Shown piece by piece: positions 1 through 64,000 of a stretch of 64,000 bases of DNA. Made by a program: the position numbers and the translations under genes. How positions within the stretch are numbered: position 1 is the stretch's first letter; every line of letters starts with the position of its first letter. The DNA comes from Paracoccaceae bacterium (GTDB lineage: Bacteria; Pseudomonadota; Alphaproteobacteria; Rhodobacterales; Rhodobacteraceae), in the NCBI GenBank assembly GCA_024636555.1, contig JAGXGW010000016.1, forward strand, positions 1-64,000, given 5' to 3'. Below the pieces are notes generated by a model, which saw nothing but the letters and a program-made list of their open reading frames with translations, was not told where the DNA came from and made no database searches.

Positions 1-55
1 CCTCAATCAACTGCTGAAACCGCGCCCGCAGCGCATCCGGCAAAGGTGCTGACAT
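1..55 (-). CDS. Probable IS630-type transposase, N-terminal fragment cut by the window edge
   Basis: Only the first 18 codons are in the window, reading leftward from an ATG at 55. The peptide begins MSAPLPDALRARFQ, which resembles the opening of the helix-turn-helix region of IS630-family transposases common in Rhodobacterales. This is recognition by memory of a short N-terminus, so it is tentative. Positions 56-332 between this start and the cobW-like gene show no convincing gene. I could not define a terminal inverted repeat or a TA target duplication there. Confidence 0.4.
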   Translation of the reverse strand, partial: MSAPLPDALRARFQQLIE

Positions 56-332
56 GATCCATCCTCCCAAACAGGATGAATCACAGATCAACGCTCAAGG
101 GAATCCCAACGATTCAGGTTTCGAGTCGGGCGCTTTAGGAGGCTGAGTTGAGAAGGACGGTTCCGGCAATGCAAGCCCTACCCAACCTTCCGGCGCAGGG
201 CGAGGGAACCTCTCTTTTTGGCGCGACGCTGTTCTGCAAGATCAACTCCGGCGCCACGGGGCGTATGTTTGCACGGCTCATGTTGAACGTCAGGACTGAA
301 ATCCGGGCTTCCTTGTCGACTGCGGTCAGGAA

Positions 333-1298
333 TCACTGTCCTTGGCTGCGCGTGAAATAATCCAGCGAACGGCGCAGATCATCGCTTTCGTATCCCCGTC
401 CGATGAAAACGATCTGGTTTTGACGCGTCGCGGCGTCAGCGGGGAGCAGTTCAGGAGGCTGGACAGATTTGCGGACCGCCTGCAGCAGCAATGGTCCGGC
501 CGGTGTGTCGAAAACGCCTTTGACCCGCACCAGATCGTCGCCTCGCGCATAGAGCAATGCCGAGAGCCAGACAGAAAATACGGCCCAGTCGACATCTTCG
601 GGAATGTCGATTTTCGTCGGCTGTATCGGGCCAGCACCATTTTTGATCTGCGGCAGATCGTAAGGGGATGCGGCGGGCAGTTCAGGCAGGACATAAGGCT
701 CGCCCTTCACGGCAGCTTCGATCCGGGTCGCAGGATTGAGCTGCCGCACGGTGGCGATCACGGTTGCGAGGGTCGTGACCGGAACGGCATCGACCTTGGT
801 GAGGATGATGCGGTCTGCGGCTTCGATCTGGGCGCGACCGAGATGTTCGGTGCGTAGCTGTTCGGCTGCGTGCAGCGCATCGACGAGCACGATGATCTCG
901 GTCACACGGATATGGTGCACCAGGACACCGTCGGTGCGGATCGCATCCAGAATAGCGGCAGGATCGGCAAGTCCACTTGTCTCGAGGACGATCTGGTCGG
1001 TTTCGCGGTCTTCCGTACGCTGCCGGCTGCGGGCGTCGCACAGGGCGCGCAATGCCGTCACGAGGGCGTCCTTGCCGGTGCAGCAGGCACAGCCACCCGC
1101 CAGCATGGTCAGCCCCGCCGCTTGGGATGCCAGCAAGGTATCGTCCACCGGTGTCTCTGCGGCTTCGTTGACAAGGATATGCGCCACGCCGAAGGCACCT
1201 TTGTAAAGCTGGTGCCGCAGCCATGTGGTTTTGCCCGAACCGAGGTAACCGCCAAGGATCGTCAGGCGCAGGCGACCGTCGTCTGGCCTTGCACTCAT
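333..1298 (-). CDS. CobW/P47K-family (G3E) metal-chaperone GTPase
   Basis: A 321-residue protein of the COG0523 family, P-loop GTPases that deliver or traffic metals such as zinc or cobalt to client enzymes. Seen: Walker A GGYLGSGKTT at about residues 15-24, the family metal-binding CxCC motif (GGCACCTG) at about 68-75, and a C-terminal CobW_C-like region. Length is normal for the family. Its start overlaps the stop of the upstream 101-residue CxxC protein by 4 bases, so the two are translationally coupled at the distal end of a long minus-strand operon. The client could be one of the operon's hydrolases, some of which are metal enzymes; that is inference. Confidence 0.9.
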   Translation of the reverse strand: MSARPDDGRLRLTILGGYLGSGKTTWLRHQLYKGAFGVAHILVNEAAETPVDDTLLASQAAGLTMLAGGCACCTGKDALVTALRALCDARSRQRTEDRETDQIVLETSGLADPAAILDAIRTDGVLVHHIRVTEIIVLVDALHAAEQLRTEHLGRAQIEAADRIILTKVDAVPVTTLATVIATVRQLNPATRIEAAVKGEPYVLPELPAASPYDLPQIKNGAGPIQPTKIDIPEDVDWAVFSVWLSALLYARGDDLVRVKGVFDTPAGPLLLQAVRKSVQPPELLPADAATRQNQIVFIGRGYESDDLRRSLDYFTRSQGQ

Positions 1299-1600
1299 GG
1301 CGCAGGCGCGGCGGGGGCGGTGAACCGTGGATCCAGCGGGTCAAGCGGATGACCGAGTTGCCTGGCGGCTTCCTCCCAGACAGCCTCAAGGTCCGGCACC
1401 AGCGTGGTGCGTCCCGAGAACGAGGACAGGGCGAAGCCGGGGCCATGGCCCGGCGGGCGGGCGGTGAAGCCGTAGCTGTTGAGAAGCTTGTTCAGGATCT
1501 GGGCGCGCCGGAGTTGCAGGCGCAGCCTGTCGCCCGCGTTATTGGCCCCCGCATCTGTCCAGTGGCCGGGACGTGTGGGAAAACCACAGGCATTGCACAT
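1295..1600 (-). CDS. Small conserved CxxC protein linked to the CobW GTPase
   Basis: A 101-residue protein that starts MCNACGFP, so a CxxC pair lies at the extreme N-terminus. The ATG at 1600 was chosen because an AGAGAGG ribosome-binding site sits about 7 bases upstream; a longer reading from 1639 is possible. No signal peptide or membrane span is seen, and the C-terminus is rich in Pro and Ala. I do not recognise the family. The 4-base overlap with the CobW gene suggests a metal-related partner or client, which is inference from context only. Confidence 0.6.
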   Translation of the reverse strand: MCNACGFPTRPGHWTDAGANNAGDRLRLQLRRAQILNKLLNSYGFTARPPGHGPGFALSSFSGRTTLVPDLEAVWEEAARQLGHPLDPLDPRFTAPAAPAP

Positions 1601-1657
1601 CGCATACCCTCTCTTGCTGGCGGGGGGCAGCGCGATCACGCTGCTCCCCGGACGAGT

Positions 1658-2560
1658 TTAGATCACTTCGGGGCGTTTGTCGCTGTCGAAGGGGAAGCGC
1701 TTGCGGAAGTCATCCGCGATGGTGTTGAAATCCACCCATTCGACGCCGGAATGCGTGTTGATATAGTCGATCAGACGCTCCAGCATCAGCAAGACCTGCG
1801 GACGGCCGGCCACATCGGGGTGGATGGTGATCGGGAAGACACCATATTCCATCTCGCGGTAGACCCAGTCAAACTGGTCCTTCCAGAGCTGTTCGATATC
1901 GCGCGGGCTGACAAAGCCGTGGCTGTTGGGCGCGTTCTTGATGAACATCATCGGCGGCAGATCGTCCACATACCAGTTGGCCCCGATATCGACGAGGTCG
2001 ATCTCCTTGCCATGTTTGAGCGGGTGCATCCATTCGCCAGCGGTTTTGGAATAGTCGATCACATTCCATTCATCGCCGACGCGGGCATAGAAGGGCTGGA
2101 AATCGCGGTAGCTTTGGCTGTGATCATAGGAGAAGCCGTATTTGCCCAGCAGCGCGGCTGTGACATTGGACATTTCCCACCACGGCGCGACATAGCCCTT
2201 TGGCGCCTCGCCGGTCAGGCCCTTGATCAGTTCGATGGATTTGACCAGCACATCCTCTTCCTGCGAGGGCGTCATGGCGACGGGGTTCTCGTGCAGATAA
2301 CCATGCGCGCCGATCTCGTGGCCCGCCTCGACGATCATGTCCATCTCTTTGGGGAAGGTCTCAAGCGAATGACCCGGAATGAAGAAAGAGGTGCGCATGT
2401 CGTATTTCTTGAACAGGCGCAGCAGGCGGGGAACGCCTACTTCGGTGGCGAAGATGCCGCGCTGGATGTCGTTGGGGGAATCGCCGCCGCCGTAAGAGCC
2501 GATCTGGCCCGCGACGGAGTCGATATCTGTGCCAAAGGCGCAGTAGATTTTCTTGGTCAT
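1658..2560 (-). CDS. Polysaccharide deacetylase-family hydrolase (PgdA/PuuE-like)
   Basis: A 300-residue cytoplasmic NodB-fold metal-dependent hydrolase. Seen: the metal-binding Asp region [10 protein letters not shown] near residue 9, [13 protein letters not shown] near residue 85 providing the two metal His residues, and a C-terminal ITIHPD His motif. There is no signal peptide. This type includes bacterial peptidoglycan deacetylases and enzymes that open or deacylate small N-acyl compounds, such as allantoinase-like PuuE. The ATG at 2560 follows AAGAGGAG; the longer open frame upstream overlaps the amidase and is unlikely. The operon context (amidase, amino-compound ABC transporter) favours a small amide substrate over cell wall. 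Confidence 0.85.
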
Positions 2561-2600
2561 GTCTCGGTCTCCTCTTGGTTGTCGTATCTTGGTCGCGGCT

Positions 2601-3953
2601 TCAGCCGCGGATGATCGCCTCGCAGCCCAGTGCGGCGGCAAGCAGGGCAGTGTCATGGCCTGTGGGTGCGGACAAAAGGCAGGCGGTGGGCATGGCGTCG
2701 GTACCTTTGCCGTTGGGGATGGAGACGCCGCACCAGTCCAGAAAATTGCCCAGCGAGGTGTTGCGCAGCGTCAGGCCGTTGTGGCGGAAAAATACCTCGG
2801 GATCCGCTTCGAGAGGGGCTGTCTCCATCGCGGTGGTGGGGGTTGTCGGGCACAGGATGATCGCCTGACCGATCCGCGCTGCGGTGGAGGCCATGAGCCT
2901 TGTGCGCGCCTGTTGCAGGATCAGCAGATCCACCGCGCTCATCTTGTCGCCCAGCAGGATGCGGCGCAACACGCGGGCATCCATGCGGGCGGCATCAGGG
3001 CTGTGCACGCGGTCTCGGTGAAAGGCCATCGCCTCGGCCCCGGCCAATGCACCGTGGCGCGCGACAAGCTCGGTCAACTCAGTCAGTTCGGGCAGGGAGA
3101 TGCGGCTGACCCGTGCACCGGCTTGGGTGAGGCGTGTGACGGTGGCGTCGAAATTGGCGGCCACTTCGGGCTGCAGGTCGTCGCACAACACCTGATCTGG
3201 AATGACAAAGGACAGAACGGCAGGATCGGCTGGGTTGGCCTGCGGCGCGTCGTGGCCGCGCAGCACCGCGTCGAACAATGCGCAATCCGCAACCGTATGG
3301 GCCAGCGGGCCGAGTGTGTCGAGCGAGACCGACAACGGATAGACGCCCGCCATCGGGTAGCGCCCCGACGAGGTTTTGTAGCCGACCACGCCGTTGAACG
3401 ATGCCGGTATCCGGACCGAGCCACCCGTATCGGTGCCCATCGCCAAAGGCACGATTCCCGCCGCCACGACAACGCCTGACGCCGAGGATGAGCCGCCGGG
3501 GCTGCGGGTCTGGCCTGCGGGAGCATGGATGTTGCGCGGGGTGCCGTAATGCGGGTTCAGCCCGATGCCGGAGAAGGCAAACTCGGTCATGTTGAGCGTG
3601 CCGGTGGTGATCATCCCGGCGCGATGGGCGGTCGCGATGATGGCGGCATCCGCAGAGGCGGGCGGATCGGCGCGGGTGACAACGGCCCCTGCGGTGGTGA
3701 CACGGCCCTTGAGGTCAAACAGGTCTTTCCAGGCGACGGGCACGCCGTCAAGCGGGCTGGCGGGAAGGCCGGATTTGTAGCGCAGGCGGGCGGCCTGCGC
3801 CTCGGCCATCGCGCGGGGGCGGGTGGTTTCAATATAGATCGCGTGATCGCCGTGCTGCTCAAGCCGGTCATAGGCCTGCTCGGCCAGTTCGACCGGATCG
3901 AGCTTGCCTGCCGCCAGACCCTGAGACATATCGGATGCGGTCACAGGGGCCAT
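2601..3953 (-). CDS. Amidase signature-family enzyme
   Basis: A 450-residue member of the amidase signature superfamily (GatA/AtzF type), which hydrolyses amide bonds with a Ser-cisSer-Lys triad. Seen: the catalytic Lys in [11 protein letters not shown] at about residue 76, the Gly/Ser-rich [10 protein letters not shown] stretch at about 151-160, and the nucleophile region [13 protein letters not shown]. Length is normal. It begins 1 base before the upstream ATPase stop region and lies 40 bases from the deacetylase gene, inside the transporter operon. It probably releases ammonia or an amine from the imported compound. The exact substrate cannot be read from sequence. Confidence 0.92.
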
Positions 3954-3954
3954 C

Positions 3955-5070
3955 TCAGGCCTCCTGACTGTCGATGACTGTGGCTTTGGCGGATTTCCAA
4001 GCCACGTAAGCCTTGCCTCCCGCCTTCAGACGGTCGCGGTATTTGTCGACATGGCCCTCAACCTTGATCTTCTGGCCGTCATCAAAGCGCACATCCATAT
4101 GCATGATATGGCCTACGATCTGCAGCCGGTCGATGGTGCAGGGGATCATGTTGGTGCCGAAACCGGCCCGCATTTCCTGTTCCGGCATATCGGCGGGCAG
4201 CAGATCGACGGCTTCAGCGGGCAGGATGATGCTCATCGCGCGTCCGGCATGAGCATCGATTCCGGCCAGATTGGCACCGGCCAACGGACCAAAGGCGGTC
4301 TGTAACACGACGATCCCGTCCGTCTGCTCCAGAACCGTGCCGGGCAATATGGTGTTCGATCCGATGAACCGGGCAACAAACTGGCTGCTCGGGCGCGTAT
4401 AAAGCTCGCGCGGCGGGCTGATTTGTTCGATCCGGCCCGCGTTCATCACGATGATACGGTCCGACAGGGCCAGCGCCTCGGACTGGGCATGGGTCACGAA
4501 AACGAAGGTGATGCCAAGATCGCGTTGCAGCAGTTTCAATTCGTTCTGGATGCTTTTGCGCAAATTGGCATCAAGGGCGCCAAGCGGTTCATCCAGCAGC
4601 AGGATATCCGGCTCCACCACAAGCGAGCGGGCCAGAGCGATGCGCTGGCGCTGGCCACCGGACAGCCGTGAGGTTGGAAAACCGGCAATGTCGCTGAGGC
4701 CCAGTTTTTCGAGAATCTGGTCAACCTTGCGGTTCATCTCGGCGCGCGGCATCTTTTTGACCTCAAGGCCGAAAGACACGTTCTGACGCACATTCATATG
4801 CGGAAACAGCGCGTAATTCTGAAAAATCATCGAGGTGGGGCGTTTCTCGGGAAGCTGGTCGTTCACGCGTTTGCCACGGATCATCAGATCACCGGAGGTG
4901 ATTGTCTCGAAGCCCGAGATCATCCGCAGGGTCGTGGATTTGCCGCAACCCGATGGGCCCAAAAATGCAATGAACTCGCCTTTTTCGACATCCAGATTGA
5001 AGTCGATGACAGCCGGGGTGCCATTGTCATAGGTCTTGTAGACATTTGTGAGCTGTAGATCGTAGGCCAA
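3955..5070 (-). CDS. ABC importer ATPase of the PotA/polyamine type (canonical copy)
   Basis: A 371-residue ATPase with a C-terminal TOBE domain. Seen: Walker A GPSGCGKST, Q-loop in FQNYALFPH, signature LSGGQRQR, Walker B ILLLDEP and an intact H-loop VTHAQSEA. The start is taken as TTG at 5070, with AGGA 9 bases upstream; this gives the usual PotA length and avoids 43 atypical residues. It follows the binding-protein gene across a strong intercistronic hairpin and precedes the amidase. The operon also carries a second ATPase at its 5' end (9614-10699), so this importer may use a heterodimer. Confidence 0.92.
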   Translation of the reverse strand: MAYDLQLTNVYKTYDNGTPAVIDFNLDVEKGEFIAFLGPSGCGKSTTLRMISGFETITSGDLMIRGKRVNDQLPEKRPTSMIFQNYALFPHMNVRQNVSFGLEVKKMPRAEMNRKVDQILEKLGLSDIAGFPTSRLSGGQRQRIALARSLVVEPDILLLDEPLGALDANLRKSIQNELKLLQRDLGITFVFVTHAQSEALALSDRIIVMNAGRIEQISPPRELYTRPSSQFVARFIGSNTILPGTVLEQTDGIVVLQTAFGPLAGANLAGIDAHAGRAMSIILPAEAVDLLPADMPEQEMRAGFGTNMIPCTIDRLQIVGHIMHMDVRFDDGQKIKVEGHVDKYRDRLKAGGKAYVAWKSAKATVIDSQEA

Positions 5071-5106
5071 GTGAGGATGTCCTGTTCCTGAGAAAAGGGA
5101 AGGTGT

Positions 5107-5132
5107 GGTCCAGCCGGAAGACCGGCTGGACC
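5107..5132 (-). promoter_or_regulatory. Intercistronic hairpin between binding-protein and ATPase genes
   Basis: A perfect 11-bp stem (GGTCCAGCCGG pairing with CCGGCTGGACC) with a 4-base loop, 9 bases after the stop of the binding-protein gene. No run of T follows on the minus strand. Such elements after binding-protein genes usually protect the upstream mRNA from 3' decay or reduce read-through, giving more binding protein than ATPase. That role is inferred. Confidence 0.7.
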
Positions 5133-5141
5133 GGGCGTGGG

Positions 5142-6365
5142 TCAGGCCGAGAGGAACTCGTCCCACTTCTGGATCAGCAGGTCGTACTCGTCCGGCCACT
5201 GGTGCCAGTAGGCCACGTTGGCCGCGCGCTCCTCAAGCGAGCCGCCGTCGCGCAGATCGCCTTCGTTGATGCCGCGCTCGGACGCGCCGACCCAAGGCTT
5301 GCCTTCGTACCAGAACGCATATTTGTCCGGGTCCATGACGTCTTTGACATTCGTGGTGGGCGAATAGTAACCCTGTTCGGACACGGCAATTGCGGGCGGG
5401 CCGGACAGCCAGTAATCGGCATAGGCGGCAACCGCCTCGAGGTTTGGAGAGGTCTTGAGCGGTGCCACACCAATGGCCCAGCCGCGATACCCGCTTTTCA
5501 TCGTGGCGTAGGAGCATTCGACACCCTGCGCCTTGACCGCCATAACGGCAGGCTGCCACGCATCGGCAATCACCATCTCGCCCGAGGCCAGCAGGTTCAC
5601 CAATTCGCCGAAATCGCCCCAGAGGGCCCGGAACTGGCCATCACGCTTCTTGGCGATCAGGAATTTAGCGGCCTCTTCGATGGCTTCCGCATCGGGGTTG
5701 CCGGGGTTGGAGACTTCCAGCAGTCCCAGTTCGTTCATCGCCATGACAGCCTGACCGAAGGCGATCAGCGGATCGACGTTCAGACCGGTTTTGCCGCGGA
5801 ATTTGGAATCGAACAGCGATGACCAGTTGGAGGCTTCTTCGGCCTCGACCAGATCGGGGCGGTAGCCGATGGAGTCGAAGTTATAAACTGTCGGCACCAT
5901 GTTCAGACGTGTCTGGCTTTCGTCTTCCCAGATTTGTCCGACGATCTGCTGGTTCAGCGCCCAACGGTCGGACGGGGTGGTGAAGGTCTCGCGGATGCCG
6001 TCCCAATTCGACAGATCCGAGGCGGCCACAGGGGCCAGTTTGTCGGTGGCAACCATTGCCGCCAGACGCTCGCCGATGATTTCCCAGCAGTCATAGGCAT
6101 CCGTGCCGGACAGGATTTCCGTCTGGGTGTTGGGGAAGATATCCGCCTTGCCGCTGACCGAACCGACGCCTGACTTTTCCTTGAAATCGTTCAGGATGCG
6201 CTCCTGCACGGTCACCGACAGGCCGACGGTGCGCAGCGCCTGATTGCCAAGCTCGGCGGCAAAGGCCTGCTGTGCGCCCATGAAGGGCATGCCTCCAGCA
6301 GCCAGCGCCGCACCACCCGCCGTGGTTTTCAGAAAATTGCGCCTTGAGAAAGTTGAACGTGTCAT
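5142..6365 (-). CDS. Periplasmic PotD-like solute-binding protein, Tat-exported
   Basis: A 407-residue extracellular solute-binding protein. The N-terminus carries a twin-arginine leader (SRRNFLK followed by an Ala/Gly-rich segment, cleavage near AFA at about residue 34). The body matches the spermidine/putrescine-type group, including a late WLSGPPAIAV...YYSPT block that it shares with the leaderless homologue at 11914-13173. It sits between the SDR genes and the ATPase gene and should deliver ligand to the permeases at 7896-9617. Ligand unknown; polyamine, opine-like or amide compounds are all compatible. Confidence 0.92.
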   Translation of the reverse strand: MTRSTFSRRNFLKTTAGGAALAAGGMPFMGAQQAFAAELGNQALRTVGLSVTVQERILNDFKEKSGVGSVSGKADIFPNTQTEILSGTDAYDCWEIIGERLAAMVATDKLAPVAASDLSNWDGIRETFTTPSDRWALNQQIVGQIWEDESQTRLNMVPTVYNFDSIGYRPDLVEAEEASNWSSLFDSKFRGKTGLNVDPLIAFGQAVMAMNELGLLEVSNPGNPDAEAIEEAAKFLIAKKRDGQFRALWGDFGELVNLLASGEMVIADAWQPAVMAVKAQGVECSYATMKSGYRGWAIGVAPLKTSPNLEAVAAYADYWLSGPPAIAVSEQGYYSPTTNVKDVMDPDKYAFWYEGKPWVGASERGINEGDLRDGGSLEERAANVAYWHQWPDEYDLLIQKWDEFLSA

Positions 6366-6430
6366 GTGTTTTCTCCTTGTTGAGGTCGTGTCATTCTTAG
6401 GTATTGGGAAGGCTTGCCTTCCTTGCGTGT

Positions 6431-7186
6431 TCAGTAGCGCCCGACCATAAGCCCACCATCCACAGCAATGACTTGTCCCGTCAGATACCGGGCGGCATCC
6501 GACGCGAGAAAGACGATGACATCGGCGATGTCATCGGGTTGCCCAATGCGCCCCAGCGGGACGATATCGCCCACGGTTTTGGCGCCCTCGGGCCCGAGAG
6601 AGTGTTTTTCCGACAGCAATTGCGCGGTGCGGATATAGCCTGGTGCCACCCCGTTCACGCGGATGCCGCTACGGCCCAGTTCCACGGCGAGACCGCGCAC
6701 AAGGCCCACCACGCCCGCCTTGGCGGCGGAGTAGTGCACGTGTTCATCCCAGCCATAGGCCACGCCCATGATCGACGACAGGCACACAATAGAGCCCGCG
6801 CCGCGCGCCTTCATGCTGGCGGCGGCGGGGCGGATCACGCGAAGCATGCCTTTGAGATCGATGTCGAAGGTGTGATCCCATTTCTCGTCGGTCAGTTGTT
6901 CGAGCGGAACGCGGTGCGCGATTCCTGCATTGGCGACGATGGTGTCGATCCGGCCAAAGCGGGTTTCGATATCCTTGACCACCGCATTGGCGCGGGCTGT
7001 GTCGCGCACATCAAGGTGCTGGAATTCGGCTTGTCCGCCGGCTTTGCGGATTTCCTGCACGGCGCTGCGGCCCTCGTCCTCCAGCACATCGGTGATGACG
7101 ACATGGTCGCCCCGTGCGGCCAGCGCCTTGGCGGCGGCGCGTCCGATGCCGATACCGGCACCTGTGATCAAGGCAACTGGGGTCAT
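6431..7186 (-). CDS. Short-chain dehydrogenase/reductase, distal copy
   Basis: A 251-residue classical SDR. Seen: TGAGIGIGRAAA cofactor-binding motif near residue 7, NAGIA, catalytic Ser followed by YSAAKAG (Tyr-x3-Lys), and the C-terminal AVDGG motif. It is an NAD(P)-dependent oxidoreductase of an alcohol or keto group. The ATG at 7186 overlaps the stop of the preceding SDR gene (ATGA), with GGAG upstream. It probably performs a step in catabolism of the compound taken up by the flanking transporter. Confidence 0.93.
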   Translation of the reverse strand: MTPVALITGAGIGIGRAAAKALAARGDHVVITDVLEDEGRSAVQEIRKAGGQAEFQHLDVRDTARANAVVKDIETRFGRIDTIVANAGIAHRVPLEQLTDEKWDHTFDIDLKGMLRVIRPAAASMKARGAGSIVCLSSIMGVAYGWDEHVHYSAAKAGVVGLVRGLAVELGRSGIRVNGVAPGYIRTAQLLSEKHSLGPEGAKTVGDIVPLGRIGQPDDIADVIVFLASDAARYLTGQVIAVDGGLMVGRY

Positions 7187-7899
7187 AGCATCACATCTCC
7201 TGAGTTTGGTGACAGGGTCTGGCCCACGTAAATGCGCGCCGCGTCCGAGCACAGAAAGGCGACCGTGGCGGCCACGTCTTCGGGTTCGCCGAAATGGCCA
7301 AGCGGCAGTTCGGCGGCTTTCGCGCGGCGCCAGTCATCTGACAAAGCGCGCACAAGCGGGGTGTTGATCGGTCCAGGTGCCACCGCATTGACGCGCACAC
7401 CCTGCGCCGAGACCTCGCGCGCCAGCGCCTTGGTCATGCCAATGATGCCCGCCTTGGCGGCGGAGTAATGCACCAGTTCGATCCCGCCGATCTGGCCGAG
7501 TTGCGAGGCCATGTTCACGACGCAGCCGGATTTCCGCGCCAGCATGTGCGGCAGCACGGCATGGGTGCACAGGAAAGTGCCGCGCAGATGCACCGCGATC
7601 ATGCGGTCGAAATCGGCAGGCGTCAGGTCGGTAAAGCGGGCCTGATGCACATGGCCCGCATTGTTCACCAGATGGGTGGGCGCGCCATAGGCTGCGATGC
7701 AGCTCTCCACCATGCGGGTGACATCGGCCTCGTCGGACACATCCCCCTGCACGGCAAGCCCACCGATCCGCTCTGCAACGATCTGTGCCGCCTCGCCGTT
7801 ATAATCATTCACCACGACGTTATAGCCTGAAGCCGCCATAGTTTCCGCGATGGCCTGCCCGATGCCCGAGCCTGCGCCTGTGACAATGACCGTGCTCAT
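7183..7899 (-). CDS. Short-chain dehydrogenase/reductase, proximal copy
   Basis: A 238-residue classical SDR with TGAGSGIGQAIA near residue 7, NNAGH, YSAAKAG catalytic Tyr/Lys, and a C-terminal end that replaces the usual DGG with NSGD. It is clearly related to the next gene, so the pair may be a duplication with diverged substrate or cofactor use. Its start overlaps the stop of the permease gene by 4 bases and its stop overlaps the next start, so the three are translationally coupled. Confidence 0.93.
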   Translation of the reverse strand: MSTVIVTGAGSGIGQAIAETMAASGYNVVVNDYNGEAAQIVAERIGGLAVQGDVSDEADVTRMVESCIAAYGAPTHLVNNAGHVHQARFTDLTPADFDRMIAVHLRGTFLCTHAVLPHMLARKSGCVVNMASQLGQIGGIELVHYSAAKAGIIGMTKALAREVSAQGVRVNAVAPGPINTPLVRALSDDWRRAKAAELPLGHFGEPEDVAATVAFLCSDAARIYVGQTLSPNSGDVML

Positions 7900-8747
7900 G
7901 CGATATCTTCCTGCATGGCCATCCGCTTGGCGCGGCGCACGCTCAACGCCATCAGGATGCCGTAGACCGCCAGGAGCGCGAAGGAGAACAGGGTGGTCAG
8001 CACGCCGAAGGCAAAGATGTTGGGGTGAATTTCCACCGAGAAGGTGCCGTAGATCGCCAGCGGCAAGGTCTGGTCGCGGCCCGAGGCAAACAGCGTGCGG
8101 GGGAATTCGTCAAAGCTGAGGGTGAAGGCGAACAGCATCGCCGACAGCACGCCCGGAAAGATCAGCGGGAAGGTCACCTTGCGGAAGGTGGTGATCGGCG
8201 ACACGCCAAGCGACCACGAGGCCTCCTCGACCGAGGCGTCGAACCGGTTGAGGATCGCCAGCATCACCAGAAAGGCGAAGGGGAAGGTGTAGACGACATG
8301 GGCCACAAAAGCTGTGCTCCACCAGTTGCGATCTATCCCGATCACGTTGTTGGACAGCAGCGAGATCCCCAGCCCGGTCAGAACGCCCGGCACCATCATG
8401 CCCAGCACGATCAGGTAGAACACCACACTTGCCCCGCGGAAATGTTTGCGGAAGGCTTGGGCGGCCATCACGCCCAGAACGGTGGCGGTGACCATGGTCA
8501 TGAAGGCCAGCGTCAGCGAGCGGATCAGCGCATCTCCCACCGGCAGCGGCGCGATGCGCGAGGGCGGTACCATGCCGAACAGGTGGCGATACCAGTAAGT
8601 GGACCATTCGATGATCGGGAACTGCGGGCCACCCTCCGGGCCTTGCTGGAAAGAGATGATGCCCAGCACAATGAAGGGACCATAAAGAAAGAGGATGAAC
8701 AGGCCCACATAGACAGCGAGCACAGGTTTCATGATCTTGGATTCCAT
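7896..8747 (-). CDS. ABC importer permease, PotC type
   Basis: A 283-residue inner-membrane permease with about six membrane spans. The cytoplasmic EAA loop is seen as VEEASWSLGVSP at about residues 175-186, followed by a PLIFPGV motif typical of PotC/PotI permeases. Its start is 3 bases after the stop of the PotB-type gene and its stop overlaps the first SDR gene. It should form the translocation pore with the 8751-9617 product. Confidence 0.93.
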   Translation of the reverse strand: MESKIMKPVLAVYVGLFILFLYGPFIVLGIISFQQGPEGGPQFPIIEWSTYWYRHLFGMVPPSRIAPLPVGDALIRSLTLAFMTMVTATVLGVMAAQAFRKHFRGASVVFYLIVLGMMVPGVLTGLGISLLSNNVIGIDRNWWSTAFVAHVVYTFPFAFLVMLAILNRFDASVEEASWSLGVSPITTFRKVTFPLIFPGVLSAMLFAFTLSFDEFPRTLFASGRDQTLPLAIYGTFSVEIHPNIFAFGVLTTLFSFALLAVYGILMALSVRRAKRMAMQEDIA

Positions 8748-8750
8748 CGC

Positions 8751-9617
8751 TCAAATCTCCCGTTTCAGATCAACGATGCGCAGGAAACCGGCAACAACGA
8801 TGCCAAGCAGGATGGTCAGGACCACCCCGGCAACCGAGGCCATGGCCCATTTCAGCGTGCCGACCTGCGTGACGATGATGTTGCCCAGAAGGTTCACCTT
8901 GCGGCCCGACAGCGCGCCGGAGGTCGCGAATTCGCCCAGCACCATCACGCTGACGAAGATTGCACCGACCACGACACCGGGCAGGCTGAGCGGAAAGATG
9001 ATCTTCCAGAAGATGCGGCCAAAGCCTGCGCCCAGATCGCGGGCGGCTTCGATGATGTTGCGGTCGATCCGGCCCAGCATGAAGGCGATGGGGCCCACCA
9101 TGAAGACCACGTAGATCTGGGTCATGCCGATGATCACCGACAGTTCGGAGAACAGCAGCACCTCGATCGGTGAATCGATCAGCCCCGCCTTTTGCAGCAG
9201 GATATTGATGGCCCCTTCGCGCCCCAGCATGGGCCGCCACGCCAGCACGCGGATCAGGAACGATGTCCAGAAAGGGATCACACAAAGGACCAGCAGCACG
9301 GTCGCCACGGTTTTGCTTTTGACCAGCAAGCCCACGAACAGGGCGGCGGGATAGCCGATCAGGAAGGTCAGCGTCAGCACGATCAACCACAGGCGGATCG
9401 TTGTCCAAAGTGCGCCGACATAGGCATCCGAGGAAAAGAAATTGCGCCAGCTGTCCAGCGTCAGTGTCGGGTTGATCGCAAAGGTCGTCTGGGTCCAGAA
9501 GGACACATAGACAATCATCATAATCGGCGCGACGAGGAAAAGGATCATCCAGACCACGCCGGGTGCGAGAAGCTGGAATGAATGTGACTTTTGCCTGTTG
9601 GTGCTGGGGGCACTCAT
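8751..9617 (-). CDS. ABC importer permease, PotB type
   Basis: A 288-residue permease with about six membrane spans beginning near residue 14, and an EAA loop seen as IIEAARDLGAGFGR. The ATG at 9617 overlaps the stop of the upstream ATPase gene (ATGA), which fixes this start over a longer reading. It pairs with the next gene's PotC-type permease; together they serve the Tat-exported binding protein at 5142-6365. Confidence 0.93.
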   Translation of the reverse strand: MSAPSTNRQKSHSFQLLAPGVVWMILFLVAPIMMIVYVSFWTQTTFAINPTLTLDSWRNFFSSDAYVGALWTTIRLWLIVLTLTFLIGYPAALFVGLLVKSKTVATVLLVLCVIPFWTSFLIRVLAWRPMLGREGAINILLQKAGLIDSPIEVLLFSELSVIIGMTQIYVVFMVGPIAFMLGRIDRNIIEAARDLGAGFGRIFWKIIFPLSLPGVVVGAIFVSVMVLGEFATSGALSGRKVNLLGNIIVTQVGTLKWAMASVAGVVLTILLGIVVAGFLRIVDLKREI

Positions 9618-10699
9618 CTTGCCATCTCCTTGCCGAATACTATCGCCTGTTCGGGGTCCCACGAGAGGATGTAATCTTGTCCGACCGTCATCTCGCGCGG
9701 CTCGCCAAAGCTCAGATGGTGATCCACCTCTACGGTTTTGTGGTCTGCTGTCTCGAACAGGAAGATGATCGACGAGCCCAGATATTCGCTCGCCAGAAAG
9801 CGCGCGGGCAGGGCCGGACCGGGCAGGGCGGCGGTCTCTGTGTCGAAGATCTGCGTGCGGTCATAGCGCACGGCATAGACGTCCCTTTCGTTGGCACGCA
9901 CTGCGGGCACAGATACTGCGCCAAAGCTGCCGCGGAACGTGCCGTTTTGCAGCTTGCCGTCGAACAGGTTGTAACGGTTGAGAAAAAGCGCCACATCCGA
10001 GGAGTTGGGGCTGTCGTAGATCTCGTCGGGTGTGCCGTACTGGATGATCCGCCCCTGATCGAGCACCGCTACCTTGTCACCCATTGCCAGCGCTTCGGTC
10101 TCGCTGCCTGTCACATGCAGGAAGGTCACGTTGAGCCGTTCGCGGATGGCGCGCAGTTCGGTCTGCATCCGTTCGCGCAGGTTGGCATCCAGCGCGCCCA
10201 AGGGCTCATCCAGCAAAACCAGTTTGGGCTGCATGACGAGCGAGCGGGCCAGCGCGACACGTTGTTTCTGGCCGCCTGATATCTGGTCGGGGCTGCGGTC
10301 TTCCAAACCGGAAAGGCCGACCATCTCGATATTGGCGCGCACCCGCTCGGTGATCTCGGCCTCGGTCACTTTGACAGGTCCATTACGCAAGCCGAAGGCG
10401 ATATTCTCGAAAATGGTCAGGTGCGGAAACAGGGCGAAGTTCTGGAACACAAAGCCGATGCCGCGCTCGTGGGCGGGCAGGTCTGTGATGTCGCGCCCCT
10501 GAAACCAGATACGCCCGCTGTCGGGTTTCTCGAACCCCGCGATGACCCGCAAGAGCGAGGTTTTGCCCGATCCCGACGGACCCAGAAGGGCGATATAGCT
10601 GTTGTTTTCTGCCGTGAAATCAATGTGGTCCAGCGCGACCAGCGGGCCATAGCTGCGCGTTATGCCGTCTAGTCGGAATATGGGATCACTGCGCGTCAT
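9614..10699 (-). CDS. ABC importer ATPase of the PotA type with a degenerate H-loop
   Basis: A 361-residue ATPase with C-terminal TOBE-like region. Walker A GPSGSGKTS, signature ISGGQKQR and Walker B LVLLDEP are intact, but the switch histidine is missing: the usual VTHDxxEA segment reads VTGSETEA. The first gene of the operon; ATG at 10699 follows GAGGG, and a TTG one codon earlier is possible. Together with the canonical ATPase at 3955-5070 this suggests an asymmetric ATPase dimer with one impaired site. That pairing is inference; two ATPases serving one permease pair is unusual for Pot-type systems. Confidence 0.9.
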   Translation of the reverse strand: MTRSDPIFRLDGITRSYGPLVALDHIDFTAENNSYIALLGPSGSGKTSLLRVIAGFEKPDSGRIWFQGRDITDLPAHERGIGFVFQNFALFPHLTIFENIAFGLRNGPVKVTEAEITERVRANIEMVGLSGLEDRSPDQISGGQKQRVALARSLVMQPKLVLLDEPLGALDANLRERMQTELRAIRERLNVTFLHVTGSETEALAMGDKVAVLDQGRIIQYGTPDEIYDSPNSSDVALFLNRYNLFDGKLQNGTFRGSFGAVSVPAVRANERDVYAVRYDRTQIFDTETAALPGPALPARFLASEYLGSSIIFLFETADHKTVEVDHHLSFGEPREMTVGQDYILSWDPEQAIVFGKEMAR

Positions 10700-10796
10700 C
10701 AAGCCCTCGTTCAGTCAGAAAAAGCACCGGACATGGGACGTCCGGTGGATCATGCTGCGCCCCGCTCGTTGGGTGGCACAAAATGTATAACGTATG

Positions 10797-10831
10797 AAAT
10801 GACTGATTGTGTGTGTTTGCAAGAGTCATTT
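10797..10831. promoter_or_regulatory. Inverted repeat in the promoter region of the transporter operon
   Basis: AAATGACT (10797-10804) and AGTCATTT (10824-10831) form exact 8-bp arms separated by 19 bases, in the AT-richer 234-bp gap upstream of the first transporter gene. An adjacent TATAACGTAT element lies at about 10785-10795. This is a reasonable operator for the GntR regulator encoded immediately upstream, but binding is not shown. Confidence 0.45.
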
Positions 10832-10933
10832 TTCGGAAAATTTGGCTGCCCTTTACGACCCTGAAGCGAAAAATAGACCCACAAACCAAAAAGCGAGCGG
10901 AATTTTAACGGATAAAGGATGCAATATCCATTT

Positions 10934-11917
10934 CTATACTTTCGACAGATATTTCGGAAGCGACTCGCTTTCCGGGATCAGCGCCACGATCTTGAGTCGG
11001 GCGAGACTCTTATAGGACAGGATGCGCAGATGCTCTTGCAAGAAGGCGGTTGCAGCATTGATCTGGCGTGCGCCGATGAGTTGAAAAAGCGCGCCGTATT
11101 GATCGAGCGCCACCGTATCCACGGGCAGGCCCAGATCGCTGAGCGCCTTGTCCATCGCGGATAAAAGCAGGCGGTTGTTGGTGATCACCTCGATCAATGC
11201 GGCATTGGGTGCGCGGCCCAGACAAAAGCGCATCAGCGCATCTTCAAGCTCGGCGGCATCCTTGGTCTGTCCTGTGTTGATCTGTGCAAGCACTCGCGCG
11301 ATCTGGCCATAATCTATGAAATCGGCAGCCAGCCGGAGGGCGGCGGGCTCCATGATGCTGCGAAGCTCGAATTTTTCCTGAAGCGTGCGGGCGGTCAGCG
11401 GGCCAGCCAGCCAGTTCGAGGCGGCCCCCTTGCGGATCAGGCCACGTTCGTTGAGGCGGCTGAGCACGTCACGCGCCACGGTGCGGCTGACCCCCAGATG
11501 GTTGGCCAGTTCGGTCTCGATCACGCGGAATTCGCCGAAGATCTGGCAGGCGGCGATTTCCGCCTCGACGCGGTCATACACGCGCAGCCATGTGCCGCGC
11601 ACGGCCAAGGCGGATTGCGAGGCGGCGGGGATGTCAAAGTCGAAATCATCCAGCGGGCGGCGGATCGGGGCCGGCCCGCGCGAGGCGCGCCCGACCAGAT
11701 AGCCGCGCCCGCGAAAGCGGTGGATCAGACCCTCGGCATTCAGCATCCGCAAGGAGGCCTGCACGGGGGCGCGGCTAGTCTGCATCAGCTTGGCGATCGG
11801 GCCTTCGACCAGCACCAGACCTTCGGGCAGACGGCCCGACACGATGTTGTGGCGCAACACACGCGCGATGGTCTCATAGAGTGGCTCTTGCCCCTGTGGT
11901 GCGGGTTTCGGCGTCAT
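10934..11917 (-). CDS. GntR/FadR-family regulator with two winged-helix domains
   Basis: A 327-residue transcription regulator. Seen: a first GntR-type winged helix at about residues 13-76 (ending in LNAEGLIHRFRGRGYLVG), a linker, a second winged helix at about 112-172 (ending LNERGLIRKG), then an all-helical FCD-like domain at about 178-315. Standard FadR proteins have one DNA-binding domain. In the FCD region the usual metal-binding FHxxL segment reads LMRFCLG and the later His is also replaced, so a metal-dependent ligand pocket looks lost. The ATG at 11917 overlaps the stop of the leaderless binding protein gene, coupling the two. Confidence 0.88.
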   Translation of the reverse strand: MTPKPAPQGQEPLYETIARVLRHNIVSGRLPEGLVLVEGPIAKLMQTSRAPVQASLRMLNAEGLIHRFRGRGYLVGRASRGPAPIRRPLDDFDFDIPAASQSALAVRGTWLRVYDRVEAEIAACQIFGEFRVIETELANHLGVSRTVARDVLSRLNERGLIRKGAASNWLAGPLTARTLQEKFELRSIMEPAALRLAADFIDYGQIARVLAQINTGQTKDAAELEDALMRFCLGRAPNAALIEVITNNRLLLSAMDKALSDLGLPVDTVALDQYGALFQLIGARQINAATAFLQEHLRILSYKSLARLKIVALIPESESLPKYLSKV

Positions 11918-13173
11918 GACGGACGCGTCCCCAAGGCGGCGATGAAGCGGGTCCATGCGCGGGCGGCGTAATTGTATTCGTCCATCACGGTGTTCCACAG
12001 CGCGATCCGCCCGACACGTTCGCGGTAAGCGCCGCCCGGACGGCGCTGGCCGGCCCGGACCACGATGCGCCCGTCCGGGCCTTTGAGATCGCACAGGGCG
12101 ATGTCGCCCTCGTACCAGTACCCCCATTCCTCGGGGCTGAGATATTCGCGCACGCCTTCGGCATTGGTCATGTAATGGCCTTGCCGCGCCATGATCGCGC
12201 CCGCGGGGCCAGCGAGCCACCAGTTCAGGTAGTCATAGGCCATATCCAGCTTGGCCCCGTCCAGGTGTCGCGCCAGCGATGCGCCGCCATGCCAGGCGCG
12301 GTAGCCCTCACGCGGGACACTTTCGCAGAACACGCCCTGCATCGCCCCAAGGTTGCTGTAGGAGGGCGACCACATGCTCTGCACCGAGACCCTGTCATTG
12401 CGGATCATGGTTTCGGCTTGCGCGGGTGTCAGCCAGCTGCCGACGAAAAAGCCCTGTTGGCGCAGGGTTTCGAGCAGCGCCATCAGGCTGTCGATCTCGT
12501 CCACCGTCATGTTGCCGATGTCCTGAAAGGTCAGATCGCCATTCGCCTCGGCGGCAAGCGCCGCGTCGAAGATACCGATGGCGGGTTCATCCACCAGCGC
12601 GATGCGTCCGCGGGCGCGGCGGTCCAGCAGCCAGGCCCAGCTTGCGCCCTCGGGGCCCTCATCCCCGAACAGGCGGCGGTCATAGCCGAAACTGTCGACG
12701 TTATGGGCGGTGGGCAACATGCTGATCATCGGCATCGGCTGCTGGCCCAAAGTGCCGTCAGGCTGGACATAAAGCTTGCGCACGGGCGCGTCGCCATGTC
12801 CCTGCCATGTGTATTTGCTGATGCCGCCTGCCTTTGACAGATCGCCGATATTCTCCCATTGCCGGATGCGGGCGGTATCAATCGGCTGCAATGCGCCCCA
12901 GTACCAGACGATATCGAGGTTGTGGAAACACTGCTCGTAGATGTCGTAAGCCAGAGGGTCCATCGCAGCGCGATACTGGCAGGTCAGAAAATCCAGCGTC
13001 TCGTAGACGATGTCGATGCCCAGATCGGCCTCGGCCAGTTTGCGGACCTCTTCCAGCAAGGTGACATCGGTGCCACGCACGTGCAGCACGCGGCGTCTGG
13101 CCTGCGCAGGCGCGGCGAGTTTCTGCCCGGCCAGTCTGAGCGCGGGACGCGGGGAGGCGGATATTCCTGACAT
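11914..13173 (-). CDS. PotD-like solute-binding protein without an export signal
   Basis: A 419-residue protein homologous to PotD-type binding proteins and to the product of 5142-6365 (shared WWLAGPAGAIMARQGHY and YWYEG blocks). The N-terminus is polar and basic (MSGISASPRPALRLAG) and has no hydrophobic stretch, lipobox or Tat motif before the mature domain begins near residue 30. It is therefore likely cytoplasmic. It overlaps the double-headed GntR gene by 4 bases. I infer a ligand-sensing partner for that regulator, as NasS is for NasT. A missed upstream leader or a secondary loss of export is the alternative. Confidence 0.85.
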   Translation of the reverse strand: MSGISASPRPALRLAGQKLAAPAQARRRVLHVRGTDVTLLEEVRKLAEADLGIDIVYETLDFLTCQYRAAMDPLAYDIYEQCFHNLDIVWYWGALQPIDTARIRQWENIGDLSKAGGISKYTWQGHGDAPVRKLYVQPDGTLGQQPMPMISMLPTAHNVDSFGYDRRLFGDEGPEGASWAWLLDRRARGRIALVDEPAIGIFDAALAAEANGDLTFQDIGNMTVDEIDSLMALLETLRQQGFFVGSWLTPAQAETMIRNDRVSVQSMWSPSYSNLGAMQGVFCESVPREGYRAWHGGASLARHLDGAKLDMAYDYLNWWLAGPAGAIMARQGHYMTNAEGVREYLSPEEWGYWYEGDIALCDLKGPDGRIVVRAGQRRPGGAYRERVGRIALWNTVMDEYNYAARAWTRFIAALGTRPS

Positions 13174-13271
13174 GGCGGCGTGGCTGGCTCCGTTGATCGG
13201 GCAAACGCGCCCAGGCGCATGTTAGGTCTGCGGTCGGGATTGGTAAACGCCACTTCTCTGCGGGATGGCAT

Positions 13272-13308
13272 GATCGGCTGCCCGCCCCGAACGCGCGGGC
13301 AGCCGATC
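13272..13308 (-). terminator. Strong hairpin after the oxoprolinase-like operon
   Basis: A perfect 14-bp stem (GATCGGCTGCCCGC with its complement) and a 9-base loop, 13 bases beyond the stop of the PxpC-like gene. No clear T run follows on the minus strand. It likely ends or attenuates the operon and insulates the leaderless binding-protein/GntR genes downstream. Confidence 0.65.
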
Positions 13309-13321
13309 TTGGCAAGAGGTC

Positions 13322-14293
13322 TCAGCCAAGATGGGCCCGCACATCGGCCAGCATCTTCTTGCGCGCGGCGCGCGCGGCAAGGGCCTCCTCCATATCGACC
13401 TTCTTGAACCTGACCGGCGTGTGCGGTTGCAACTGTCCGATCAGATCCATATCCGCCGAGATGACCGCCCCCAAGGTGAAATACCCGCCGCCCGAAACCG
13501 CATCGCGGTGCAGGACAATCGGCTCCAGGCCGCCGGGCACCTGGACCGAGCCATAGGAATAACATCCGTCCACGATGTTCGACGGATCGGCCCCCGCGCC
13601 GAAGGGCTGTTCGCGTTCGACAAATTCCAAGGGTTTGCCGCCCTTGAAGCGGTAGCCCATCCGGTCCGCCTCCAGCGCCACGGCCCAGTCATCCGCGAAA
13701 AAGCCCTCCTGCGCCGCAGGTGTCAGGCGATGCCAGTACAGGCCCGGCAGTATCCGCAATTCGGCGGGATTGCCGGGCAGGCGGCGCAGGTCCGCAGGGA
13801 CATGCAGCCCCGGTTCGATCATATCGACCTCGCCCAGCGGGATCACGTCACCCGCCTGAATGTTGCGCCCGTCCAGCCCGCCCAACGCCCCGATCGGATA
13901 GGTCGAGCGGCTGCCAAGCGCAGGCGGCGTGTCGATACCGCCGCTGATCGCAATATAGGCGCGCGCCCCGGATTTCAGGAAATCGAAGCTGAGCGTCTGG
14001 CCTGCCTTGATCTCGAACGCGGTCCAGCCGGGTTGCACCACGCCGTCCACCTTGGGCGGCAGGTCGGCGCCTGTGACGGCGACAAGAGCGTCATTCTCGA
14101 AGGTGATGACGGGCCCCATGAACACCACCTCAAGCCCGGCGGCGCCTTCGGGATTGCCCACCAGCATATTGGCCACGCGCAGCGCGAAACGGTCCATCGC
14201 GCCGCCGATCGGGATGCCAAGGTGGAAATAGCCCGGACGGCCCAAATCCTGAATCGATGTCGATAGGCCGGGTTGCATGATTTTAAGCGACAT
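13322..14293 (-). CDS. pxpC: Biotin-dependent carboxyltransferase-family protein (PxpC/KipA-like)
   Basis: A 323-residue KipA-type protein, homologous to 5-oxoprolinase subunit C, to allophanate hydrolase subunit 2 and to the C-terminal carboxyltransferase part of urea carboxylase. Seen: the N-terminal family motif GLSTSIQDLGRPGY at about residues 9-22 and a conserved SVQVPGG-like segment (SYGSVQVPGGLEP). It overlaps the PxpB-like gene by 11 bases. With biotin carboxylase and biotin carrier genes in the same operon, a true carboxyltransferase role is possible, in addition to the ATP-dependent oxoprolinase role known for PxpABC. Confidence 0.9.
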   Translation of the reverse strand: MSLKIMQPGLSTSIQDLGRPGYFHLGIPIGGAMDRFALRVANMLVGNPEGAAGLEVVFMGPVITFENDALVAVTGADLPPKVDGVVQPGWTAFEIKAGQTLSFDFLKSGARAYIAISGGIDTPPALGSRSTYPIGALGGLDGRNIQAGDVIPLGEVDMIEPGLHVPADLRRLPGNPAELRILPGLYWHRLTPAAQEGFFADDWAVALEADRMGYRFKGGKPLEFVEREQPFGAGADPSNIVDGCYSYGSVQVPGGLEPIVLHRDAVSGGGYFTLGAVISADMDLIGQLQPHTPVRFKKVDMEEALAARAARKKMLADVRAHLG

Positions 14294-15158
14294 GGAGCGC
14301 CTCCATCAGTTTTGCATTGGTGCCCTGCATATCCGCGTTGAACGCATCGAGATCAAAGTCGACCTCGGCGATGCGCGGCACATATGTGTCGGCTTCGACC
14401 TCGGCCAGAATGCGGTCATATTCGGCGCGGTCGATGGGCTTCCATTTCACGATGTCGCCGGGTTTGAAGAACACCATGAAATCGCTCAGATAGCTTTGCT
14501 TCTGCTCGGGGTCGAAAATCGGCATCGGGGTGATGCCGAACATCTGGTAGCCGCCCGCCCCGCGCACCGAATAGATGCAGGAAAAGCAGCCGCCATAGCC
14601 CACTGTCTGTTTGGGCGTATCGGTGCGCGGGCGCAGGTATTTCGGCACCTGAAGCTGTTTGTCCCGCTCGACCAGCTGATACAGAAACGGCAGACCCGCA
14701 ACAAAGCCCACCATCGAAACGAACCATGGCTGCGAATGATGCGCCTCGATAAACGCCTCGGCGCTGTCAAAGCCGTTGATCCGCGCGGCGTAGTCCAGAT
14801 CGGTGCCGCTTGGGTCCTGGTGGCGTTCGCGGAACCGCATCAAGGTCTCGTGGGTCCACGGGTCCTGATAGTAGACAGGGATTTCGATGATGCGCGTCTT
14901 GAGGCGCTTGTCGGCATCCTCGGCCTTGTGTTCCAGTTCCTTGACCTTGGCCATCATCTCGTCGGGCGAGATCACATCAGGGTCGAAGCGGACCTGAAAG
15001 GACGCATTCGCCGGACAGATTTCTGTCACGCCCTTGATCTTGGCGTCGCGGACGGCATTGCTCATCGAGAGGGATTTGAAAAACGCATCCAGCGACATTT
15101 CATCGTCCATCTCGACATAGATATGTTCGTCGCCACCGTAGGTATAACGTGTCTTCAC
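14283..15158 (-). CDS. pxpB: PxpB/KipI-like subunit
   Basis: A 291-residue protein of the KipI/allophanate hydrolase subunit 1 family. Seen: the C-terminal family signature around YGGCFSCIYSVRGAGGYQMFG, followed by TPMPIFDP. It is longer than the usual 220-240-residue KipI because of an extended middle region (about residues 90-165). It forms a complex with KipA-type partners in characterised systems. It sits between the biotin carboxylase gene (15 bases upstream) and the PxpC-like gene. The exact substrate is unknown. Confidence 0.85.
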   Translation of the reverse strand: MKTRYTYGGDEHIYVEMDDEMSLDAFFKSLSMSNAVRDAKIKGVTEICPANASFQVRFDPDVISPDEMMAKVKELEHKAEDADKRLKTRIIEIPVYYQDPWTHETLMRFRERHQDPSGTDLDYAARINGFDSAEAFIEAHHSQPWFVSMVGFVAGLPFLYQLVERDKQLQVPKYLRPRTDTPKQTVGYGGCFSCIYSVRGAGGYQMFGITPMPIFDPEQKQSYLSDFMVFFKPGDIVKWKPIDRAEYDRILAEVEADTYVPRIAEVDFDLDAFNADMQGTNAKLMEALHVA

Positions 15159-15173
15159 CGTTGCCTCCTGTGT

Positions 15174-16541
15174 TCAGTGTGTTGGTTTGAGATTTCCGGC
15201 CGCCAGCCATGGTTCAAGCCATTGGGTGTGGATGTCATCGGCGCGCACGTCCTTGTCGCGGGCAAGGGCCAGATGCAGGGCCTTAGTGGTTTTGATGCCG
15301 CCGATCTCGAGTTGCTCCAGCGCGGTGATCAGCAGATCAATTGCCGCCTCGCGTGTGGCCGCGTGCACGATCAGCTTGCCCAGCAGCGAATCGTAGAAGG
15401 GCGGGATCTGGTAGCCCTCGTAGAGGAAGTGGTCAAAGCGGATGTTCTCGCCTGCGGGCAGGGTCAGGGCGCTGATCCGGCCGGGATTGGGCATGAACTG
15501 CAGCATCGGGTCTTCGGCGTTCAGCCGCACTTCGATGGCGTGGCCATTGCGGGTGATATCCTGCTGGCGCTGGCGCAGTTTGCCGCCACCTGCGACATGG
15601 ATCATCTCCTGCACCAGGTCGACGCCTGTCAGCATTTCGGTCACCGGATGTTCAACCTGAATGCGGGTGTTCATCTCGATGAAGTAGAATTCTTTCGTGG
15701 CGCTGTCGTAGAGATATTCCAGCGTGCCTGCGCCGACATATTCGACCGCTTTGGCCAGGGCCACAGCAGTGTCGCACAGATGGGTGCGGGTGGCCTCATC
15801 CAGACAGGCGGCACCGGCCTCCTCCCACACTTTCTGGCGGCGCCGCTGCATGGAGCATTCGCGCTCGAAATAATGCACTGCGTCGGTGCCGTCGCCCATG
15901 ATCTGCACCTCGATATGACGCGGCGCGAGGATCGCGCGTTCCAGATAAAGCCCGCCATCGCCAAAGGCGGCCTTGGCCTCGGCCTGCGCCTGCGGGGCCA
16001 TCTTGCGCAGGTCTTCTTCGGACTGTGCAATGCGGATACCCTTGCCGCCACCACCTGCGGCGGCTTTGATCATCACCGGATAGCCCAGATCGGCGGCGAC
16101 AGCGACAGCGTCATCCACCGTATCCAGCCTGCCTTTGGAACCCGGAACAACGGGCACGCCCGCCGCCTGTGCGGCTTGCCTTGCGGCCACCTTGTCGCCC
16201 ATCCGGTCGATCGTGTCTGCGGAAGGGCCAACAAAGGTGATGCCCGCCGCATCAAGCGCGCGCACGAAACCTGCATTCTCGGCCAGAAAGCCGTAGCCGG
16301 GATGCACCGCATCCGCTTTTGTGGCCTTTGCCGCCGCGACGACAGCCTCCACATTCAGATAGGATTGCGTTGCCTGCGCGGGGCCGATCCAGACCGCCTC
16401 ATCCGCAAGGCGAACGGCCAGCATGTCGGCATCGGCCTCGGAATGAGCCTGAATCGTATGGATGCCCATGGCCTGCGCGGCCCTGATGATCCGCACGGCA
16501 ATTTCACCACGGTTGGCGATCAGCAAGCGTTGAACGGGCAT
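15174..16541 (-). CDS. Biotin carboxylase subunit (AccC family)
   Basis: A 455-residue ATP-grasp biotin carboxylase that charges carrier-bound biotin with bicarbonate. Seen: the glycine-rich ATP loop KAAAGGGGKGIRIA at about residues 158-171, the catalytic ERECSMQRRRQK segment and FIEMNTRIQVEHPVTE. Length is normal for AccC. It is 3 bases downstream of the biotin carrier gene. No acetyl-CoA carboxyltransferase genes accompany it, so it appears dedicated to the KipI/KipA proteins encoded next to it rather than to fatty acid synthesis. Confidence 0.93.
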   Translation of the reverse strand: MPVQRLLIANRGEIAVRIIRAAQAMGIHTIQAHSEADADMLAVRLADEAVWIGPAQATQSYLNVEAVVAAAKATKADAVHPGYGFLAENAGFVRALDAAGITFVGPSADTIDRMGDKVAARQAAQAAGVPVVPGSKGRLDTVDDAVAVAADLGYPVMIKAAAGGGGKGIRIAQSEEDLRKMAPQAQAEAKAAFGDGGLYLERAILAPRHIEVQIMGDGTDAVHYFERECSMQRRRQKVWEEAGAACLDEATRTHLCDTAVALAKAVEYVGAGTLEYLYDSATKEFYFIEMNTRIQVEHPVTEMLTGVDLVQEMIHVAGGGKLRQRQQDITRNGHAIEVRLNAEDPMLQFMPNPGRISALTLPAGENIRFDHFLYEGYQIPPFYDSLLGKLIVHAATREAAIDLLITALEQLEIGGIKTTKALHLALARDKDVRADDIHTQWLEPWLAAGNLKPTH

Positions 16542-16544
16542 GGG

Positions 16545-16781
16545 TTAATCCTTGAGTTCCGCGAAAGGCTCGCCCGCACCGATGGCCGCTCCGTCCTCGA
16601 CCAGATAGGCGCCAAAGGTGCCAGCGGTTTCGGCTTTGACCTCGATAAAGGTCTTCATCACCTCGACCAGCCCGACCACATCGCCCGCGGTCACGGCATC
16701 GCCGGGCTGTTTGAACAAGGCCTCACCGGGGGCGGACTGGGTGTAGAATGTGCCGGGGACGGGGGAAAAGATCTGCGTCAT
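16545..16781 (-). CDS. Biotin carboxyl carrier protein, short form
   Basis: A 78-residue biotinyl domain with the biotinylation motif EVMKTF (Lys at about residue 43) and the flanking Gly-rich hairpins. It lacks the long Pro/Ala linker of AccB, so it is a free-standing carrier domain. It lies between the PxpA-like and biotin carboxylase genes in one operon. It presumably shuttles carboxybiotin between the biotin carboxylase and the KipI/KipA pair. Confidence 0.92.
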   Translation of the reverse strand: MTQIFSPVPGTFYTQSAPGEALFKQPGDAVTAGDVVGLVEVMKTFIEVKAETAGTFGAYLVEDGAAIGAGEPFAELKD

Positions 16782-16805
16782 GGGAGTGCTCCTGTTAAGG
16801 CAGTG

Positions 16806-17585
16806 TCAGAGTGTTTTTGCGATATCCGCCGCCGAGATGATGCGGATTCCGGCGTCAAGAAGGCCCGCGCGGATGGCTTGCCCGATGTGCAACGCGCCGG
16901 GCGTGTCGGAATGAAAACAGATCGATTCGAAAGCGATCTCGATTTCGTCGCCCTCGACCGTGGTGACCATGCCGGTTTTGCAGGCCTTGACGCATTTCGC
17001 GGCGATCTGCGCGGGATCTGGGCGGGCGACCTGCCTGCGGAACACGATGGAGCCGGAATTGTCATAATCGCGGTCGGCGTAGAATTCGCGGATCACCGGA
17101 TGGCCCGCGCGTTTTGCCGCCGCATAGGTTTTGGAGATGCCCATGCAGAACAACAGCGAGTCGGGGCTGGTGGTTTGCAGCGTATCGACCAACATCTGCG
17201 ACAGATCCTCGTTCACCGCCGCCTCCATGTAAAGCGCGCCGTGCAGTTTGATATGCTGCAAGGGCGCGCCGTGGCGGCGGCCGAACTCACGGATCGCGCC
17301 AATCTGGTAGACGATATCATTGATCAGTTCGGCAGTGTCGGTCTTGATATAGCGTCGCCCGAAGCCTTGCAGATCGGCATAGCCGGGATGCGCGCCAAGA
17401 CCGACGCCATGCGCCTGCGCCAGCTTGGCCACGCGGTCCATCGCATTGGGATCGCCTGCATGGAATCCGGCGGCGACATTGGCCGAGCTGATGATTTTCA
17501 TGATCTCTTCATCCGGCGCATCGCCCAGCACCCATTGGCCAAAGCCCTCGCCCATGTCGCAATTCAGATCGACTGCTTCTTTCAT
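16806..17585 (-). CDS. pxpA: LamB/YcsF family protein (5-oxoprolinase subunit A-like)
   Basis: A 259-residue LamB/YcsF protein. Seen: the N-terminal signature VDLNCDMGEGFG, NVAAGFHAGDP near residue 45, and GLGAHPGYADLQGFGRR. PxpA acts with PxpB and PxpC in ATP-dependent opening of 5-oxoproline. The ATG at 17585 gives the canonical N-terminus. It is the first gene of the operon and is divergent from a LysR regulator, with a palindrome in the shared promoter region. Confidence 0.93.
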   Translation of the reverse strand: MKEAVDLNCDMGEGFGQWVLGDAPDEEIMKIISSANVAAGFHAGDPNAMDRVAKLAQAHGVGLGAHPGYADLQGFGRRYIKTDTAELINDIVYQIGAIREFGRRHGAPLQHIKLHGALYMEAAVNEDLSQMLVDTLQTTSPDSLLFCMGISKTYAAAKRAGHPVIREFYADRDYDNSGSIVFRRQVARPDPAQIAAKCVKACKTGMVTTVEGDEIEIAFESICFHSDTPGALHIGQAIRAGLLDAGIRIISAADIAKTL

Positions 17586-17630
17586 GACGCGTCCTTTCGC
17601 TAAGTCACGCATAGCATGGCATCTGAAAAC

Positions 17631-17650
17631 AAAATTGATATTTCAATTTT
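17631..17650. promoter_or_regulatory. Palindrome between the LysR gene and the oxoprolinase-like operon
   Basis: AAAATTGA and TCAATTTT are exact 8-bp inverted arms separated by TATT, in an AT-rich stretch of the 131-bp divergent intergenic region. LysR regulators bind such dyads close to the divergent promoters they control. It is the best operator candidate for the adjacent LysR protein. Confidence 0.6.
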
Positions 17651-17716
17651 TCACTGTTGCAATATCTGGTTTTTCGATAATGCTGGGATATGATGCTTCT
17701 TGAGACGTGAATTGTC

Positions 17717-18619
17717 ATGAATTTCAAATATTTGAAGTACTTTGTCGCCACCGCCGATACGGGTCAGGTCAGCCGTGCGGCAAGATTGCTGTCCATTTCG
17801 CAGTCATCTGTCACCGGGGCTGTGCGCGAACTTGAGGCAGATCTGGGGGTCTCACTGTTCGAGCGGCGCGCGCACGGGATGGAACTGACCAAAGCAGGGC
17901 GCGAGTTCTTGCAGGTGGCCCGCGATATTCTGGAGAAGATCGACGCAGGCTACCGGATCGACCGGGGCACGTCGGATGTGAGCGGGGTACTGGTGCTGGC
18001 GGCCAGCTACACGGTGATAGGATATTTTCTGCCCTATCATCTGGGACAGTTGGCGCAGCGCTATCCGCACATCGAGATCCGTATTGTCGAACTGAACCGC
18101 CAGAGCATCGAGGAGCAACTGCTCCGCAGCCAGATAGATATCGCCGTGGCGCTGACATCGAACATCAACCGCGAGGGAATCGAGACGCTGACCTTGCTGA
18201 AATCGCCGCGCCGGGTCTGGGTGCCGGCGGGCCATGCGTTTTGCGAGGAGGGAGAGGTGTCGCTGCAGCGGATCGCGCAGGAACCCTATGTCATGCTGAC
18301 AGTGGACGAGGCGGCGCATACCAGCATGAAATACTGGAACAGCCATAATGCCGAACCTCGGATCAAGCTGCGGACTTCCTCGGTCGAGGCGGTGCGGTCG
18401 CTGGTGGCGAACGGGCAGGGGGTCACGATCCTGTCGGATATGGTGTACCGACCTTGGTCGCTGGAGGGGCGGCGTATCGAGACGGTCGAGACGGATGTGG
18501 CGGTGCCCACGATGGATGTGGGGCTGGCTTTTCATGGCGGCGCGCGTCTCAGCCCCGCGATGCGGGCGGTAAAGGCCTATTTTTCGGCCGCCTTCCTCTC
18601 GCCGAAGCTGCAATTCTGA
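17717..18619 (+). CDS. LysR-family transcription regulator
   Basis: A 300-residue LysR protein. Seen: the N-terminal helix-turn-helix (residues about 1-60, with SRAARLLSISQSSVTGAVRELEADLG) and a periplasmic-binding-like effector domain from about residue 90. Divergent from the pxpA-like operon with a palindrome between them, so it probably controls that operon in response to its substrate or product and may also repress itself. Confidence 0.93.
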   Translation: MNFKYLKYFVATADTGQVSRAARLLSISQSSVTGAVRELEADLGVSLFERRAHGMELTKAGREFLQVARDILEKIDAGYRIDRGTSDVSGVLVLAASYTVIGYFLPYHLGQLAQRYPHIEIRIVELNRQSIEEQLLRSQIDIAVALTSNINREGIETLTLLKSPRRVWVPAGHAFCEEGEVSLQRIAQEPYVMLTVDEAAHTSMKYWNSHNAEPRIKLRTSSVEAVRSLVANGQGVTILSDMVYRPWSLEGRRIETVETDVAVPTMDVGLAFHGGARLSPAMRAVKAYFSAAFLSPKLQF

Positions 18620-18874
18620 CCTCAATGCCCTTGCCAAGCGCTGCAAAGACCCGCTTGTTTGTCGCGCAGCGGCCAAAACATTCGACGCAGGCTTTCCCGC
18701 GGGATAACCTTTTTGCAAAGAAACGCACGTCTCGACAGAGCAATCTTGCGCTGCAGCTTGGGTGATGCAAACTTTTGTGCGTGAATCACCAAGTTTTCGA
18801 CAGGCCGATTGGTAAGCTCTGGCCAGAGACTCAAAGACTGCTTTGTCCTGGAAGCCGTCCGGCAGGGGAACAGA

Positions 18875-19837
18875 ATGCACTTTTCCACCGATCACGATAA
18901 CAGCACCGATCGAAACAGGCTCTGGTCGCAGACCGTGTCGAAGGCCTATTTCCCGCTTTCTGTGGAATGCCGCGATCCGCAAGCCTTTCGCGGCGCGCTG
19001 CAATCCTGGGCGCTGGGACTGGTGGGGCTGTCGGAGATGCAATGCGACGGCGTGATGTATCGCCGCCACAAAAGCCATTTTCAGGAGGAGAAAGACAATA
19101 GCCTGCTGATCACCATCCCGCATCTCGACACCGTGCATTTCGAGCAATCCGCACGGCACACGCGCTGCGGGCCGGGGGCGTTTCTGGTGGAACAGGGCGA
19201 TATGCCCTACGAGTTTTCGCACACGCGGCGCAACAAGCTGTGGGTGCTCAAGGTGCCGACAGCAAGCGTGCAGTCGCGCCTTGGCCCGACAGCGCGTCTG
19301 GGGGCGCTGGCCTTTGATGCCAGTTCCGGGATCGGCGCGTATTTCGTGGGCGCTGTCCGTAACACGATCGAGAATATCGAGGTCATCGACGGGGTCGCAC
19401 GCGAAATGGCGGGGCAGCATCTGCTGGATCTGCTGTGCCTGTCGATGCGCAGCGATGACCGCATTCTTGACAGCGCCTCGTCGAGCATCCGCGCGGCGCA
19501 TTTGCAGCGCGCCGAGCAGTTCATCCGCGACAATCTGGAAAATCCGCATCTGACCTCGCGGCTGGTGGCGGAATCCTGCGGGATATCGCAGCGCTATCTG
19601 CAGGGGCTTTTCGCCGAGAACGAGACTTCTGTGGTTGGCTATATCCGCGACAAGCGGCTGACACGGTGCCACGAGACGCTGACGCTGGCGCATGACAGCA
19701 CCTCGGTGGCGCAGATCGCCAACCGCTGGGGGTTCTACGATCAGGCGCAGTTCTGCAAACATTACCGCAACAGGTTCGGCTGCACGCCGACCGATACACG
19801 CAAGATGGCGCGCGCGCAGGTGGCTGCGCGGCACTGA
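18875..19837 (+). CDS. AraC-family transcription regulator
   Basis: A 320-residue regulator with an N-terminal AraC-binding-like domain and a C-terminal double helix-turn-helix at about residues 215-315 (ESCGISQRYLQGLF and the second motif QIANRWGFYDQAQFCKHYRNRFG). The ATG at 18875 was chosen because AGGGGA precedes it; an earlier start at 18809 is possible. It lies 118 bases upstream of the hydantoinase genes on the same strand and is their likely activator. The 255-bp gap to the LysR gene shows no gene. Confidence 0.9.
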   Translation: MHFSTDHDNSTDRNRLWSQTVSKAYFPLSVECRDPQAFRGALQSWALGLVGLSEMQCDGVMYRRHKSHFQEEKDNSLLITIPHLDTVHFEQSARHTRCGPGAFLVEQGDMPYEFSHTRRNKLWVLKVPTASVQSRLGPTARLGALAFDASSGIGAYFVGAVRNTIENIEVIDGVAREMAGQHLLDLLCLSMRSDDRILDSASSSIRAAHLQRAEQFIRDNLENPHLTSRLVAESCGISQRYLQGLFAENETSVVGYIRDKRLTRCHETLTLAHDSTSVAQIANRWGFYDQAQFCKHYRNRFGCTPTDTRKMARAQVAARH

Positions 19838-19955
19838 GACCAACACCGGAATTTCAACCGCAACAGGCAGGCCGGACCGTCTGACCCCGCATCCGCGGGC
19901 AGGGCCGCTTTGTGCCGCAAGACCGGGTCAACACCCGTCAGGGAAGGACGAAAGC

Positions 19956-21983
19956 ATGACAAAAACCAGAGTGGCCGTGGATGTCGGGGGGACGTTCACC
20001 GATGTCTGTATCATGGACGAGGAAACCGGACAGATCCGGATCGAAAAGACCCCGTCAACGCCGGATGATCCGATGCGCGCGATCATGACAGGCGTATCCG
20101 ATGCCAAGGTAGATCTGGCCGATGTGACGATGTTCTCGCATGGCACGACCGTGGCCACCAATGCGCTGATCACGCGCAACCTGCCGCGCGCGGCGATGGT
20201 CTGCACCGAGGGGTTCCGCGATGTGGTGGAAATCCGGCGCTCCAACAAGGAGGATCTGTGGGATACCTACAAGGATGTGGCAAAGCCCTATATCCCGCGC
20301 CGCGACCGTCTGACCGTCAAGGAACGGGTCGATGCGGGCGGCAAGATCATCACGCCGCTTGACGAGGATGCAGCGCGCCGCGTCGCCGCGATCCTGAAAA
20401 AGCGCGATGTGAAGGCGATTGCGGTTTGTTTCATCAATTCCTACGTGAACAGCGCGCACGAAGTGCGCATGCGCGAGATCCTGCGCGAGGTGATGCCGGA
20501 TGTGCATATCTCGATCTCGGCCGAGATAATGCCGGAGATTTTCGAGCATGAGCGGTTCTCGACCACCATGGTCAACGCGGTCGTGTCGCCCGTGGTGGTC
20601 GATTACGTCTCGCGGCTCAGCGACAAGCTGGCCGAAGGCGGGTACACCCGCGATCTGCTGCTGTTGCACACGGGCGGCGGGGTGATGACGCCTGCCAGTG
20701 TCAAGGATTTTGCCGCAAGGCTGGCCGGATCGGGGATCGCGGCGGGCGCGATTGCCAGCCGCTTTATCGGCAATCTGTGCGGCTATGAAAACTCCATCGG
20801 TTTCGACATGGGCGGCACCAGCACCGATGTGTCGCTGACCTATCGCGGCGAATCCACCGTCACCAAGGATTGGTATATCGAATACGGCTATCCCAGCCGC
20901 TTCCCCAGCATCGAAGTGCTGACCATCGGCGCGGGCGGCGGTTCGCTGGCGTGGAAGGACGAGGGCGGATCGCTGCGCAACGGGCCGCAATCGGCCGGGG
21001 CAACGCCGGGGCCTGCCTGCTATTCCAACGGCAATACGGTGGCGACCAACTCGGACGCCTATGTTGTGCTCGGCCGGTTGGGTCACAGTCTTGCAGGTGG
21101 CGATATCACGCTCGACCCGGCCTTGGCCGAAGAGGCGGTGCGCGTCACCGTGGCAGAACCTTTCGGGATGGAACTGCACGCGGCGGCAGAGGCGATTATT
21201 GATGTGGCCAATGCGAATATGGCCAATGCGGTGCGTCTGCTGTCGATCAGCCGTGGCCATGATCCACGCGATTTTGCGCTGGTGGCCTTTGGCGGGGCGG
21301 GCGCCTTGCACGGGGCGGCGGTGGCGAAAGAACTGTCGATCCCCGTCGTGATCGTGCCGCCGAACCCTGGTGTCACCTCGGCGATGGGCTGCCTGCTGGT
21401 GGATATCCAGCACGATTTCTCGGACAGCTTCATGGCCGATGCGGCCAGCACCCGGCCCGAGGATCTGGAAGCGGCCTTTGCGCGGATCGAGAAAGAGGCG
21501 CTGGAGCGGTTGCACCACGAGGGCGTCTCGCCCGATGACACTTTGCTGCAGCGCACGGTCGAGATGATGTATCAGGGGCAGTGGCGTTCGCTGGCGGTCT
21601 CGGCCCCGTCGCGTATCACCAGCACGGATGATCTGGTGAACGGGTTCCACCGCGAGCACGAGCGCGAATACAACTTTCGCCGCGAAGAGGCACCTGTCAG
21701 CATTTTCCGCGTCGGCGTCAAGGCGACGGGCATCGTGCAGAAGGCCAGTCTGCCGTCCTTCGAGGTGACGGACCACAAGCCCGCGCCGCAGGGCACGCGC
21801 GAGGTGTGGTTCAGTGGCAAGGCCTGCAAGGCCGATGTCTACGACCGCGCGCAGATGAAGGCGGGTGCCCGCTTCACCGGGCCCGCCATTGTCGAGCAGG
21901 TCGATTCCACCGTCGTGGTGCCACCCAAGGCCAGCGCAACTATCGATCAGTACATGAACATTCTTATCCGCGTGGAGGCATAG
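19956..21983 (+). CDS. hyuA: Hydantoinase/oxoprolinase family protein, A subunit (HyuA)
   Basis: A 675-residue protein of the N-methylhydantoinase A/acetone carboxylase beta family, ATP-dependent enzymes that open or carboxylate substrates. Seen: the actin-like phosphate loop VDVGGTFTDV at about residues 7-16, a second nucleotide motif FDMGGTSTDVSL at about 285, and IGAGGGSLAW. Start ATG at 19956 follows AAGGA. Length is normal for the family. Two bases separate it from the B subunit gene. The substrate could be a hydantoin, oxoproline or another cyclic amide. Confidence 0.93.
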   Translation: MTKTRVAVDVGGTFTDVCIMDEETGQIRIEKTPSTPDDPMRAIMTGVSDAKVDLADVTMFSHGTTVATNALITRNLPRAAMVCTEGFRDVVEIRRSNKEDLWDTYKDVAKPYIPRRDRLTVKERVDAGGKIITPLDEDAARRVAAILKKRDVKAIAVCFINSYVNSAHEVRMREILREVMPDVHISISAEIMPEIFEHERFSTTMVNAVVSPVVVDYVSRLSDKLAEGGYTRDLLLLHTGGGVMTPASVKDFAARLAGSGIAAGAIASRFIGNLCGYENSIGFDMGGTSTDVSLTYRGESTVTKDWYIEYGYPSRFPSIEVLTIGAGGGSLAWKDEGGSLRNGPQSAGATPGPACYSNGNTVATNSDAYVVLGRLGHSLAGGDITLDPALAEEAVRVTVAEPFGMELHAAAEAIIDVANANMANAVRLLSISRGHDPRDFALVAFGGAGALHGAAVAKELSIPVVIVPPNPGVTSAMGCLLVDIQHDFSDSFMADAASTRPEDLEAAFARIEKEALERLHHEGVSPDDTLLQRTVEMMYQGQWRSLAVSAPSRITSTDDLVNGFHREHEREYNFRREEAPVSIFRVGVKATGIVQKASLPSFEVTDHKPAPQGTREVWFSGKACKADVYDRAQMKAGARFTGPAIVEQVDSTVVVPPKASATIDQYMNILIRVEA

Positions 21984-21985
21984 AG

Positions 21986-23950
21986 ATGCACACCGATACC
22001 AAACAGGATCTGGACCCGGTCACCTTCGAGGTTCTCAAGAACTCCTTCATCACCTCGGTCGACCAGATGGCCGAACAGATGCTGCGGACCTGCTATTCCT
22101 TCGTGATCTATAACCGCGATTTTTCCAACGGGCTGCATGATGCGGACGGCAACTGTGTGGCGCAGGGCAATTCCGATATCGCGGTGCATGTCGGCACGCT
22201 GCATTACACCTGCAAGGATGTGATCCGCGTCTTCAAGGGCGATATGTATCCCGGCGATGTCTATGCAATCAACGACCCTTACGCGGGCGGGACGCATTTC
22301 AGCGACGTGCGCCTGATCCGCCCGATCTTTGACGAGGAAGTGCTGATCGGATTCTCGCAATCCAACGGCCATTGGTCGGATCTGGGTGGCTCGGTCCCCG
22401 GCTCTTTCAATGTGACAGCGCACGAGATGTTCGGCGAGGCGGTGCGGATCACGCCGATCCGGCTGTTCCACAAGGGCAGGTTCTGTTCCGATGTGGCCAA
22501 CATGATCGCGGCCAATACCCGCGATCCGGCCTCGATCATCGGGGATATCCATTCGCAGGCCCAAGCCACGCAAGTCGCCGAGCGGGAGTTGCAACGACTG
22601 GTTGCCAAATACGGGCGCGATCAGGTCACGCAGGGCATGGATGCCGTTCAGGATTATGTCGAACGCGCCGTGCGCCAGCGCATCAAGGATCTGCCTGATG
22701 GCACATGGGAGTCGGTGGATTACATCGACCGCGATCCGGGGGCTGGAGAGGGAATGATCCCGATCCATATCAAGATGACCATCAAGGGTGACGAGATCAC
22801 CTATGATTTCGAGGGCAGCCACCCCACGATCTCGTCGATCTACAACTCCGCACACGGGGCGACATTCTCGGCTGTCGTGGCGGGGATGAAGACCTTTTTC
22901 CCTGATCTGCCGCTGAACAGCGGGTTTTACCGGATGGTGACGATCAAATCCCCCAAGAACAGCGTTGTCAGCGCCGAATGGCCTGTGGCGGTGACAGGGT
23001 TTCTGATGCCGTTCGAGAAGATCATGAACGCGATCTTCGAGATGTGGTCGCAGATCATGCCGGAGCGCGCCATCGCTTGCGCTTTCAATCTGGAATATTT
23101 GCTGGCAGGGGGCAATGACCTGCGCAAGCCCGACAAGCCAATCTATATGTTCTACGAATGGCTCCCCGGCGGCTGGGGCGGGCGCAATGGCAAGGATGGC
23201 AGCGATGTGACCACGGCCTGTTTCGGCACGGGGCTGATGTCGCAACCCTCGGAGGGCAACGAGCGGGTGAACCCGACCCGCGCGGATGAGTTCCAGATCA
23301 AACAGGACAGCCCCGGCCCCGGCAAATGGCGCGGCGGTGCGGGCGTGATCAAGGCCTCGACCCTGCTTGAGGCGGAAAACACCGTCGTGTCCTACATCTG
23401 TGACCGCGAACGCGCCGTCGTCTGGGGTGTCGAGGGTGGCCTGCCATCGATGCCGCATGGTTTGATGATACAGGATGGGGCCACGGGAGAGGAGAAATGG
23501 CTTGGCTCGGTCTTTTCCAACTACAAGATCAAGAGCGGCGACAAGTTCACGCGCCCCACTGCCGGCGGCGGTGGCTATGGCGACCCGATGGAGCGTGATC
23601 CCGAACGCGTCTTGCAGGATGTGATCGACGAATATGTCTCTGTCACGCGCGCCGAACTTGATTACGGTGTCGTCGTAAAGGTGCTCGACGCGGATATGCT
23701 TGCCTACGAGGTGGACGCTGCCGCTACGGAAAAAGCACGCGCCCATATCCGCGAAAACCGCGTGGGCTGGGCACGCATGGACCCTGAAAAAGTCTCGCAG
23801 ATGTACCGGGACGGCGAGATCAACGAGATGGATGCAGTGCGCAAATACGCGGTCATCCTTGACTGGGGCACAGGCGAACTGATGCCCAAATCAACAGCGC
23901 AGTTTCGCGAAAGCTTCGAGAAACGCTCTGTCGCGCATTGGTCAAGTTAG
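21986..23950 (+). CDS. hyuB: Hydantoinase/oxoprolinase family protein, B subunit (HyuB)
   Basis: A 654-residue protein of the N-methylhydantoinase B/acetone carboxylase alpha family. Seen: DPVTFEVLKN near the N-terminus, the NDPYAGGTHFSD segment at about 92-103 and a C-terminal glycine-rich GGGGYGDP motif, which are hallmark family segments. It partners the HyuA product. RBS GTGGAGG lies within the end of hyuA, so the two are coupled. Length is somewhat greater than the usual 520-590 residues because of a C-terminal extension. Confidence 0.93.
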   Translation: MHTDTKQDLDPVTFEVLKNSFITSVDQMAEQMLRTCYSFVIYNRDFSNGLHDADGNCVAQGNSDIAVHVGTLHYTCKDVIRVFKGDMYPGDVYAINDPYAGGTHFSDVRLIRPIFDEEVLIGFSQSNGHWSDLGGSVPGSFNVTAHEMFGEAVRITPIRLFHKGRFCSDVANMIAANTRDPASIIGDIHSQAQATQVAERELQRLVAKYGRDQVTQGMDAVQDYVERAVRQRIKDLPDGTWESVDYIDRDPGAGEGMIPIHIKMTIKGDEITYDFEGSHPTISSIYNSAHGATFSAVVAGMKTFFPDLPLNSGFYRMVTIKSPKNSVVSAEWPVAVTGFLMPFEKIMNAIFEMWSQIMPERAIACAFNLEYLLAGGNDLRKPDKPIYMFYEWLPGGWGGRNGKDGSDVTTACFGTGLMSQPSEGNERVNPTRADEFQIKQDSPGPGKWRGGAGVIKASTLLEAENTVVSYICDRERAVVWGVEGGLPSMPHGLMIQDGATGEEKWLGSVFSNYKIKSGDKFTRPTAGGGGYGDPMERDPERVLQDVIDEYVSVTRAELDYGVVVKVLDADMLAYEVDAAATEKARAHIRENRVGWARMDPEKVSQMYRDGEINEMDAVRKYAVILDWGTGELMPKSTAQFRESFEKRSVAHWSS

Positions 23951-24224
23951 GCCCGGCCATTCCCGTGCAAGACGATCCGGACTGGCCCCGGTTCAAGCCC
24001 AAGGCGGTTACCTGTAACCAAGATCCGCCTTGGGCCCTGCTGGTGGCTCTGCGCGGGAGTATGTCGAGAGGAGCCCCGGCGACATAGCTTTGCAGAAATG
24101 CCACTTCCCGTCCGGCCCCGATGCCCGACGCCGGTGCATCGGAACTGCCAACCCCGCCGCCAGCGGCTGCCCCCGCAAGCGCGCAGGCGCTTGCAAGGAA
24201 ACGCCGCCGCGAAACGTTTGTCGT
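23853..24224 (-). CDS. Possible Tat-leader protein with a non-standard ACG start, or decayed gene
   Basis: An open frame of about 123 codons follows the catalase stop. Immediately after a strong GAGGAGGAGG ribosome-binding site (7-base spacing) the first candidate codon is ACG, and the next residues TNVSRRRFLASACALAGAAA look like a twin-arginine export leader. No ATG, GTG or TTG is in a sensible place. The remainder matches nothing I recognise and its end runs into the 3' end of hyuB on the other strand. It may be a real small exported protein or the remnant of one. Confidence 0.28.
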   Translation of the reverse strand, partial: TTNVSRRRFLASACALAGAAAGGGVGSSDAPASGIGAGREVAFLQSYVAGAPLDILPRRATSRAQGGSWLQVTALGLNRGQSGSSCTGMAGPNLTNARQSVSRSFRETALLIWASVRLCPSQG

Positions 24225-25069
24225 TACCGGTCCTCCTCCTCGGCCAATTGTGCATTTTGTCCATATGTTCCCGGACTGGCAGGTCCGAGGTTCGGCACGT
24301 CGCCAAGCGGCTTCATGGGACGGATGCTGAATTCCCCGCCCTGCCCATCGACAGAGGGACCCTCGCTCCAGCGTCCGCGGGGAGGCTCGGCACCGTCCGC
24401 CGTGAAGCCGAGATAGACATAGTTGAAGTCCTGGTTCTCTTCTTCCTGCGGGAACGAGTTGGGAACCGGCATCTGCGGGCGCTCTTCTTCCAGTTCCTCG
24501 ATCACCGCCTTCCACTGGTTCTGGTGCATGGTGTCGCGCGCAATAAGATAGGCCAGCATGTCGCGCATGCCGGGATCGCCGGTCATGTGATAAAGACGCG
24601 TCGCCAGTGTCCGCCCGGTGCCCTCCGCGGTGATGTTGGCATACATATCGCCGGCGATGTTGCCTGAGGCATAGATGTGGCTCATGTCGAACGGCACGCC
24701 GTCCGCATCGACGGGCATCGCCGCCAACCCGGCCGACAGGAACTGCCGGAAATTGCGCCCGCCCATGATCGAGCCGACGGCCGCGTCCTGCGCGCCCGCT
24801 TCCTGCAGTTCAAGCGGTGCACCTTCGAGGTTCAGCGCGACGGCCGTTGCCAGCATCTCGATGTGGCCAAGCTCTTCCGCAGCGGTGTTGAGCAGCATCT
24901 CGCGGTATTTGCTTGGACCGCGCATACCCCAAGCCTGGAACATATACTGCATGGCAACGCGAATTTCACCCTCCACGCCGCCGATCGCCTGCTGCAAGGC
25001 CCGCGCAAACACGGGGTCAGGCGTTTCGACGCGCACCGGAAACTGCAATTTGTAGTCTGTGTAGAACAT
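24224..25069 (-). CDS. katN: Manganese catalase
   Basis: A 281-residue dimanganese catalase that breaks hydrogen peroxide into water and oxygen. Seen: ferritin-like helices with metal ligands in GGVEGEIRVAMQYMFQAWG (Glu at about 35) and EELGHIEML (Glu/His at about 66-69), and a second pair in the GTGRTLATRLYHM and DTMHQNQW region. The C-terminal tail is acidic and disordered-looking. It is preceded by an EcfG-type promoter and is divergent from the aldehyde oxidoreductase genes. Confidence 0.95.
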   Translation of the reverse strand: MFYTDYKLQFPVRVETPDPVFARALQQAIGGVEGEIRVAMQYMFQAWGMRGPSKYREMLLNTAAEELGHIEMLATAVALNLEGAPLELQEAGAQDAAVGSIMGGRNFRQFLSAGLAAMPVDADGVPFDMSHIYASGNIAGDMYANITAEGTGRTLATRLYHMTGDPGMRDMLAYLIARDTMHQNQWKAVIEELEEERPQMPVPNSFPQEEENQDFNYVYLGFTADGAEPPRGRWSEGPSVDGQGGEFSIRPMKPLGDVPNLGPASPGTYGQNAQLAEEEDR

Positions 25070-25107
25070 TGTCCATTCCTTCGAAGTCCAGAGAAAGATT
25101 GACGAGG

Positions 25108-25132
25108 AACAGCAAAAGAAACGGATTGTTCC
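25108..25132 (-). promoter_or_regulatory. EcfG-type (general stress sigma) promoter of the manganese catalase gene
   Basis: On the minus strand GGAAC (25132-25128) and GTT (25110-25108) are separated by 17 bases, matching the alphaproteobacterial EcfG promoter pattern. It ends 39 bases upstream of the catalase start. The same pattern with the same spacing recurs in front of four other transcription units nearby. Confidence 0.7.
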
Positions 25133-25240
25133 CGGTTTTCTAAGCCGCCGTTATCGTTGCGCAGGATCGCGGCATTTCGTCTGACGACAGCAAGGTACCG
25201 CGCCTTTGTTGCCCCGCCATCCGAAGCTTGAATACCGCAG

Positions 25241-25265
25241 GGAACATGCGGCCCGCTGGCGTGTT
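25241..25265 (+). promoter_or_regulatory. EcfG-type promoter of the paoABC-like operon
   Basis: GGAAC (25241-25245) and GTT (25263-25265) with a 17-base spacer, ending 22 bases before the first gene of the operon. It mirrors the catalase promoter in the same divergent intergenic region. Confidence 0.65.
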
Positions 25266-25287
25266 AGTGGCGAAAGAAAGGACCACA

Positions 25288-25824
25288 ATGCGTTTGATTT
25301 TGACAGTGAATGGTGCGGACCACGCCGTCGATCTGGACCCGCGCACCACCCTGCTGGATGCGTTGCGCCATGATCTAGACCTGACCGGCACCAAAAAAGG
25401 CTGCGATCACGGACAATGCGGGGCCTGCACGGTTCTGGTCAACGGCCAGCGCATCAACGCCTGTCTGGCCTTGGCCGTGATGCATGACGGGGACGAGATC
25501 ACCACGGTCGAAGGGCTGGGCGAGGTTGATCATCTCTCGCCGCTGCAATCCGCCTTCCTGACCCATGACGGGTTTCAATGCGGGTTCTGCACCCCCGGCC
25601 AGCTGGTCTCGGCCACCGCCATGTTGACCGAATTGCACGACGGTTGGGCCAGCCATGTCACCGAAAACCTCACCGAGACTCTCACCGCGCAGCCGACCAG
25701 CCGTGCCGAGATTGCAGAGCGGATGAGCGGCAACCTTTGCCGCTGCGCCTGCTATCCCGGAATCGTCGCGGCGATTGAAGAGGTCGTTGTGCGCTCCCGC
25801 GCAGATCGCGAGGCTGCGGAATGA
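25288..25824 (+). CDS. paoA: Aldehyde oxidoreductase, 2Fe-2S subunit (PaoA-like)
   Basis: A 178-residue electron-transfer subunit of the xanthine oxidase family. Seen: the plant-type ferredoxin cluster motif GCDHGQCGACTVLVNG at about residues 36-51 and the second 2Fe-2S domain with QCGFCTPGQ and NLCRCACYPG. No Tat leader is visible, unlike the periplasmic E. coli PaoA, so this version is probably cytoplasmic unless the start is wrong. The ATG at 25288 has GAAAGGA upstream. It overlaps the next gene by 4 bases. Confidence 0.93.
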   Translation: MRLILTVNGADHAVDLDPRTTLLDALRHDLDLTGTKKGCDHGQCGACTVLVNGQRINACLALAVMHDGDEITTVEGLGEVDHLSPLQSAFLTHDGFQCGFCTPGQLVSATAMLTELHDGWASHVTENLTETLTAQPTSRAEIAERMSGNLCRCACYPGIVAAIEEVVVRSRADREAAE

Positions 25825-26798
25825 GACCGTTCGATTACAGACGGGCGGGTGATGTGGCACAGGCAACCGCCGCAGCCGGGGATGCTACTGCCGCCTATAT
25901 CGCGGGGGGCACCAATATCATCGACCTGATGAAGCTGGAGGTGAGCACCCCCGCCCGCCTTGTCGACATTTCGCGTCTGCCTCTGCACCGGATCACGCAA
26001 ACCCAAGACGGCGGCCTGCGGATCGGCGCGATGGTCAGCAACAGCGCAGTGGCAGCGGATATGGCCGTGCGGCAGCGTTATCCCCTGCTGGCGCGGGCCA
26101 TTCTCGCGGGGGCCTCCGGACAGATCCGCAACAAGGCAACTGTCGGCGGCAATCTGCTCCAACGGACCCGCTGCGCGTGGTTTCAGGATATTTCTGCCGC
26201 CTGCAACAAGCGTGAGCCGGGCGCAGGCTGCGCCGCGAAGGATGGCCCGAACCGGATGAATGCCATTCTGGGTGTGTCCGGGCATTGCATCGCCGCACAT
26301 CCCTCCGACATGGCCGTGGCCCTGCGCGCCTTGGATGCACAGATCGAGGTGACTGCCGCAGACGGGGCGACGCGCCTTGTTGCGATGGATGATTTCTACC
26401 GCTTGCCCGGTGACGCGCCACATCTTGAGACCTGTCTTGCCGAGGGCGATCTGGTGACGTCGGTGATCCTTCCCCCGCCGACGGCAGAAACGCAGATCTA
26501 TCGCAAGATCAGGGATCGCGCGTCTTACGCCTTTGCGCTGGTCTCGGTGGCGGCAGCGCTGCGGATGCAGGATGGCAGGATCGCAGCGGTCCGGCTCGCC
26601 TTTGGCGGCGTGGCACCCCGCCCTTGGAACGATCCTGCGGTCGAGCAGCTTTTGATCGGTCAACCGCCGTCAAAGGATCTGTTCGTCCACGCGGGTGAGG
26701 CACTGGTCGCCCCCGCAATCGGTCACGGTGGCAATGATTTCAAGATCACCATGGTGCAGCGCTTGCTGGCTGCGGTTCTGCGGGAGGCAAGCGAATGA
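25821..26798 (+). CDS. paoB: Aldehyde oxidoreductase, FAD subunit with extra cysteines (PaoB-like)
   Basis: A 325-residue FAD-binding subunit. Seen: YIAGGTNIIDLMK (FAD pyrophosphate loop), GASGQIRNKATVGGNLLQRTRC, and an inserted Cys-rich segment (RCAWF, AAC, GAGC, GHC at about residues 118-156) like that which holds an additional 4Fe-4S cluster in PaoB and 4-hydroxybenzoyl-CoA reductase beta subunits. It passes electrons from the molybdenum subunit to its acceptor. Overlaps both neighbours by 4 bases. Confidence 0.92.
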   Translation: MRPFDYRRAGDVAQATAAAGDATAAYIAGGTNIIDLMKLEVSTPARLVDISRLPLHRITQTQDGGLRIGAMVSNSAVAADMAVRQRYPLLARAILAGASGQIRNKATVGGNLLQRTRCAWFQDISAACNKREPGAGCAAKDGPNRMNAILGVSGHCIAAHPSDMAVALRALDAQIEVTAADGATRLVAMDDFYRLPGDAPHLETCLAEGDLVTSVILPPPTAETQIYRKIRDRASYAFALVSVAAALRMQDGRIAAVRLAFGGVAPRPWNDPAVEQLLIGQPPSKDLFVHAGEALVAPAIGHGGNDFKITMVQRLLAAVLREASE

Positions 26799-28984
26799 CC
26801 GAGACACTGAAACTCGACGGTCCCTCCCGCGAGGCCCTTCTGGACCGCGCGGCCCAAGGCGCGATTGGCCGGGGGCTGGACCGCCCTGAAGGACCGCTCA
26901 AGGTAACGGGGCAGGCCGGATACGCCGCCGATGCCCGTCTGGACGGGATGGTGCATGGTGTGCTGGCCCGCGCGCGGCAGACCGGCACGATCACCGATCA
27001 CCGCCTTGAGGCGTTGAAGGCCATGCCGGGCGTGGTGCTGGTTCTGACCGACGGCATCCCGCGCAACCCGGCGCAAGGCGCGGTTCCCACGGCCCCGCCC
27101 GCTGCCGATGGCGTGGCCTATACGGGGCAACCCACCGCCCTGATCGTGGCGGAGCGATTTGAAGACGCATGGCACGCAGCACTCGCCTATGATCCGCAGA
27201 TCACACCCGTCGCCCATGACCTCGATCCCGAGACCGCCGCAACGGTGGAGACGCCCGAAGACAAACAGCGCGCCGATGACGGCTGGCAAGACACATGGGA
27301 CGCAGCCCCGACCAAGGTGGATGTCACGGTCACCACCCCGTCGCTGACATCGGCCCCGATGGAGCCGCATGCAGCGATTGCCATGTGGGAAGGCGATCAG
27401 CTGACCCTGCGCGGCGGATTGCAGATGCTGAAATTCAACCGCAAAAGCCTGGCCGACGCGCTGGATATGCCTGTAGCGAAGATCCGCTTGCTTGCGCCCT
27501 ATGTGGGCGGCGGGTTCGGATCGAAACTGGGTGTCGCCCAAGAGGCTGTGGCCGCCGCATTGGCCGCAAAACAGCTGGGCCGTCCGGTCAGTGTGGTGAT
27601 GCACCGCCGTCAGGTATTCGAGGCGACGATGCGCCGCTCGGAATCCCGCCAGCGCATCCGTCTGGCCTGTGACGATGCGGGGATCATCCGCGCCACGGCG
27701 CAGGAATACCGCGTGTCGAACCTGCCGGGAGAGGCATTTTCGGAACCCGTTGCGCGCGCGGACCGGGCATTTTACGCCACCGACAAACTGAAGATCACGC
27801 ATGAGATTGCCCGCATCCACCGCATGGCCGCGGGATCGGTGCGCGCGCCGGGTGAGGCGATCGGGATTCCGGCCTTTGAGATGGCGCTTGACGAGCTGGC
27901 CGAAGCTGCGGGGATCGACCCGCTGGAACTGCGCCTGAAAAACACCGTGGAGGCAGACCCGATTTCCGGTTTGCCCTTCTCTTCCTACCCCTTGGCCGAC
28001 ACGCTGAAGGCGGGGGCCAAAGCCTTTGGCTGGCAGCACCGTCCGCCGCGGCAGCAACAGGAGGGCGAATGGTGGATCGGGCAGGGGCTTGCCTCGGCGA
28101 TCCGTGGCCATTTCGCGGCCGAGGCCGAGGCGCGCGTGAGCCTGACCGCCCAAGGAGCAATTGTCGAGACGGACCAGACCGATATCGGCACCGGCAGCTA
28201 TGCGATCCTGCGCCAGATCACCGGCGAGATGCTGGGCCTTGATCCGGCCGATGTGGAGGTGCGGTTGGGTGATACTGCCTTTCCGCCCGCCTTCGGTTCC
28301 GGCGGATCGGCGGGGGCTGCCTCTTCCGGGACAGCCGTCCTGCTGGCCTGCCGCGCGTTGCGCAAGAGGATTGCCGCCAGTCTGGATGCTGCGCCGGACG
28401 ATCTGACCCTGAAAGACGGGCATGTGATCCACGGCAACCGTCGCACCGCGCTGGCGCAGATCGTGCCGCAAGAGGGGTGGTGCGAACAGGGCCATGTTGC
28501 GGCGGGCGATATCTCTGACAAGGTGCGTACCACGACTTGCGGCGCGATGTTCGCACAGGTCGCGGTAAACGCGGTGACGGGCGAAATCCGTGTGCGGCAG
28601 ATGCATGGCACCTTCGCTGCCGGACGCATCCTGAACCACAAGACAGCCACCTCCCAATGTCACGGCGGGTTGATCTGGGGGATCGGCATGGCGCTGATGG
28701 AAGAATTGCACCACGATCCGCGCGATGGCGCAGTCGTCAATCGTGACTTCGCCCAGTTCCACATCCCGGCAAATGCGGACGTGCCGCCGCTTTCGGTGGA
28801 TTTTCTTGACGCGGCGGATGACTGGGGCGGGCCTTTGGGGGCGTTGGGCTTGGGTGAACTGTCGATCTCCGGCGCGGCAGGGGCGATCCTGAATGCCGTT
28901 CACAATGCGGCGGGCATCCGGATCCGTGACATGCCCGCGACGCCGGACAAGGTTCTGGACGCTCTGGACAAACTGGGCTCCTGA
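26795..28984 (+). CDS. paoC: Aldehyde oxidoreductase, molybdenum cofactor subunit (PaoC-like)
   Basis: A 729-residue molybdopterin cytosine dinucleotide subunit that hydroxylates aldehydes to carboxylic acids. Seen: YVGGGFGSKLG (moco-binding Gln/Gly region), RAPGEAIGIPAFEMALDELA, and near the C-terminus GLGELS with the conserved catalytic Glu. Length matches PaoC. The operon lacks a PaoD/XdhC-type maturation chaperone in this window, so insertion of the sulfurated cofactor must depend on a gene elsewhere. Confidence 0.93.
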   Translation: MTETLKLDGPSREALLDRAAQGAIGRGLDRPEGPLKVTGQAGYAADARLDGMVHGVLARARQTGTITDHRLEALKAMPGVVLVLTDGIPRNPAQGAVPTAPPAADGVAYTGQPTALIVAERFEDAWHAALAYDPQITPVAHDLDPETAATVETPEDKQRADDGWQDTWDAAPTKVDVTVTTPSLTSAPMEPHAAIAMWEGDQLTLRGGLQMLKFNRKSLADALDMPVAKIRLLAPYVGGGFGSKLGVAQEAVAAALAAKQLGRPVSVVMHRRQVFEATMRRSESRQRIRLACDDAGIIRATAQEYRVSNLPGEAFSEPVARADRAFYATDKLKITHEIARIHRMAAGSVRAPGEAIGIPAFEMALDELAEAAGIDPLELRLKNTVEADPISGLPFSSYPLADTLKAGAKAFGWQHRPPRQQQEGEWWIGQGLASAIRGHFAAEAEARVSLTAQGAIVETDQTDIGTGSYAILRQITGEMLGLDPADVEVRLGDTAFPPAFGSGGSAGAASSGTAVLLACRALRKRIAASLDAAPDDLTLKDGHVIHGNRRTALAQIVPQEGWCEQGHVAAGDISDKVRTTTCGAMFAQVAVNAVTGEIRVRQMHGTFAAGRILNHKTATSQCHGGLIWGIGMALMEELHHDPRDGAVVNRDFAQFHIPANADVPPLSVDFLDAADDWGGPLGALGLGELSISGAAGAILNAVHNAAGIRIRDMPATPDKVLDALDKLGS

Positions 28985-29147
28985 CGAGGGCCCGTACTGC
29001 GCTGCAACTTGTTGCCGCAGACGATGTCACGGCGTTGGCACAGGATTTCCCCGACACCTTTATACCCGTGACGTGCGCAGCGAGCGCATGCGGGCTTACA
29101 AAGGTGACAGTCTGTGAGCGCGGAACATCCGTTTCGTGTCATTCCAT

Positions 29148-30317
29148 TCAGGGCTTGAGCACTACCTTAGTCCAGTCATTCTGGTTGTAGCGGAAATTGT
29201 GATAGCCCTCGGCAGCCTCCTCCAACGGCAAACGGTGCGAAATCATGAAGGTCGTGTCCAGCTCCCCCTCGCGGATCCGGTCCAACAGATCCTTGAGGTA
29301 TCGTTGCACATGGGTTTGGCCGGACTTGATCTGCAGGCCCTTTTCCATCAGCGCGCCGAGGGGGAATTTGTCAAGAAATCCGCCATAGACGCCGGGAATG
29401 GAGACCCGTCCGCCTTTTCGCACCGCCATCAGCGCCTCGCGCAAGGCATGCCCGCTATCTGCGCCGACGCCGACGGTCTGCTTGATATTGTCCATGACCG
29501 TATCCGGCGCAAAGCCGTGGCTTTCCATCCCGACAGCGTCGATCACAGCATCCGGTCCAAACCCGCCCGACATCTCCATCAAGGCCTCGAGAACGGGCGT
29601 CTGCTTGAAGTCGATCGTGTCCGCCCCAAGTTTGCGCGCCAGAGCAAGGCGGCCGGGATATTCGTCAATCGCGATCACCCTTGCGGCCCCCATCAGCAGG
29701 GCTGACTGGATCGCGAACAACCCCACAGGGCCGCAGCCCCAGACGGCAACCGTGTCGCCCGGCTCAATCTCTGCATTCTCGGCGGCCATCCAGCCGGTCG
29801 GCAGGATATCCGACAGGAACAGCACCTGCTCGTCCTCGAACCCGTCCGGGATGACGATGGGGCCGACATTGGAGAACGGCACCCGGACATATTCCGCCTG
29901 CCCGCCGGGATAGCCGCCGGTCAGGTGCGAATAGCCGAACAGGCCGGAGACGGAATGGCCGTATAGGGCTTCGGTAACGTCCTGTTTTTCGACCGGGTTG
30001 GAATTGTCGCAGGCTGAAAAGAGCTGCTTGTCGCAGAAAAAGCATTTGCCGCAGGAAATGGTGAACGGGACCACCACCCGCTGCCCCTTCTTCAGGGTGC
30101 TTTTTGCACCGGTATCGACCACGCGGCCCATGAATTCATGTCCCAGAATATCGCCGCGCTGCATGCCGGGGATCACGGCATCGTAGAGATGCAGGTCGGA
30201 GCCGCAGATCGCGGTGGCCGTCACTTCGATGATGGCATCGCGCGGGTTGACGATCTCCGGGTCCGGGACGGTCTCGATCCGGACATCGTGCTTTCCATGC
30301 CAAGTCAGTGCGCGCAT
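29148..30317 (-). CDS. Zinc-dependent alcohol/formaldehyde dehydrogenase family enzyme
   Basis: A 389-residue medium-chain dehydrogenase. Seen: catalytic zinc ligands in CGSDLHLYD (about 38) and GHEFMG (about 60), the four-Cys structural zinc lobe [16 protein letters not shown] (about 89-104), and the Rossmann motif [11 protein letters not shown] (about 188). It belongs to the group that includes glutathione-independent formaldehyde dehydrogenases. It follows the SRPBCC gene by 11 bases and is convergent with the aldehyde oxidoreductase operon; an alcohol-to-aldehyde-to-acid detoxification theme is likely. Confidence 0.92.
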
Positions 30318-30328
30318 CGGTAGTCTCC

Positions 30329-30985
30329 TCAGGCGTTTGGTCTGCGATTGCTGCTGGTTGCGATTTCGCCGGTTTCCATCAACATTTTCAAGCGCTTGAG
30401 TTCACGCCGTCCCTGCATGGCAGGTTCTTTCTGAAACGCCTTGGCGATCCAGCGTCCGACAGCACCCCCCGGCGGAACATATGCGATCTGCGCCTCCACC
30501 TCGGTGCCCCGCCCGCCCGGGGCATCCCGGAAGCTGACGCTGCCCTGGGTGTCGATGTCCGATCCGGATGTGGAGCGCCACGAGATGTGGTCGTTCTCGC
30601 GGTCCTCGACGATGCGGGTTTCCAGCGTGACCTCGCTCCCTGCCGGTCCGGCGATGACCCAGCGCGTCAGATCACCGGTGACGTCGACGCTGCGCACGTT
30701 CTCCATGAAGGCCGGCAGGTTGGTAAAATCTCGCCAGAAGGCATAAACCTCGTTGCGCGGGCGGGCGATTGTGACGGTGCGCCCGGTCACGGCATAACCG
30801 CCGGACCGATGCTGGCGAACATATTGCGGTGCGCTGTCCGCTGGCCGCTGCCGGCGGGACTGGCGCGTTCGGCGCGCAAGGTAATAGACCCCTCCAGCGG
30901 CGGCCCCGAACAAGACGACGCGCCACATCTCCGGCGATCCGCGCGTATCGTCGCCTTCGTGATATCCGGTGTTGCGGTGAGCCAT
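30329..30985 (-). CDS. SRPBCC (START-like/polyketide cyclase) family membrane-anchored protein
   Basis: A 218-residue protein with a short N-terminal hydrophobic segment (about residues 20-35, [20 protein letters not shown]) and an SRPBCC-type fold from about 70 ([24 protein letters not shown]). Similar proteins are common in stress-induced operons and may bind lipids. GGAG precedes the ATG at 30985, and an EcfG-type promoter lies 31 bases upstream. The zinc dehydrogenase gene follows directly. Confidence 0.85.
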
Positions 30986-31015
30986 GCTGAATGTCTCCGT
31001 GCTATTTGAAGCTGC

Positions 31016-31040
31016 AACCCTGTTTATCCGGCTTTGTTCC
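31016..31040 (-). promoter_or_regulatory. EcfG-type promoter of the SRPBCC-dehydrogenase operon
   Basis: On the minus strand GGAAC (31040-31036) and GTT (31018-31016) are 17 bases apart, ending 31 bases before the SRPBCC start. It is divergent from the matching promoter at 31125-31149. Confidence 0.7.
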
Positions 31041-31124
31041 CGAAAGCCTGAAAGCTGCGTCTTCAAACGGCGGGATGGAGACGAACCGGCTTCACGGGAG
31101 CCAAAGGAACGCCATGCGCGCTGC

Positions 31125-31149
31125 GGAACAATCACCATGGAAGGCGGTT
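31125..31149 (+). promoter_or_regulatory. EcfG-type promoter of the small basic protein gene
   Basis: GGAAC (31125-31129) and GTT (31147-31149) with a 17-base spacer, 32 bases upstream of the GTG start of the 65-residue protein. Same element and spacing as at the catalase and SRPBCC genes. Confidence 0.65.
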
Positions 31150-31180
31150 GGACGGGTGCGATCAACAAGGAGGTTATGCA

Positions 31181-31378
31181 GTGGCAAAGGCGAAAAGCAC
31201 CCTTCCGGGGGACAAGGTCCAAGGGGCGGAGTCCGCAAAGCCGAACAAAACTGGTGCCAAGGTGATTGATCAGCGCCAGCAACAAAAAGACCCGGCTGGT
31301 CATACCCGTCGGGACACGAACGCCGACGCGGCCGAGACAATGAAGCAACCCGGCAAAGATCGTGACGGGCCTCGGTAG
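31181..31378 (+). CDS. Small hydrophilic stress-type protein
   Basis: A 65-residue, Lys/Gln/Asp-rich, Cys-free protein without hydrophobic segments, probably disordered. It starts with GTG at 31181, set by a perfect AAGGAGG 7 bases upstream; an ATG at 31176 is too close to that site. I do not recognise a family. The EcfG-type promoter and composition suggest a small protein induced by desiccation, osmotic or oxidative stress. That is inference. Confidence 0.7.
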   Translation: MAKAKSTLPGDKVQGAESAKPNKTGAKVIDQRQQQKDPAGHTRRDTNADAAETMKQPGKDRDGPR

Positions 31379-31758
31379 CATGTGAACCGTGCCAATCGTG
31401 GCTGCGGGTGCTTGATATCTGATGCTATGGAGCGTGTCCGGACCGGGCCAGCCGAGGGGCGGGTTGGGTCCTGAAATCCTGCGAACCCTGTGGCGCGCAG
31501 CTTGGCAATTCCAACAGTGGTCGTGTCACGGAGGTCGGCGCAGAAAAGGCGTTGCCGGTCATGCCATGGACGGCGCGTTCATCGCCGAGACCTCCCGTCA
31601 TAACGCGGGCTTTCCACAAACCACACCTTTTGAACGGGATGCTTGTTCCGTTCGCCCGGAGCTTCTGTTCTGCACGTCAGTGCCAGGTGATGCTCTGTTG
31701 CATTCACCTGGCACAACCCGCGCGGACGGTTGGGCGACGTCCATGTCGCGGGGCACGA
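31379..31758. other. Intergenic region without a supported gene
   Basis: 380 bases between the small basic protein gene and the convergent acidic membrane protein gene. Open frames here lack ribosome-binding sites and family resemblance. The only clear structure is the long hairpin at 31680-31714. Confidence 0.6.
31680..31714. terminator. Long hairpin between convergent genes
   Basis: GTGCCAGGTG pairs exactly with CACCTGGCAC, and the inner ATGC pairs with GCAT around a TCTGTT loop, with one bulged T. It lies 45 bases beyond the stop of the acidic membrane protein gene. There is no T run on either strand, so it may be a Rho-assisted or bidirectional terminator. Confidence 0.45.
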
Positions 31759-32124
31759 TCAGGAATCGTCAAGAATCTCGACGTCTGCATCGCCTTCAAT
31801 CTCGATCACCTCGTCTGCTTCCTCTTCCTCTGCTGCATCGGCAGCCGGATCAGCCGGTGTCACTGTCTCGGTTTCTGCTTCCGGCGTTGTCGGAGGAGGA
31901 GGGGTGACCGGATCGGTCGCGGCGGGGCTGGTTTCGGGTTCCGTGGTTTGCACTGTGGGCTCATCTTCGAGGACCGTATCATCTGTGAAGACGTCCCCGA
32001 AAAGCCACAGTATGACCAGCAAAATGACCAGTGCTATTGCGAGATAAAGGACCCAGCTTGTCGCCTTCGATTGGGAAGACGCGTTGTGGGGATCGCGTTG
32101 GTTGTTCCGCGGGGGGGTAGCCAT
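31759..32124 (-). CDS. Acidic single-span membrane protein of unknown function
   Basis: A 121-residue protein with a polar N-terminus (about 22 residues), one strong membrane span (about 23-45, rich in Leu/Ile/Val), and an outside tail dominated by Glu, Asp, Pro and Thr. The tail is low complexity and probably extended. No known family recognised. It lies downstream of the secreted PRC-barrel protein gene on the same strand, 171 bases apart, and may act in the same envelope function. Confidence 0.75.
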   Translation of the reverse strand: MATPPRNNQRDPHNASSQSKATSWVLYLAIALVILLVILWLFGDVFTDDTVLEDEPTVQTTEPETSPAATDPVTPPPPTTPEAETETVTPADPAADAAEEEEADEVIEIEGDADVEILDDS

Positions 32125-32236
32125 GATTTGAATCCTTTGTCTGTTTCATTCCGTCTGCAAGGCGACGATCTTCAAGACGACGACAGCCCGGCAATGAAAT
32201 GGCCTTCTCGAACGGCAGGGTGATAAGAGGATGCGA

Positions 32237-32275
32237 GGGACCAAGCCTGCCGCAAGGGTTGGTCCCTTGCGGCAG
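32237..32275 (-). terminator. Hairpin pair after the PRC-barrel repeat protein gene
   Basis: Two alternative stems share sequence. CTGCCGCAAGGG (32247-32258) pairs exactly with CCCTTGCGGCAG (32264-32275), a 12-bp stem with a 5-base loop. GGGACCAA (32237-32244) pairs exactly with TTGGTCCC (32259-32266). They cannot form together. It starts 21 bases beyond the stop of the gene at 32296. No T run follows, so terminator function is likely but not certain. Confidence 0.55.
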
Positions 32276-32295
32276 AACGTTGGTCGTGCAGATCG

Positions 32296-33672
32296 TCATT
32301 CTGCCTCAGGATACTCCATCAGGCGCTCTTCGCTTGCGTCGATGTAGACCCGGATGTCGCCATCCTCCTGACCCCGCAAAAGCGTCAGGTCCGAGAAGGG
32401 AACTTCGACACGGCGTTCTTCCGTTCCCAGAAGGACGCCGACATCAATGATCGCCACCTCTTGCTGGCTCGGGCTCAGCGTCAGTGTGCCGATCTCGCCA
32501 ACCTCGTCTCCTTGCACACCGTAGACGGTGGCACCGTCGAGCTCGGATGCCGTCACTTCCTGTACCTGAACGCCTTCGTACCCTTCGCGCCGAACGTTCG
32601 GGCCGCCCGCTCCGGCTTGTCCGCCCTGCGCCTGCTCGGTCTGAGCTTGTTCGGTCTGGGCTTGTTCGGCCTGGGTTGGCTGCTGCGTCTGCTGTCCGGC
32701 CGCGCCAGTTTCCGCGCGATCGCTCTGTGCTTCCGCGCTTTCCTGGAACGTGACAGTGGGCTCACCGATCTGGGTCCAGTTCACCTGCGGCTCGCCGGCG
32801 GATGTAATGTCCACCTGCGGTTCAGCCTGCTCGAACCGGATGGTCGGCTCGCTGCGCGTTATGCTGACATTTCCCTGCTGCTGCTCATCCGCTTCCTGAT
32901 AAAGGATCTGGGCCTCGGCACGGTTCATCGTGACACGAGGTTCCGCAGCCGCGCTGTCAGTGCCCTGTTGCGCCTGGCGCTGCTCGATTTCGATGCCGGG
33001 GGATGTCTCGGGATCTTGCGCCTGATACAGGTCAAGCTCGACCGTCGGTTCCGGCATTGTCACGCGCACCTGCGGTTCCGCCTGACGCACCTCGATACGA
33101 GGACGCGTGTTGCCCACCTGGACGGAAGGGTCGGGCATCGTCACGATGATTTCAGGTGCCGGCTGCTCGATCATGACGGTTGGCTGCGGCATCTCGAAGG
33201 AGATACGCGGCGCGCCTTGCCTGACGAGGATCTCGACCGGTTGCTGGGTGATGCCGATGTCCGGTGTTGCGCTGCTGACGGACACCTCGGCAGGCTGTTC
33301 GTCAACCTCGATGCTTGGCTGCTGCTGATCGACGATCACGCGGCCCTCGATCACCACCTCGTCCTCAAGCCGGACCCGCGCACGCTCGGTCTCTGCAACC
33401 TCGCCTGTGGCGCGCTCGACCTCCGCGCTGACTTCGGTCAACCATGTCTCACACTGCTGCGGGTCGTTGCTCTGGACAACCTGCATGAACTCTTCCTGCG
33501 AGATTTCGGATTCCTCGAAATTGATCTGCTCTCCAGCCTGTTGCAATTGCATGCAGGCCTCGGCCTGATCTTGTGCCAGAGCGGATGAGACGCCCAAGGT
33601 GGGGACAGCCAGAGCGCTGCAAAGCAACGCGCTGCGCATCGTTTTAAGTCCCGTCAAATTCGTCAAAGCCAT
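32296..33672 (-). CDS. Secreted PRC-barrel protein with an extended beta-type repeat region
   Basis: A 458-residue exported protein. A Sec-type signal ends near SALAQ at about residue 34. A Cys-containing helical segment follows, then about residues 115-320 hold degenerate repeats built on alternating residues (patterns like PxVxIxxPxPxVxVxMP, rich in Gln, Pro and Glu), then a Gln/Thr-rich linker with TEQAQ repeats, and finally a PRC-barrel domain at about 370-455. Start ATG at 33672 follows AAGGA. A possible EcfG-type promoter lies upstream. Probably a periplasmic or cell-surface structural protein; function unknown. Confidence 0.82.
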   Translation of the reverse strand: MALTNLTGLKTMRSALLCSALAVPTLGVSSALAQDQAEACMQLQQAGEQINFEESEISQEEFMQVVQSNDPQQCETWLTEVSAEVERATGEVAETERARVRLEDEVVIEGRVIVDQQQPSIEVDEQPAEVSVSSATPDIGITQQPVEILVRQGAPRISFEMPQPTVMIEQPAPEIIVTMPDPSVQVGNTRPRIEVRQAEPQVRVTMPEPTVELDLYQAQDPETSPGIEIEQRQAQQGTDSAAAEPRVTMNRAEAQILYQEADEQQQGNVSITRSEPTIRFEQAEPQVDITSAGEPQVNWTQIGEPTVTFQESAEAQSDRAETGAAGQQTQQPTQAEQAQTEQAQTEQAQGGQAGAGGPNVRREGYEGVQVQEVTASELDGATVYGVQGDEVGEIGTLTLSPSQQEVAIIDVGVLLGTEERRVEVPFSDLTLLRGQEDGDIRVYIDASEERLMEYPEAE

Positions 33673-33718
33673 AGGTTATTCCTTTCCAAGCTGTGAAAGT
33701 TCGCATCACGACCCTTCC

Positions 33719-33744
33719 AACAGGCTCGACCTCGAAATTGTTCC
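33719..33744 (-). promoter_or_regulatory. Possible EcfG-type promoter with an 18-base spacer
   Basis: On the minus strand GGAAC (33744-33740) and GTT (33721-33719) are 18 bases apart, one longer than the five other sites in this region, and 47 bases before the PRC-barrel repeat protein start. The extra base makes this one less certain. Confidence 0.4.
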
Positions 33745-33844
33745 GACGAATTGGCAAGAAGCGGAAAAGCCCGACCGTGCCGCGTCCAGTGTCAGGCTCT
33801 TTTGCCACCTCGTAAGCTGTCGTCACCGCGTGGACGGCGGCCTG

Positions 33845-33870
33845 AAAAAAGGCGCCGTAAAGCGCCCTTT
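33845..33870 (-). terminator. Rho-independent terminator after the two-PRC-barrel gene
   Basis: On the minus strand an AAAGG-CGC stem (one bulged G) pairs with GCGCCTTT around a short loop and runs into six T. It starts 23 bases beyond the stop of the gene at 33893. Confidence 0.75.
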
Positions 33871-33892
33871 CACAATTAGGTTCACCCGATGG

Positions 33893-34969
33893 TCAGAGAT
33901 CGCTGGCTCCCTCCCAGGTTTCCATGTTGGCAAGTTGGTCTTCGGTATACGGAATATGGACACGCAACTCGGAGCCACCGTAAACGCGCAGTTGCACGTC
34001 TTGCACCTGAAGGGCGACGGGCTTGGTTCCCGTCTCCAGAAAACCACCCACGTCAATAATGATGTTCCGGATCTCGCTACTCTGGTCGAGCGGAAGCGCG
34101 CTGACTTCGGCGATCCATTCGTTCTTGCTTCCGTAAACCGGTGCGCCAAGCAGTTCGTCTGCTGTGACATCCGACAAACTGGCTTCTTGCCAGTCCTGTT
34201 CAAGTTGTCCCCAACTGTCCGAACCTCTGGTTTCGCCCACCGCCGTCGCCTGCGCGTCGTCAAAGTTCTCGGACAGCTGGAATGCTGCCGGGTTACCGAT
34301 ATAGACAGCCGAAAACGCCACAGGGTCTTGCGCGCCCGCGCCATCCTGCTGACCTGACTGATGCAGGCCCAACGCCTCGTCCGGGACCAGGCTGATATAT
34401 TGCATCGGCAGACGGATTTCATCCGCGGCGAGGCCCAGATAGCCGCCCGCGTCTACCACCAGACCAACTGCATCCCCTTCGGCGTTGAGGATCACATCCC
34501 TGATCACACCAACCATGCGTGGCCGGTCATTTCGCGTCCCGGACGCGCCGTTGCCGGCTTGATCGAATTGGGTCTCGGTGGCCAGATCCTGCTCGGTGCC
34601 GGGCAGGGCATCAGTCTCACCTTCGACCGGAGGTGGGACTTGCCCGGCCTGAGGTGCGACTTGCGTGTCGTTCATGCCGCCGGTGACATTTCCCGTCCGG
34701 GTGTCTGTCCCGATCTGCGAGCCCGTTTGATCATTGTCTTGCGCTTGCTGTCTGGCGGCCTGTCGCGACATGAAGATACGCTTGCCGATCAGATCGGACG
34801 CCGCAACATTCTCGCGCAAGTCGATCTGGCCTTGCACATAGTCCTCCACACTCGTTCGCCCCTGAACCGATTGAGACGCGGCACCAGAGCCGGTGTTATC
34901 GGTTGTCTGTGCCGTGACGGGCAGTGCTGTGAAAGCGACCATTGCCGTGGTTATCAAGAGATGTTTCAT
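33893..34969 (-). CDS. Secreted protein with two PRC-barrel domains
   Basis: A 358-residue exported protein. Signal peptide about residues 1-21 (MKHLLITTAMVAFTALPVTA). One PRC-barrel-like domain spans about 55-195, interrupted by a Gln/Asn/Thr-rich stretch, and a second spans about 255-350 (from DVTADELLGAPVYG). Start ATG at 34969 is set by GGAGG 5 bases upstream. It lies 96 bases downstream of the PQQ dehydrogenase gene. Related architecture to the 458-residue neighbour; role unknown. Confidence 0.85.
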   Translation of the reverse strand: MKHLLITTAMVAFTALPVTAQTTDNTGSGAASQSVQGRTSVEDYVQGQIDLRENVAASDLIGKRIFMSRQAARQQAQDNDQTGSQIGTDTRTGNVTGGMNDTQVAPQAGQVPPPVEGETDALPGTEQDLATETQFDQAGNGASGTRNDRPRMVGVIRDVILNAEGDAVGLVVDAGGYLGLAADEIRLPMQYISLVPDEALGLHQSGQQDGAGAQDPVAFSAVYIGNPAAFQLSENFDDAQATAVGETRGSDSWGQLEQDWQEASLSDVTADELLGAPVYGSKNEWIAEVSALPLDQSSEIRNIIIDVGGFLETGTKPVALQVQDVQLRVYGGSELRVHIPYTEDQLANMETWEGASDL

Positions 34970-35065
34970 AAAGTCCTCCATTGGTTGCGTGTCTTGGACC
35001 GGGCCCAAGTCGTTTCTGTGAAAGCTTCAGGACGTGCGGCCTGCGCAGGGCCGGCATTTCCCGTC

Positions 35066-36952
35066 TCAGCGGCGCAACCTGTAGGCAACGGCCTGATCGG
35101 AAACCTCCGGCTTCAGGATCGAATTGCCGCCTGCTGTGAAAACGACGTAATCCTCACCCTCATGTGTGAAAACCGCCGGGATCGAGACGGCGGGCGCTTC
35201 GACAAGATCGGACCACAATTCCTCTCCGGTCGCCGCGTCGAGGGCGCGGATGCGCGAATCCATCGACGCTCCGATAAAGACAACACCGCCCGCCGTGACG
35301 ACAGGCCCGCCAAGGGTGGGAGAGCCCCAGTCCGCCAGCCCGTAAAACCCGTCAAACTGTGCCTTTCCAAACGGCACCTCGTAAAGCAATTCGCCACTGG
35401 CAAGGTCTATGGCCGAGAAAGTGCCGAAGGGTGGCGCCCAGCACGGGATGCCTGCCCAGTTGCTCCAGTTGGTCAGTTTTATGCCGTAAGGAGAGTCGCG
35501 TTGCGGTGAGTACCCCTCTTCGTTGCCGCCACCTTCGGGGTTGATCTCGTTGTATTCCTCACGGGGGATCAGGCGGATCAACTGGACGATGCGGGAGGCA
35601 TTGACGTAGAGAATCCCGCTCCGCGGATCGACGGCCACGCCTCCCCAGTTTGTCGCGCCTGCCGTGCCCGGAAAGAACAAGGTGCCTTGTTCAGAGGGTG
35701 GCGTGAACAGCCCCTGATACAGGTATTCCTCACGCTCACGGGAGCATTGGCCAAACCCGATAATGTCCGAAAAGCCCCATACCTCCGGTAGCTCGAAGGG
35801 TTCGCCGACAGGGGCAGGTATTGTGGCATAAGGCTGCGTCGGTGCTGCGACCTCTCCCTCGGCCGTGCTTTCAGGGACGGCGCGTTCCTCCACCGGAAAG
35901 AGCGGCTCGCCGGTGCGGCGGTCAAGAACAAACAAAAAACCCTGTTTGGTTGCTTGCACCAGTGCGGGGATCGTTTCGCCGTCGCGTGGGATGTCGACAA
36001 GGGTCGGGGCCGAGGGCGTGTCATAGTCCCAGATATCGTGGTGCACATGCTGAAAGGCCCATGCGATCTCACCGGTGGCGATATCTATCGCGGCCACGGA
36101 TGTCGCAAGGGGCATCGGCTCTGTCCGCTGACCACCCCAGTAGTTCGGACTGGGCGAGGAGACCGGCGCATAGACCAGTCCCAATTCGGGGTCGGCGGTC
36201 ATGGCTGTCCAGATATTCGCGGTGCCGGTGCGCGGGACCATTTCGGGCGGAATGAACCCGGTCTCCCACAGCAACTCGCCGCTACGCGCGTCAATGGCCA
36301 ACAGGTTGCCCGGCGGTGCGACCGTATATTCCCAGTCTTTGCCGGCCCACCCCAGCAGCAGCGTATCCCCCACGACCAATGGCTGCTGGAGCAGGGAGAA
36401 CGGAAAATGGTTGTTGACCGTGTTCCACTGGTTGACGTCCAGTACGCCCTGTTGCGCGAAGCTCTCGCATGGTTGGCCGGTATCGGCGTCGACAGCGTGC
36501 AGTTCCGCATCCATCGTTCCGAGAAATACACGCTTTTCGCAGGTTCCCTGCGCCCCGCTTTCCCAATAGGCCACGCCTCTGTTTTTCAGGGCGGGCTGGG
36601 TCAGCGGCTCCAGCGCAGAGGCGCTGTCATAGCTCCAGCGCTGCGTTCCGGTTGCGGGGTCCAGTGCGATGATCCGGTAGAATGGCGTGCCCAGATAAAG
36701 CGTGTCATTGGCGTAAAGCGGCGTGGCGGACCACACTGTCTCGGGGAGATCGCCCGAGCCGTCCGAAACATCGCCGGTGCGAAAGTCCCAGACACGCTCC
36801 AGATTTCCGACTGTCTCGGGCGTGAAACTTTCGACATTCGAAAATTTTGTCGAGGCCAGATCGCCGTGAAAAGCCGTCCAGCTGTCTTGCTGGGCATAAG
36901 CGGTCGTGGCGGTCAGAAGTACCGATGCTGCGGTCATGAAGCGTTTCATCAT
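35066..36952 (-). CDS. PQQ-dependent dehydrogenase (glucose dehydrogenase-like), exported
   Basis: A 628-residue quinoprotein with a Sec signal (cleavage near AYAQ at about residue 21) and an eight-bladed PQQ propeller. Seen: the family segment VHHDIWDYDTPSAPTL with the acidic residue associated with catalysis in membrane glucose dehydrogenases, and repeated W-motif blades such as LYEVPFGKAQFDGF. It matches the periplasmic part of Gcd but lacks the five membrane spans at the N-terminus; a membrane protein is encoded by the preceding coupled gene instead. No PQQ synthesis genes are in the window. Substrate (sugar, alcohol or polyol) not decided. Confidence 0.9.
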   Translation of the reverse strand: MMKRFMTAASVLLTATTAYAQQDSWTAFHGDLASTKFSNVESFTPETVGNLERVWDFRTGDVSDGSGDLPETVWSATPLYANDTLYLGTPFYRIIALDPATGTQRWSYDSASALEPLTQPALKNRGVAYWESGAQGTCEKRVFLGTMDAELHAVDADTGQPCESFAQQGVLDVNQWNTVNNHFPFSLLQQPLVVGDTLLLGWAGKDWEYTVAPPGNLLAIDARSGELLWETGFIPPEMVPRTGTANIWTAMTADPELGLVYAPVSSPSPNYWGGQRTEPMPLATSVAAIDIATGEIAWAFQHVHHDIWDYDTPSAPTLVDIPRDGETIPALVQATKQGFLFVLDRRTGEPLFPVEERAVPESTAEGEVAAPTQPYATIPAPVGEPFELPEVWGFSDIIGFGQCSREREEYLYQGLFTPPSEQGTLFFPGTAGATNWGGVAVDPRSGILYVNASRIVQLIRLIPREEYNEINPEGGGNEEGYSPQRDSPYGIKLTNWSNWAGIPCWAPPFGTFSAIDLASGELLYEVPFGKAQFDGFYGLADWGSPTLGGPVVTAGGVVFIGASMDSRIRALDAATGEELWSDLVEAPAVSIPAVFTHEGEDYVVFTAGGNSILKPEVSDQAVAYRLRR

Positions 36953-37293
36953 CCAGCTCTTTTTTCATCCCCGGCAAAAACGAAAATCAGCACCGCAAGG
37001 GTTGCGGCCATGGCGATCAGAAGCAGCGTCTGCATCAGGAAAAAGGCAGCGATTGCCGTCAATAAAGCAACGATCATGGCGAGGATTGTCAGGGTAACGA
37101 ACCATCCGCGCGACAGTGGGCGCGCGACCATCACGCCGATCAACACGGTGGTTGCAATGCTGCCCGCGACAGCGAGTCCCGCCCCGAGTGTGCCGTCCAC
37201 GCCGGTGTTGCCGAGTGGCGCAAAAAAAGCGATCAGCGCGACGGTTGCGCCGACCAGAGCGGGGACGATCGTTATAGAATGTGCCTGGTACAT
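36949..37293 (-). CDS. Small four-span membrane protein coupled to the PQQ dehydrogenase
   Basis: A 114-residue protein made almost entirely of four predicted membrane spans (about 9-28, 35-57, 62-82, 88-108), ending with a charged GDEKRAG tail. Its stop overlaps the start of the PQQ dehydrogenase (ATGA). The arrangement recalls the membrane domain fused to the N-terminus of Gcd in other bacteria, here as a separate polypeptide. It may anchor the enzyme and pass electrons to quinone; this is inference. Confidence 0.8.
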   Translation of the reverse strand: MYQAHSITIVPALVGATVALIAFFAPLGNTGVDGTLGAGLAVAGSIATTVLIGVMVARPLSRGWFVTLTILAMIVALLTAIAAFFLMQTLLLIAMAATLAVLIFVFAGDEKRAG

Positions 37294-37301
37294 GGCACAC
37301 G

Positions 37302-37326
37302 AACTGTGGAGAAGCCGATTTGTTCC
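37302..37326 (-). promoter_or_regulatory. EcfG-type promoter of the PQQ dehydrogenase operon
   Basis: On the minus strand GGAAC (37326-37322) and GTT (37304-37302) with a 17-base spacer, only 9 bases before the start of the membrane protein gene. Transcription from it would give a very short leader. Confidence 0.6.
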
Positions 37327-37402
37327 GCGGGTTCAGCCGAATGCGGGTCCGGTATCCGTTCCTGCGATGAAGATGCGCAGATGACGAGACCTGACCGGCA
37401 GG

Positions 37403-38899
37403 TCAGTCGCTTGCGCGCGCCCGCCGCCGCCATGCCTGCCACAGCGGCAGGAGGAGCAGCGCCACGGTTGCAATGACAAAACCTGCTGCGATAGGCCGTT
37501 CCAGAAACACCATCGGATCGCCACGCGAGATCAGAAAGGCCCGGCGCAGGTTGGTCTCGATCAGGGGCCCGAGCACGAAACCGAGCAAAAGCAGTGCGGG
37601 GCTGAACCTGGCGAGGGCCAGCAGGTAACCGGCAAGCCCGATCCCCGCGACGGCGACAATATCGAAAGTCAGCCCTCTGACCGAATAGACGCCCAGACAG
37701 AGGAAAACCAGAATGGCCGGATAAAGATAGTTGAACGGAATCCGCAGCATCGCCACCCAGATGCCGATCAGCGGCAGGTTCAGCACCAGCAGCAGCAGGT
37801 TCCCGATGCCGAAGCTGGCGACGAGACCCCAGAACATCTCGGGGCGGGCCTCCAGCATCATGGGGCCGGGTTGAATGCCGTGGATGACCAGCGCCCCCAG
37901 CATCAGCGCCATGATCGGATCGCCCGGGATGCCGAGTGTGAGCGTCGGTGCAAAGGCGGTGATCGCGGCGGAGTTGTTCGCGGCCTCCGGGCCAGCAACG
38001 CCCTCAACGGCCCCCGTGCCGAACCGCTCCGGTTGCCGCGCGATCCGCCGCTCCATGGAATAGCTGAGAAACGAGGACAGCGTTGATCCGGTGCCAGGCA
38101 AAGCGCCGAAGAAACTTCCCAACGCGCCGCCGCGCAGCGTGGGCAGCGCCATCCGTCGCAGATCGTCGCGGCGCGGCATCAGGCGCTTCAGTCCGATCTT
38201 TTCCATCACGCCCTGACGCGCGGGGTTGCGGACGTTGGCGATCACTTCGGCCACCCCGAACATGCCCATCGCCAGTGCCACCAGATTGATCCCGTCCAGC
38301 AGTTCTGTCTGTCCGAAGGTGAACCTTTGCGCGCCGGAATTGACGTCTGTGCCGACACAGCCCAGCAACAAGCCCAGCGTGACCATGGCAAAGCCCTTGG
38401 CGGGCCGCGCTGTCCCGATCGTCGATGCCGCAACGAGGCCAAGGATCATCATCGCGGCGTAATCCGCCGCACCGAAGGCCGTGGCCGCGCGCGACAGCCA
38501 GCCTGCCAGCAGAACCAGCACGACAATACCGATGACCGATCCGGTGAAGGACGAGACCATCGCCGTGAACAGGGCCACACCGGCCCGCCCGTTCTGTGCC
38601 ATCGGATAGCCGTCCAGCGTTGTGACAGCCGATTGCGGTGTGCCCGGAAGCCGCAACAGGATCGACGACACGGCCCCGCCGTACTGGGCGCCGTAATAGA
38701 CCCCCGCCAGCATGATCAGTGCCGCTTCCGGCGTGACGTAATAGGTGATGGGCAACAGCAAGGAGATCGCCGCCATCGCGCCGATCCCCGGCAAGACGCC
38801 GACAAAGGTGCCAAGCACGACGCCGAGAAAGCAGTAGACCAGCACTTCGGGTTGCGTGACAAATCCGATGCCGAACAGCAAGCCTTCCCAGGTTGTCAT
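37403..38899 (-). CDS. tctA: Tripartite tricarboxylate transporter, large membrane subunit (TctA)
   Basis: A 498-residue membrane protein with about 11-12 spans. Seen: the N-terminal family motif GTFVGVLPGIGAMAAISLLLP, the second internal repeat with GALPGTGSTLSSF, and GPEAANNSAA and TLGIPGDPIMALML. It drives sodium- or proton-coupled uptake of citrate-like or other carboxylates. The ATG at 38899 overlaps the stop of tctB (ATGA), which fixes this start. Confidence 0.95.
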   Translation of the reverse strand: MTTWEGLLFGIGFVTQPEVLVYCFLGVVLGTFVGVLPGIGAMAAISLLLPITYYVTPEAALIMLAGVYYGAQYGGAVSSILLRLPGTPQSAVTTLDGYPMAQNGRAGVALFTAMVSSFTGSVIGIVVLVLLAGWLSRAATAFGAADYAAMMILGLVAASTIGTARPAKGFAMVTLGLLLGCVGTDVNSGAQRFTFGQTELLDGINLVALAMGMFGVAEVIANVRNPARQGVMEKIGLKRLMPRRDDLRRMALPTLRGGALGSFFGALPGTGSTLSSFLSYSMERRIARQPERFGTGAVEGVAGPEAANNSAAITAFAPTLTLGIPGDPIMALMLGALVIHGIQPGPMMLEARPEMFWGLVASFGIGNLLLLVLNLPLIGIWVAMLRIPFNYLYPAILVFLCLGVYSVRGLTFDIVAVAGIGLAGYLLALARFSPALLLLGFVLGPLIETNLRRAFLISRGDPMVFLERPIAAGFVIATVALLLLPLWQAWRRRARASD

Positions 38900-39342
38900 G
38901 GCATACGGGGCCAGACCGGAAGGGTCATACGAAGACCAAGGTTGAACACCAGCAGCGTCAGCGCCGTGACCGCAACGGCAAGGACAATCCGCCAGACCCA
39001 GCCCTGGCGCGGGGCCGGAAGCGTGGCGACCAGCACAGCGGTCGCCGTCGCGCCGGCCAGGCCCAGCCACGGCAGGCCGAGCGCGAAAATCAGGATCGCG
39101 CCAAGGACGCCCAAGGCCGCCTTGGCCTCGAACTTGGGGGCGGTGTCCGTGCGCGCAAAGGCGGGCAGGGCAACGAACAGCCCCAACAGGAACAAGGTGC
39201 TTCCAAGGACAACCGGAAAGGCCCCCGGCCCCATGCGGCGCAACGCGCCCATGTCATAATGCACTGCCGCCCAGCCTGCCGCCCCTGCACCGATGGCGGC
39301 CAGAGCCAAGCCGCCGCAGATGTCGGCCCAATCGCGCTGCAT
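38896..39342 (-). CDS. tctB: Tripartite tricarboxylate transporter, small membrane subunit (TctB)
   Basis: A 148-residue protein with four predicted membrane spans and the family pattern MGPGAFPVVLGSTLFLLG after the first span. It is encoded between tctC (7 bases upstream) and tctA (4-base overlap), as usual for this transporter. Confidence 0.93.
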   Translation of the reverse strand: MQRDWADICGGLALAAIGAGAAGWAAVHYDMGALRRMGPGAFPVVLGSTLFLLGLFVALPAFARTDTAPKFEAKAALGVLGAILIFALGLPWLGLAGATATAVLVATLPAPRQGWVWRIVLAVAVTALTLLVFNLGLRMTLPVWPRMP

Positions 39343-39349
39343 GGTGGCC

Positions 39350-40330
39350 CTACTGCTGTGCTTGCACGCGGTCGATCACGTCGCCCCACATGGCGGTATC
39401 CGTAACGATACGCTCCCGCAGGTCCTCGGGCGTACCGGGAGCGCCCTGCCAGCCGATGGCCAGAAGCTGCTCCTGCACCGCCGCATCGGCAACGATATCC
39501 GTGATCTCGGTGTTCAGGCGCGCGATCACGTCAGGGTCGGTTCCGGCGGGCGCGATGAATGCGTTCCACAACTCGGCGCGGAAATCGTCCGGCAGGCCGG
39601 CATTGCCAGCCAGAACCGGCACGTCGGGAGCCTGTGCGAATGGCGCGGCAGAGGTGATCCCCAGCATACGCATGGTGCCTGCCTGCACGAACGGAAGCGC
39701 CGCCGACGGCGCCATGAATCCGGCATCGATCTCGCCGCCCAGAATGGAGGTGGTGACCTCGGCATAGCTGGTGAAGGGCACGTGCAGCATGCTGACACCT
39801 GCCTCGGTTGCGAACAGTTCTGCCGTCAGATGCGCGCCGGAACCCTGTCCGACCGAGCCGTAGGCGATGGCCTCTTCGTCAGCCGCTGCCGCTGCGATGA
39901 AGGCGTCCAGATCGGCGATATCGCTATCGGCCGAAACCGCAAGCACAAGCGGCGAGGTGGCGATGAGCGTGACCGGCGCGATATCCGTCTCTACATCGTA
40001 GCCCGTGCTGTCCATCATCCGCTGCGCTGTCGTCAACGGCCCGTTGATCGTGGTGCCGAAGGTGTGCCCGTCGCCCGCCGAAACCAGCATCTGCTGCACG
40101 CCGATCACACCGCCCGCACCGGGCCTGTTCTCGATCACGACGGGTTGCCCCAACCGCTGCGCCAGTTGGTCCGTCACGATTCGCGCCAGCGTGTCGGGCG
40201 ACGAACCGGCCGGAAATCCGACAAAAACCCGCAGCGGTTCGGTGGGCCAAGTGTCCTGCCCGAAGGCCGGAACGGCGGTGAATGCAGCGGTGCAAGCAAG
40301 CACAGCGCGGCGCGTCATTTGAATTTTCAC
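39350..40330 (-). CDS. tctC: Tripartite tricarboxylate transporter, binding protein (TctC/Bug family)
   Basis: A 326-residue periplasmic receptor. Starts with GTG at 40330 because GGAGGAG lies 6-7 bases upstream; signal peptide to about AFGQ at residue 24. Seen: the Bug-family signature FPAGSSPDTLARIV and PVVIENRPGAGGVIG. Ligand class (carboxylates, aromatic acids or others) cannot be read from sequence. Confidence 0.93.
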   Translation of the reverse strand: MKIQMTRRAVLACTAAFTAVPAFGQDTWPTEPLRVFVGFPAGSSPDTLARIVTDQLAQRLGQPVVIENRPGAGGVIGVQQMLVSAGDGHTFGTTINGPLTTAQRMMDSTGYDVETDIAPVTLIATSPLVLAVSADSDIADLDAFIAAAAADEEAIAYGSVGQGSGAHLTAELFATEAGVSMLHVPFTSYAEVTTSILGGEIDAGFMAPSAALPFVQAGTMRMLGITSAAPFAQAPDVPVLAGNAGLPDDFRAELWNAFIAPAGTDPDVIARLNTEITDIVADAAVQEQLLAIGWQGAPGTPEDLRERIVTDTAMWGDVIDRVQAQQ

Positions 40331-40634
40331 GGGTATCTCCTCCACTTCTCCGGTTTCAACTGACACGATGTTCCCGGCGATTGCAACTTTCCAGATCGCC
40401 GGGGCCCGCGCGCCGGCAGTCATCGGCCACCGGTCAACGTGTGATCAGCATTCGCCTTCGTCACCTCCGGCCCGCCCGGTCAATGCAATCAACGGGGCGC
40501 ACAGAAAAGCGGCGCTTGCCAATTTGATGCGGCTTTATTGATCATCCGCCGGATCGGGCGGGACTGGCGCGGGGCGTGCGCTTGCGGCAAGCGGCCTTGC
40601 ATGGGTTGAGAAAGGCAGGAATCGGCGGGCTTTC
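40331..40634. other. Divergent intergenic region, tctC/nasT
   Basis: 304 bases that must hold the promoters of the tct operon and of nasT. A TGGC...TGC element at 40565-40579 has the spacing of a sigma-54 promoter but several mismatches. A short GCTTG/CAAGC dyad lies near 40580. I see no gene. Confidence 0.5.
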
Positions 40635-41210
40635 ATGAAACTTCACATCGTCATTGTAGAGCCGGATGAGACGCGGGCGAAGCTTGTCATCGACAGCTTG
40701 CAACCGCTGGGCCATCAGGTCACGGTCATAGCCGAAGCCTCCGGTCTGGCGCGACGCGTGTGCGATATCGCGCCCGATATTGTGCTGATCGACATGTCCA
40801 ACCCGTCGCGCGATACATTGGAGGAAATGGCCCTTGCCTCGGGCCCGATGGAGCGCCCCGTTGCCTTTTTCGTGGATCGCACAGACCGTGATCTGACGTT
40901 GCAGGCCATTGAGGCAGGTGTCTCCGCCTATGTGGTGGACGGGTTGCAGCCCGAGCGGGTGGCCACGGTCATGGACGCCGCGATTGCACGGTTCCAGATG
41001 TTCCGGCGCATGCGTGTGGAACTGGAAACCACGCGCCGCGCGCTTGAGGAACGCAAGCTGATCGACCGTGCGAAAGGCATCCTGATGAAGGCACGCGGCA
41101 TCAGCGAGGAGGATGCCTATGCGCTGCTGCGGAAAACCGCGATGGATCAGGGCCGGAAAGTGGCCGAGGTTGCCAGTGCGCTGGTCACGGCGGCGGGGTT
41201 GCTGTCATGA
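40635..41210 (+). CDS. nasT: ANTAR-domain antiterminator, NasT
   Basis: A 191-residue response regulator. Seen: receiver-like domain with conserved Asp in DIVLIDMS at about residue 54, and a C-terminal ANTAR RNA-binding domain at about 130-190 (RKLIDRAKGILMKARGISEEDAY). NasT binds paired hexaloop hairpins in the nas leader RNA and prevents termination when nitrate or nitrite is present. NasS, encoded by the overlapping next gene, holds NasT inactive without nitrate. A matching leader is visible at 42474-42584. Confidence 0.96.
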   Translation: MKLHIVIVEPDETRAKLVIDSLQPLGHQVTVIAEASGLARRVCDIAPDIVLIDMSNPSRDTLEEMALASGPMERPVAFFVDRTDRDLTLQAIEAGVSAYVVDGLQPERVATVMDAAIARFQMFRRMRVELETTRRALEERKLIDRAKGILMKARGISEEDAYALLRKTAMDQGRKVAEVASALVTAAGLLS

Positions 41211-42376
41211 ACCTGACCCCGTTGCGTGTGGGCTTTGTGCCGCTGCTGGACATGGCCCCCATCGTCATCGCGCAGGAGATGGGGTTTGCACAGGCCGAAG
41301 GGCTGAAGCTGGACTTGCGGCGCGCGCCGTCATGGTCGAGCCTGCGCGATATGCTGCTGTGGGGGCAGGTGGAGGCCGCGCATATGCTCGCGCCGTTGCC
41401 GGTGGCCATGGCGCTGGGTCTTGGCGGCGCGGTGGCGCGGCTGGATATCCTGCAGGTCATGTCGATCAATGGCGATGTGATCGGCGTGTCGCAGGATCTG
41501 GCGCAACGGTTGCGCAACGTCGGGCATGAGTTTGGCTTTTCCGACGCGCGGCGGGCGCGGGATGATCTTGGCAAGGCTGCCACGGGACCCTTGCGGATCG
41601 GTGTGCCGTTTCCGTTTTCGACCCATGTGGAACTTGTGACCTACTGGTTGCGCGATGCCGCAATCGCGTTCGAGCTTTGCACCATCCCGCCGCCGCGTAT
41701 GGCCGATGCCCTTGCCGCCGGGGAGGTGGATGCCTTCTGCGTCGGGGAGCCTTGGGGGTCGGTCGCGGTTGAACTGGGGGCGGGCACATTGCTGTTGCCA
41801 AGCCGCGCCATCTGGGCGGTTGCGCCGGAAAAGGTGCTGGCCGCGCGACATGACTGGGTGAGCGAGAACCCCGCACAGACGGGCCGGCTGATGCGGGCCG
41901 TGTGGCGCGCCGCCAAATGGCTTTGCGTACCCGGGAACCGGCTGATCGCGTCGGAAATTCTGGCGCGCCCCGAATTTGTCAATGCGCCGGTGGAAGTGCT
42001 GGACCGCGCCTTGCGCGGCGAGATGGTGATTTCCCCGCAAGGCGAGTTTCGTCATGTGCCAGACATGATCCGCTTCTTCGACGGCGCCACCAGCTTTCCG
42101 TGGCGCTCTCAGGCGGCGTGGTTTGCCGTCCAGCTTGCCGCCCGTCACGGGCTTCATCCGGGCCGCAGTATAGAGGCTGCAAAGGCGATCTGCCGGACGG
42201 ATCTCTACCGGCAGAACCTGCGTGCTGCCGGGGCCGATCTGCCCGGCGCATCGGAAAAACTGGAGGGCAGCCTGCATCACGCCACGGCTGTCGCTTCCGA
42301 GCGGGGACAGATGATCCTTGCGCCGGATGCTTTTTTCGATGGTCAGATTTTCGACTCCAGCCGCAAACCGCGCTGA
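41207..42376 (+). CDS. nasS: Nitrate/nitrite sensor protein, NasS
   Basis: A 389-residue NrtA-like binding protein with no signal peptide (starts MNLTPLRVGFVPLLDMAPIV), so cytoplasmic. It sequesters NasT until nitrate or nitrite binds. Shares with NrtA the segment FPFSTHVELVTYWLRD. Overlaps nasT by 4 bases. This is the established example of a leaderless binding protein acting as sensor, parallel to the gene pair at 10934-13173. Confidence 0.94.
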   Translation: MNLTPLRVGFVPLLDMAPIVIAQEMGFAQAEGLKLDLRRAPSWSSLRDMLLWGQVEAAHMLAPLPVAMALGLGGAVARLDILQVMSINGDVIGVSQDLAQRLRNVGHEFGFSDARRARDDLGKAATGPLRIGVPFPFSTHVELVTYWLRDAAIAFELCTIPPPRMADALAAGEVDAFCVGEPWGSVAVELGAGTLLLPSRAIWAVAPEKVLAARHDWVSENPAQTGRLMRAVWRAAKWLCVPGNRLIASEILARPEFVNAPVEVLDRALRGEMVISPQGEFRHVPDMIRFFDGATSFPWRSQAAWFAVQLAARHGLHPGRSIEAAKAICRTDLYRQNLRAAGADLPGASEKLEGSLHHATAVASERGQMILAPDAFFDGQIFDSSRKPR

Positions 42377-42473
42377 ATAAAGCGGCACGAAATTGCTGCG
42401 GCTGCATAAAAGCCGGGAATGGACGGATTTTGCCTTGTTCCGCGCAGGCACCGCAAACAGTGTTGCCGTAACG

Positions 42474-42522
42474 GGTCGACGATGCAGTCGATTCGCACAT
42501 GCAGGGTTCAATGATGAACCCT
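42474..42522 (+). ncRNA. ANTAR-target RNA, paired hexaloop hairpins (NasT binding site)
   Basis: P1: GGTCGAC (42474-42480) pairs with GTCGATT (42487-42493; two G-U pairs) around the six-base loop GATGCA. P2: AGGGTTC (42503-42509) pairs exactly with GAACCCT (42516-42522) around loop AATGAT. The known consensus needs A at loop position 1 and G at position 4. P2 fits; P1 keeps G at position 4 but has G at position 1. The linker is 9 bases. Confidence 0.85.
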
Positions 42523-42532
42523 CAAGGGCACA

Positions 42533-42584
42533 GCCGCCTGACCTGATTGCGCGAATTCGCGCAGGACCGGTCGGCGGCTTTTTT
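42533..42584 (+). terminator. Leader terminator (attenuator) upstream of nrtA
   Basis: GCCGCC (42533-42538) pairs with GGCGGC (42573-42578), and GACC pairs with GGTC inside it after one bulged T. A perfect inner palindrome TGCGCGAATTCGCGCA lies in the loop, and six T follow (42579-42584). NasT binding to the hairpins just upstream should allow read-through into nrtA. Confidence 0.88.
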
Positions 42585-42630
42585 CGTTTCAGGCCCACAG
42601 AAAGCAGGGCCACAGCCAGAGGACATCACT

Positions 42631-43995
42631 ATGATCCGCAAGCTTCTCGCATCCACCTCCATCGTCACCGCCCTCGGGGTGACGTCATTGCACGCCGACA
42701 CCTTCCCCGAGATCGAAGACCTGACGCTCGGCTTTATCAAGCTGACCGATATGGCCCCGCTCGCCATCGCCTACGAGCGCGGATACTTCGAGGATGAGGG
42801 GCTGTTCGTCACGTTGGAGGCGCAGTCCAACTGGAAAGTACTGATCGACGGCGTGATCGACGGCAACCTGCAAGGCGCGCATATGTTGGCCGGCCAGCCA
42901 CTGGCCGCGACCATCGGTTTCGGGACCGAGGCGCATATCGTCACGCCCTTCGTGATGGATCTCAACGGCAATGCAACCACCGTGTCCAACGAAGTCTGGG
43001 AGTTGATGCGGCCGGCGATCCCGTCGGATGAACAGGGCAAACCTGTCCACCCTATCTCTGCCGAAGCGTTGCGCCCCGCGATCGAGGCCTTCGCCGATCA
43101 GGGGCGTCCGTTCAATATGGGCATGGTCTTTCCCGTCTCCACCCATAATTTCGAACTGCGCTACTGGCTGGCGGCTGGCGGTATCCATCCCGGCTTTTAC
43201 AGCGCCGAGAATGTCACCGGCCAGATCGACGCCGAGGTGATGCTGTCGGTAACCCCGCCGCCGCAGATGCCCGCGACATTGGAGGCCGGCACGATCTCCG
43301 GCTATACCGTGGGCGAGCCGTGGAACCAGCAGGCCGTTGCCATGGGCATCGGTGTTCCGGTGGCGACCGATCTGGATATCTTCCCGATGCGCGCCGAAAA
43401 GGTGCTGGGCCTGCGCGCCGATTTCGTGGAGCAGAACCCCAATACCGTGCGTGCCCTGACGCGTGCGTTGATCCGCGCCACCATCTGGCTGGACGAGAAC
43501 GACAACGCGAACCGCGAGGAGGCGGTGCAGATCATCAGCCGCCCCACCTATGTCGGTGCGGACCCCGCTGTGCTGCGCAACTCGATGACCGGCACGTTTG
43601 AATACGAGGCGGGAGACGTGCGCCCGGTGCCCGATTTCAACGTGTTCTCGCGATATTACGCCAACTATCCTTATACGTCGGATGCTGTCTGGTATCTCAG
43701 CCAGATGCGCCGCTGGGGGCAAATCACCGAGACAAAGAGCGACGAGTGGTTCATCGAGACAGCACAAAGCGTATTCCTGGCAGACCTGTTCTTGGAGGCC
43801 GCGCAATCGCTGGTGGATGACGGGTTGGCCCCCGCCGGGATGTTCCCCTCCGGCAGCGACGGATTCCGCGATGTCGTGGATCACGCGATTGACGGCATCC
43901 CTTTCGATGGCCGCACGCCGAACGCCTATATTGACAGCCTGCCGATCGGCCTGAAGGGCGAGCAGACTGTCGTTGGCACTGAGGTGAAGGGCTGA
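42631..43995 (+). CDS. nrtA: Nitrate ABC transporter binding protein (NrtA/CmpA family)
   Basis: A 454-residue periplasmic protein. Signal peptide of about 22 residues (cleavage near SLHA). Seen: LTLGFIKLTDMAPLAIAYE at the mature N-terminus, GQPLAATIGFG and FPVSTHNFELRYWLAAGG, typical of nitrate-binding proteins. Start ATG at 42631 follows AGAGGA, 46 bases after the leader terminator. Delivers nitrate to the NrtB permease. Confidence 0.95.
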   Translation: MIRKLLASTSIVTALGVTSLHADTFPEIEDLTLGFIKLTDMAPLAIAYERGYFEDEGLFVTLEAQSNWKVLIDGVIDGNLQGAHMLAGQPLAATIGFGTEAHIVTPFVMDLNGNATTVSNEVWELMRPAIPSDEQGKPVHPISAEALRPAIEAFADQGRPFNMGMVFPVSTHNFELRYWLAAGGIHPGFYSAENVTGQIDAEVMLSVTPPPQMPATLEAGTISGYTVGEPWNQQAVAMGIGVPVATDLDIFPMRAEKVLGLRADFVEQNPNTVRALTRALIRATIWLDENDNANREEAVQIISRPTYVGADPAVLRNSMTGTFEYEAGDVRPVPDFNVFSRYYANYPYTSDAVWYLSQMRRWGQITETKSDEWFIETAQSVFLADLFLEAAQSLVDDGLAPAGMFPSGSDGFRDVVDHAIDGIPFDGRTPNAYIDSLPIGLKGEQTVVGTEVKG

Positions 43996-44020
43996 GGCCC
44001 GCACGAAAGGAGTGCATGAG

Positions 44021-45091
44021 ATGACTGTCATCGATCCGATCCAGATCCAGACGGAACGCCGCGCGCGATTGTTTGCCCGCATCAACAGGCTGGACGGCTG
44101 GTTCAAGGTTATGGGCCTGTCGTTCATGACGCCGCTGCTGCGTGCGGCGGCGGGCGACAACCCCAAGGCGCAGGGCAAACAGATCTGGCAATTGCTGGGG
44201 GTGCCCCTGCTGGCGATCCTCGCGTTCCTGCTGGTCTGGGGCAATATGGCGCCACGGGTGGAAACCTCGCTCGGGGCGATCCCCGGCCCGGCGCAGGTCT
44301 GGGAGCAGGTGGGCGTGTTGCACGCCGACCATGTGGCCGAACGGGTACGCAAGACCGAGTTTCTGGAGCGTCAATCCGCCCGCAATGCCGCGTATGTCGC
44401 CGCGGGTCAGGATGACCGCGTCCGCGAACGGCCCTATACCGGCTCGCCGACCTATTACGATCAGATCTGGACATCGGTGCAAACCGTCTTCTTCGGATTT
44501 ATCATCGCCACGGCGGTGGCCGTGCCGCTTGGCATTGCGGCGGGTCTGTCACCGACGACGAATGCCGCGCTGAACCCGTTGATCCAGATCTTCAAGCCCG
44601 TCAGCCCGCTGGCATGGCTGCCGATTGTCACGATGGTCGTCTCTGCCGTCTATGTCACGCAGGACGGCATGTTCTCGCGCGCGTTCCTGACCTCGGCCAT
44701 CACGGTGACGCTGTGTTCGCTCTGGCCGACGCTGATCAACACGGCGCTGGGCGTTGCAAGCATCGACCGCGATCTGATTTCGGTCAGCCGCGTATTGAAA
44801 CTGAACACATGGACCAAGATCACCCGTCTGGTGCTGCCCTCGGCCCTGCCGCTGATCTTTACCGGATTGCGGCTGTCGCTGGGCGTGGGCTGGATGGTCC
44901 TGATTGCGGCAGAGATGCTGGCGCAGAACCCCGGCCTTGGAAAATTCGTTTGGGACCAGTTCCAGAACGGATCGTCCACCAGCCTCGCGCAGATCATGGT
45001 TGCGGTGTTCACCATCGGCATCATCGGCTTCCTGCTGGATCGTCTGATGTATGCGCTGCAGTCGCTTTTCACCTACTCGAACAACCGGTGA
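44021..45091 (+). CDS. nrtB: Nitrate ABC transporter permease (NrtB)
   Basis: A 356-residue inner-membrane permease. It has about six spans from residue 55 onward, a periplasmic insertion (about 80-150), and the FKPVSPLAWLPI loop characteristic of NrtB/SsuC-type permeases. ATG at 44021 lies 9 bases after AAAGGAG; a GTG at 44012 is the alternative. Located between nrtA and the fused ATPase gene. Confidence 0.94.
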   Translation: MTVIDPIQIQTERRARLFARINRLDGWFKVMGLSFMTPLLRAAAGDNPKAQGKQIWQLLGVPLLAILAFLLVWGNMAPRVETSLGAIPGPAQVWEQVGVLHADHVAERVRKTEFLERQSARNAAYVAAGQDDRVRERPYTGSPTYYDQIWTSVQTVFFGFIIATAVAVPLGIAAGLSPTTNAALNPLIQIFKPVSPLAWLPIVTMVVSAVYVTQDGMFSRAFLTSAITVTLCSLWPTLINTALGVASIDRDLISVSRVLKLNTWTKITRLVLPSALPLIFTGLRLSLGVGWMVLIAAEMLAQNPGLGKFVWDQFQNGSSTSLAQIMVAVFTIGIIGFLLDRLMYALQSLFTYSNNR

Positions 45092-45096
45092 GTGAT

Positions 45097-46758
45097 ATGG
45101 CAATTCTCGAATTCAAGAACGTTTGCAAGGGTTTCGGAACCGGTCGGGACCGCGAGGAGGTGTTGAGAAACATTACCCTCTCGGTCGAGGAGGGCGAGTT
45201 TCTGGCGATCCTCGGCTTTTCGGGCACCGGCAAGACCACGCTGATCAACCAGATCGCGGGGCTTGACCGCCCCGACAGCGGGCAGGTTCTGTTCAAGGGC
45301 AAGCCCGTCACCGGACCGGGGCCGGAGCGGGGGCTGGTGTTCCAGTCCTATTCGCTGCTGCCGTGGCTGACCGTGGCTGGCAATGTCGCGCTTGCGGTGG
45401 ATGCGGTGCACAAATCCGCCAGCCGTGCGCAGCGGGCGGCCATGGTGGAGACATTCATCGCCATGGTGGGCCTCAGTCACGCCAAAGGGCGGCGTCCGGC
45501 AGAACTGTCTGGCGGGATGCGGCAACGGGTATCGGTGGCGCGCGCCTTGGCGATGAACCCCGAAGTGCTGCTTCTGGACGAGCCGCTTTCTGCGCTGGAC
45601 GCGCTGACGCGGGCCAATCTGCAAGACGAGATCACCCAGATCTGGCAGGCTGACCAGAAAACCGTCGTGCTGATCACCAATGATGTGGACGAGGCCCTGC
45701 TGCTGGCGGACCGTATCATTCCGCTGAATCCCGATGGCACGCTGGGCGCGGCGTTCAGGGTGGCCATTCCCCGGCCACGGGCGCGCACGGCGATGAACAA
45801 TGATCCGGTGTTCAAGAAATTGCGCGCCGATGTCACCAAATACCTGATGGATGTGGGCATCGCCGCGAAGGTCGCGGAAACCCGCAAGCTGCCGCAGGTC
45901 ACGCCCATCCACGGCACGCCCAAGGCCTATGCCGAAGCCGCGCGCAGCGGGATCGACCAGACGTATCTGGAATTCTCGCAACTCTCGAAAGTCTATCCCA
46001 CGCCCGAGGGGCCGCTGACCGTGGTGGACAGGTTCGACCTCAAGATGAAAAAGGGCGAGTTCATCAGCCTGATCGGCCATTCTGGCTGTGGCAAATCCAC
46101 GGTGCTGACCATGGCTGCGGGACTGAACGACATCTCCGGCGGCGCGATCAAGCTGGATGGTCGCGCGGTGGCGGGGGCCGATCCCGAACGTGCCGTGGTG
46201 TTCCAGTCGCCCAGCCTGTTCCCTTGGCTGACCGCCAAGGAGAATGTTGCGATGGGTGTGGACCGGGTCTACCCGCGCGCCTCGCGCGCCGAGCGTCAGG
46301 AGGTGGTGGAATACTACCTTGAGCGTGTGGGTCTGGGCGATGCGATGGACCGCATGGCGCAGGATATGTCGAACGGGATGAAACAGCGCGTCGGCATTGC
46401 ACGGGCCTTTGCCCTGTCGCCCAAACTGCTGCTGCTGGACGAACCTTTCGGCATGCTCGACAGCCTGACGCGCTGGGAATTACAGGAAGTGTTGATGGAG
46501 GTCTGGTCGCGCACCAAGGTGACCGCGATTTGCGTCACCCATGATGTTGACGAGGCGATCCTGCTGGCCGACCGCGTTGTGATGATGACCAACGGGCCGC
46601 GCGCGCGGATCGGCAAGATCGTCGATGTGAACCTGCCCCGTCCGCGCACCCGCAAGGCACTGCTTGAGCACCCCGATTACTACAACTACCGCGCCGAGGT
46701 TCTGCAATTCCTCGAGGATTACGAGCATGGCGCCCACAAGAAGAAGGATGCCGCGTGA
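45097..46758 (+). CDS. Fused double ATPase of the nitrate ABC transporter (NrtC/NrtD type)
   Basis: A 553-residue protein with two ABC ATPase domains in one chain. NBD1 (about 1-250): Walker A GFSGTGKTT, signature LSGGMRQR, Walker B VLLLDEP, but the H-loop His is Asn (LITNDVDEA). NBD2 (about 290-545): Walker A GHSGCGKST, H-loop His present (CVTHDVDEA), but the signature is altered to MSNGMKQR. So each composite site is likely asymmetric. The linker at about 250-285 carries the peptide from the end of the first domain. Ends 4 bases from the convergent antitoxin gene. Confidence 0.92.
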   Translation: MAILEFKNVCKGFGTGRDREEVLRNITLSVEEGEFLAILGFSGTGKTTLINQIAGLDRPDSGQVLFKGKPVTGPGPERGLVFQSYSLLPWLTVAGNVALAVDAVHKSASRAQRAAMVETFIAMVGLSHAKGRRPAELSGGMRQRVSVARALAMNPEVLLLDEPLSALDALTRANLQDEITQIWQADQKTVVLITNDVDEALLLADRIIPLNPDGTLGAAFRVAIPRPRARTAMNNDPVFKKLRADVTKYLMDVGIAAKVAETRKLPQVTPIHGTPKAYAEAARSGIDQTYLEFSQLSKVYPTPEGPLTVVDRFDLKMKKGEFISLIGHSGCGKSTVLTMAAGLNDISGGAIKLDGRAVAGADPERAVVFQSPSLFPWLTAKENVAMGVDRVYPRASRAERQEVVEYYLERVGLGDAMDRMAQDMSNGMKQRVGIARAFALSPKLLLLDEPFGMLDSLTRWELQEVLMEVWSRTKVTAICVTHDVDEAILLADRVVMMTNGPRARIGKIVDVNLPRPRTRKALLEHPDYYNYRAEVLQFLEDYEHGAHKKKDAA

Positions 46759-46762
46759 TGGC

Positions 46763-47035
46763 TTATTCTGCAGCGACTCCTGCAACGGACAGGAAGGCAC
46801 GCTTTACGCGCGCATCAAACCCCGGCTTGTTCGGAGCGAAAGGCGTCAGCATGTCTTTTGAAATGCCCGCCTGCTCTGCCGCGCGGAATATCCGCTTGCG
46901 CCGGAGCAAAAATTGCGAGGCGGCCAAAGGGTCTCCGAAATCCGCTGTGTCAATCGCCCAAGCGCTTTCATACGCAGACCATTCGGGGGACAGCGTGTCT
47001 GGGGTGTCATCGGGGTTCGGCGCGTTCCTTGGCAT
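46763..47035 (-). CDS. Probable antitoxin partner of BrnT, atypical
   Basis: A 90-residue protein starting MPRNAPNPDD, encoded 3' of and overlapping the BrnT gene by 29 bases. It holds the place of the BrnA antitoxin, but the expected C-terminal ribbon-helix-helix segment (GRPKG..VTIRLD type) is not visible. The C-terminal half is helical and basic (FLLRRKRIFRAAEQAG, RVKRAFLSVAG). It may be a diverged or unrelated antitoxin. Start is taken as the ATG at 47035; a GTG at 47062 is possible. Confidence 0.6.
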   Translation of the reverse strand: MPRNAPNPDDTPDTLSPEWSAYESAWAIDTADFGDPLAASQFLLRRKRIFRAAEQAGISKDMLTPFAPNKPGFDARVKRAFLSVAGVAAE

Positions 47036-47294
47036 ATCTTTGACACTCTCGGGCGTTAGCACGTCTCAAAGATATAATACGCAACCTGCCATTTCGCAAA
47101 ACATAAACAAGAATGTGCAATCGATCGGAGATCATTCCGCGGGCAATGAAACGCTCTTCGGCGTAGTCCTGACGATCATCGAGAAAAATCTGGGCGCTCT
47201 GCCAGTCAAAAAGGGACGCTTCGGAAAAATGCAGGCCCCGCTCTTCAAGGTTCCGGGCCGCTTTGGCCTCGTCCCATTCGAACCGCCAGTTCAT
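47007..47294 (-). CDS. brnT: BrnT-family ribonuclease toxin
   Basis: A 95-residue toxin with the BrnT/RelE-like fold, which cleaves RNA when unopposed. Seen: FEWDEAKAARNLEERGLHFSEA at the N-terminus, the DDRQDYAEERFIARG segment and the C-terminal basic IISLRRANARECQRY helix. ATG at 47294 gives the canonical start, with AGGCGA upstream. It lies between nrtC/D and nirB on the opposite strand, so it may use the divergent promoter region with nirB (a CCTAT/ATAGG dyad is at 47365-47378). Confidence 0.85.
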   Translation of the reverse strand: MNWRFEWDEAKAARNLEERGLHFSEASLFDWQSAQIFLDDRQDYAEERFIARGMISDRLHILVYVLRNGRLRIISLRRANARECQRYAKERAEPR

Positions 47295-47431
47295 TCGGTC
47301 GCCTTCCACACAGTATTCGGAAACACAAATTACCACAGACGCAGTTCGCCGAGCAAATTGTATACCTATGTGGATAGGCCGTGGACGAGGTCCTGCTTTT
47401 CCCAATCCCGAAGTGCTACGGGAGTGATTTC

Positions 47432-49873
47432 ATGAAACGCAAACTTGTCGTCATCGGCGCGGGCATGGCCTCCGGTCGTGTGCTGGAACATCTGCTGGCC
47501 GCCGAGCCGGAGAATTGGGACATCACCCTGTTCAACGCAGAGCCGCGCGGGAACTACAACCGCATCATGCTCTCGCCTGTTTTGTCGGGGGAAAAGACCT
47601 ATCAGGAGATCGTCACACATGACGATGACTTCTACGCACAGCACAAGATCACCTGCCGTTTCGGAGAGGCCGTGGTGCGGATCGACCGCGACAGCAAGGT
47701 CGTCCATACCAATGAGGGTTCGGTACTCTATGACAAGCTGCTGATCGCCACAGGCTCTGCGCCCTTCATCATTCCGGTCGCGGGCAAAGACCTGCCCGGT
47801 GTCATCACCTACCGCGATATGGATGACACGCAGGCGATGATTGATGCCTCAGGCAAAGCCGGTGCAAAAGCGGTTGTGATTGGCGGCGGTCTGCTGGGGC
47901 TGGAAGCGGCGGCAGGGCTGAAGGCGCGCGGCATGGAGGTGACGGTCATCCATCTGATGGGCCATCTGATGGAGCGCCAGCTGGACCCCGCTGCGGGCTA
48001 CCTGCTGCAAAAAGACCTCGAAGCGCGCGGGATCACCGTGCATTGCAAGGGGGCCACCAAGGCCATTCTGGGCAGCGACAGGGTCGAGGCCGTCGTGCTG
48101 GAGGATGGCACCGTCTACGGTGCGGATCAGATCTGCATGGCCGTGGGCATCCGCCCTGAAACCCGCCTCGCAACCGATGCCGCGCTGCAAGTCGGACGCG
48201 GGATCATCGTGAATGACCAGATGGTTACTTCCGATCCCGATATTCTGGCTGTGGGCGAATGCGTCGAGCATAACGCGCAGCTTTTCGGGCTTGTCGCGCC
48301 GCTTTATGATCAGGCCAAGGTCGTTGCGGCCACATTGCTGGGCAAGGATGCGGCCTTCCAGCCGGTCCAGACCGCCACTAAACTGAAAGTCACCGGCGTA
48401 GACCTGTTCAGCGCAGGCGATTTCGCCGATGCTGAAGGGCGCGAGGATATCGTGTTCCGCGACCCTGCGCGCGGCGTCTACAAGCGGCTGGTGATCGAGG
48501 CTGACCGCCTGATCGGGGCGGTCATGTATGGCGACACAGGCGACGGGTCTTGGTTCTTCGGCCTGATCAAGGACGGCACCGATATTTCGCAGATGCGCGA
48601 CACGTTGATCTTTGGCCCCGCCTATCAGGGGGGCACCCAAACGGACCCTTTGGCAGCCGTTGCAGCCTTGCCGCCTGATGCGGAAATCTGTGGCTGTAAC
48701 GGCATCTGCAAAGGCACCATCGTGGCGGCTATCGTCGGCGGGGCCACCTCGCTGGCCGATATCAAGGCGCAAACCAAAGCCAGCGCGTCCTGCGGCACCT
48801 GCACAGGGCTGGTGGAACAGGTTCTGGCCAGCACGCTGGGCGATGCGTTCAAGATGCCCGCCGCCCAACCCATGTGCGGCTGCACCGATCTGACGCATGA
48901 GGATGTGCGCCGCCTGATCAAGGGGCGTGCGCTGAAATCCATGCCCGCCGTCATGCAGGAACTAGGCTGGAAAACCTCCTGCGGGTGTCATGTCTGCCGC
49001 CCCGCGCTGAATTTCTATCTGCTGGCCGATTGGCCCGAAGATTACACCGATGACGCGCAAAGCCGTTTCGTGAACGAGCGCAACCACGCCAATATCCAGA
49101 AAGACGGCACCTATTCTGTGGTCCCGCGCATGTGGGGCGGCATTACCAACCCGCGCGAATTGCGCGCGATTGCCGATGCGGCGGACAAATACGCGATCCC
49201 TGCGGTCAAGGTCACAGGCGGGCAGCGCATCGACCTTCTGGGCGTACAAAAGGCCGATCTGCCGCATATCTGGGCCGATCTGAACGCGGCGGGGCTGGTC
49301 TCTGGCCACGCCTATTCCAAGGGGCTGCGGACGGTGAAAACCTGCGTCGGCACGGATTTCTGCCGCTTCGGCACGCAGGATTCCACGGGGCTGGGGATCA
49401 AGCTGGAAAAACGCCTCTGGGGCTCGTGGACGCCGCACAAGGTCAAGCTGGCTGTGTCCGGCTGCCCGCGCAACTGTGCCGAGGCGACCTGCAAGGATGT
49501 GGGCATCATCTGCGTCGATTCCGGCTTCGAGATCGGCGTCGGCGGGGCGGCAGGCATGGACCTGAAAGAGATCGAGCGGCTGGCCAAGGTCGCCACCGAA
49601 CAGGAGGCGATCGACCTGACGGTGGCCTTTGTCCAGCTTTACCGCGAGCATGCAAAATATCTGGACCGGCCCTACAAGTGGATCGCCAAGGTGGGGCTTG
49701 ATTGGGTCAAGACGCAGGTGGTCGATGATCCGGCAAACCGCGCCGCGCTGATCGCACGGTTCGATCTGTCGCAGCGCATCTACCAGCGCGATCCTTGGGC
49801 AGACCGCGCTACACCGCAGGCGCAGGCGGATTTTGCCCCGCTGGTCGATCTGACACGAGAGGCTGCGGAATGA
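47432..49873 (+). CDS. nirB: Assimilatory NAD(P)H nitrite reductase, large subunit (NirB)
   Basis: An 813-residue enzyme reducing nitrite to ammonium. Domains: FAD/NAD-binding oxidoreductase (about 1-300, VVIGAGMASGR and VVIGGGLLGLEAA), two Cys-rich BFD-type 2Fe-2S segments (CGCNGICKG with SCGTCTGL, then CGCTDL with CGCHVC), and the ferredoxin-like siroheme/4Fe-4S domain with CVGTDFCRFG and SGCPRNCAEATC. Start ATG at 47432 follows GGGAG. Overlaps nirD by 4 bases. Confidence 0.96.
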   Translation: MKRKLVVIGAGMASGRVLEHLLAAEPENWDITLFNAEPRGNYNRIMLSPVLSGEKTYQEIVTHDDDFYAQHKITCRFGEAVVRIDRDSKVVHTNEGSVLYDKLLIATGSAPFIIPVAGKDLPGVITYRDMDDTQAMIDASGKAGAKAVVIGGGLLGLEAAAGLKARGMEVTVIHLMGHLMERQLDPAAGYLLQKDLEARGITVHCKGATKAILGSDRVEAVVLEDGTVYGADQICMAVGIRPETRLATDAALQVGRGIIVNDQMVTSDPDILAVGECVEHNAQLFGLVAPLYDQAKVVAATLLGKDAAFQPVQTATKLKVTGVDLFSAGDFADAEGREDIVFRDPARGVYKRLVIEADRLIGAVMYGDTGDGSWFFGLIKDGTDISQMRDTLIFGPAYQGGTQTDPLAAVAALPPDAEICGCNGICKGTIVAAIVGGATSLADIKAQTKASASCGTCTGLVEQVLASTLGDAFKMPAAQPMCGCTDLTHEDVRRLIKGRALKSMPAVMQELGWKTSCGCHVCRPALNFYLLADWPEDYTDDAQSRFVNERNHANIQKDGTYSVVPRMWGGITNPRELRAIADAADKYAIPAVKVTGGQRIDLLGVQKADLPHIWADLNAAGLVSGHAYSKGLRTVKTCVGTDFCRFGTQDSTGLGIKLEKRLWGSWTPHKVKLAVSGCPRNCAEATCKDVGIICVDSGFEIGVGGAAGMDLKEIERLAKVATEQEAIDLTVAFVQLYREHAKYLDRPYKWIAKVGLDWVKTQVVDDPANRAALIARFDLSQRIYQRDPWADRATPQAQADFAPLVDLTREAAE

Positions 49874-50202
49874 GCTGGCTTGATATCGGTGCGGTCGAGG
49901 ACATTCCCCGGCGCGGGGCGCGTTTGGTCAAGACGTTGTACGGCTGTGTCGCGGTGTTCCGGACGGGCGACGATCAGGTTTTCGCCATCGACGACCGCTG
50001 CCCGCACAAGGGCGGGCCGTTGTCGGAAGGGATTGTGCATGGCCATGCCGTGACCTGCCCGTTGCACAATATGGTCATCTCGCTGGACAGCGGGCTGGCG
50101 CAGGGGGCTGATGTCGGGGCCGTGGTCACCTATCCGGTACGGGTGGAGGCGGGGCGCATCCTGCTAGACGCCCGGCGGTTGTTGCGGGGGACAGCTGCAT
50201 GA
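49870..50202 (+). CDS. nirD: Nitrite reductase small subunit, Rieske-type (NirD)
   Basis: A 110-residue protein with Rieske-like motifs CPHKGGPL and CPLHN, which may hold a 2Fe-2S cluster, since both Cys-His pairs are present (some NirD proteins have lost them). Pairs with NirB. Overlaps nirB and nasA by 4 bases each. Confidence 0.95.
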   Translation: MSWLDIGAVEDIPRRGARLVKTLYGCVAVFRTGDDQVFAIDDRCPHKGGPLSEGIVHGHAVTCPLHNMVISLDSGLAQGADVGAVVTYPVRVEAGRILLDARRLLRGTAA

Positions 50203-52799
50203 CCGCGATCCGCACCACCTGCCCCTATTGCGGTGTGGGCTGCGGTGCGCTGGTCACACCGGACGGGCAGGGGGCCGCGACCGTCAAAGGCGATCCGGAC
50301 CATCCGGCGAATTTCGGGCGGCTGTGCTCCAAAGGCACGGCTTTGGGCGAGACGCTGGGGCTTGAGGAGCGCATCCTGACGCCCCTTGTCGATGGTGCTC
50401 CCGCCACATGGGACGCGGCGCTTGATCTGGCGGCGGACCGCTTTGCCACCGCCATGCGCGATCACGGGCCGGATTCGGTTGCTTTCTACCTGTCGGGGCA
50501 GATGCTGACCGAGGATTACTACGCCGCCAACAAGCTGATCAAAGGCTATATCGGCACGGCCAATGTGGATACGAATTCGCGGCTGTGCATGGCGTCTTCC
50601 GTGGCAGGGCACAAGCGGGCCTTTGGTGCGGACACGGTGCCCGGCACCTATGACGATCTGGATCAGGCCGATCTGGTGGTGCTGGTGGGCAGCAATCTCG
50701 CATGGTGCCATCCGGTGCTTTATCAGCGGTTGGTGGCTGCGAAAAAGGCGCGCGGGACAAAGGTTGTCGTCGTGGACCCGCGCCGCACGGCGACCTGCGA
50801 TATCGCCGATCTGCATCTGGCGCTGGCCCCCGGCTCGGACGCGGCGCTTTTCAACGCGGTGCTTGTGGCGCTGGCTGATCGCGGCGGGGTGGATGACGCT
50901 TACGTCGCGCAACATGTCAGCGGGTTCGATGCCGCCCTTGCCGCCGCGCGGGCGTCCGATCCCGCCATGACAGTGCTGTCAGAGGCCGATCTGGCGACCT
51001 TCCTTGACTGGTTCACCGCAACAGACCGTGTCGTCACCGTCTATTCCCAAGGGATCAACCAATCCTCCAGCGGCACCGACAAGGTCAATGCGATCCTGAA
51101 CTGCCACCTTGCCAGCGGACGCATCGGCCGCCCCGGCTCGGGGCCGTTCTCGGTCACCGGCCAGCCCAATGCGATGGGCGGGCGCGAAGTCGGGGGACTG
51201 GCGAATATGCTTGCCTGCCATCTGGATATCGAGAACCCCGCCCACCGCGCCGCTGTGCAGGGATTCTGGAACAGCCCCGCCATGCCTGACAGGCCGGGCC
51301 TCAAAGCGGTCGAGATGTTCGACGCCGTGGCCGCGGGCCGGATCAAGGCGCTGTGGATCATCCACACCAACCCCGCCGTGTCGATGCCCGACGCCAATGC
51401 CGTCGCCGCCGCCATCAAGGGCTGCGATTTTGTTGTCGTCAGTGACATCACCCGGACAGACACCACGCGGCTGGCCGATGTGATCCTGCCCGCGACAGCT
51501 TGGGGCGAGAAATCGGGCACGGTCACCAATTCCGACCGCACGATCAGCCGCCAGCGCCCGTTTCTGCCCGCCCCGGGACAGGCCCGCGACGACTGGCGCA
51601 TGATCGCCGATGTGGCGGCGCGCATGGGCTGGGGCGATGCGTTCGGCTGGGCTGATGCGGGCGCGGTGTTTGCCGAATATGCCGCGCTGTCGGGTGTGGC
51701 GGGTGATCTGGGCCGCGATTTCGACATATCGGGGTTGGCGCAGGCCGATTACGACGCCTTGCCGCCCACCCGCTGGCCTGTCAGCGCCAAAAAGCAGGGC
51801 GGGCGGTTCTTCGGGCAGGGCGGGTTTTTCACCCCCGATCAGCGCGCGCGGATGCTGCCCATTACCCCGCGCCTGCCTGTCGCCAGGACCGCGCCGCGCT
51901 ATCCGTTCCGTCTGAACACGGGCCGCGTGCGTGACCAGTGGCACACGATGACCCGCACCGCCCTGTCGCCGCGCCTGAACCAGCATATCGCCGAGCCGTT
52001 TGTGGAAATCCACCCTGACGATGCCGCTGCCCTTGGCCTTGAACCTGCGACACTGGCGCGTGTGACCAGCCCGCAAGGCGCGGCCATCCTGCGCGTGGCG
52101 ATCACCGACCGTGTGCAGCGCGGACAGGTCTTTGCGCCGATGCACTGGACAGCCGACACGGCCCCGACGGGCCGCGTTGATGCGCTTGTGGCACCCGTCA
52201 CCGATCCGGTCTCCGGCCAGCCCGAAAGCAAGGCTTCGATTGTATCCGTCACGGCGCTGCAACCCGCATGGTACGGCTTCGCCGTGTCGACCGGCCCGCA
52301 AACCCCTAATGCCACCTATTGGGCGCGTGCCCGTCATGCAGGCGGCTGGCGCAGCGAACTGGCGGGGATGCAACTGCCCGCCGATTGGGAGGCCTACGCC
52401 CGCGCGCTGTTCAATCTGCCCGATGCCACCTGCCTGAGCGTGGAGGACCGCGTGCGCGGCACCCACCGCCTTGCGCTGATGCAGGGCGGGCGCACGTTGG
52501 CCGCGCTGTTTGCCGCACCTGATCCTGTTCAACTGGTGCGCGGCCATATCGCGGCGCAGGTGGGGCAAGCCGGGGCCGCATTGCTGGCTGGTCGTCCCGG
52601 TGCCGGTGTGGCCGATCCCGGCCCGACGGTGTGCGCCTGCCTGAACGTGGGCCTCAATACGATCACGCTGGCGATTGCCGCGCAGAGCCTGACAACCGTG
52701 GACCAGATCGGCGCGGCGCTGCAGGCGGGCACAAGCTGCGGATCGTGCCGCCCCGAACTGGCCGCCCTTCTGGCGCAGCGGCTGGAGGCGGCGGAATGA
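50199..52799 (+). CDS. nasA: Assimilatory nitrate reductase, catalytic subunit (NasA)
   Basis: An 866-residue molybdenum bis-MGD enzyme reducing nitrate to nitrite. N-terminal 4Fe-4S motif C-x2-C-x3-C...C (TCPYCGVGC to LCSKG), then molybdopterin domains, a moco-dinucleotide-binding C domain (about 570-700), and an added C-terminal BFD-like 2Fe-2S domain (CACLNVG and SCGSCRPEL, about 805-855) that accepts electrons directly. Cytoplasmic, no leader. Confidence 0.96.
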   Translation: MTAIRTTCPYCGVGCGALVTPDGQGAATVKGDPDHPANFGRLCSKGTALGETLGLEERILTPLVDGAPATWDAALDLAADRFATAMRDHGPDSVAFYLSGQMLTEDYYAANKLIKGYIGTANVDTNSRLCMASSVAGHKRAFGADTVPGTYDDLDQADLVVLVGSNLAWCHPVLYQRLVAAKKARGTKVVVVDPRRTATCDIADLHLALAPGSDAALFNAVLVALADRGGVDDAYVAQHVSGFDAALAAARASDPAMTVLSEADLATFLDWFTATDRVVTVYSQGINQSSSGTDKVNAILNCHLASGRIGRPGSGPFSVTGQPNAMGGREVGGLANMLACHLDIENPAHRAAVQGFWNSPAMPDRPGLKAVEMFDAVAAGRIKALWIIHTNPAVSMPDANAVAAAIKGCDFVVVSDITRTDTTRLADVILPATAWGEKSGTVTNSDRTISRQRPFLPAPGQARDDWRMIADVAARMGWGDAFGWADAGAVFAEYAALSGVAGDLGRDFDISGLAQADYDALPPTRWPVSAKKQGGRFFGQGGFFTPDQRARMLPITPRLPVARTAPRYPFRLNTGRVRDQWHTMTRTALSPRLNQHIAEPFVEIHPDDAAALGLEPATLARVTSPQGAAILRVAITDRVQRGQVFAPMHWTADTAPTGRVDALVAPVTDPVSGQPESKASIVSVTALQPAWYGFAVSTGPQTPNATYWARARHAGGWRSELAGMQLPADWEAYARALFNLPDATCLSVEDRVRGTHRLALMQGGRTLAALFAAPDPVQLVRGHIAAQVGQAGAALLAGRPGAGVADPGPTVCACLNVGLNTITLAIAAQSLTTVDQIGAALQAGTSCGSCRPELAALLAQRLEAAE

Positions 52800-53800
52800 G
52801 CCTTGCTCCCTATATCCATGCGATGGGGCGCGGGCCGGGACGGGCGCGCAATCTGGAACTGGCCGAGGCCGGGGAGGCGATGCGGCTGATCCTTGCGGGC
52901 CAGGCCGACCCGCATGCGGTTGGCGCGTTGCTGATGCTGATGCGCTACCGCGGCGAGACGCCCGCCGAGATCGCCGGTTTCGTCACGGCGGTGCGGGCCA
53001 CGCTTCCGGCGTTGCCGTCCGTCGATCTGGACTGGCCCAGCTATGCGGCGGGACGCACGCGGGGGCTGCCGTGGTTCCTGCTGGCGGCACGGCTGGTTGC
53101 ACAAAGCGGGGTGCGGGTGCTGATGCATGGCTGGAACGCGCACCAGAGCGAGGGGGCGGATGTCCGCAGCGCGCTGGGCTTGGCGGGGATCGCGCAGGCC
53201 GACGCCGTTGATGATGTCGGGCCTCTGCTGGACCGTGATGGCATCGTCTACCTGCCGCTGGAATGCCTTGCGCCCCGGACGATGGAGTTACTGCGCCTGC
53301 GCGAGGTTCTGGGCCTGCGCTCCTGTATCAATACCGTCTGCCGTGTGCTCAACCCCGCGCAGGCTCCCGCTGCGGTGCAAGGCGTGTTCCATCCGCCCTA
53401 TCGCCCGCTGCAACAGGCGGCAGGCGACATTCTCGGGCAGCCAAACCTGTGCATCCTGAAAGGCGGTGGCGGCGAGTTCGAGCGCAATCCCACCAAGGAT
53501 GTGACCCTGTTCCGCTTGCAGGGCGGCAGCGCGCTGGAAACTGTGCTGCCGCCGCTGCTGCCCGAGGCGCGCAAGCTGGCCGATGCGACGGATGCCGGTG
53601 CGGCAGATGCTGGTGCGCGCTTGCAAGACCTGTGGACAGGCGCGCTTGAGGACGAATTCGCGCGCTGCGTCGTGACCGGCACGGCGGCGGCGGCCCTGAT
53701 CGCCCTAGGCCATGCGCCGGATGCTGCCGGTTCGCTGGCAAACGCCCTGTGGACAGAGCGCCTGTATTCCCACCCGCCCAAGAGATTCCAAGGAGCCTGA
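52796..53800 (+). CDS. YbiB-like glycosyltransferase-fold protein
   Basis: A 334-residue protein of the TrpD-like family (DNA-binding protein YbiB). Seen: the N-terminal helical bundle (GETPAEIAGFVTAVRAT), MHGWNAHQSEGADVR and a phosphoribosyltransferase-like GGGGEFERNPTKD segment. It lacks a clear TrpD pathway context and sits in the nas operon between nasA and the siroheme gene, overlapping nasA by 4 bases. Its role in nitrate assimilation is not known. Confidence 0.85.
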   Translation: MSLAPYIHAMGRGPGRARNLELAEAGEAMRLILAGQADPHAVGALLMLMRYRGETPAEIAGFVTAVRATLPALPSVDLDWPSYAAGRTRGLPWFLLAARLVAQSGVRVLMHGWNAHQSEGADVRSALGLAGIAQADAVDDVGPLLDRDGIVYLPLECLAPRTMELLRLREVLGLRSCINTVCRVLNPAQAPAAVQGVFHPPYRPLQQAAGDILGQPNLCILKGGGGEFERNPTKDVTLFRLQGGSALETVLPPLLPEARKLADATDAGAADAGARLQDLWTGALEDEFARCVVTGTAAAALIALGHAPDAAGSLANALWTERLYSHPPKRFQGA

Positions 53801-53804
53801 TGCC

Positions 53805-54683
53805 ATGAAGACTTTTCCGATGTTCCTGCAAACGGCCAGCCGGCCAGCCTTGGGCGAGTTGGCGGCACTGGCGCGCGATGCAGGGCGCGCGGCGGCGGCG
53901 CTGGTCAAAACCACGCCTGCTGCGGGTGGCAAAGGCGCGGTGCAGGGCGCTATCGCGCTTGTCGGTGCAGGGCCGGGGGCGGCGGACCTGCTGACGCTGC
54001 GCGCGCTGCGCCTGCTGCAGGACGCCGATGTGATCTACTATGACCGTCTGGTCGATCCGGCTGTGCTGGAACTGGCCCGCCGCGACGCAGAGCGCGTTTT
54101 CGTGGGCAAAGAGGTGGGGGCCAGTTCATGGCCGCAGGACCGCATCAACGCCGTCATCGTGGCGGCGGCCAAGCGGGGGCGCAAGGTTGTGCGCCTCAAA
54201 TCCGGCGATCCCGGCATCTTCGGCCGCCTGACCGAGGAGCTGGAGGCCGCGCGCGATGCGGGCATTCCCGTCGAGATCGTGCCCGGCGTCACCGCTGCCA
54301 GCGCTGCGGCGGCAAGCCTTGGCAGGGGGTTGACCGAGCGCGGCGTGACCGACCGGCTGATGCTGGCGACCGCCGCCTGCAAACCGGGCGATCCGGAGCC
54401 GGACTGGGCCGGTATGCTGCGTCCCGGCACGTCGCTTGCAGTTTACATGGGCGTGCGGCAAGCGCCGTCGATGGTGCAGGCGCTGCGGGAGGCCCGCGTC
54501 CCGATGTCGCTGGAGGTCGAGATCGTCAGCAAAGCCTCGACCGCTGACGAAAAAGTGACGCGCTGCTCTCTGGATGCCTTGGCAAGGGTTCTGAGGGACG
54601 AACAGCTTGCCAACCCGGCCATCATCTTCATCCGCTGGCCCAAAGGCACAAGCGCACAGCTCGCCTCGGTCGCCGCCGCCTGA
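53805..54683 (+). CDS. cobA: Uroporphyrinogen-III C-methyltransferase with a vestigial CysG N-terminus
   Basis: A 292-residue protein. The methyltransferase domain starts at about residue 48 (ALVGAGPGAADLLTLRALRLLQ) and includes YYDRLVDP, KSGDPGIFGR and VPGVTAASAAAA. It supplies precorrin-2 for siroheme in NirB. The first 45 residues (beginning MKTFPMFLQTA) resemble the opening of CysG's dehydrogenase domain but are too short to hold it. Chelation and oxidation to siroheme must be done by another protein. Confidence 0.9.
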   Translation: MKTFPMFLQTASRPALGELAALARDAGRAAAALVKTTPAAGGKGAVQGAIALVGAGPGAADLLTLRALRLLQDADVIYYDRLVDPAVLELARRDAERVFVGKEVGASSWPQDRINAVIVAAAKRGRKVVRLKSGDPGIFGRLTEELEAARDAGIPVEIVPGVTAASAAAASLGRGLTERGVTDRLMLATAACKPGDPEPDWAGMLRPGTSLAVYMGVRQAPSMVQALREARVPMSLEVEIVSKASTADEKVTRCSLDALARVLRDEQLANPAIIFIRWPKGTSAQLASVAAA

Positions 54684-54777
54684 AACCCTGCGGGCTGGCA
54701 GTCGCGTCACGTCCCGCCCGTGAGCGGGGCCGCAAAGCCGGTTGCATTCCAGCCGGAGCTTAGCTAATCCACCCTCC

Positions 54778-54811
54778 ACCGGTCGCAGCCTACCCGGTCA
54801 ACAAAACAAGG
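54778..54811 (+). promoter_or_regulatory. preQ1-I riboswitch controlling queC
   Basis: ACCGG (54778-54782) pairs with CCGGT (54794-54798). The loop begins TCGCAG, and the A-rich tail ends ACAAAACAAGG (54801-54811). Loop and tail match the Thermoanaerobacter tengcongensis preQ1 aptamer almost base for base. The final AAGG is both part of the pseudoknot and the ribosome-binding site of queC (ATG at 54820), so preQ1 binding should block translation. Confidence 0.92.
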
Positions 54812-54819
54812 ACTGAACT

Positions 54820-55521
54820 ATGAAAACGAATGTCATCTGCTCCGGCGGATTGGATTCCGTGTCGCTCGCCCATGTGATTGCGGAGCAAGGCGCACTTTCC
54901 CGACTGGTGTCGTTCGACTACGGACAGCGCCACCGAAAGGAACTCGAATTCGCCGCGGCCTGCGCGCTGCGTCTGGGCGTGCCCCATCACCTGATCGATA
55001 TGCGTAGCATCGGCGCCAGCCTGACAGGGTCTGCCCTGACAGAGGACATAGATGTGCCGGACGGCCATTATGCCGAGGAAACCATGCGGATCACGGTTGT
55101 TCCCAACCGCAACGCGATCATGCTCAGCATTGCCTATGGCATTGCAGCGGCAAACGGGGATGACGCGGTGGCGACGGCTGTGCATGGCGGTGACCACTTC
55201 ATCTATCCCGATTGCCGCCCCAGCTTTACGGAAGCTTTCGACAGGATGCAGCGCGCGGCCTTGGACGGATATGCCGAGGTGGCGCTTTACACGCCCTTCG
55301 TGCACCGGACCAAAGCCGATATCGTGACCGAAGGCGCGAAGGTGCACACACCTTTTGCCGAAACATGGTCCTGCTACAAAGGCGGCGCGCTGCATTGCGG
55401 GCGCTGTGGCACCTGTGTCGAGCGGCGCGAAGCCTTCGATCTGGCCGGTGTCCCTGATCCGACCGCTTATGCCGATCCGGATTTCTGGCGGCAGGCGGTT
55501 GCCAGCCGGGAGGCGGTGTGA
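54820..55521 (+). CDS. queC: 7-cyano-7-deazaguanine synthase (QueC)
   Basis: A 233-residue PP-loop enzyme making preQ0 from carboxy-deazaguanine. Seen: the PP-loop CSGGLDSV at about residues 6-13, and the C-terminal zinc-binding CYKGGALHCGRCGTC. Its start is sequestered by the preQ1 riboswitch. Shares one base with queD. First of four queuosine genes. Confidence 0.97.
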   Translation: MKTNVICSGGLDSVSLAHVIAEQGALSRLVSFDYGQRHRKELEFAAACALRLGVPHHLIDMRSIGASLTGSALTEDIDVPDGHYAEETMRITVVPNRNAIMLSIAYGIAAANGDDAVATAVHGGDHFIYPDCRPSFTEAFDRMQRAALDGYAEVALYTPFVHRTKADIVTEGAKVHTPFAETWSCYKGGALHCGRCGTCVERREAFDLAGVPDPTAYADPDFWRQAVASREAV

Positions 55522-55874
55522 TGTTCCGGATCAGCAAAGAGTTCCATTTCTCCGCCTCGCACCGCCTGTCGCATCTGCCGCCGGATCACCAGTGCTTCCG
55601 GCTCCACGGCCACAACTATATCGTGGTGGTGGAACTGGCCGCGTCCGAGTTGAACGCCGACGCTTTCGTACGCGATTATCACGAGTTGAAACCGCTCAAG
55701 AACTATGTGGACGACACGTTCGACCATCGCCATCTCGATGATATCCTCGACGTGCCCTCGACCGCAGAGAACCTTGCCAAGCATTTCTACGACTGGTGCA
55801 AGGCGCGCTGGCCCGAAACGGCCTCGGTGAAAGTGTCGGAGACGCCAAAGACCTGGGCCGAGTACCGCCCATGA
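55521..55874 (+). CDS. queD: 6-carboxytetrahydropterin synthase (QueD)
   Basis: A 117-residue enzyme of the PTPS family. Seen: HFSASHRL and LHGHNY zinc ligands, with the catalytic Cys in [13 protein letters not shown] at 55521 overlaps the queC stop by one base; a GTG one codon upstream is possible. Confidence 0.96.
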
Positions 55875-56593
55875 GCCTGCGGATCGCCGAGATATTCGGC
55901 CCCACCATTCAGGGCGAAGGCGCGCTGATCGGCGAGCCAACCGTCTTTATCCGCGCAGGCGGCTGCGATTATCGCTGCGTCTGGTGCGATTCACTGCATG
56001 CGGTCGATAACAGCTATCGCCACGACTGGGCGAAGATGTCGACCGACGCGGTCTGGAACAGGGTGCGCGCCCTGTCGGGCGGGCAACCGCTGACGGTGTC
56101 GCTGTCGGGGGGCAACCCCGCGATACAGGATTTCACGGCGGTTATCGCGCGCGGCAAGTCCGAGGGCTACCGCTTTGCCTGCGAGACACAAGGCTCCATC
56201 GCGCGTCCGTGGTTTGCCGAACTGGACACGCTTGTGCTCAGCCCCAAGCCGCCTTCAAGCGGCGAGACGGTGGACTGGCCGGCCTTTGCCGCCTGCCTTG
56301 ATGCGGCCCGCCCTGATGCGGCCTCCCAAGGGCCAAAGGTTGTGATGAAGATCGTTGTCTTCGACGATGCGGATTACGCTTGGGCCAAAGCCGCCGCCGC
56401 CCGCTTCCCCGCCCTGCCGCTTTACCTGCAGCCCGGCAATCCCGATGTCGATCCCGCTCATCCGGTGGATTTGCAGGCCTGCGCCGACCGGCTGTTGTGG
56501 CTGGTTGAAAAGGTCACGGACGACCAATGGTTCACCCCCCGCGTTCTGCCGCAGCTTCACGTGCTCATCTGGGGCAACAAGCGCGGCGTTTGA
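55871..56593 (+). CDS. queE: 7-carboxy-7-deazaguanine synthase (QueE)
   Basis: A 240-residue radical SAM enzyme. Seen: [13 protein letters not shown] near the N-terminus and the C-x3-C-x2-C cluster motif CDYRCVWC at about residues 32-39. The ATG at 55871 overlaps the queD stop by 4 bases. Confidence 0.96.
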
Positions 56594-56617
56594 CAGGTTC
56601 CAAAAAGGAAAATCGAC

Positions 56618-57082
56618 ATGACAGAGAATATCTACAGCGGATTGCAACAACTGGGCGGGGCGACATCGCTGCCCGCCAGCCCTGATGCAGCAACGCTGGA
56701 ACGGGTGAAAAACCCGCAAGCCGACACCTCCTATAACGTGCGTTTCGTCGCGCCCGAGTTCACATCGCTTTGCCCGATGACGGGTCAGCCCGATTTCGCG
56801 CATCTGGTGATCGATTACGTGCCTGCGCAATGGCTGGTCGAGAGCAAGTCTCTCAAACTGTATCTGGGCTCTTTCCGCAACCACGGCGCATTCCACGAGG
56901 ATTGCACCGTGTCGATCGGACGGCGGCTGGCGGCGTTCCTTGAACCTGCATGGCTGCGGATCGGCGGGTACTGGTATCCACGCGGCGGTATCCCCATCGA
57001 CGTGTTCTGGCAAAGCGGCCCGATGCCCGGCGGTATCTGGATTCCCGATCAGGGCGTCCCGCCCTATCGCGGACGCGGCTGA
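56618..57082 (+). CDS. queF: NADPH-dependent 7-cyano-7-deazaguanine reductase (QueF, short form)
   Basis: A 154-residue T-fold nitrile reductase forming preQ1 from preQ0. Seen: the catalytic Cys in [14 protein letters not shown] at about residue 50 and the NADPH/QueF motif ESKSLKLYL. Last gene of the riboswitch-controlled operon; 24 bases after queE. Convergent with the gamma-glutamyltransferase gene. Confidence 0.96.
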
Positions 57083-57166
57083 GTGTTTCTTTCCGGTTGG
57101 GTGATGCGAGGCGTCACCAAGCGGGTGTCGGCGGTTACGTTGCCCGGCCGCAGTAAAACCGGGTCT

Positions 57167-58696
57167 CTACGCCCGCGGATCGTGCCATGCCATGCAGCCC
57201 GCTGCGTTTGCCTGAACGATACCGGCCTGTCCCGCTATCGGGCTTTTCGCTGGTATGAGGCTGATCTCGTGCCCTTTGCTGGACAGCGTAACGACGGTAT
57301 CGGCGCTGATATCGCCCTCAAGCTTCAGGCTGTCGCGGCTGTCGGAAAAGGTCTTGCCCAGCAGGAAGCGAGGGCCGGCCAATGCCTCTTGCGGTGATTG
57401 GGCAAAGTCGATCAGACGGGTCAGAAGCATCGACAGGGTTTGTGGCTGCCCGTCCGCGCCTTGGGTCCCATAGACAAGATGCGGCCGTCCGTCCTTGAGC
57501 GCGATGCCGGGATTGAGCGTGTAGAACGGCAGTTTACCGGGCGCAAAGGCGTTGGGATGGGCCGGATCGCTGTCAAAAGCGGCCCCGCGGTTCTGCCAGA
57601 TGATCCCCGTGTCGCCCGCAACCACGCCGCTGCCCCAGTCGAAATAGGTGCTTTGCAGCACGCTGGCGGCATTGCCCTGCCCGTCGATCGCGCCAAGAAA
57701 AACCGTATCGCCATGGTGCCACCGATGCGGCCATGGCAGGGCCGAGCGCGGATCGACCCCCCGCGCGAGCCGGTCAAGCCGCGCATCGGCCAGCGCCGCT
57801 GCGCTGTCTTGCGGGGCAAAGGCGGGGTCCGCGATGGTGCCGCGTTCCAGAAAGGCGCGTTTGACCGCCTCGATGCACAGATGCAGGTGATCCGCGCTGC
57901 CCGCAGCGATGCCGGACAGGTCGAAGCGGGACAGGATGCCCATGATCTGAAGGGTTGTGAGGCCTTGGGTCGGTGGCGGTGGGGCCAGCAGGGTCATATT
58001 GCGGTAGGGCAGGGACAGCGGCGTCACCTCCCGCGTTTGCGTCCGCGCAAGATCGCCGGCGCCGATAATGACACCGGCAGACCGCAGACCTTCCAAGATC
58101 CGCCGCGACAACGCCCCGTGGTAGAATTCCGCAGCCCCACCCTCGGCGATCAGGCGCAGGCTTTCGGCCAGTGCAGGTTGCCGCAGCCGGTGTCCTTCGG
58201 GCAAGGGGTGGCCAGCTGCCATGAAGATGGCACCGAATCCCGGCCAGCAGCCGCTGTCGGATACGCGGAACGCGCCCCAGAACGCTTGCGAGGCAGAGAC
58301 GGCAAACCCGTCCTGTGCCAGTGCGATGGCGGGGGACAACAGATCCTCCCATCGGGCGCGGCCCCCCAATGCGCGTTGTGCATGGCGAAAGGCATGCTCC
58401 CAGCCGTCGACAACGGCAGCCGTTGTCAGGATGGAGGCTGGCCCGCGTTGCGGAAAGGGGGCCTCGGGCATGGCGCGGTCGATGCCCTGACCGATGGCCA
58501 GAAAGCAGCTTTGCTGCCCGTGACGGTCCACCACCAGCCAGACCGCATCACCGCCCAGCCCGCAGAAATGCGGCATCACCACCGTCAGCACCGCCCCCGC
58601 TGCGATCAGCGCCTCGGAGGCTGTGCCGCCTGCGTCCAGCACCTCCATCCCTGCGGCTGTGGCCAGCGGATGGGGTGTCGTCAGCGCGCCGGTCAT
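57167..58696 (-). CDS. Gamma-glutamyltransferase-family enzyme (YwrD-like), no signal peptide
   Basis: A 509-residue Ntn-hydrolase. Seen: GALTTPHPLAT and GLGGDAVWLVV near the N-terminus, and the autocleavage region GDTVFLGAIDGQGNA with the nucleophile Thr at about residue 328. There is no export leader, so it may act on cytoplasmic gamma-glutamyl compounds or imported ones, unlike periplasmic Ggt. Divergent from a TetR regulator, with a palindrome in the shared region. The ATG at 58696 has only a weak site upstream. Confidence 0.9.
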   Translation of the reverse strand: MTGALTTPHPLATAAGMEVLDAGGTASEALIAAGAVLTVVMPHFCGLGGDAVWLVVDRHGQQSCFLAIGQGIDRAMPEAPFPQRGPASILTTAAVVDGWEHAFRHAQRALGGRARWEDLLSPAIALAQDGFAVSASQAFWGAFRVSDSGCWPGFGAIFMAAGHPLPEGHRLRQPALAESLRLIAEGGAAEFYHGALSRRILEGLRSAGVIIGAGDLARTQTREVTPLSLPYRNMTLLAPPPPTQGLTTLQIMGILSRFDLSGIAAGSADHLHLCIEAVKRAFLERGTIADPAFAPQDSAAALADARLDRLARGVDPRSALPWPHRWHHGDTVFLGAIDGQGNAASVLQSTYFDWGSGVVAGDTGIIWQNRGAAFDSDPAHPNAFAPGKLPFYTLNPGIALKDGRPHLVYGTQGADGQPQTLSMLLTRLIDFAQSPQEALAGPRFLLGKTFSDSRDSLKLEGDISADTVVTLSSKGHEISLIPAKSPIAGQAGIVQANAAGCMAWHDPRA

Positions 58697-58833
58697 GTTG
58701 TGGAACCACCAGGTCGGGTCACGGGCATCGCCTCTTCTTTGTCGGTCTGCGTCTGTTTCATGGCCCCTGGCACGTGCCGATACAGTGCACAGACCGCTGC
58801 GGAGCTTGAATTCTCCTAGGGTCGCGGGCGATA

Positions 58834-58851
58834 TAAGTAAACGTTCACTTA
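58834..58851. promoter_or_regulatory. Probable TetR operator between the gamma-glutamyltransferase and tetR genes
   Basis: An 18-bp near-perfect palindrome, TAAGTAAACGTTCACTTA, with one mismatched position per arm, in the 288-bp divergent region. The half-site TAAGTAA recurs on the minus strand near 59792-59799, upstream of the ABC transporter operon, suggesting the regulator also controls that operon. Confidence 0.65.
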
Positions 58852-58984
58852 CATGATGGCGTGTTGGGTATTCGACAGGTGATTGAAATTTGTGCAAGCC
58901 GCCGGTCCGGGGTAGCGATGCAAGGCGCTGTCGGCTAGGGACAAGCACCCGTACCGCGTATCCGAGGCTTGCCGAGAAAGACCG

Positions 58985-59650
58985 ATGACAAAAACGACGC
59001 CCCAGAAGAAAACGCGGAGCCGCGATCCCGAGCGGACCAAGGCGCAACTCACCGAGGCTGCGCTAAGCGAATTCGCCGATCACGGTTTTCACGGTGCGCG
59101 GGTTGACCGGATCACCCGCGCGGTGGGCTGCAATCCGCGGCTGCTGTATCACTACTTCGGCAGCAAGGAAAAACTCTACGTTGCAGTGATCGAGCATATC
59201 TTCGCGGATATCCGCGCGCAGGAACGGGATCTTGAACTGGCGCGGCTGGAGCCATTGGCCGCAATGCGGCGTCTGGTCGAATTCACCTATGATTTCTTCG
59301 ACGGCAATCCCCTGTTCGTCAAGATGGCACGCAACGAGAACATGCTGGAGGGCAAGTTCATCGTCCAGACCGAGGCGGTGCGGACCAGTTCGCAACCGCT
59401 GATCGATGCGATCAGCGGGATCATCGCGCGCGGGCTGGCGGATGGTGTGTTCAAACACCGCTACGATGCGCTGCAGATCTACATCTCCATCGTGGCTCTC
59501 AGCGCATATCACCTCAATAACGGGCATACGCTGACGGCTATTTTCGGCGTCGATCTGCTCAGCCCCGAATGGCGGCAGGAGCGGCGTGCCCATACCATCG
59601 CCATGGTGATGAATGCGGTGACAGGTGGCGATTCGTCCTGCAAATCTTAG
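58985..59650 (+). CDS. TetR/AcrR-family regulator
   Basis: A 221-residue repressor with an N-terminal helix-turn-helix at about residues 18-62 (LSEFADHGFHGARVDRI and LLYHYFGSKEKLY), and a C-terminal TetR_C domain similar to RutR-type regulators. It lies between the gamma-glutamyltransferase gene (divergent) and the ABC importer operon (same strand, 184 bases downstream). Likely represses both until its ligand is present. Confidence 0.9.
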   Translation: MTKTTPQKKTRSRDPERTKAQLTEAALSEFADHGFHGARVDRITRAVGCNPRLLYHYFGSKEKLYVAVIEHIFADIRAQERDLELARLEPLAAMRRLVEFTYDFFDGNPLFVKMARNENMLEGKFIVQTEAVRTSSQPLIDAISGIIARGLADGVFKHRYDALQIYISIVALSAYHLNNGHTLTAIFGVDLLSPEWRQERRAHTIAMVMNAVTGGDSSCKS

Positions 59651-59834
59651 CGCTGGGCGGCTGCTGCCCGCGCCCCGTCTGATCCTTGCGGCGCGCCATC
59701 GCTGTGCAAACTACGCTCTTTTTGCCTGCGTTCGTCCTCCGGATCGCTGAAAAAATAAGCGCGCGGAAGTTAATTCATAAAATACTTACTTAGACTGCTT
59801 TCCAGCTTCTGCCGCGGGCCGTCTTCTTGGTGTC

Positions 59835-60704
59835 ATGAACATGACATCAGACATATCCGCCCCCGCGACACCGTTGCCGGCCACGACAGTGGCATCGCGT
59901 AGCAATCCCGTGCATGCGCGTCCTGCGATCGAGTTGCAGGATGCCTCGGTGATCTTCGGAAAGGGCGATCAGGCGGTCACAGCCTTGACGCCGACGACGC
60001 TGAAAATGGAGCGCGGCGACTTTCTGGCACTTGTCGGCCCTTCGGGTTGCGGCAAGTCCACGATCCTGCGCCTGGCCAGCAACCTGATCCAGCCCTCGTC
60101 GGGCAATGTCCTGCTGGGTGGGCGCGAGGCAGCAGCGAAAGAGCTTCGCATCGGCATGGCGTTCCAGAACCCCACGATGCTGCCTTGGCGGAGCATCGAG
60201 AAGAACGTGATGCTGCCGCTCAAGATCGTCGAGCCGTTCAAACGCACGTTCCAGCGTGACCGCAAAGGCGCCTACCGCGACCGCGTCCATGCGCTGCTGG
60301 AACAGGTGGGCCTCAAGGATTTCGCGGGGCATTTCCCGTGGCAACTGTCGGGCGGTATGCTGCAGCGCGCCAACCTGTGCCGTGCACTGATCCACGATCC
60401 GGACCTGCTGCTGCTGGACGAGCCTTTCGGCGCGCTGGACCAGTTCACCCGCGAGGAACTCTGGCAGGTTCTGCAAGACCTCTATCTCGACCGCCAGCCC
60501 ACCGTGCTGCTGGTCACCCATGACCTGCGCGAGGCCGGATTTCTGGCCCGCCGCATCTGCGTGATGAGCGCGCGGCCCGGCCGGGTCATCTCGGACAGGG
60601 CCGTCACCATGCCACAGCCGCGAGACATCAGCGTGATCTACAGCCCCGACTTCGTGGAAATGACCCAAGGCCTGCGCGAACTGATCGCCCAGATCCGCAA
60701 ATGA
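59835..60704 (+). CDS. NitT/TauT-family ABC importer ATPase
   Basis: A 289-residue ATPase with Walker A GPSGCGKST, signature LSGGMLQR, Walker B LLLLDEP and H-loop VTHDLREA. It has a longer N-terminal region (about 30 residues) than SsuB. Encoded 37 bases before the permease gene in an operon with a binding protein. Confidence 0.93.
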   Translation: MNMTSDISAPATPLPATTVASRSNPVHARPAIELQDASVIFGKGDQAVTALTPTTLKMERGDFLALVGPSGCGKSTILRLASNLIQPSSGNVLLGGREAAAKELRIGMAFQNPTMLPWRSIEKNVMLPLKIVEPFKRTFQRDRKGAYRDRVHALLEQVGLKDFAGHFPWQLSGGMLQRANLCRALIHDPDLLLLDEPFGALDQFTREELWQVLQDLYLDRQPTVLLVTHDLREAGFLARRICVMSARPGRVISDRAVTMPQPRDISVIYSPDFVEMTQGLRELIAQIRK

Positions 60705-60741
60705 TGCCGCCCCGCACTCTTTCGAAAGCAAAGGTTGCCCC

Positions 60742-61515
60742 ATGACTGAGACCAACAAGATACGCTCCATGTCTTTCAGCCTGATCCTGGGGTTCTTCCT
60801 GATGTGGGAAGTCCTGTGCATCATGCTGAATGTCTCTGACCTGATCCTGCCGCGCCCGTCGGAAATAGCGGTTACGTTGTGGACACGTTTCCCGGTGCTC
60901 TGGCCGCATATCCTGCAAACGCTCTATTCCACGCTGACAGGCTTTTCCCTGGGCGTGATCATCGGTGTCTCCATCGGTGTGCTGATCGGCACATCGCGGG
61001 TTGCCTATGGCGTGGCCTATCCGCTGCTGGTGGGCTTTTCCTCCATTCCCAAGGTCGCCGTGGTGCCGATTTTCGTGCTCTGGTTCGGCTCGGGCACCAC
61101 GCCCGCGATCCTGACCGCGATGGTGATCTGCGTCTTTCCCATCGTGGTGAATATCTCGACCGGTCTGGCGACAACCGAACCAGATCTCGAGGACGTTCTC
61201 AAGACGCTGGGCGCCTCCAAGTCCGAGATCCTTTGGAACGTCGGCCTGCCGCGCACGATGCCCTATTTCTTCGCCTCGCTGAAGGTGGCGATCACCCTGT
61301 CTTTCGTGGGTGCCGTGCTGTCCGAAACCGTGGCCTCCAACCGTGGCATCGGCAATGTGATGATGACGGCCTCATCCAATTTCCAGGTCTCGCTCGTCTT
61401 TGCGGGGCTGATCGTTCTGGCGCTCATGGGCGTCGCGCTCTACGCGTTTTTCTCCTTTCTCGAATCCCGTGTGACCGGCTGGGCCACACGCGGCAACGAC
61501 ATCGCCGTCACCTGA
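60742..61515 (+). CDS. NitT/TauT-family ABC importer permease
   Basis: A 257-residue permease with about six spans and the EAA-like loop DVLKTLGASKSEILWNVGLP. Forms the pore with the adjacent ATPase (37 bases upstream) and binding protein (41 bases downstream). Confidence 0.93.
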   Translation: MTETNKIRSMSFSLILGFFLMWEVLCIMLNVSDLILPRPSEIAVTLWTRFPVLWPHILQTLYSTLTGFSLGVIIGVSIGVLIGTSRVAYGVAYPLLVGFSSIPKVAVVPIFVLWFGSGTTPAILTAMVICVFPIVVNISTGLATTEPDLEDVLKTLGASKSEILWNVGLPRTMPYFFASLKVAITLSFVGAVLSETVASNRGIGNVMMTASSNFQVSLVFAGLIVLALMGVALYAFFSFLESRVTGWATRGNDIAVT

Positions 61516-61556
61516 TTTTCCCCTCCCCAGAAACCGCCAACCAAAGGATTATTCCC

Positions 61557-62582
61557 ATGAAAACTGCTGTATTCGGGGCTGTAATCGCCCTTGTCGCCGG
61601 CCTGTCGCCCGCTTGGGCAGAGACCGATATCCGCTTCACGCTGGGCTGGAAAACCCAAGGCTCCGACGCGCCGTTCCTGCTGGCGCAGAGCAAGGGCTAT
61701 TTTGCCAAGGAGGGGCTGAACGTCACCATCGACCAGGGCGAAGGCTCTGCCGCCACGGTCACGCGGATCATGGGCGGGGCCTATGATGCAGGCTTCGGCG
61801 ATATCAACGCCATCATCCAGAACGCTGCGCAGCGCCCCGGCGAGGCACCCGTGATGGTCTACCAGTTGTGGAACCGCCCGCCCTTCGCGATTGTGACGCC
61901 GAAATCCTCGGGGATCGAAAAGCCCGCCGATTTCGAAGGCCGCACGCTGGGCGGCGCACAGGGCACGCCCACGACACGCCTGTTCCCGGTCTTTGCCGAG
62001 TTGAACGGCATCGACATGGACAAGGTCGCGCAGGAAAACATGGCCCCCAACCTGCAAGAGCCGATGCTGATCCGCGGTGACATCGACGGCGCCTTCGTCT
62101 TCACCATCACAAGCTGGTTCAATCTGATCGCCAACCGTCAGGACCCCGCCAATGATTATAACTGGTTCCAGTTCGAGGATTACGGCATGGACCTTTATTC
62201 CAACGGTCTGATGGTGTCGCGCGCGCTGATGGCTGACAACCCCGAAGCTGTCGCGGGCCTTGTGCGCGCTGTGAACCGCGCGACGCTGGAAATCGCCAAG
62301 GATCAGGATGCGGCGATGGACGCGGTGATGGCCTTCGACAATCTGGTCGACAAGGACAACGAGCGTGCGCGTCTCAACTTTGCGCTGACCAACCTGATGA
62401 ACGCGCCCGAGACCGACGCGATCGGCATGGGCGATCTGGTCGACGAACGCCTGACCCGCTCGATCGGGATCGTGGCGCAGGGTTACGGTCTGGAACGTCT
62501 GCCCGAAGCCTCCGAGATCTTTGACCGCAGCTTCCTGCCGCCGTTGGAAGAGCGGGCCTTCGCTGTTGAGATCATGAACTGA
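61557..62582 (+). CDS. NitT/TauT-family ABC importer binding protein (NMT1/THI5-like)
   Basis: A 341-residue periplasmic protein with a signal peptide (cleavage near PAWAE at about residue 21) and the fold typical of ThiY/SsuA proteins (FAKEGLNVTIDQGEGSAATV, GDINAII). Ligand unknown; pyrimidine-like or heterocyclic ligands are plausible given the adjacent amidohydrolase. Start ATG at 61557 follows AAAGGA. Confidence 0.9.
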   Translation: MKTAVFGAVIALVAGLSPAWAETDIRFTLGWKTQGSDAPFLLAQSKGYFAKEGLNVTIDQGEGSAATVTRIMGGAYDAGFGDINAIIQNAAQRPGEAPVMVYQLWNRPPFAIVTPKSSGIEKPADFEGRTLGGAQGTPTTRLFPVFAELNGIDMDKVAQENMAPNLQEPMLIRGDIDGAFVFTITSWFNLIANRQDPANDYNWFQFEDYGMDLYSNGLMVSRALMADNPEAVAGLVRAVNRATLEIAKDQDAAMDAVMAFDNLVDKDNERARLNFALTNLMNAPETDAIGMGDLVDERLTRSIGIVAQGYGLERLPEASEIFDRSFLPPLEERAFAVEIMN

Positions 62583-62597
62583 TCCTGCCCGCAGCAC

Positions 62598-62631
62598 ACG
62601 CGCGCCGGAGGGACTTTCCTTCGGCGCGCGT
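62598..62631 (+). terminator. Hairpin after the binding-protein gene
   Basis: ACGCGCGCCG pairs exactly with CGGCGCGCGT and the stem extends through GAGG/CCTT to a GACTTT loop. It starts 15 bases beyond the binding-protein stop and 35 bases before the amidohydrolase gene. No T run; likely an mRNA-stabilising or partial terminator element. Confidence 0.55.
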
Positions 62632-62666
62632 CTCATTACCTCAAACACCAACAACCGGATAGCCCC

Positions 62667-64000
62667 ATGCCCGCCTCCCAGACCTTGATCCGTGGTGGCC
62701 TCGTACTGGTCGGGAATGCGCGGTTCGAAGCTGTCTCCCTGCTGGTTGAAGACGGGCTAATCGCGGCCATCATCGATGGCGACGGCCCCGATGAGGTGCC
62801 CGTGATCGACGCGACGGGCCGCATCATCATTCCCGGTCTGGTCAATGGACACACGCATTCGCATGGCGCGCTTGGCCGCGGCGGTGTCGCGGATGATGCG
62901 ACGTTGGAGACCTTTCTCGCCGGGGCCACCGCGCTGAACGGCCAGCGTAGCACCGACGATCTGCGCCTGTCCGCCCAGCTTTCCGCCGCCGAGATGATCC
63001 GCAAGGGCTGCACCGCCTGTTTCGATCTCAGCGGCGAGTTGCCCGGTCCCAGCGTGGCCGGCATCCACGCCGTGGCACAGGCCTATCACGACGCGGGAAT
63101 GCGCGCCGTTGTTGCCCCGATGATCTCGGACCGCACGCTCTATCAGGCGCTGCCCGGTCTGCTGGAGGCCTTTCCCGAACCGATGCGCGCAGCACTTGCC
63201 GCAATCACCCTGCCGCCGTGGCAGCAGACCCTTGCCACGGTGCGCGAGGCGATCATGCGCTGGCCTGTCCCGATGACCCGCGTCCGCCCCGGCATCGGCC
63301 CCGCCATCCCCCTGCATTGCGCCGATGATTTCCTGACCGCCTGCGCCGCCCTTGCCGAGGAGCTTGACCTCTGCCTGCAAACCCATCTTGCCGAAACGCG
63401 GATGCAGCAGGTCGCCGCCCAAACCCGTTACGGCACCAGTCTGACCGCGCATCTCGACAGCCTCGGTCTGCTCTCGCCGCGCTTCAGCGGCGCGCATGGC
63501 GTCTGGCTTTCACCGGACGAGGCGCACAGGCTTGCCGCAAGCGGCGCAGGGATCGTGCATAACCCGATGAGCAATCTGCGCCTTGGTTCCGGCACCGCGC
63601 CCATGCGGATGCTTGCCGATGCGGGCGTTACGCTGGGTATCGGCACCGACGCCTCCAACACCTCCGATGGGCAGAACATGTTCGAGGCGACGCGCCTTGC
63701 CGCCACGCTCAGCCGCGCGGGGGCCGCACCCGCTGACCAGTGGATCACCGTGCCCGAAGCCTTCCATATGGCAACGGAAGGCAGCGCGCGGATCATGGGG
63801 CTGGAGAACGTCGGCCGCATCGTTCCCGGCTGGGCCGCTGATCTGCTGTTTCTCGACCGCGACTATTGCCACTATGTGCCGTTGCGCGACGTGCTCTCGC
63901 AGATCGTGCTGGCCGAGAACGGTGCCGCCCTGCGCGAGGTGATGATCGACGGCCGGATCGTCTTGCGTGACAACCGCATCCTGACGCTGGACGAGCCTGC
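62667..64000 (+). CDS. Amidohydrolase (cytosine/SAH deaminase-like), cut by the right edge
   Basis: At least 444 residues of an open frame that runs off the window. A TIM-barrel metal-dependent deaminase of the TrzA/MtaD/8-oxoguanine deaminase group. Seen: metal ligands in GHTHSHG at about residues 59-65, QTHLAET, GAHGVWL, and GTDASNTSDGQNMFEA with the catalytic Asp. Probably hydrolyses an amino group or ring from a heterocycle delivered by the upstream importer. Confidence 0.9.
   Translation, partial: MPASQTLIRGGLVLVGNARFEAVSLLVEDGLIAAIIDGDGPDEVPVIDATGRIIIPGLVNGHTHSHGALGRGGVADDATLETFLAGATALNGQRSTDDLRLSAQLSAAEMIRKGCTACFDLSGELPGPSVAGIHAVAQAYHDAGMRAVVAPMISDRTLYQALPGLLEAFPEPMRAALAAITLPPWQQTLATVREAIMRWPVPMTRVRPGIGPAIPLHCADDFLTACAALAEELDLCLQTHLAETRMQQVAAQTRYGTSLTAHLDSLGLLSPRFSGAHGVWLSPDEAHRLAASGAGIVHNPMSNLRLGSGTAPMRMLADAGVTLGIGTDASNTSDGQNMFEATRLAATLSRAGAAPADQWITVPEAFHMATEGSARIMGLENVGRIVPGWAADLLFLDRDYCHYVPLRDVLSQIVLAENGAALREVMIDGRIVLRDNRILTLDEP

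Follow-up and report, generated by a model that had tools for sequence, protein, structure and literature searches.

In amide sensing by AmiC-AmiR, a cytosolic protein with the periplasmic-binding-protein fold controls a regulator whose output is transcription antitermination. NasS, according to the available part of PMC3795266, is related to NrtA, has no signal sequence, is predicted to be cytoplasmic and senses the ligand for a separate regulator; nasS and nasT are cotranscribed, as stated in the accessible part of PMC5424462. Moreover, the complex of spermidine and PotD inhibits transcription of potABCD, as far as the accessible text of PMC4951125 goes. The pair described here, a binding protein (SBPx) and a GntR-type regulator (GntR2), was read in a window of 64,000 nucleotides (the whole stretch of DNA analysed) from a Paracoccaceae bacterium. 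The initial annotation had likened this pair to NasS-NasT. The likeness stands insofar as SBPx too is a leaderless binding protein beside a separate regulator gene that is conserved with it, but it ends at the regulator, since no ANTAR match was found in GntR2 (Pfam). Indeed, NasT is a REC-ANTAR RNA-binding protein, whereas the partner of SBPx is a double-winged-helix GntR protein with an FCD domain, and NasS is NrtA-like whereas SBPx is PotF/YdcS-like. AmiC-AmiR resembles the pair in the use of a cytosolic binding-protein fold as sensor, AmiC belonging to another binding-protein class. Because the partner is a DNA-binding GntR protein and not an ANTAR antiterminator, the pair is not a member of NasS-NasT or of AmiC-AmiR. 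The likeness to PotD is that transcription of an uptake operon responds to a PotD-type protein with its ligand; in potABCD, however, the acting protein is the transport receptor itself, and the accessible part of that article (PMC4951125) names no regulator partner, whereas SBPx is a separate leaderless protein kept with a regulator. In the open-access literature we found neither a described system of a GntR regulator with a cytosolic binding protein nor a double-headed GntR that fits. One article that mentions a GntR protein and the words 'lacks a signal peptide' (PMC13390454) was considered as a precedent and set aside, its available part being concerned with alginate use. Thus, a leaderless binding-protein sensor is known for RNA-binding regulators and is apparently new for the DNA-binding GntR family.

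The genes of the window operon follow each other on the minus strand in the order pxpA, biotin carboxylase, pxpB, pxpC, SBPx, GntR2 and ABC ATPase, and continue with two permeases, two SDR genes, the exported receptor, a second ATPase, an amidase, a deacetylase-like enzyme and a CobW GTPase (Table 1). The deacetylase-like (PuuE-like, 1658-2656) and CobW (333-1298) genes accompany the operon in many of its ABC and MFS versions, and this company suggests a cyclic amide or imide as substrate. For the deacetylase-like enzyme, 3qbu was a match and the allantoinase PuuE a weaker one; no description of the catabolic pathway was found in the open-access literature.

Table 1. Position of the features of the SBPx-GntR2 locus in the window
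Feature	Position	Strand	Length, basis or remark
GntR2, two winged-helix heads and FCD domain	10934-11917	minus	327 aa
GntR2 first winged helix (aa 13-75)	11693-11881	minus	Pfam GntR
GntR2 second winged helix (about aa 113-171; VSRTVAR motif)	11405-11581	minus	HTH models, structure model; limits set by eye from the secondary structure of the model
GntR2 FCD domain (aa 183-298), metal ligands E-M-Y-H	11024-11371	minus	Pfam, alignment
ATGA overlap, SBPx stop and GntR2 start	11914-11917	minus	sequence reading
SBPx, leaderless solute-binding protein of PotD/PotF/YdcS fold	11914-13173	minus	419 aa
pxpC, pxpB, biotin carboxylase, pxpA (5-oxoprolinase/urea-amidolyase-type enzymes)	13322-17612	minus	upstream, co-directional
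ABC ATPase (ABC1)	9614-10702	minus	likely target operon starts here
Two ABC permeases	7896-9662	minus	
Two SDR oxidoreductases	6431-7899	minus	named after annotated homologues on pRL12
Exported binding protein of the transporter, Tat signal	5142-6365	minus	
Conserved block TTTCATACGTTATACATTTTG, candidate promoter/operator	10779-10799	minus	upstream of ABC genes
Inverted repeat ATGACT-N19-AGTCAT	10799-10829	unstranded	adjoins block TTTCATACGTTATACATTTTG

SBPx begins without an export signal, as had been annotated: read from stop to stop, its frame holds only 16 residues before the ATG and no hydrophobic segment. It gives no Pfam match at E 0.1, and its sole NCBIfam match, to YdcS, is weak (27.9 bits against a cut-off of 725). 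Its AlphaFold2 model (pLDDT 91.9) has the fold of polyamine receptors, the best PDB matches being PotF, PotD and YdcS, and a profile search returned the same three proteins at low similarity. The arginine of the motif EGyRxW (R292) and W294 are invariant in the 42 SBPx and four exported proteins of the alignment. In an alignment that is remote, G200 and G296 of SBPx face E171 and D257 of PotD, acidic contacts for polyamines; since glycines stand at these places, a polyamine seems an unlikely ligand.

The description of GntR2 as a two-headed regulator with an FCD domain held up. PF00392 (GntR, Pfam) matches two stretches, the better one at aa 13-75, several HTH models match aa 134-164, and the FCD match behind them is weak, at 25.2 bits for a cut-off of 24.3 (Pfam). 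With an N-terminal winged helix and a C-terminal FCD domain, GntR2 falls in the FCD subfamily of the GntR superfamily, and its AlphaFold2 model (pLDDT 88.8, pTM 0.66) matches FCD regulators of the VanR (Atu1419) and Tm0439 kind (Foldseek). It shares with these a winged helix and the FCD domain and differs from them by an extra winged helix in front and by the loss of the FCD metal site in the lineage of the window. The start codon of GntR2 and the stop codon of SBPx have an ATGA in common, which bears out the 4-base overlap first noticed. Among the matches listed, such an in-frame overlap (ATGA or GTGA) was present in all 31 relatives with SBPx directly upstream of GntR2.

A search of other genomes, which the initial annotation had proposed, found the pair conserved well beyond the genus. 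The family and class searches scored the best 4-5 candidates per genome, so that absence is less sure than presence. GntR2 was detected in 26 of 394 family genomes (E up to 1e-30) and SBPx in 16, all of which carry GntR2. SBPx occupied 17 places in the family at 488 bits or more, the next match scoring 381; part of these places sat in the query alignment and five (G516, G460, G659, G669, G647) lay outside it. Among the ten family genomes with GntR2 only, one (G603, locus L090) has an SBPx gene cut at a contig edge, and in the other nine no SBPx was found in the stretches read or in the family-wide search. SBPx was seen in two of 385 class genomes, both with GntR2, and it is retained in Alpha-, Beta- and Gammaproteobacteria. 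The genome of the window itself holds two SBPx and two GntR2; the second pair (L023, G000:C38:86698-90837) stands beside hydantoinase genes and another PotD-type transporter.

A survey of named genomes kept 80 loci from at least 551 relatives. Among the matches listed, SBPx was directly upstream of GntR2 in 31 of these loci; GntR2 was at the edge in 7 and not in the stretch read in 42, and it was present in all 14 genomes checked that were drawn from these 49 non-adjacent loci. The adjacency that had been noted in the window thus recurs in 31 listed relatives but is lineage-specific. In the Rhizobiales type, of which the R. johnstonii 3841 operon was read completely, GntR2 stands at the operon head and SBPx about 10 kb away towards the operon's end, behind CobW and beside an amidase. 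SBPx also lies behind CobW in all five of the family loci L189-L193; in L082, L083, L087 and L102 it follows pxpC and GntR2 is on the opposite strand. No GntR2 was seen in the stretch read around the SBPx loci L303 and L304; the former stretch starts inside the ABC ATPase gene, and the contig of the latter ends just past the amidase, near the expected site of GntR2.

The histories of the two genes match closely. A single branch (96/91) has all 39 partnered GntR2 on one side; the comparison set was 20 GntR2 without a nearby SBPx, meaning none in the stretch read, which mostly extended 7-9 kb in either direction (in one direction about 2.7 kb for L094). Four of these 20 (L097, L215-L217) come from genomes that carry a pair as well and are second copies there. 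In 39 matched pairs, the SBPx and GntR2 distance matrices gave a Mantel r of 0.914, with 0 of 2000 permutations as high, and the trees shared 25 of 36 splits, whereas 500 permutations gave 0.23 on average and never more than 3. These pairs span ABC and MFS, adjacent and distant, same-strand and opposite-strand arrangements. The match of the trees shows joint inheritance; it is no proof of contact, since genes of one operon share their history.

The metal ligands of FCD domains are D/E-H-H-H. GntR2 of the window has E-M-Y-H instead of E-H-H-H, so the reported absence of the usual metal residues is correct. The site is intact (E-H-H-H) in 20 of 20 GntR2 with no SBPx nearby, and among the 39 partnered ones it is intact in 13 and has lost at least one ligand in 26. 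Loss occurred in at least two lineages, L026/L278 and a large clade that includes the window (within which L201 is intact). It had been proposed that the regulator has lost its own ligand site. Loss is indeed confined to regulators with an SBPx partner (26/39 vs 0/20), but 13 of 39 partnered regulators keep the metal site, so that pairing need not entail its loss, and loss as a defining mark of the pairing was ruled out on the same count. Loss among partnered regulators only fits a sensor role handed over to SBPx and equally a role shared by both proteins; the 13 regulators with an intact FCD site could, to judge from their ligands, also sense on their own. Double-winged-helix FCD regulators with no SBPx nearby were encountered at L091-L101 and L103-L108, with intact metal ligands in 17 of 17 and an SDR-like gene beside 8 of the 17; they form a wider uncharacterised regulator family.

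SBPx had been said to resemble the operon's own receptor. This was overstated, as the two share only 26% identity and SBPx has a higher identity (33-40%) to binding proteins that go with the transporters of other operons. In a tree of 69 representatives, from which near-copies had been dropped, all 41 leaderless SBPx form one clade (97/92). Its sister (100/100 jointly) consists of exported proteins, with 11 rows that stand for 15 loci; exported proteins linked to transporters fall outside the group of SBPx and its sister. An earlier tree without the sister group likewise gave a single origin of SBPx. A descent from the operon's own receptor therefore finds no support in the tree, and its placement of SBPx rules out a copy of that receptor.

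Twenty regions were fetched, comprising five SBPx loci and 15 loci of the sister kind (L307, L309-L322). A histidine kinase gene stands directly beside the binding protein in 14 of these 15; it was confirmed by Pfam in ten (L307, L309, L310, L311, L315, L316, L317, L318, L321, L322), and in the other four (L312, L313, L314, L319) it strongly resembles the L307 kinase. At L320, a kinase-receiver gene is separated from the binding protein by two short genes, one of which encodes HAMP and PAS domains. Nine of the ten Pfam-confirmed kinases are hybrids with a receiver, the L317 gene having none. At the threshold used, the sister-locus stretches gave no match to the permeases of the window; a distant match to an ABC ATPase came from L320. 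The sister proteins carry a Tat signal and the motif LRVLGTHVTL or a close form of it, and the membrane kinases next to them, in the main hybrids, are often accompanied by a second kinase gene. From their gene content, these loci apparently represent a sensory system of other Proteobacteria. Since SBPx is most closely related to exported binding proteins that have histidine kinases as neighbours, its lineage looks sensory and not one of transport. SBPx is the sister of this kinase-linked class and not a member of it, and no histidine kinase was seen among the neighbouring genes of the window. The sister clade looks to be of the kind of NspS-MbaA and other sensory binding proteins that are exported. 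In NspS-MbaA, the PotD-like periplasmic binding protein NspS is used in signalling; it is exported and has a membrane receptor, whereas SBPx is signal-less and its partner is a soluble regulator.

Taken together, we consider it probable, well short of certain, that SBPx acts as a cytosolic ligand sensor and GntR2 as its DNA-binding partner. The substrate of the operon, or a catabolic product of it, would enter the cell and be bound by SBPx in the cleft that its exported relatives use; SBPx would then close, and the closed form would alter the SBPx-GntR2 complex or release GntR2, whose action on the promoter of the genes for uptake and catabolism would stop or start in consequence. We infer a physical contact between the two proteins, and repression appears a more plausible action of GntR2 than activation. 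In a broader reading, to which we incline only slightly, the pair may be a modular control class in which a cytosolic binding protein serves as the sensing subunit of GntR2, shares its origin with the kinase-linked sensors, moves with the regulator as a unit between ABC and MFS operons and leaves the effector site of the regulator free to decay.

The genes around the pair change considerably. An MFS transporter, confirmed by Pfam, takes the place of the PotD-type ABC system in seven loci that keep the pair (L279 Paraburkholderia, L280 Halomonas, L281 Acidiphilium, L282 Pantoea, L305, L306 and L308), and an MFS gene was also confirmed in L304. At L277 (Agrobacterium MWF001), the pair stands beside a Dpp-type ABC transporter whose receptor is an SBP_bac_5 protein. 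L023 and L277 both have hydantoinase genes, and no pxp, SDR, deacetylase or CobW homologue was found in the stretch read of either; a 7-kb contig (L081) carries the pair and none of the other genes of the operon. Cut loci aside, nothing but SBPx and GntR2 is constant across the contexts read. These contexts bear on the possibility that SBPx serves the catabolic pathway in the cytosol, as a carrier of substrate or a subunit of an enzyme, for example for the PxpBC carboxylase or a CobW-served hydrolase, and that GntR2 merely controls the same operon. The position of SBPx after pxpC in four loci, and after CobW in the Rhizobiales type and most MFS loci, would agree with such a function, but its persistence in L023 and L277 speaks against it, as do the kinase-linked sister clade and the decay of the FCD site in partnered regulators only. 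We therefore regard it as rather unlikely. A short ORF near the Halomonas MFS locus (L280:13522-13764), which matches the C-terminal part of the binding-protein family, is possibly a gene fragment.

SBPx might also act alone on transcription, as PotD is reported to do on potABCD, without touching GntR2. Its association with a single GntR2 clade in operons of different kinds and the constant 4-bp coupling in the 31 adjacent cases listed make this improbable. Still less credible is an export of SBPx by an unusual route as a second receptor for the ABC transporter. The modelled fold is that of a transport receptor, but the window operon already has an exported receptor of its own, SBPx persists where MFS genes replace the ABC genes and, by sequence, SBPx is not exported. 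A crude signal rule (twin arginine plus uncharged hydrophobic 12-mer), applied to sets that include near relatives, found the RR motif in 26 of 104 SBPx rows, the hydrophobic window in 9 and both in 3, against both marks in 55/55 transporter-linked, 84/84 window-receptor-like and 17/19 sister-clade proteins. None of the three positives is convincing when their start regions are read: the arginines of L058 precede the start closest to the domain, and so does the whole match in L189 and L191, where a further-upstream start codon is lacking (L189) or is a TTG (L191). The frame reading and this rule across the family ruled out an overlooked upstream export signal. Finally, that SBPx is a relic decaying after the loss of its signal peptide is hardly conceivable, given its retention in three proteobacterial classes, many residues invariant across the family and dN/dS ratios against relatives that indicate purifying selection (0.042-0.092 in the four usable comparisons out of five; 0.079-0.129 in five for GntR2), although these ratios are rough since dS is about 1 or above throughout.

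If SBPx is indeed the sensor of GntR2, leaderless binding-protein sensors, known for RNA antiterminators, would serve DNA-binding GntR regulators also. Genes that carry the annotation 'extracellular solute-binding protein', among them the SBPx genes of several plasmids, would then encode cytosolic sensors. The exported transport receptor, the exported kinase neighbour and the cytosolic regulator partner would form a natural series for the study of a change of role, and the pair might offer a natural template for DNA-binding biosensors made from binding proteins.

A candidate operator for GntR2 was recognised between the pair and the ABC genes, in the conserved block and the adjoining inverted repeat (10779-10829). 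When the window was aligned with ten relatives, block TTTCATACGTTATACATTTTG stood out of an otherwise variable region, and it is unique within the window even with up to 3 mismatches allowed. A 16-base core of the block, scored on the same sequences from which it was derived, reached at least 13 in 14 of 18 loci of the window's arrangement, compared with 1 of 580 single-base shuffled controls; 0 of 11 loci of other arrangements reached this score, and the candidate operator is undetectable there. A terminator-like hairpin with a T-rich tail lies between the block and the start of the ABC ATPase (10725-10747, minus strand) and, by eye, is not conserved in the 11-sequence alignment. The inverted repeat is imperfect or absent in L113-L117 and kept in L024, L025 and L109; in L077 and L111, it is altered in step on both arms (ATGGCT / AGCCAT).
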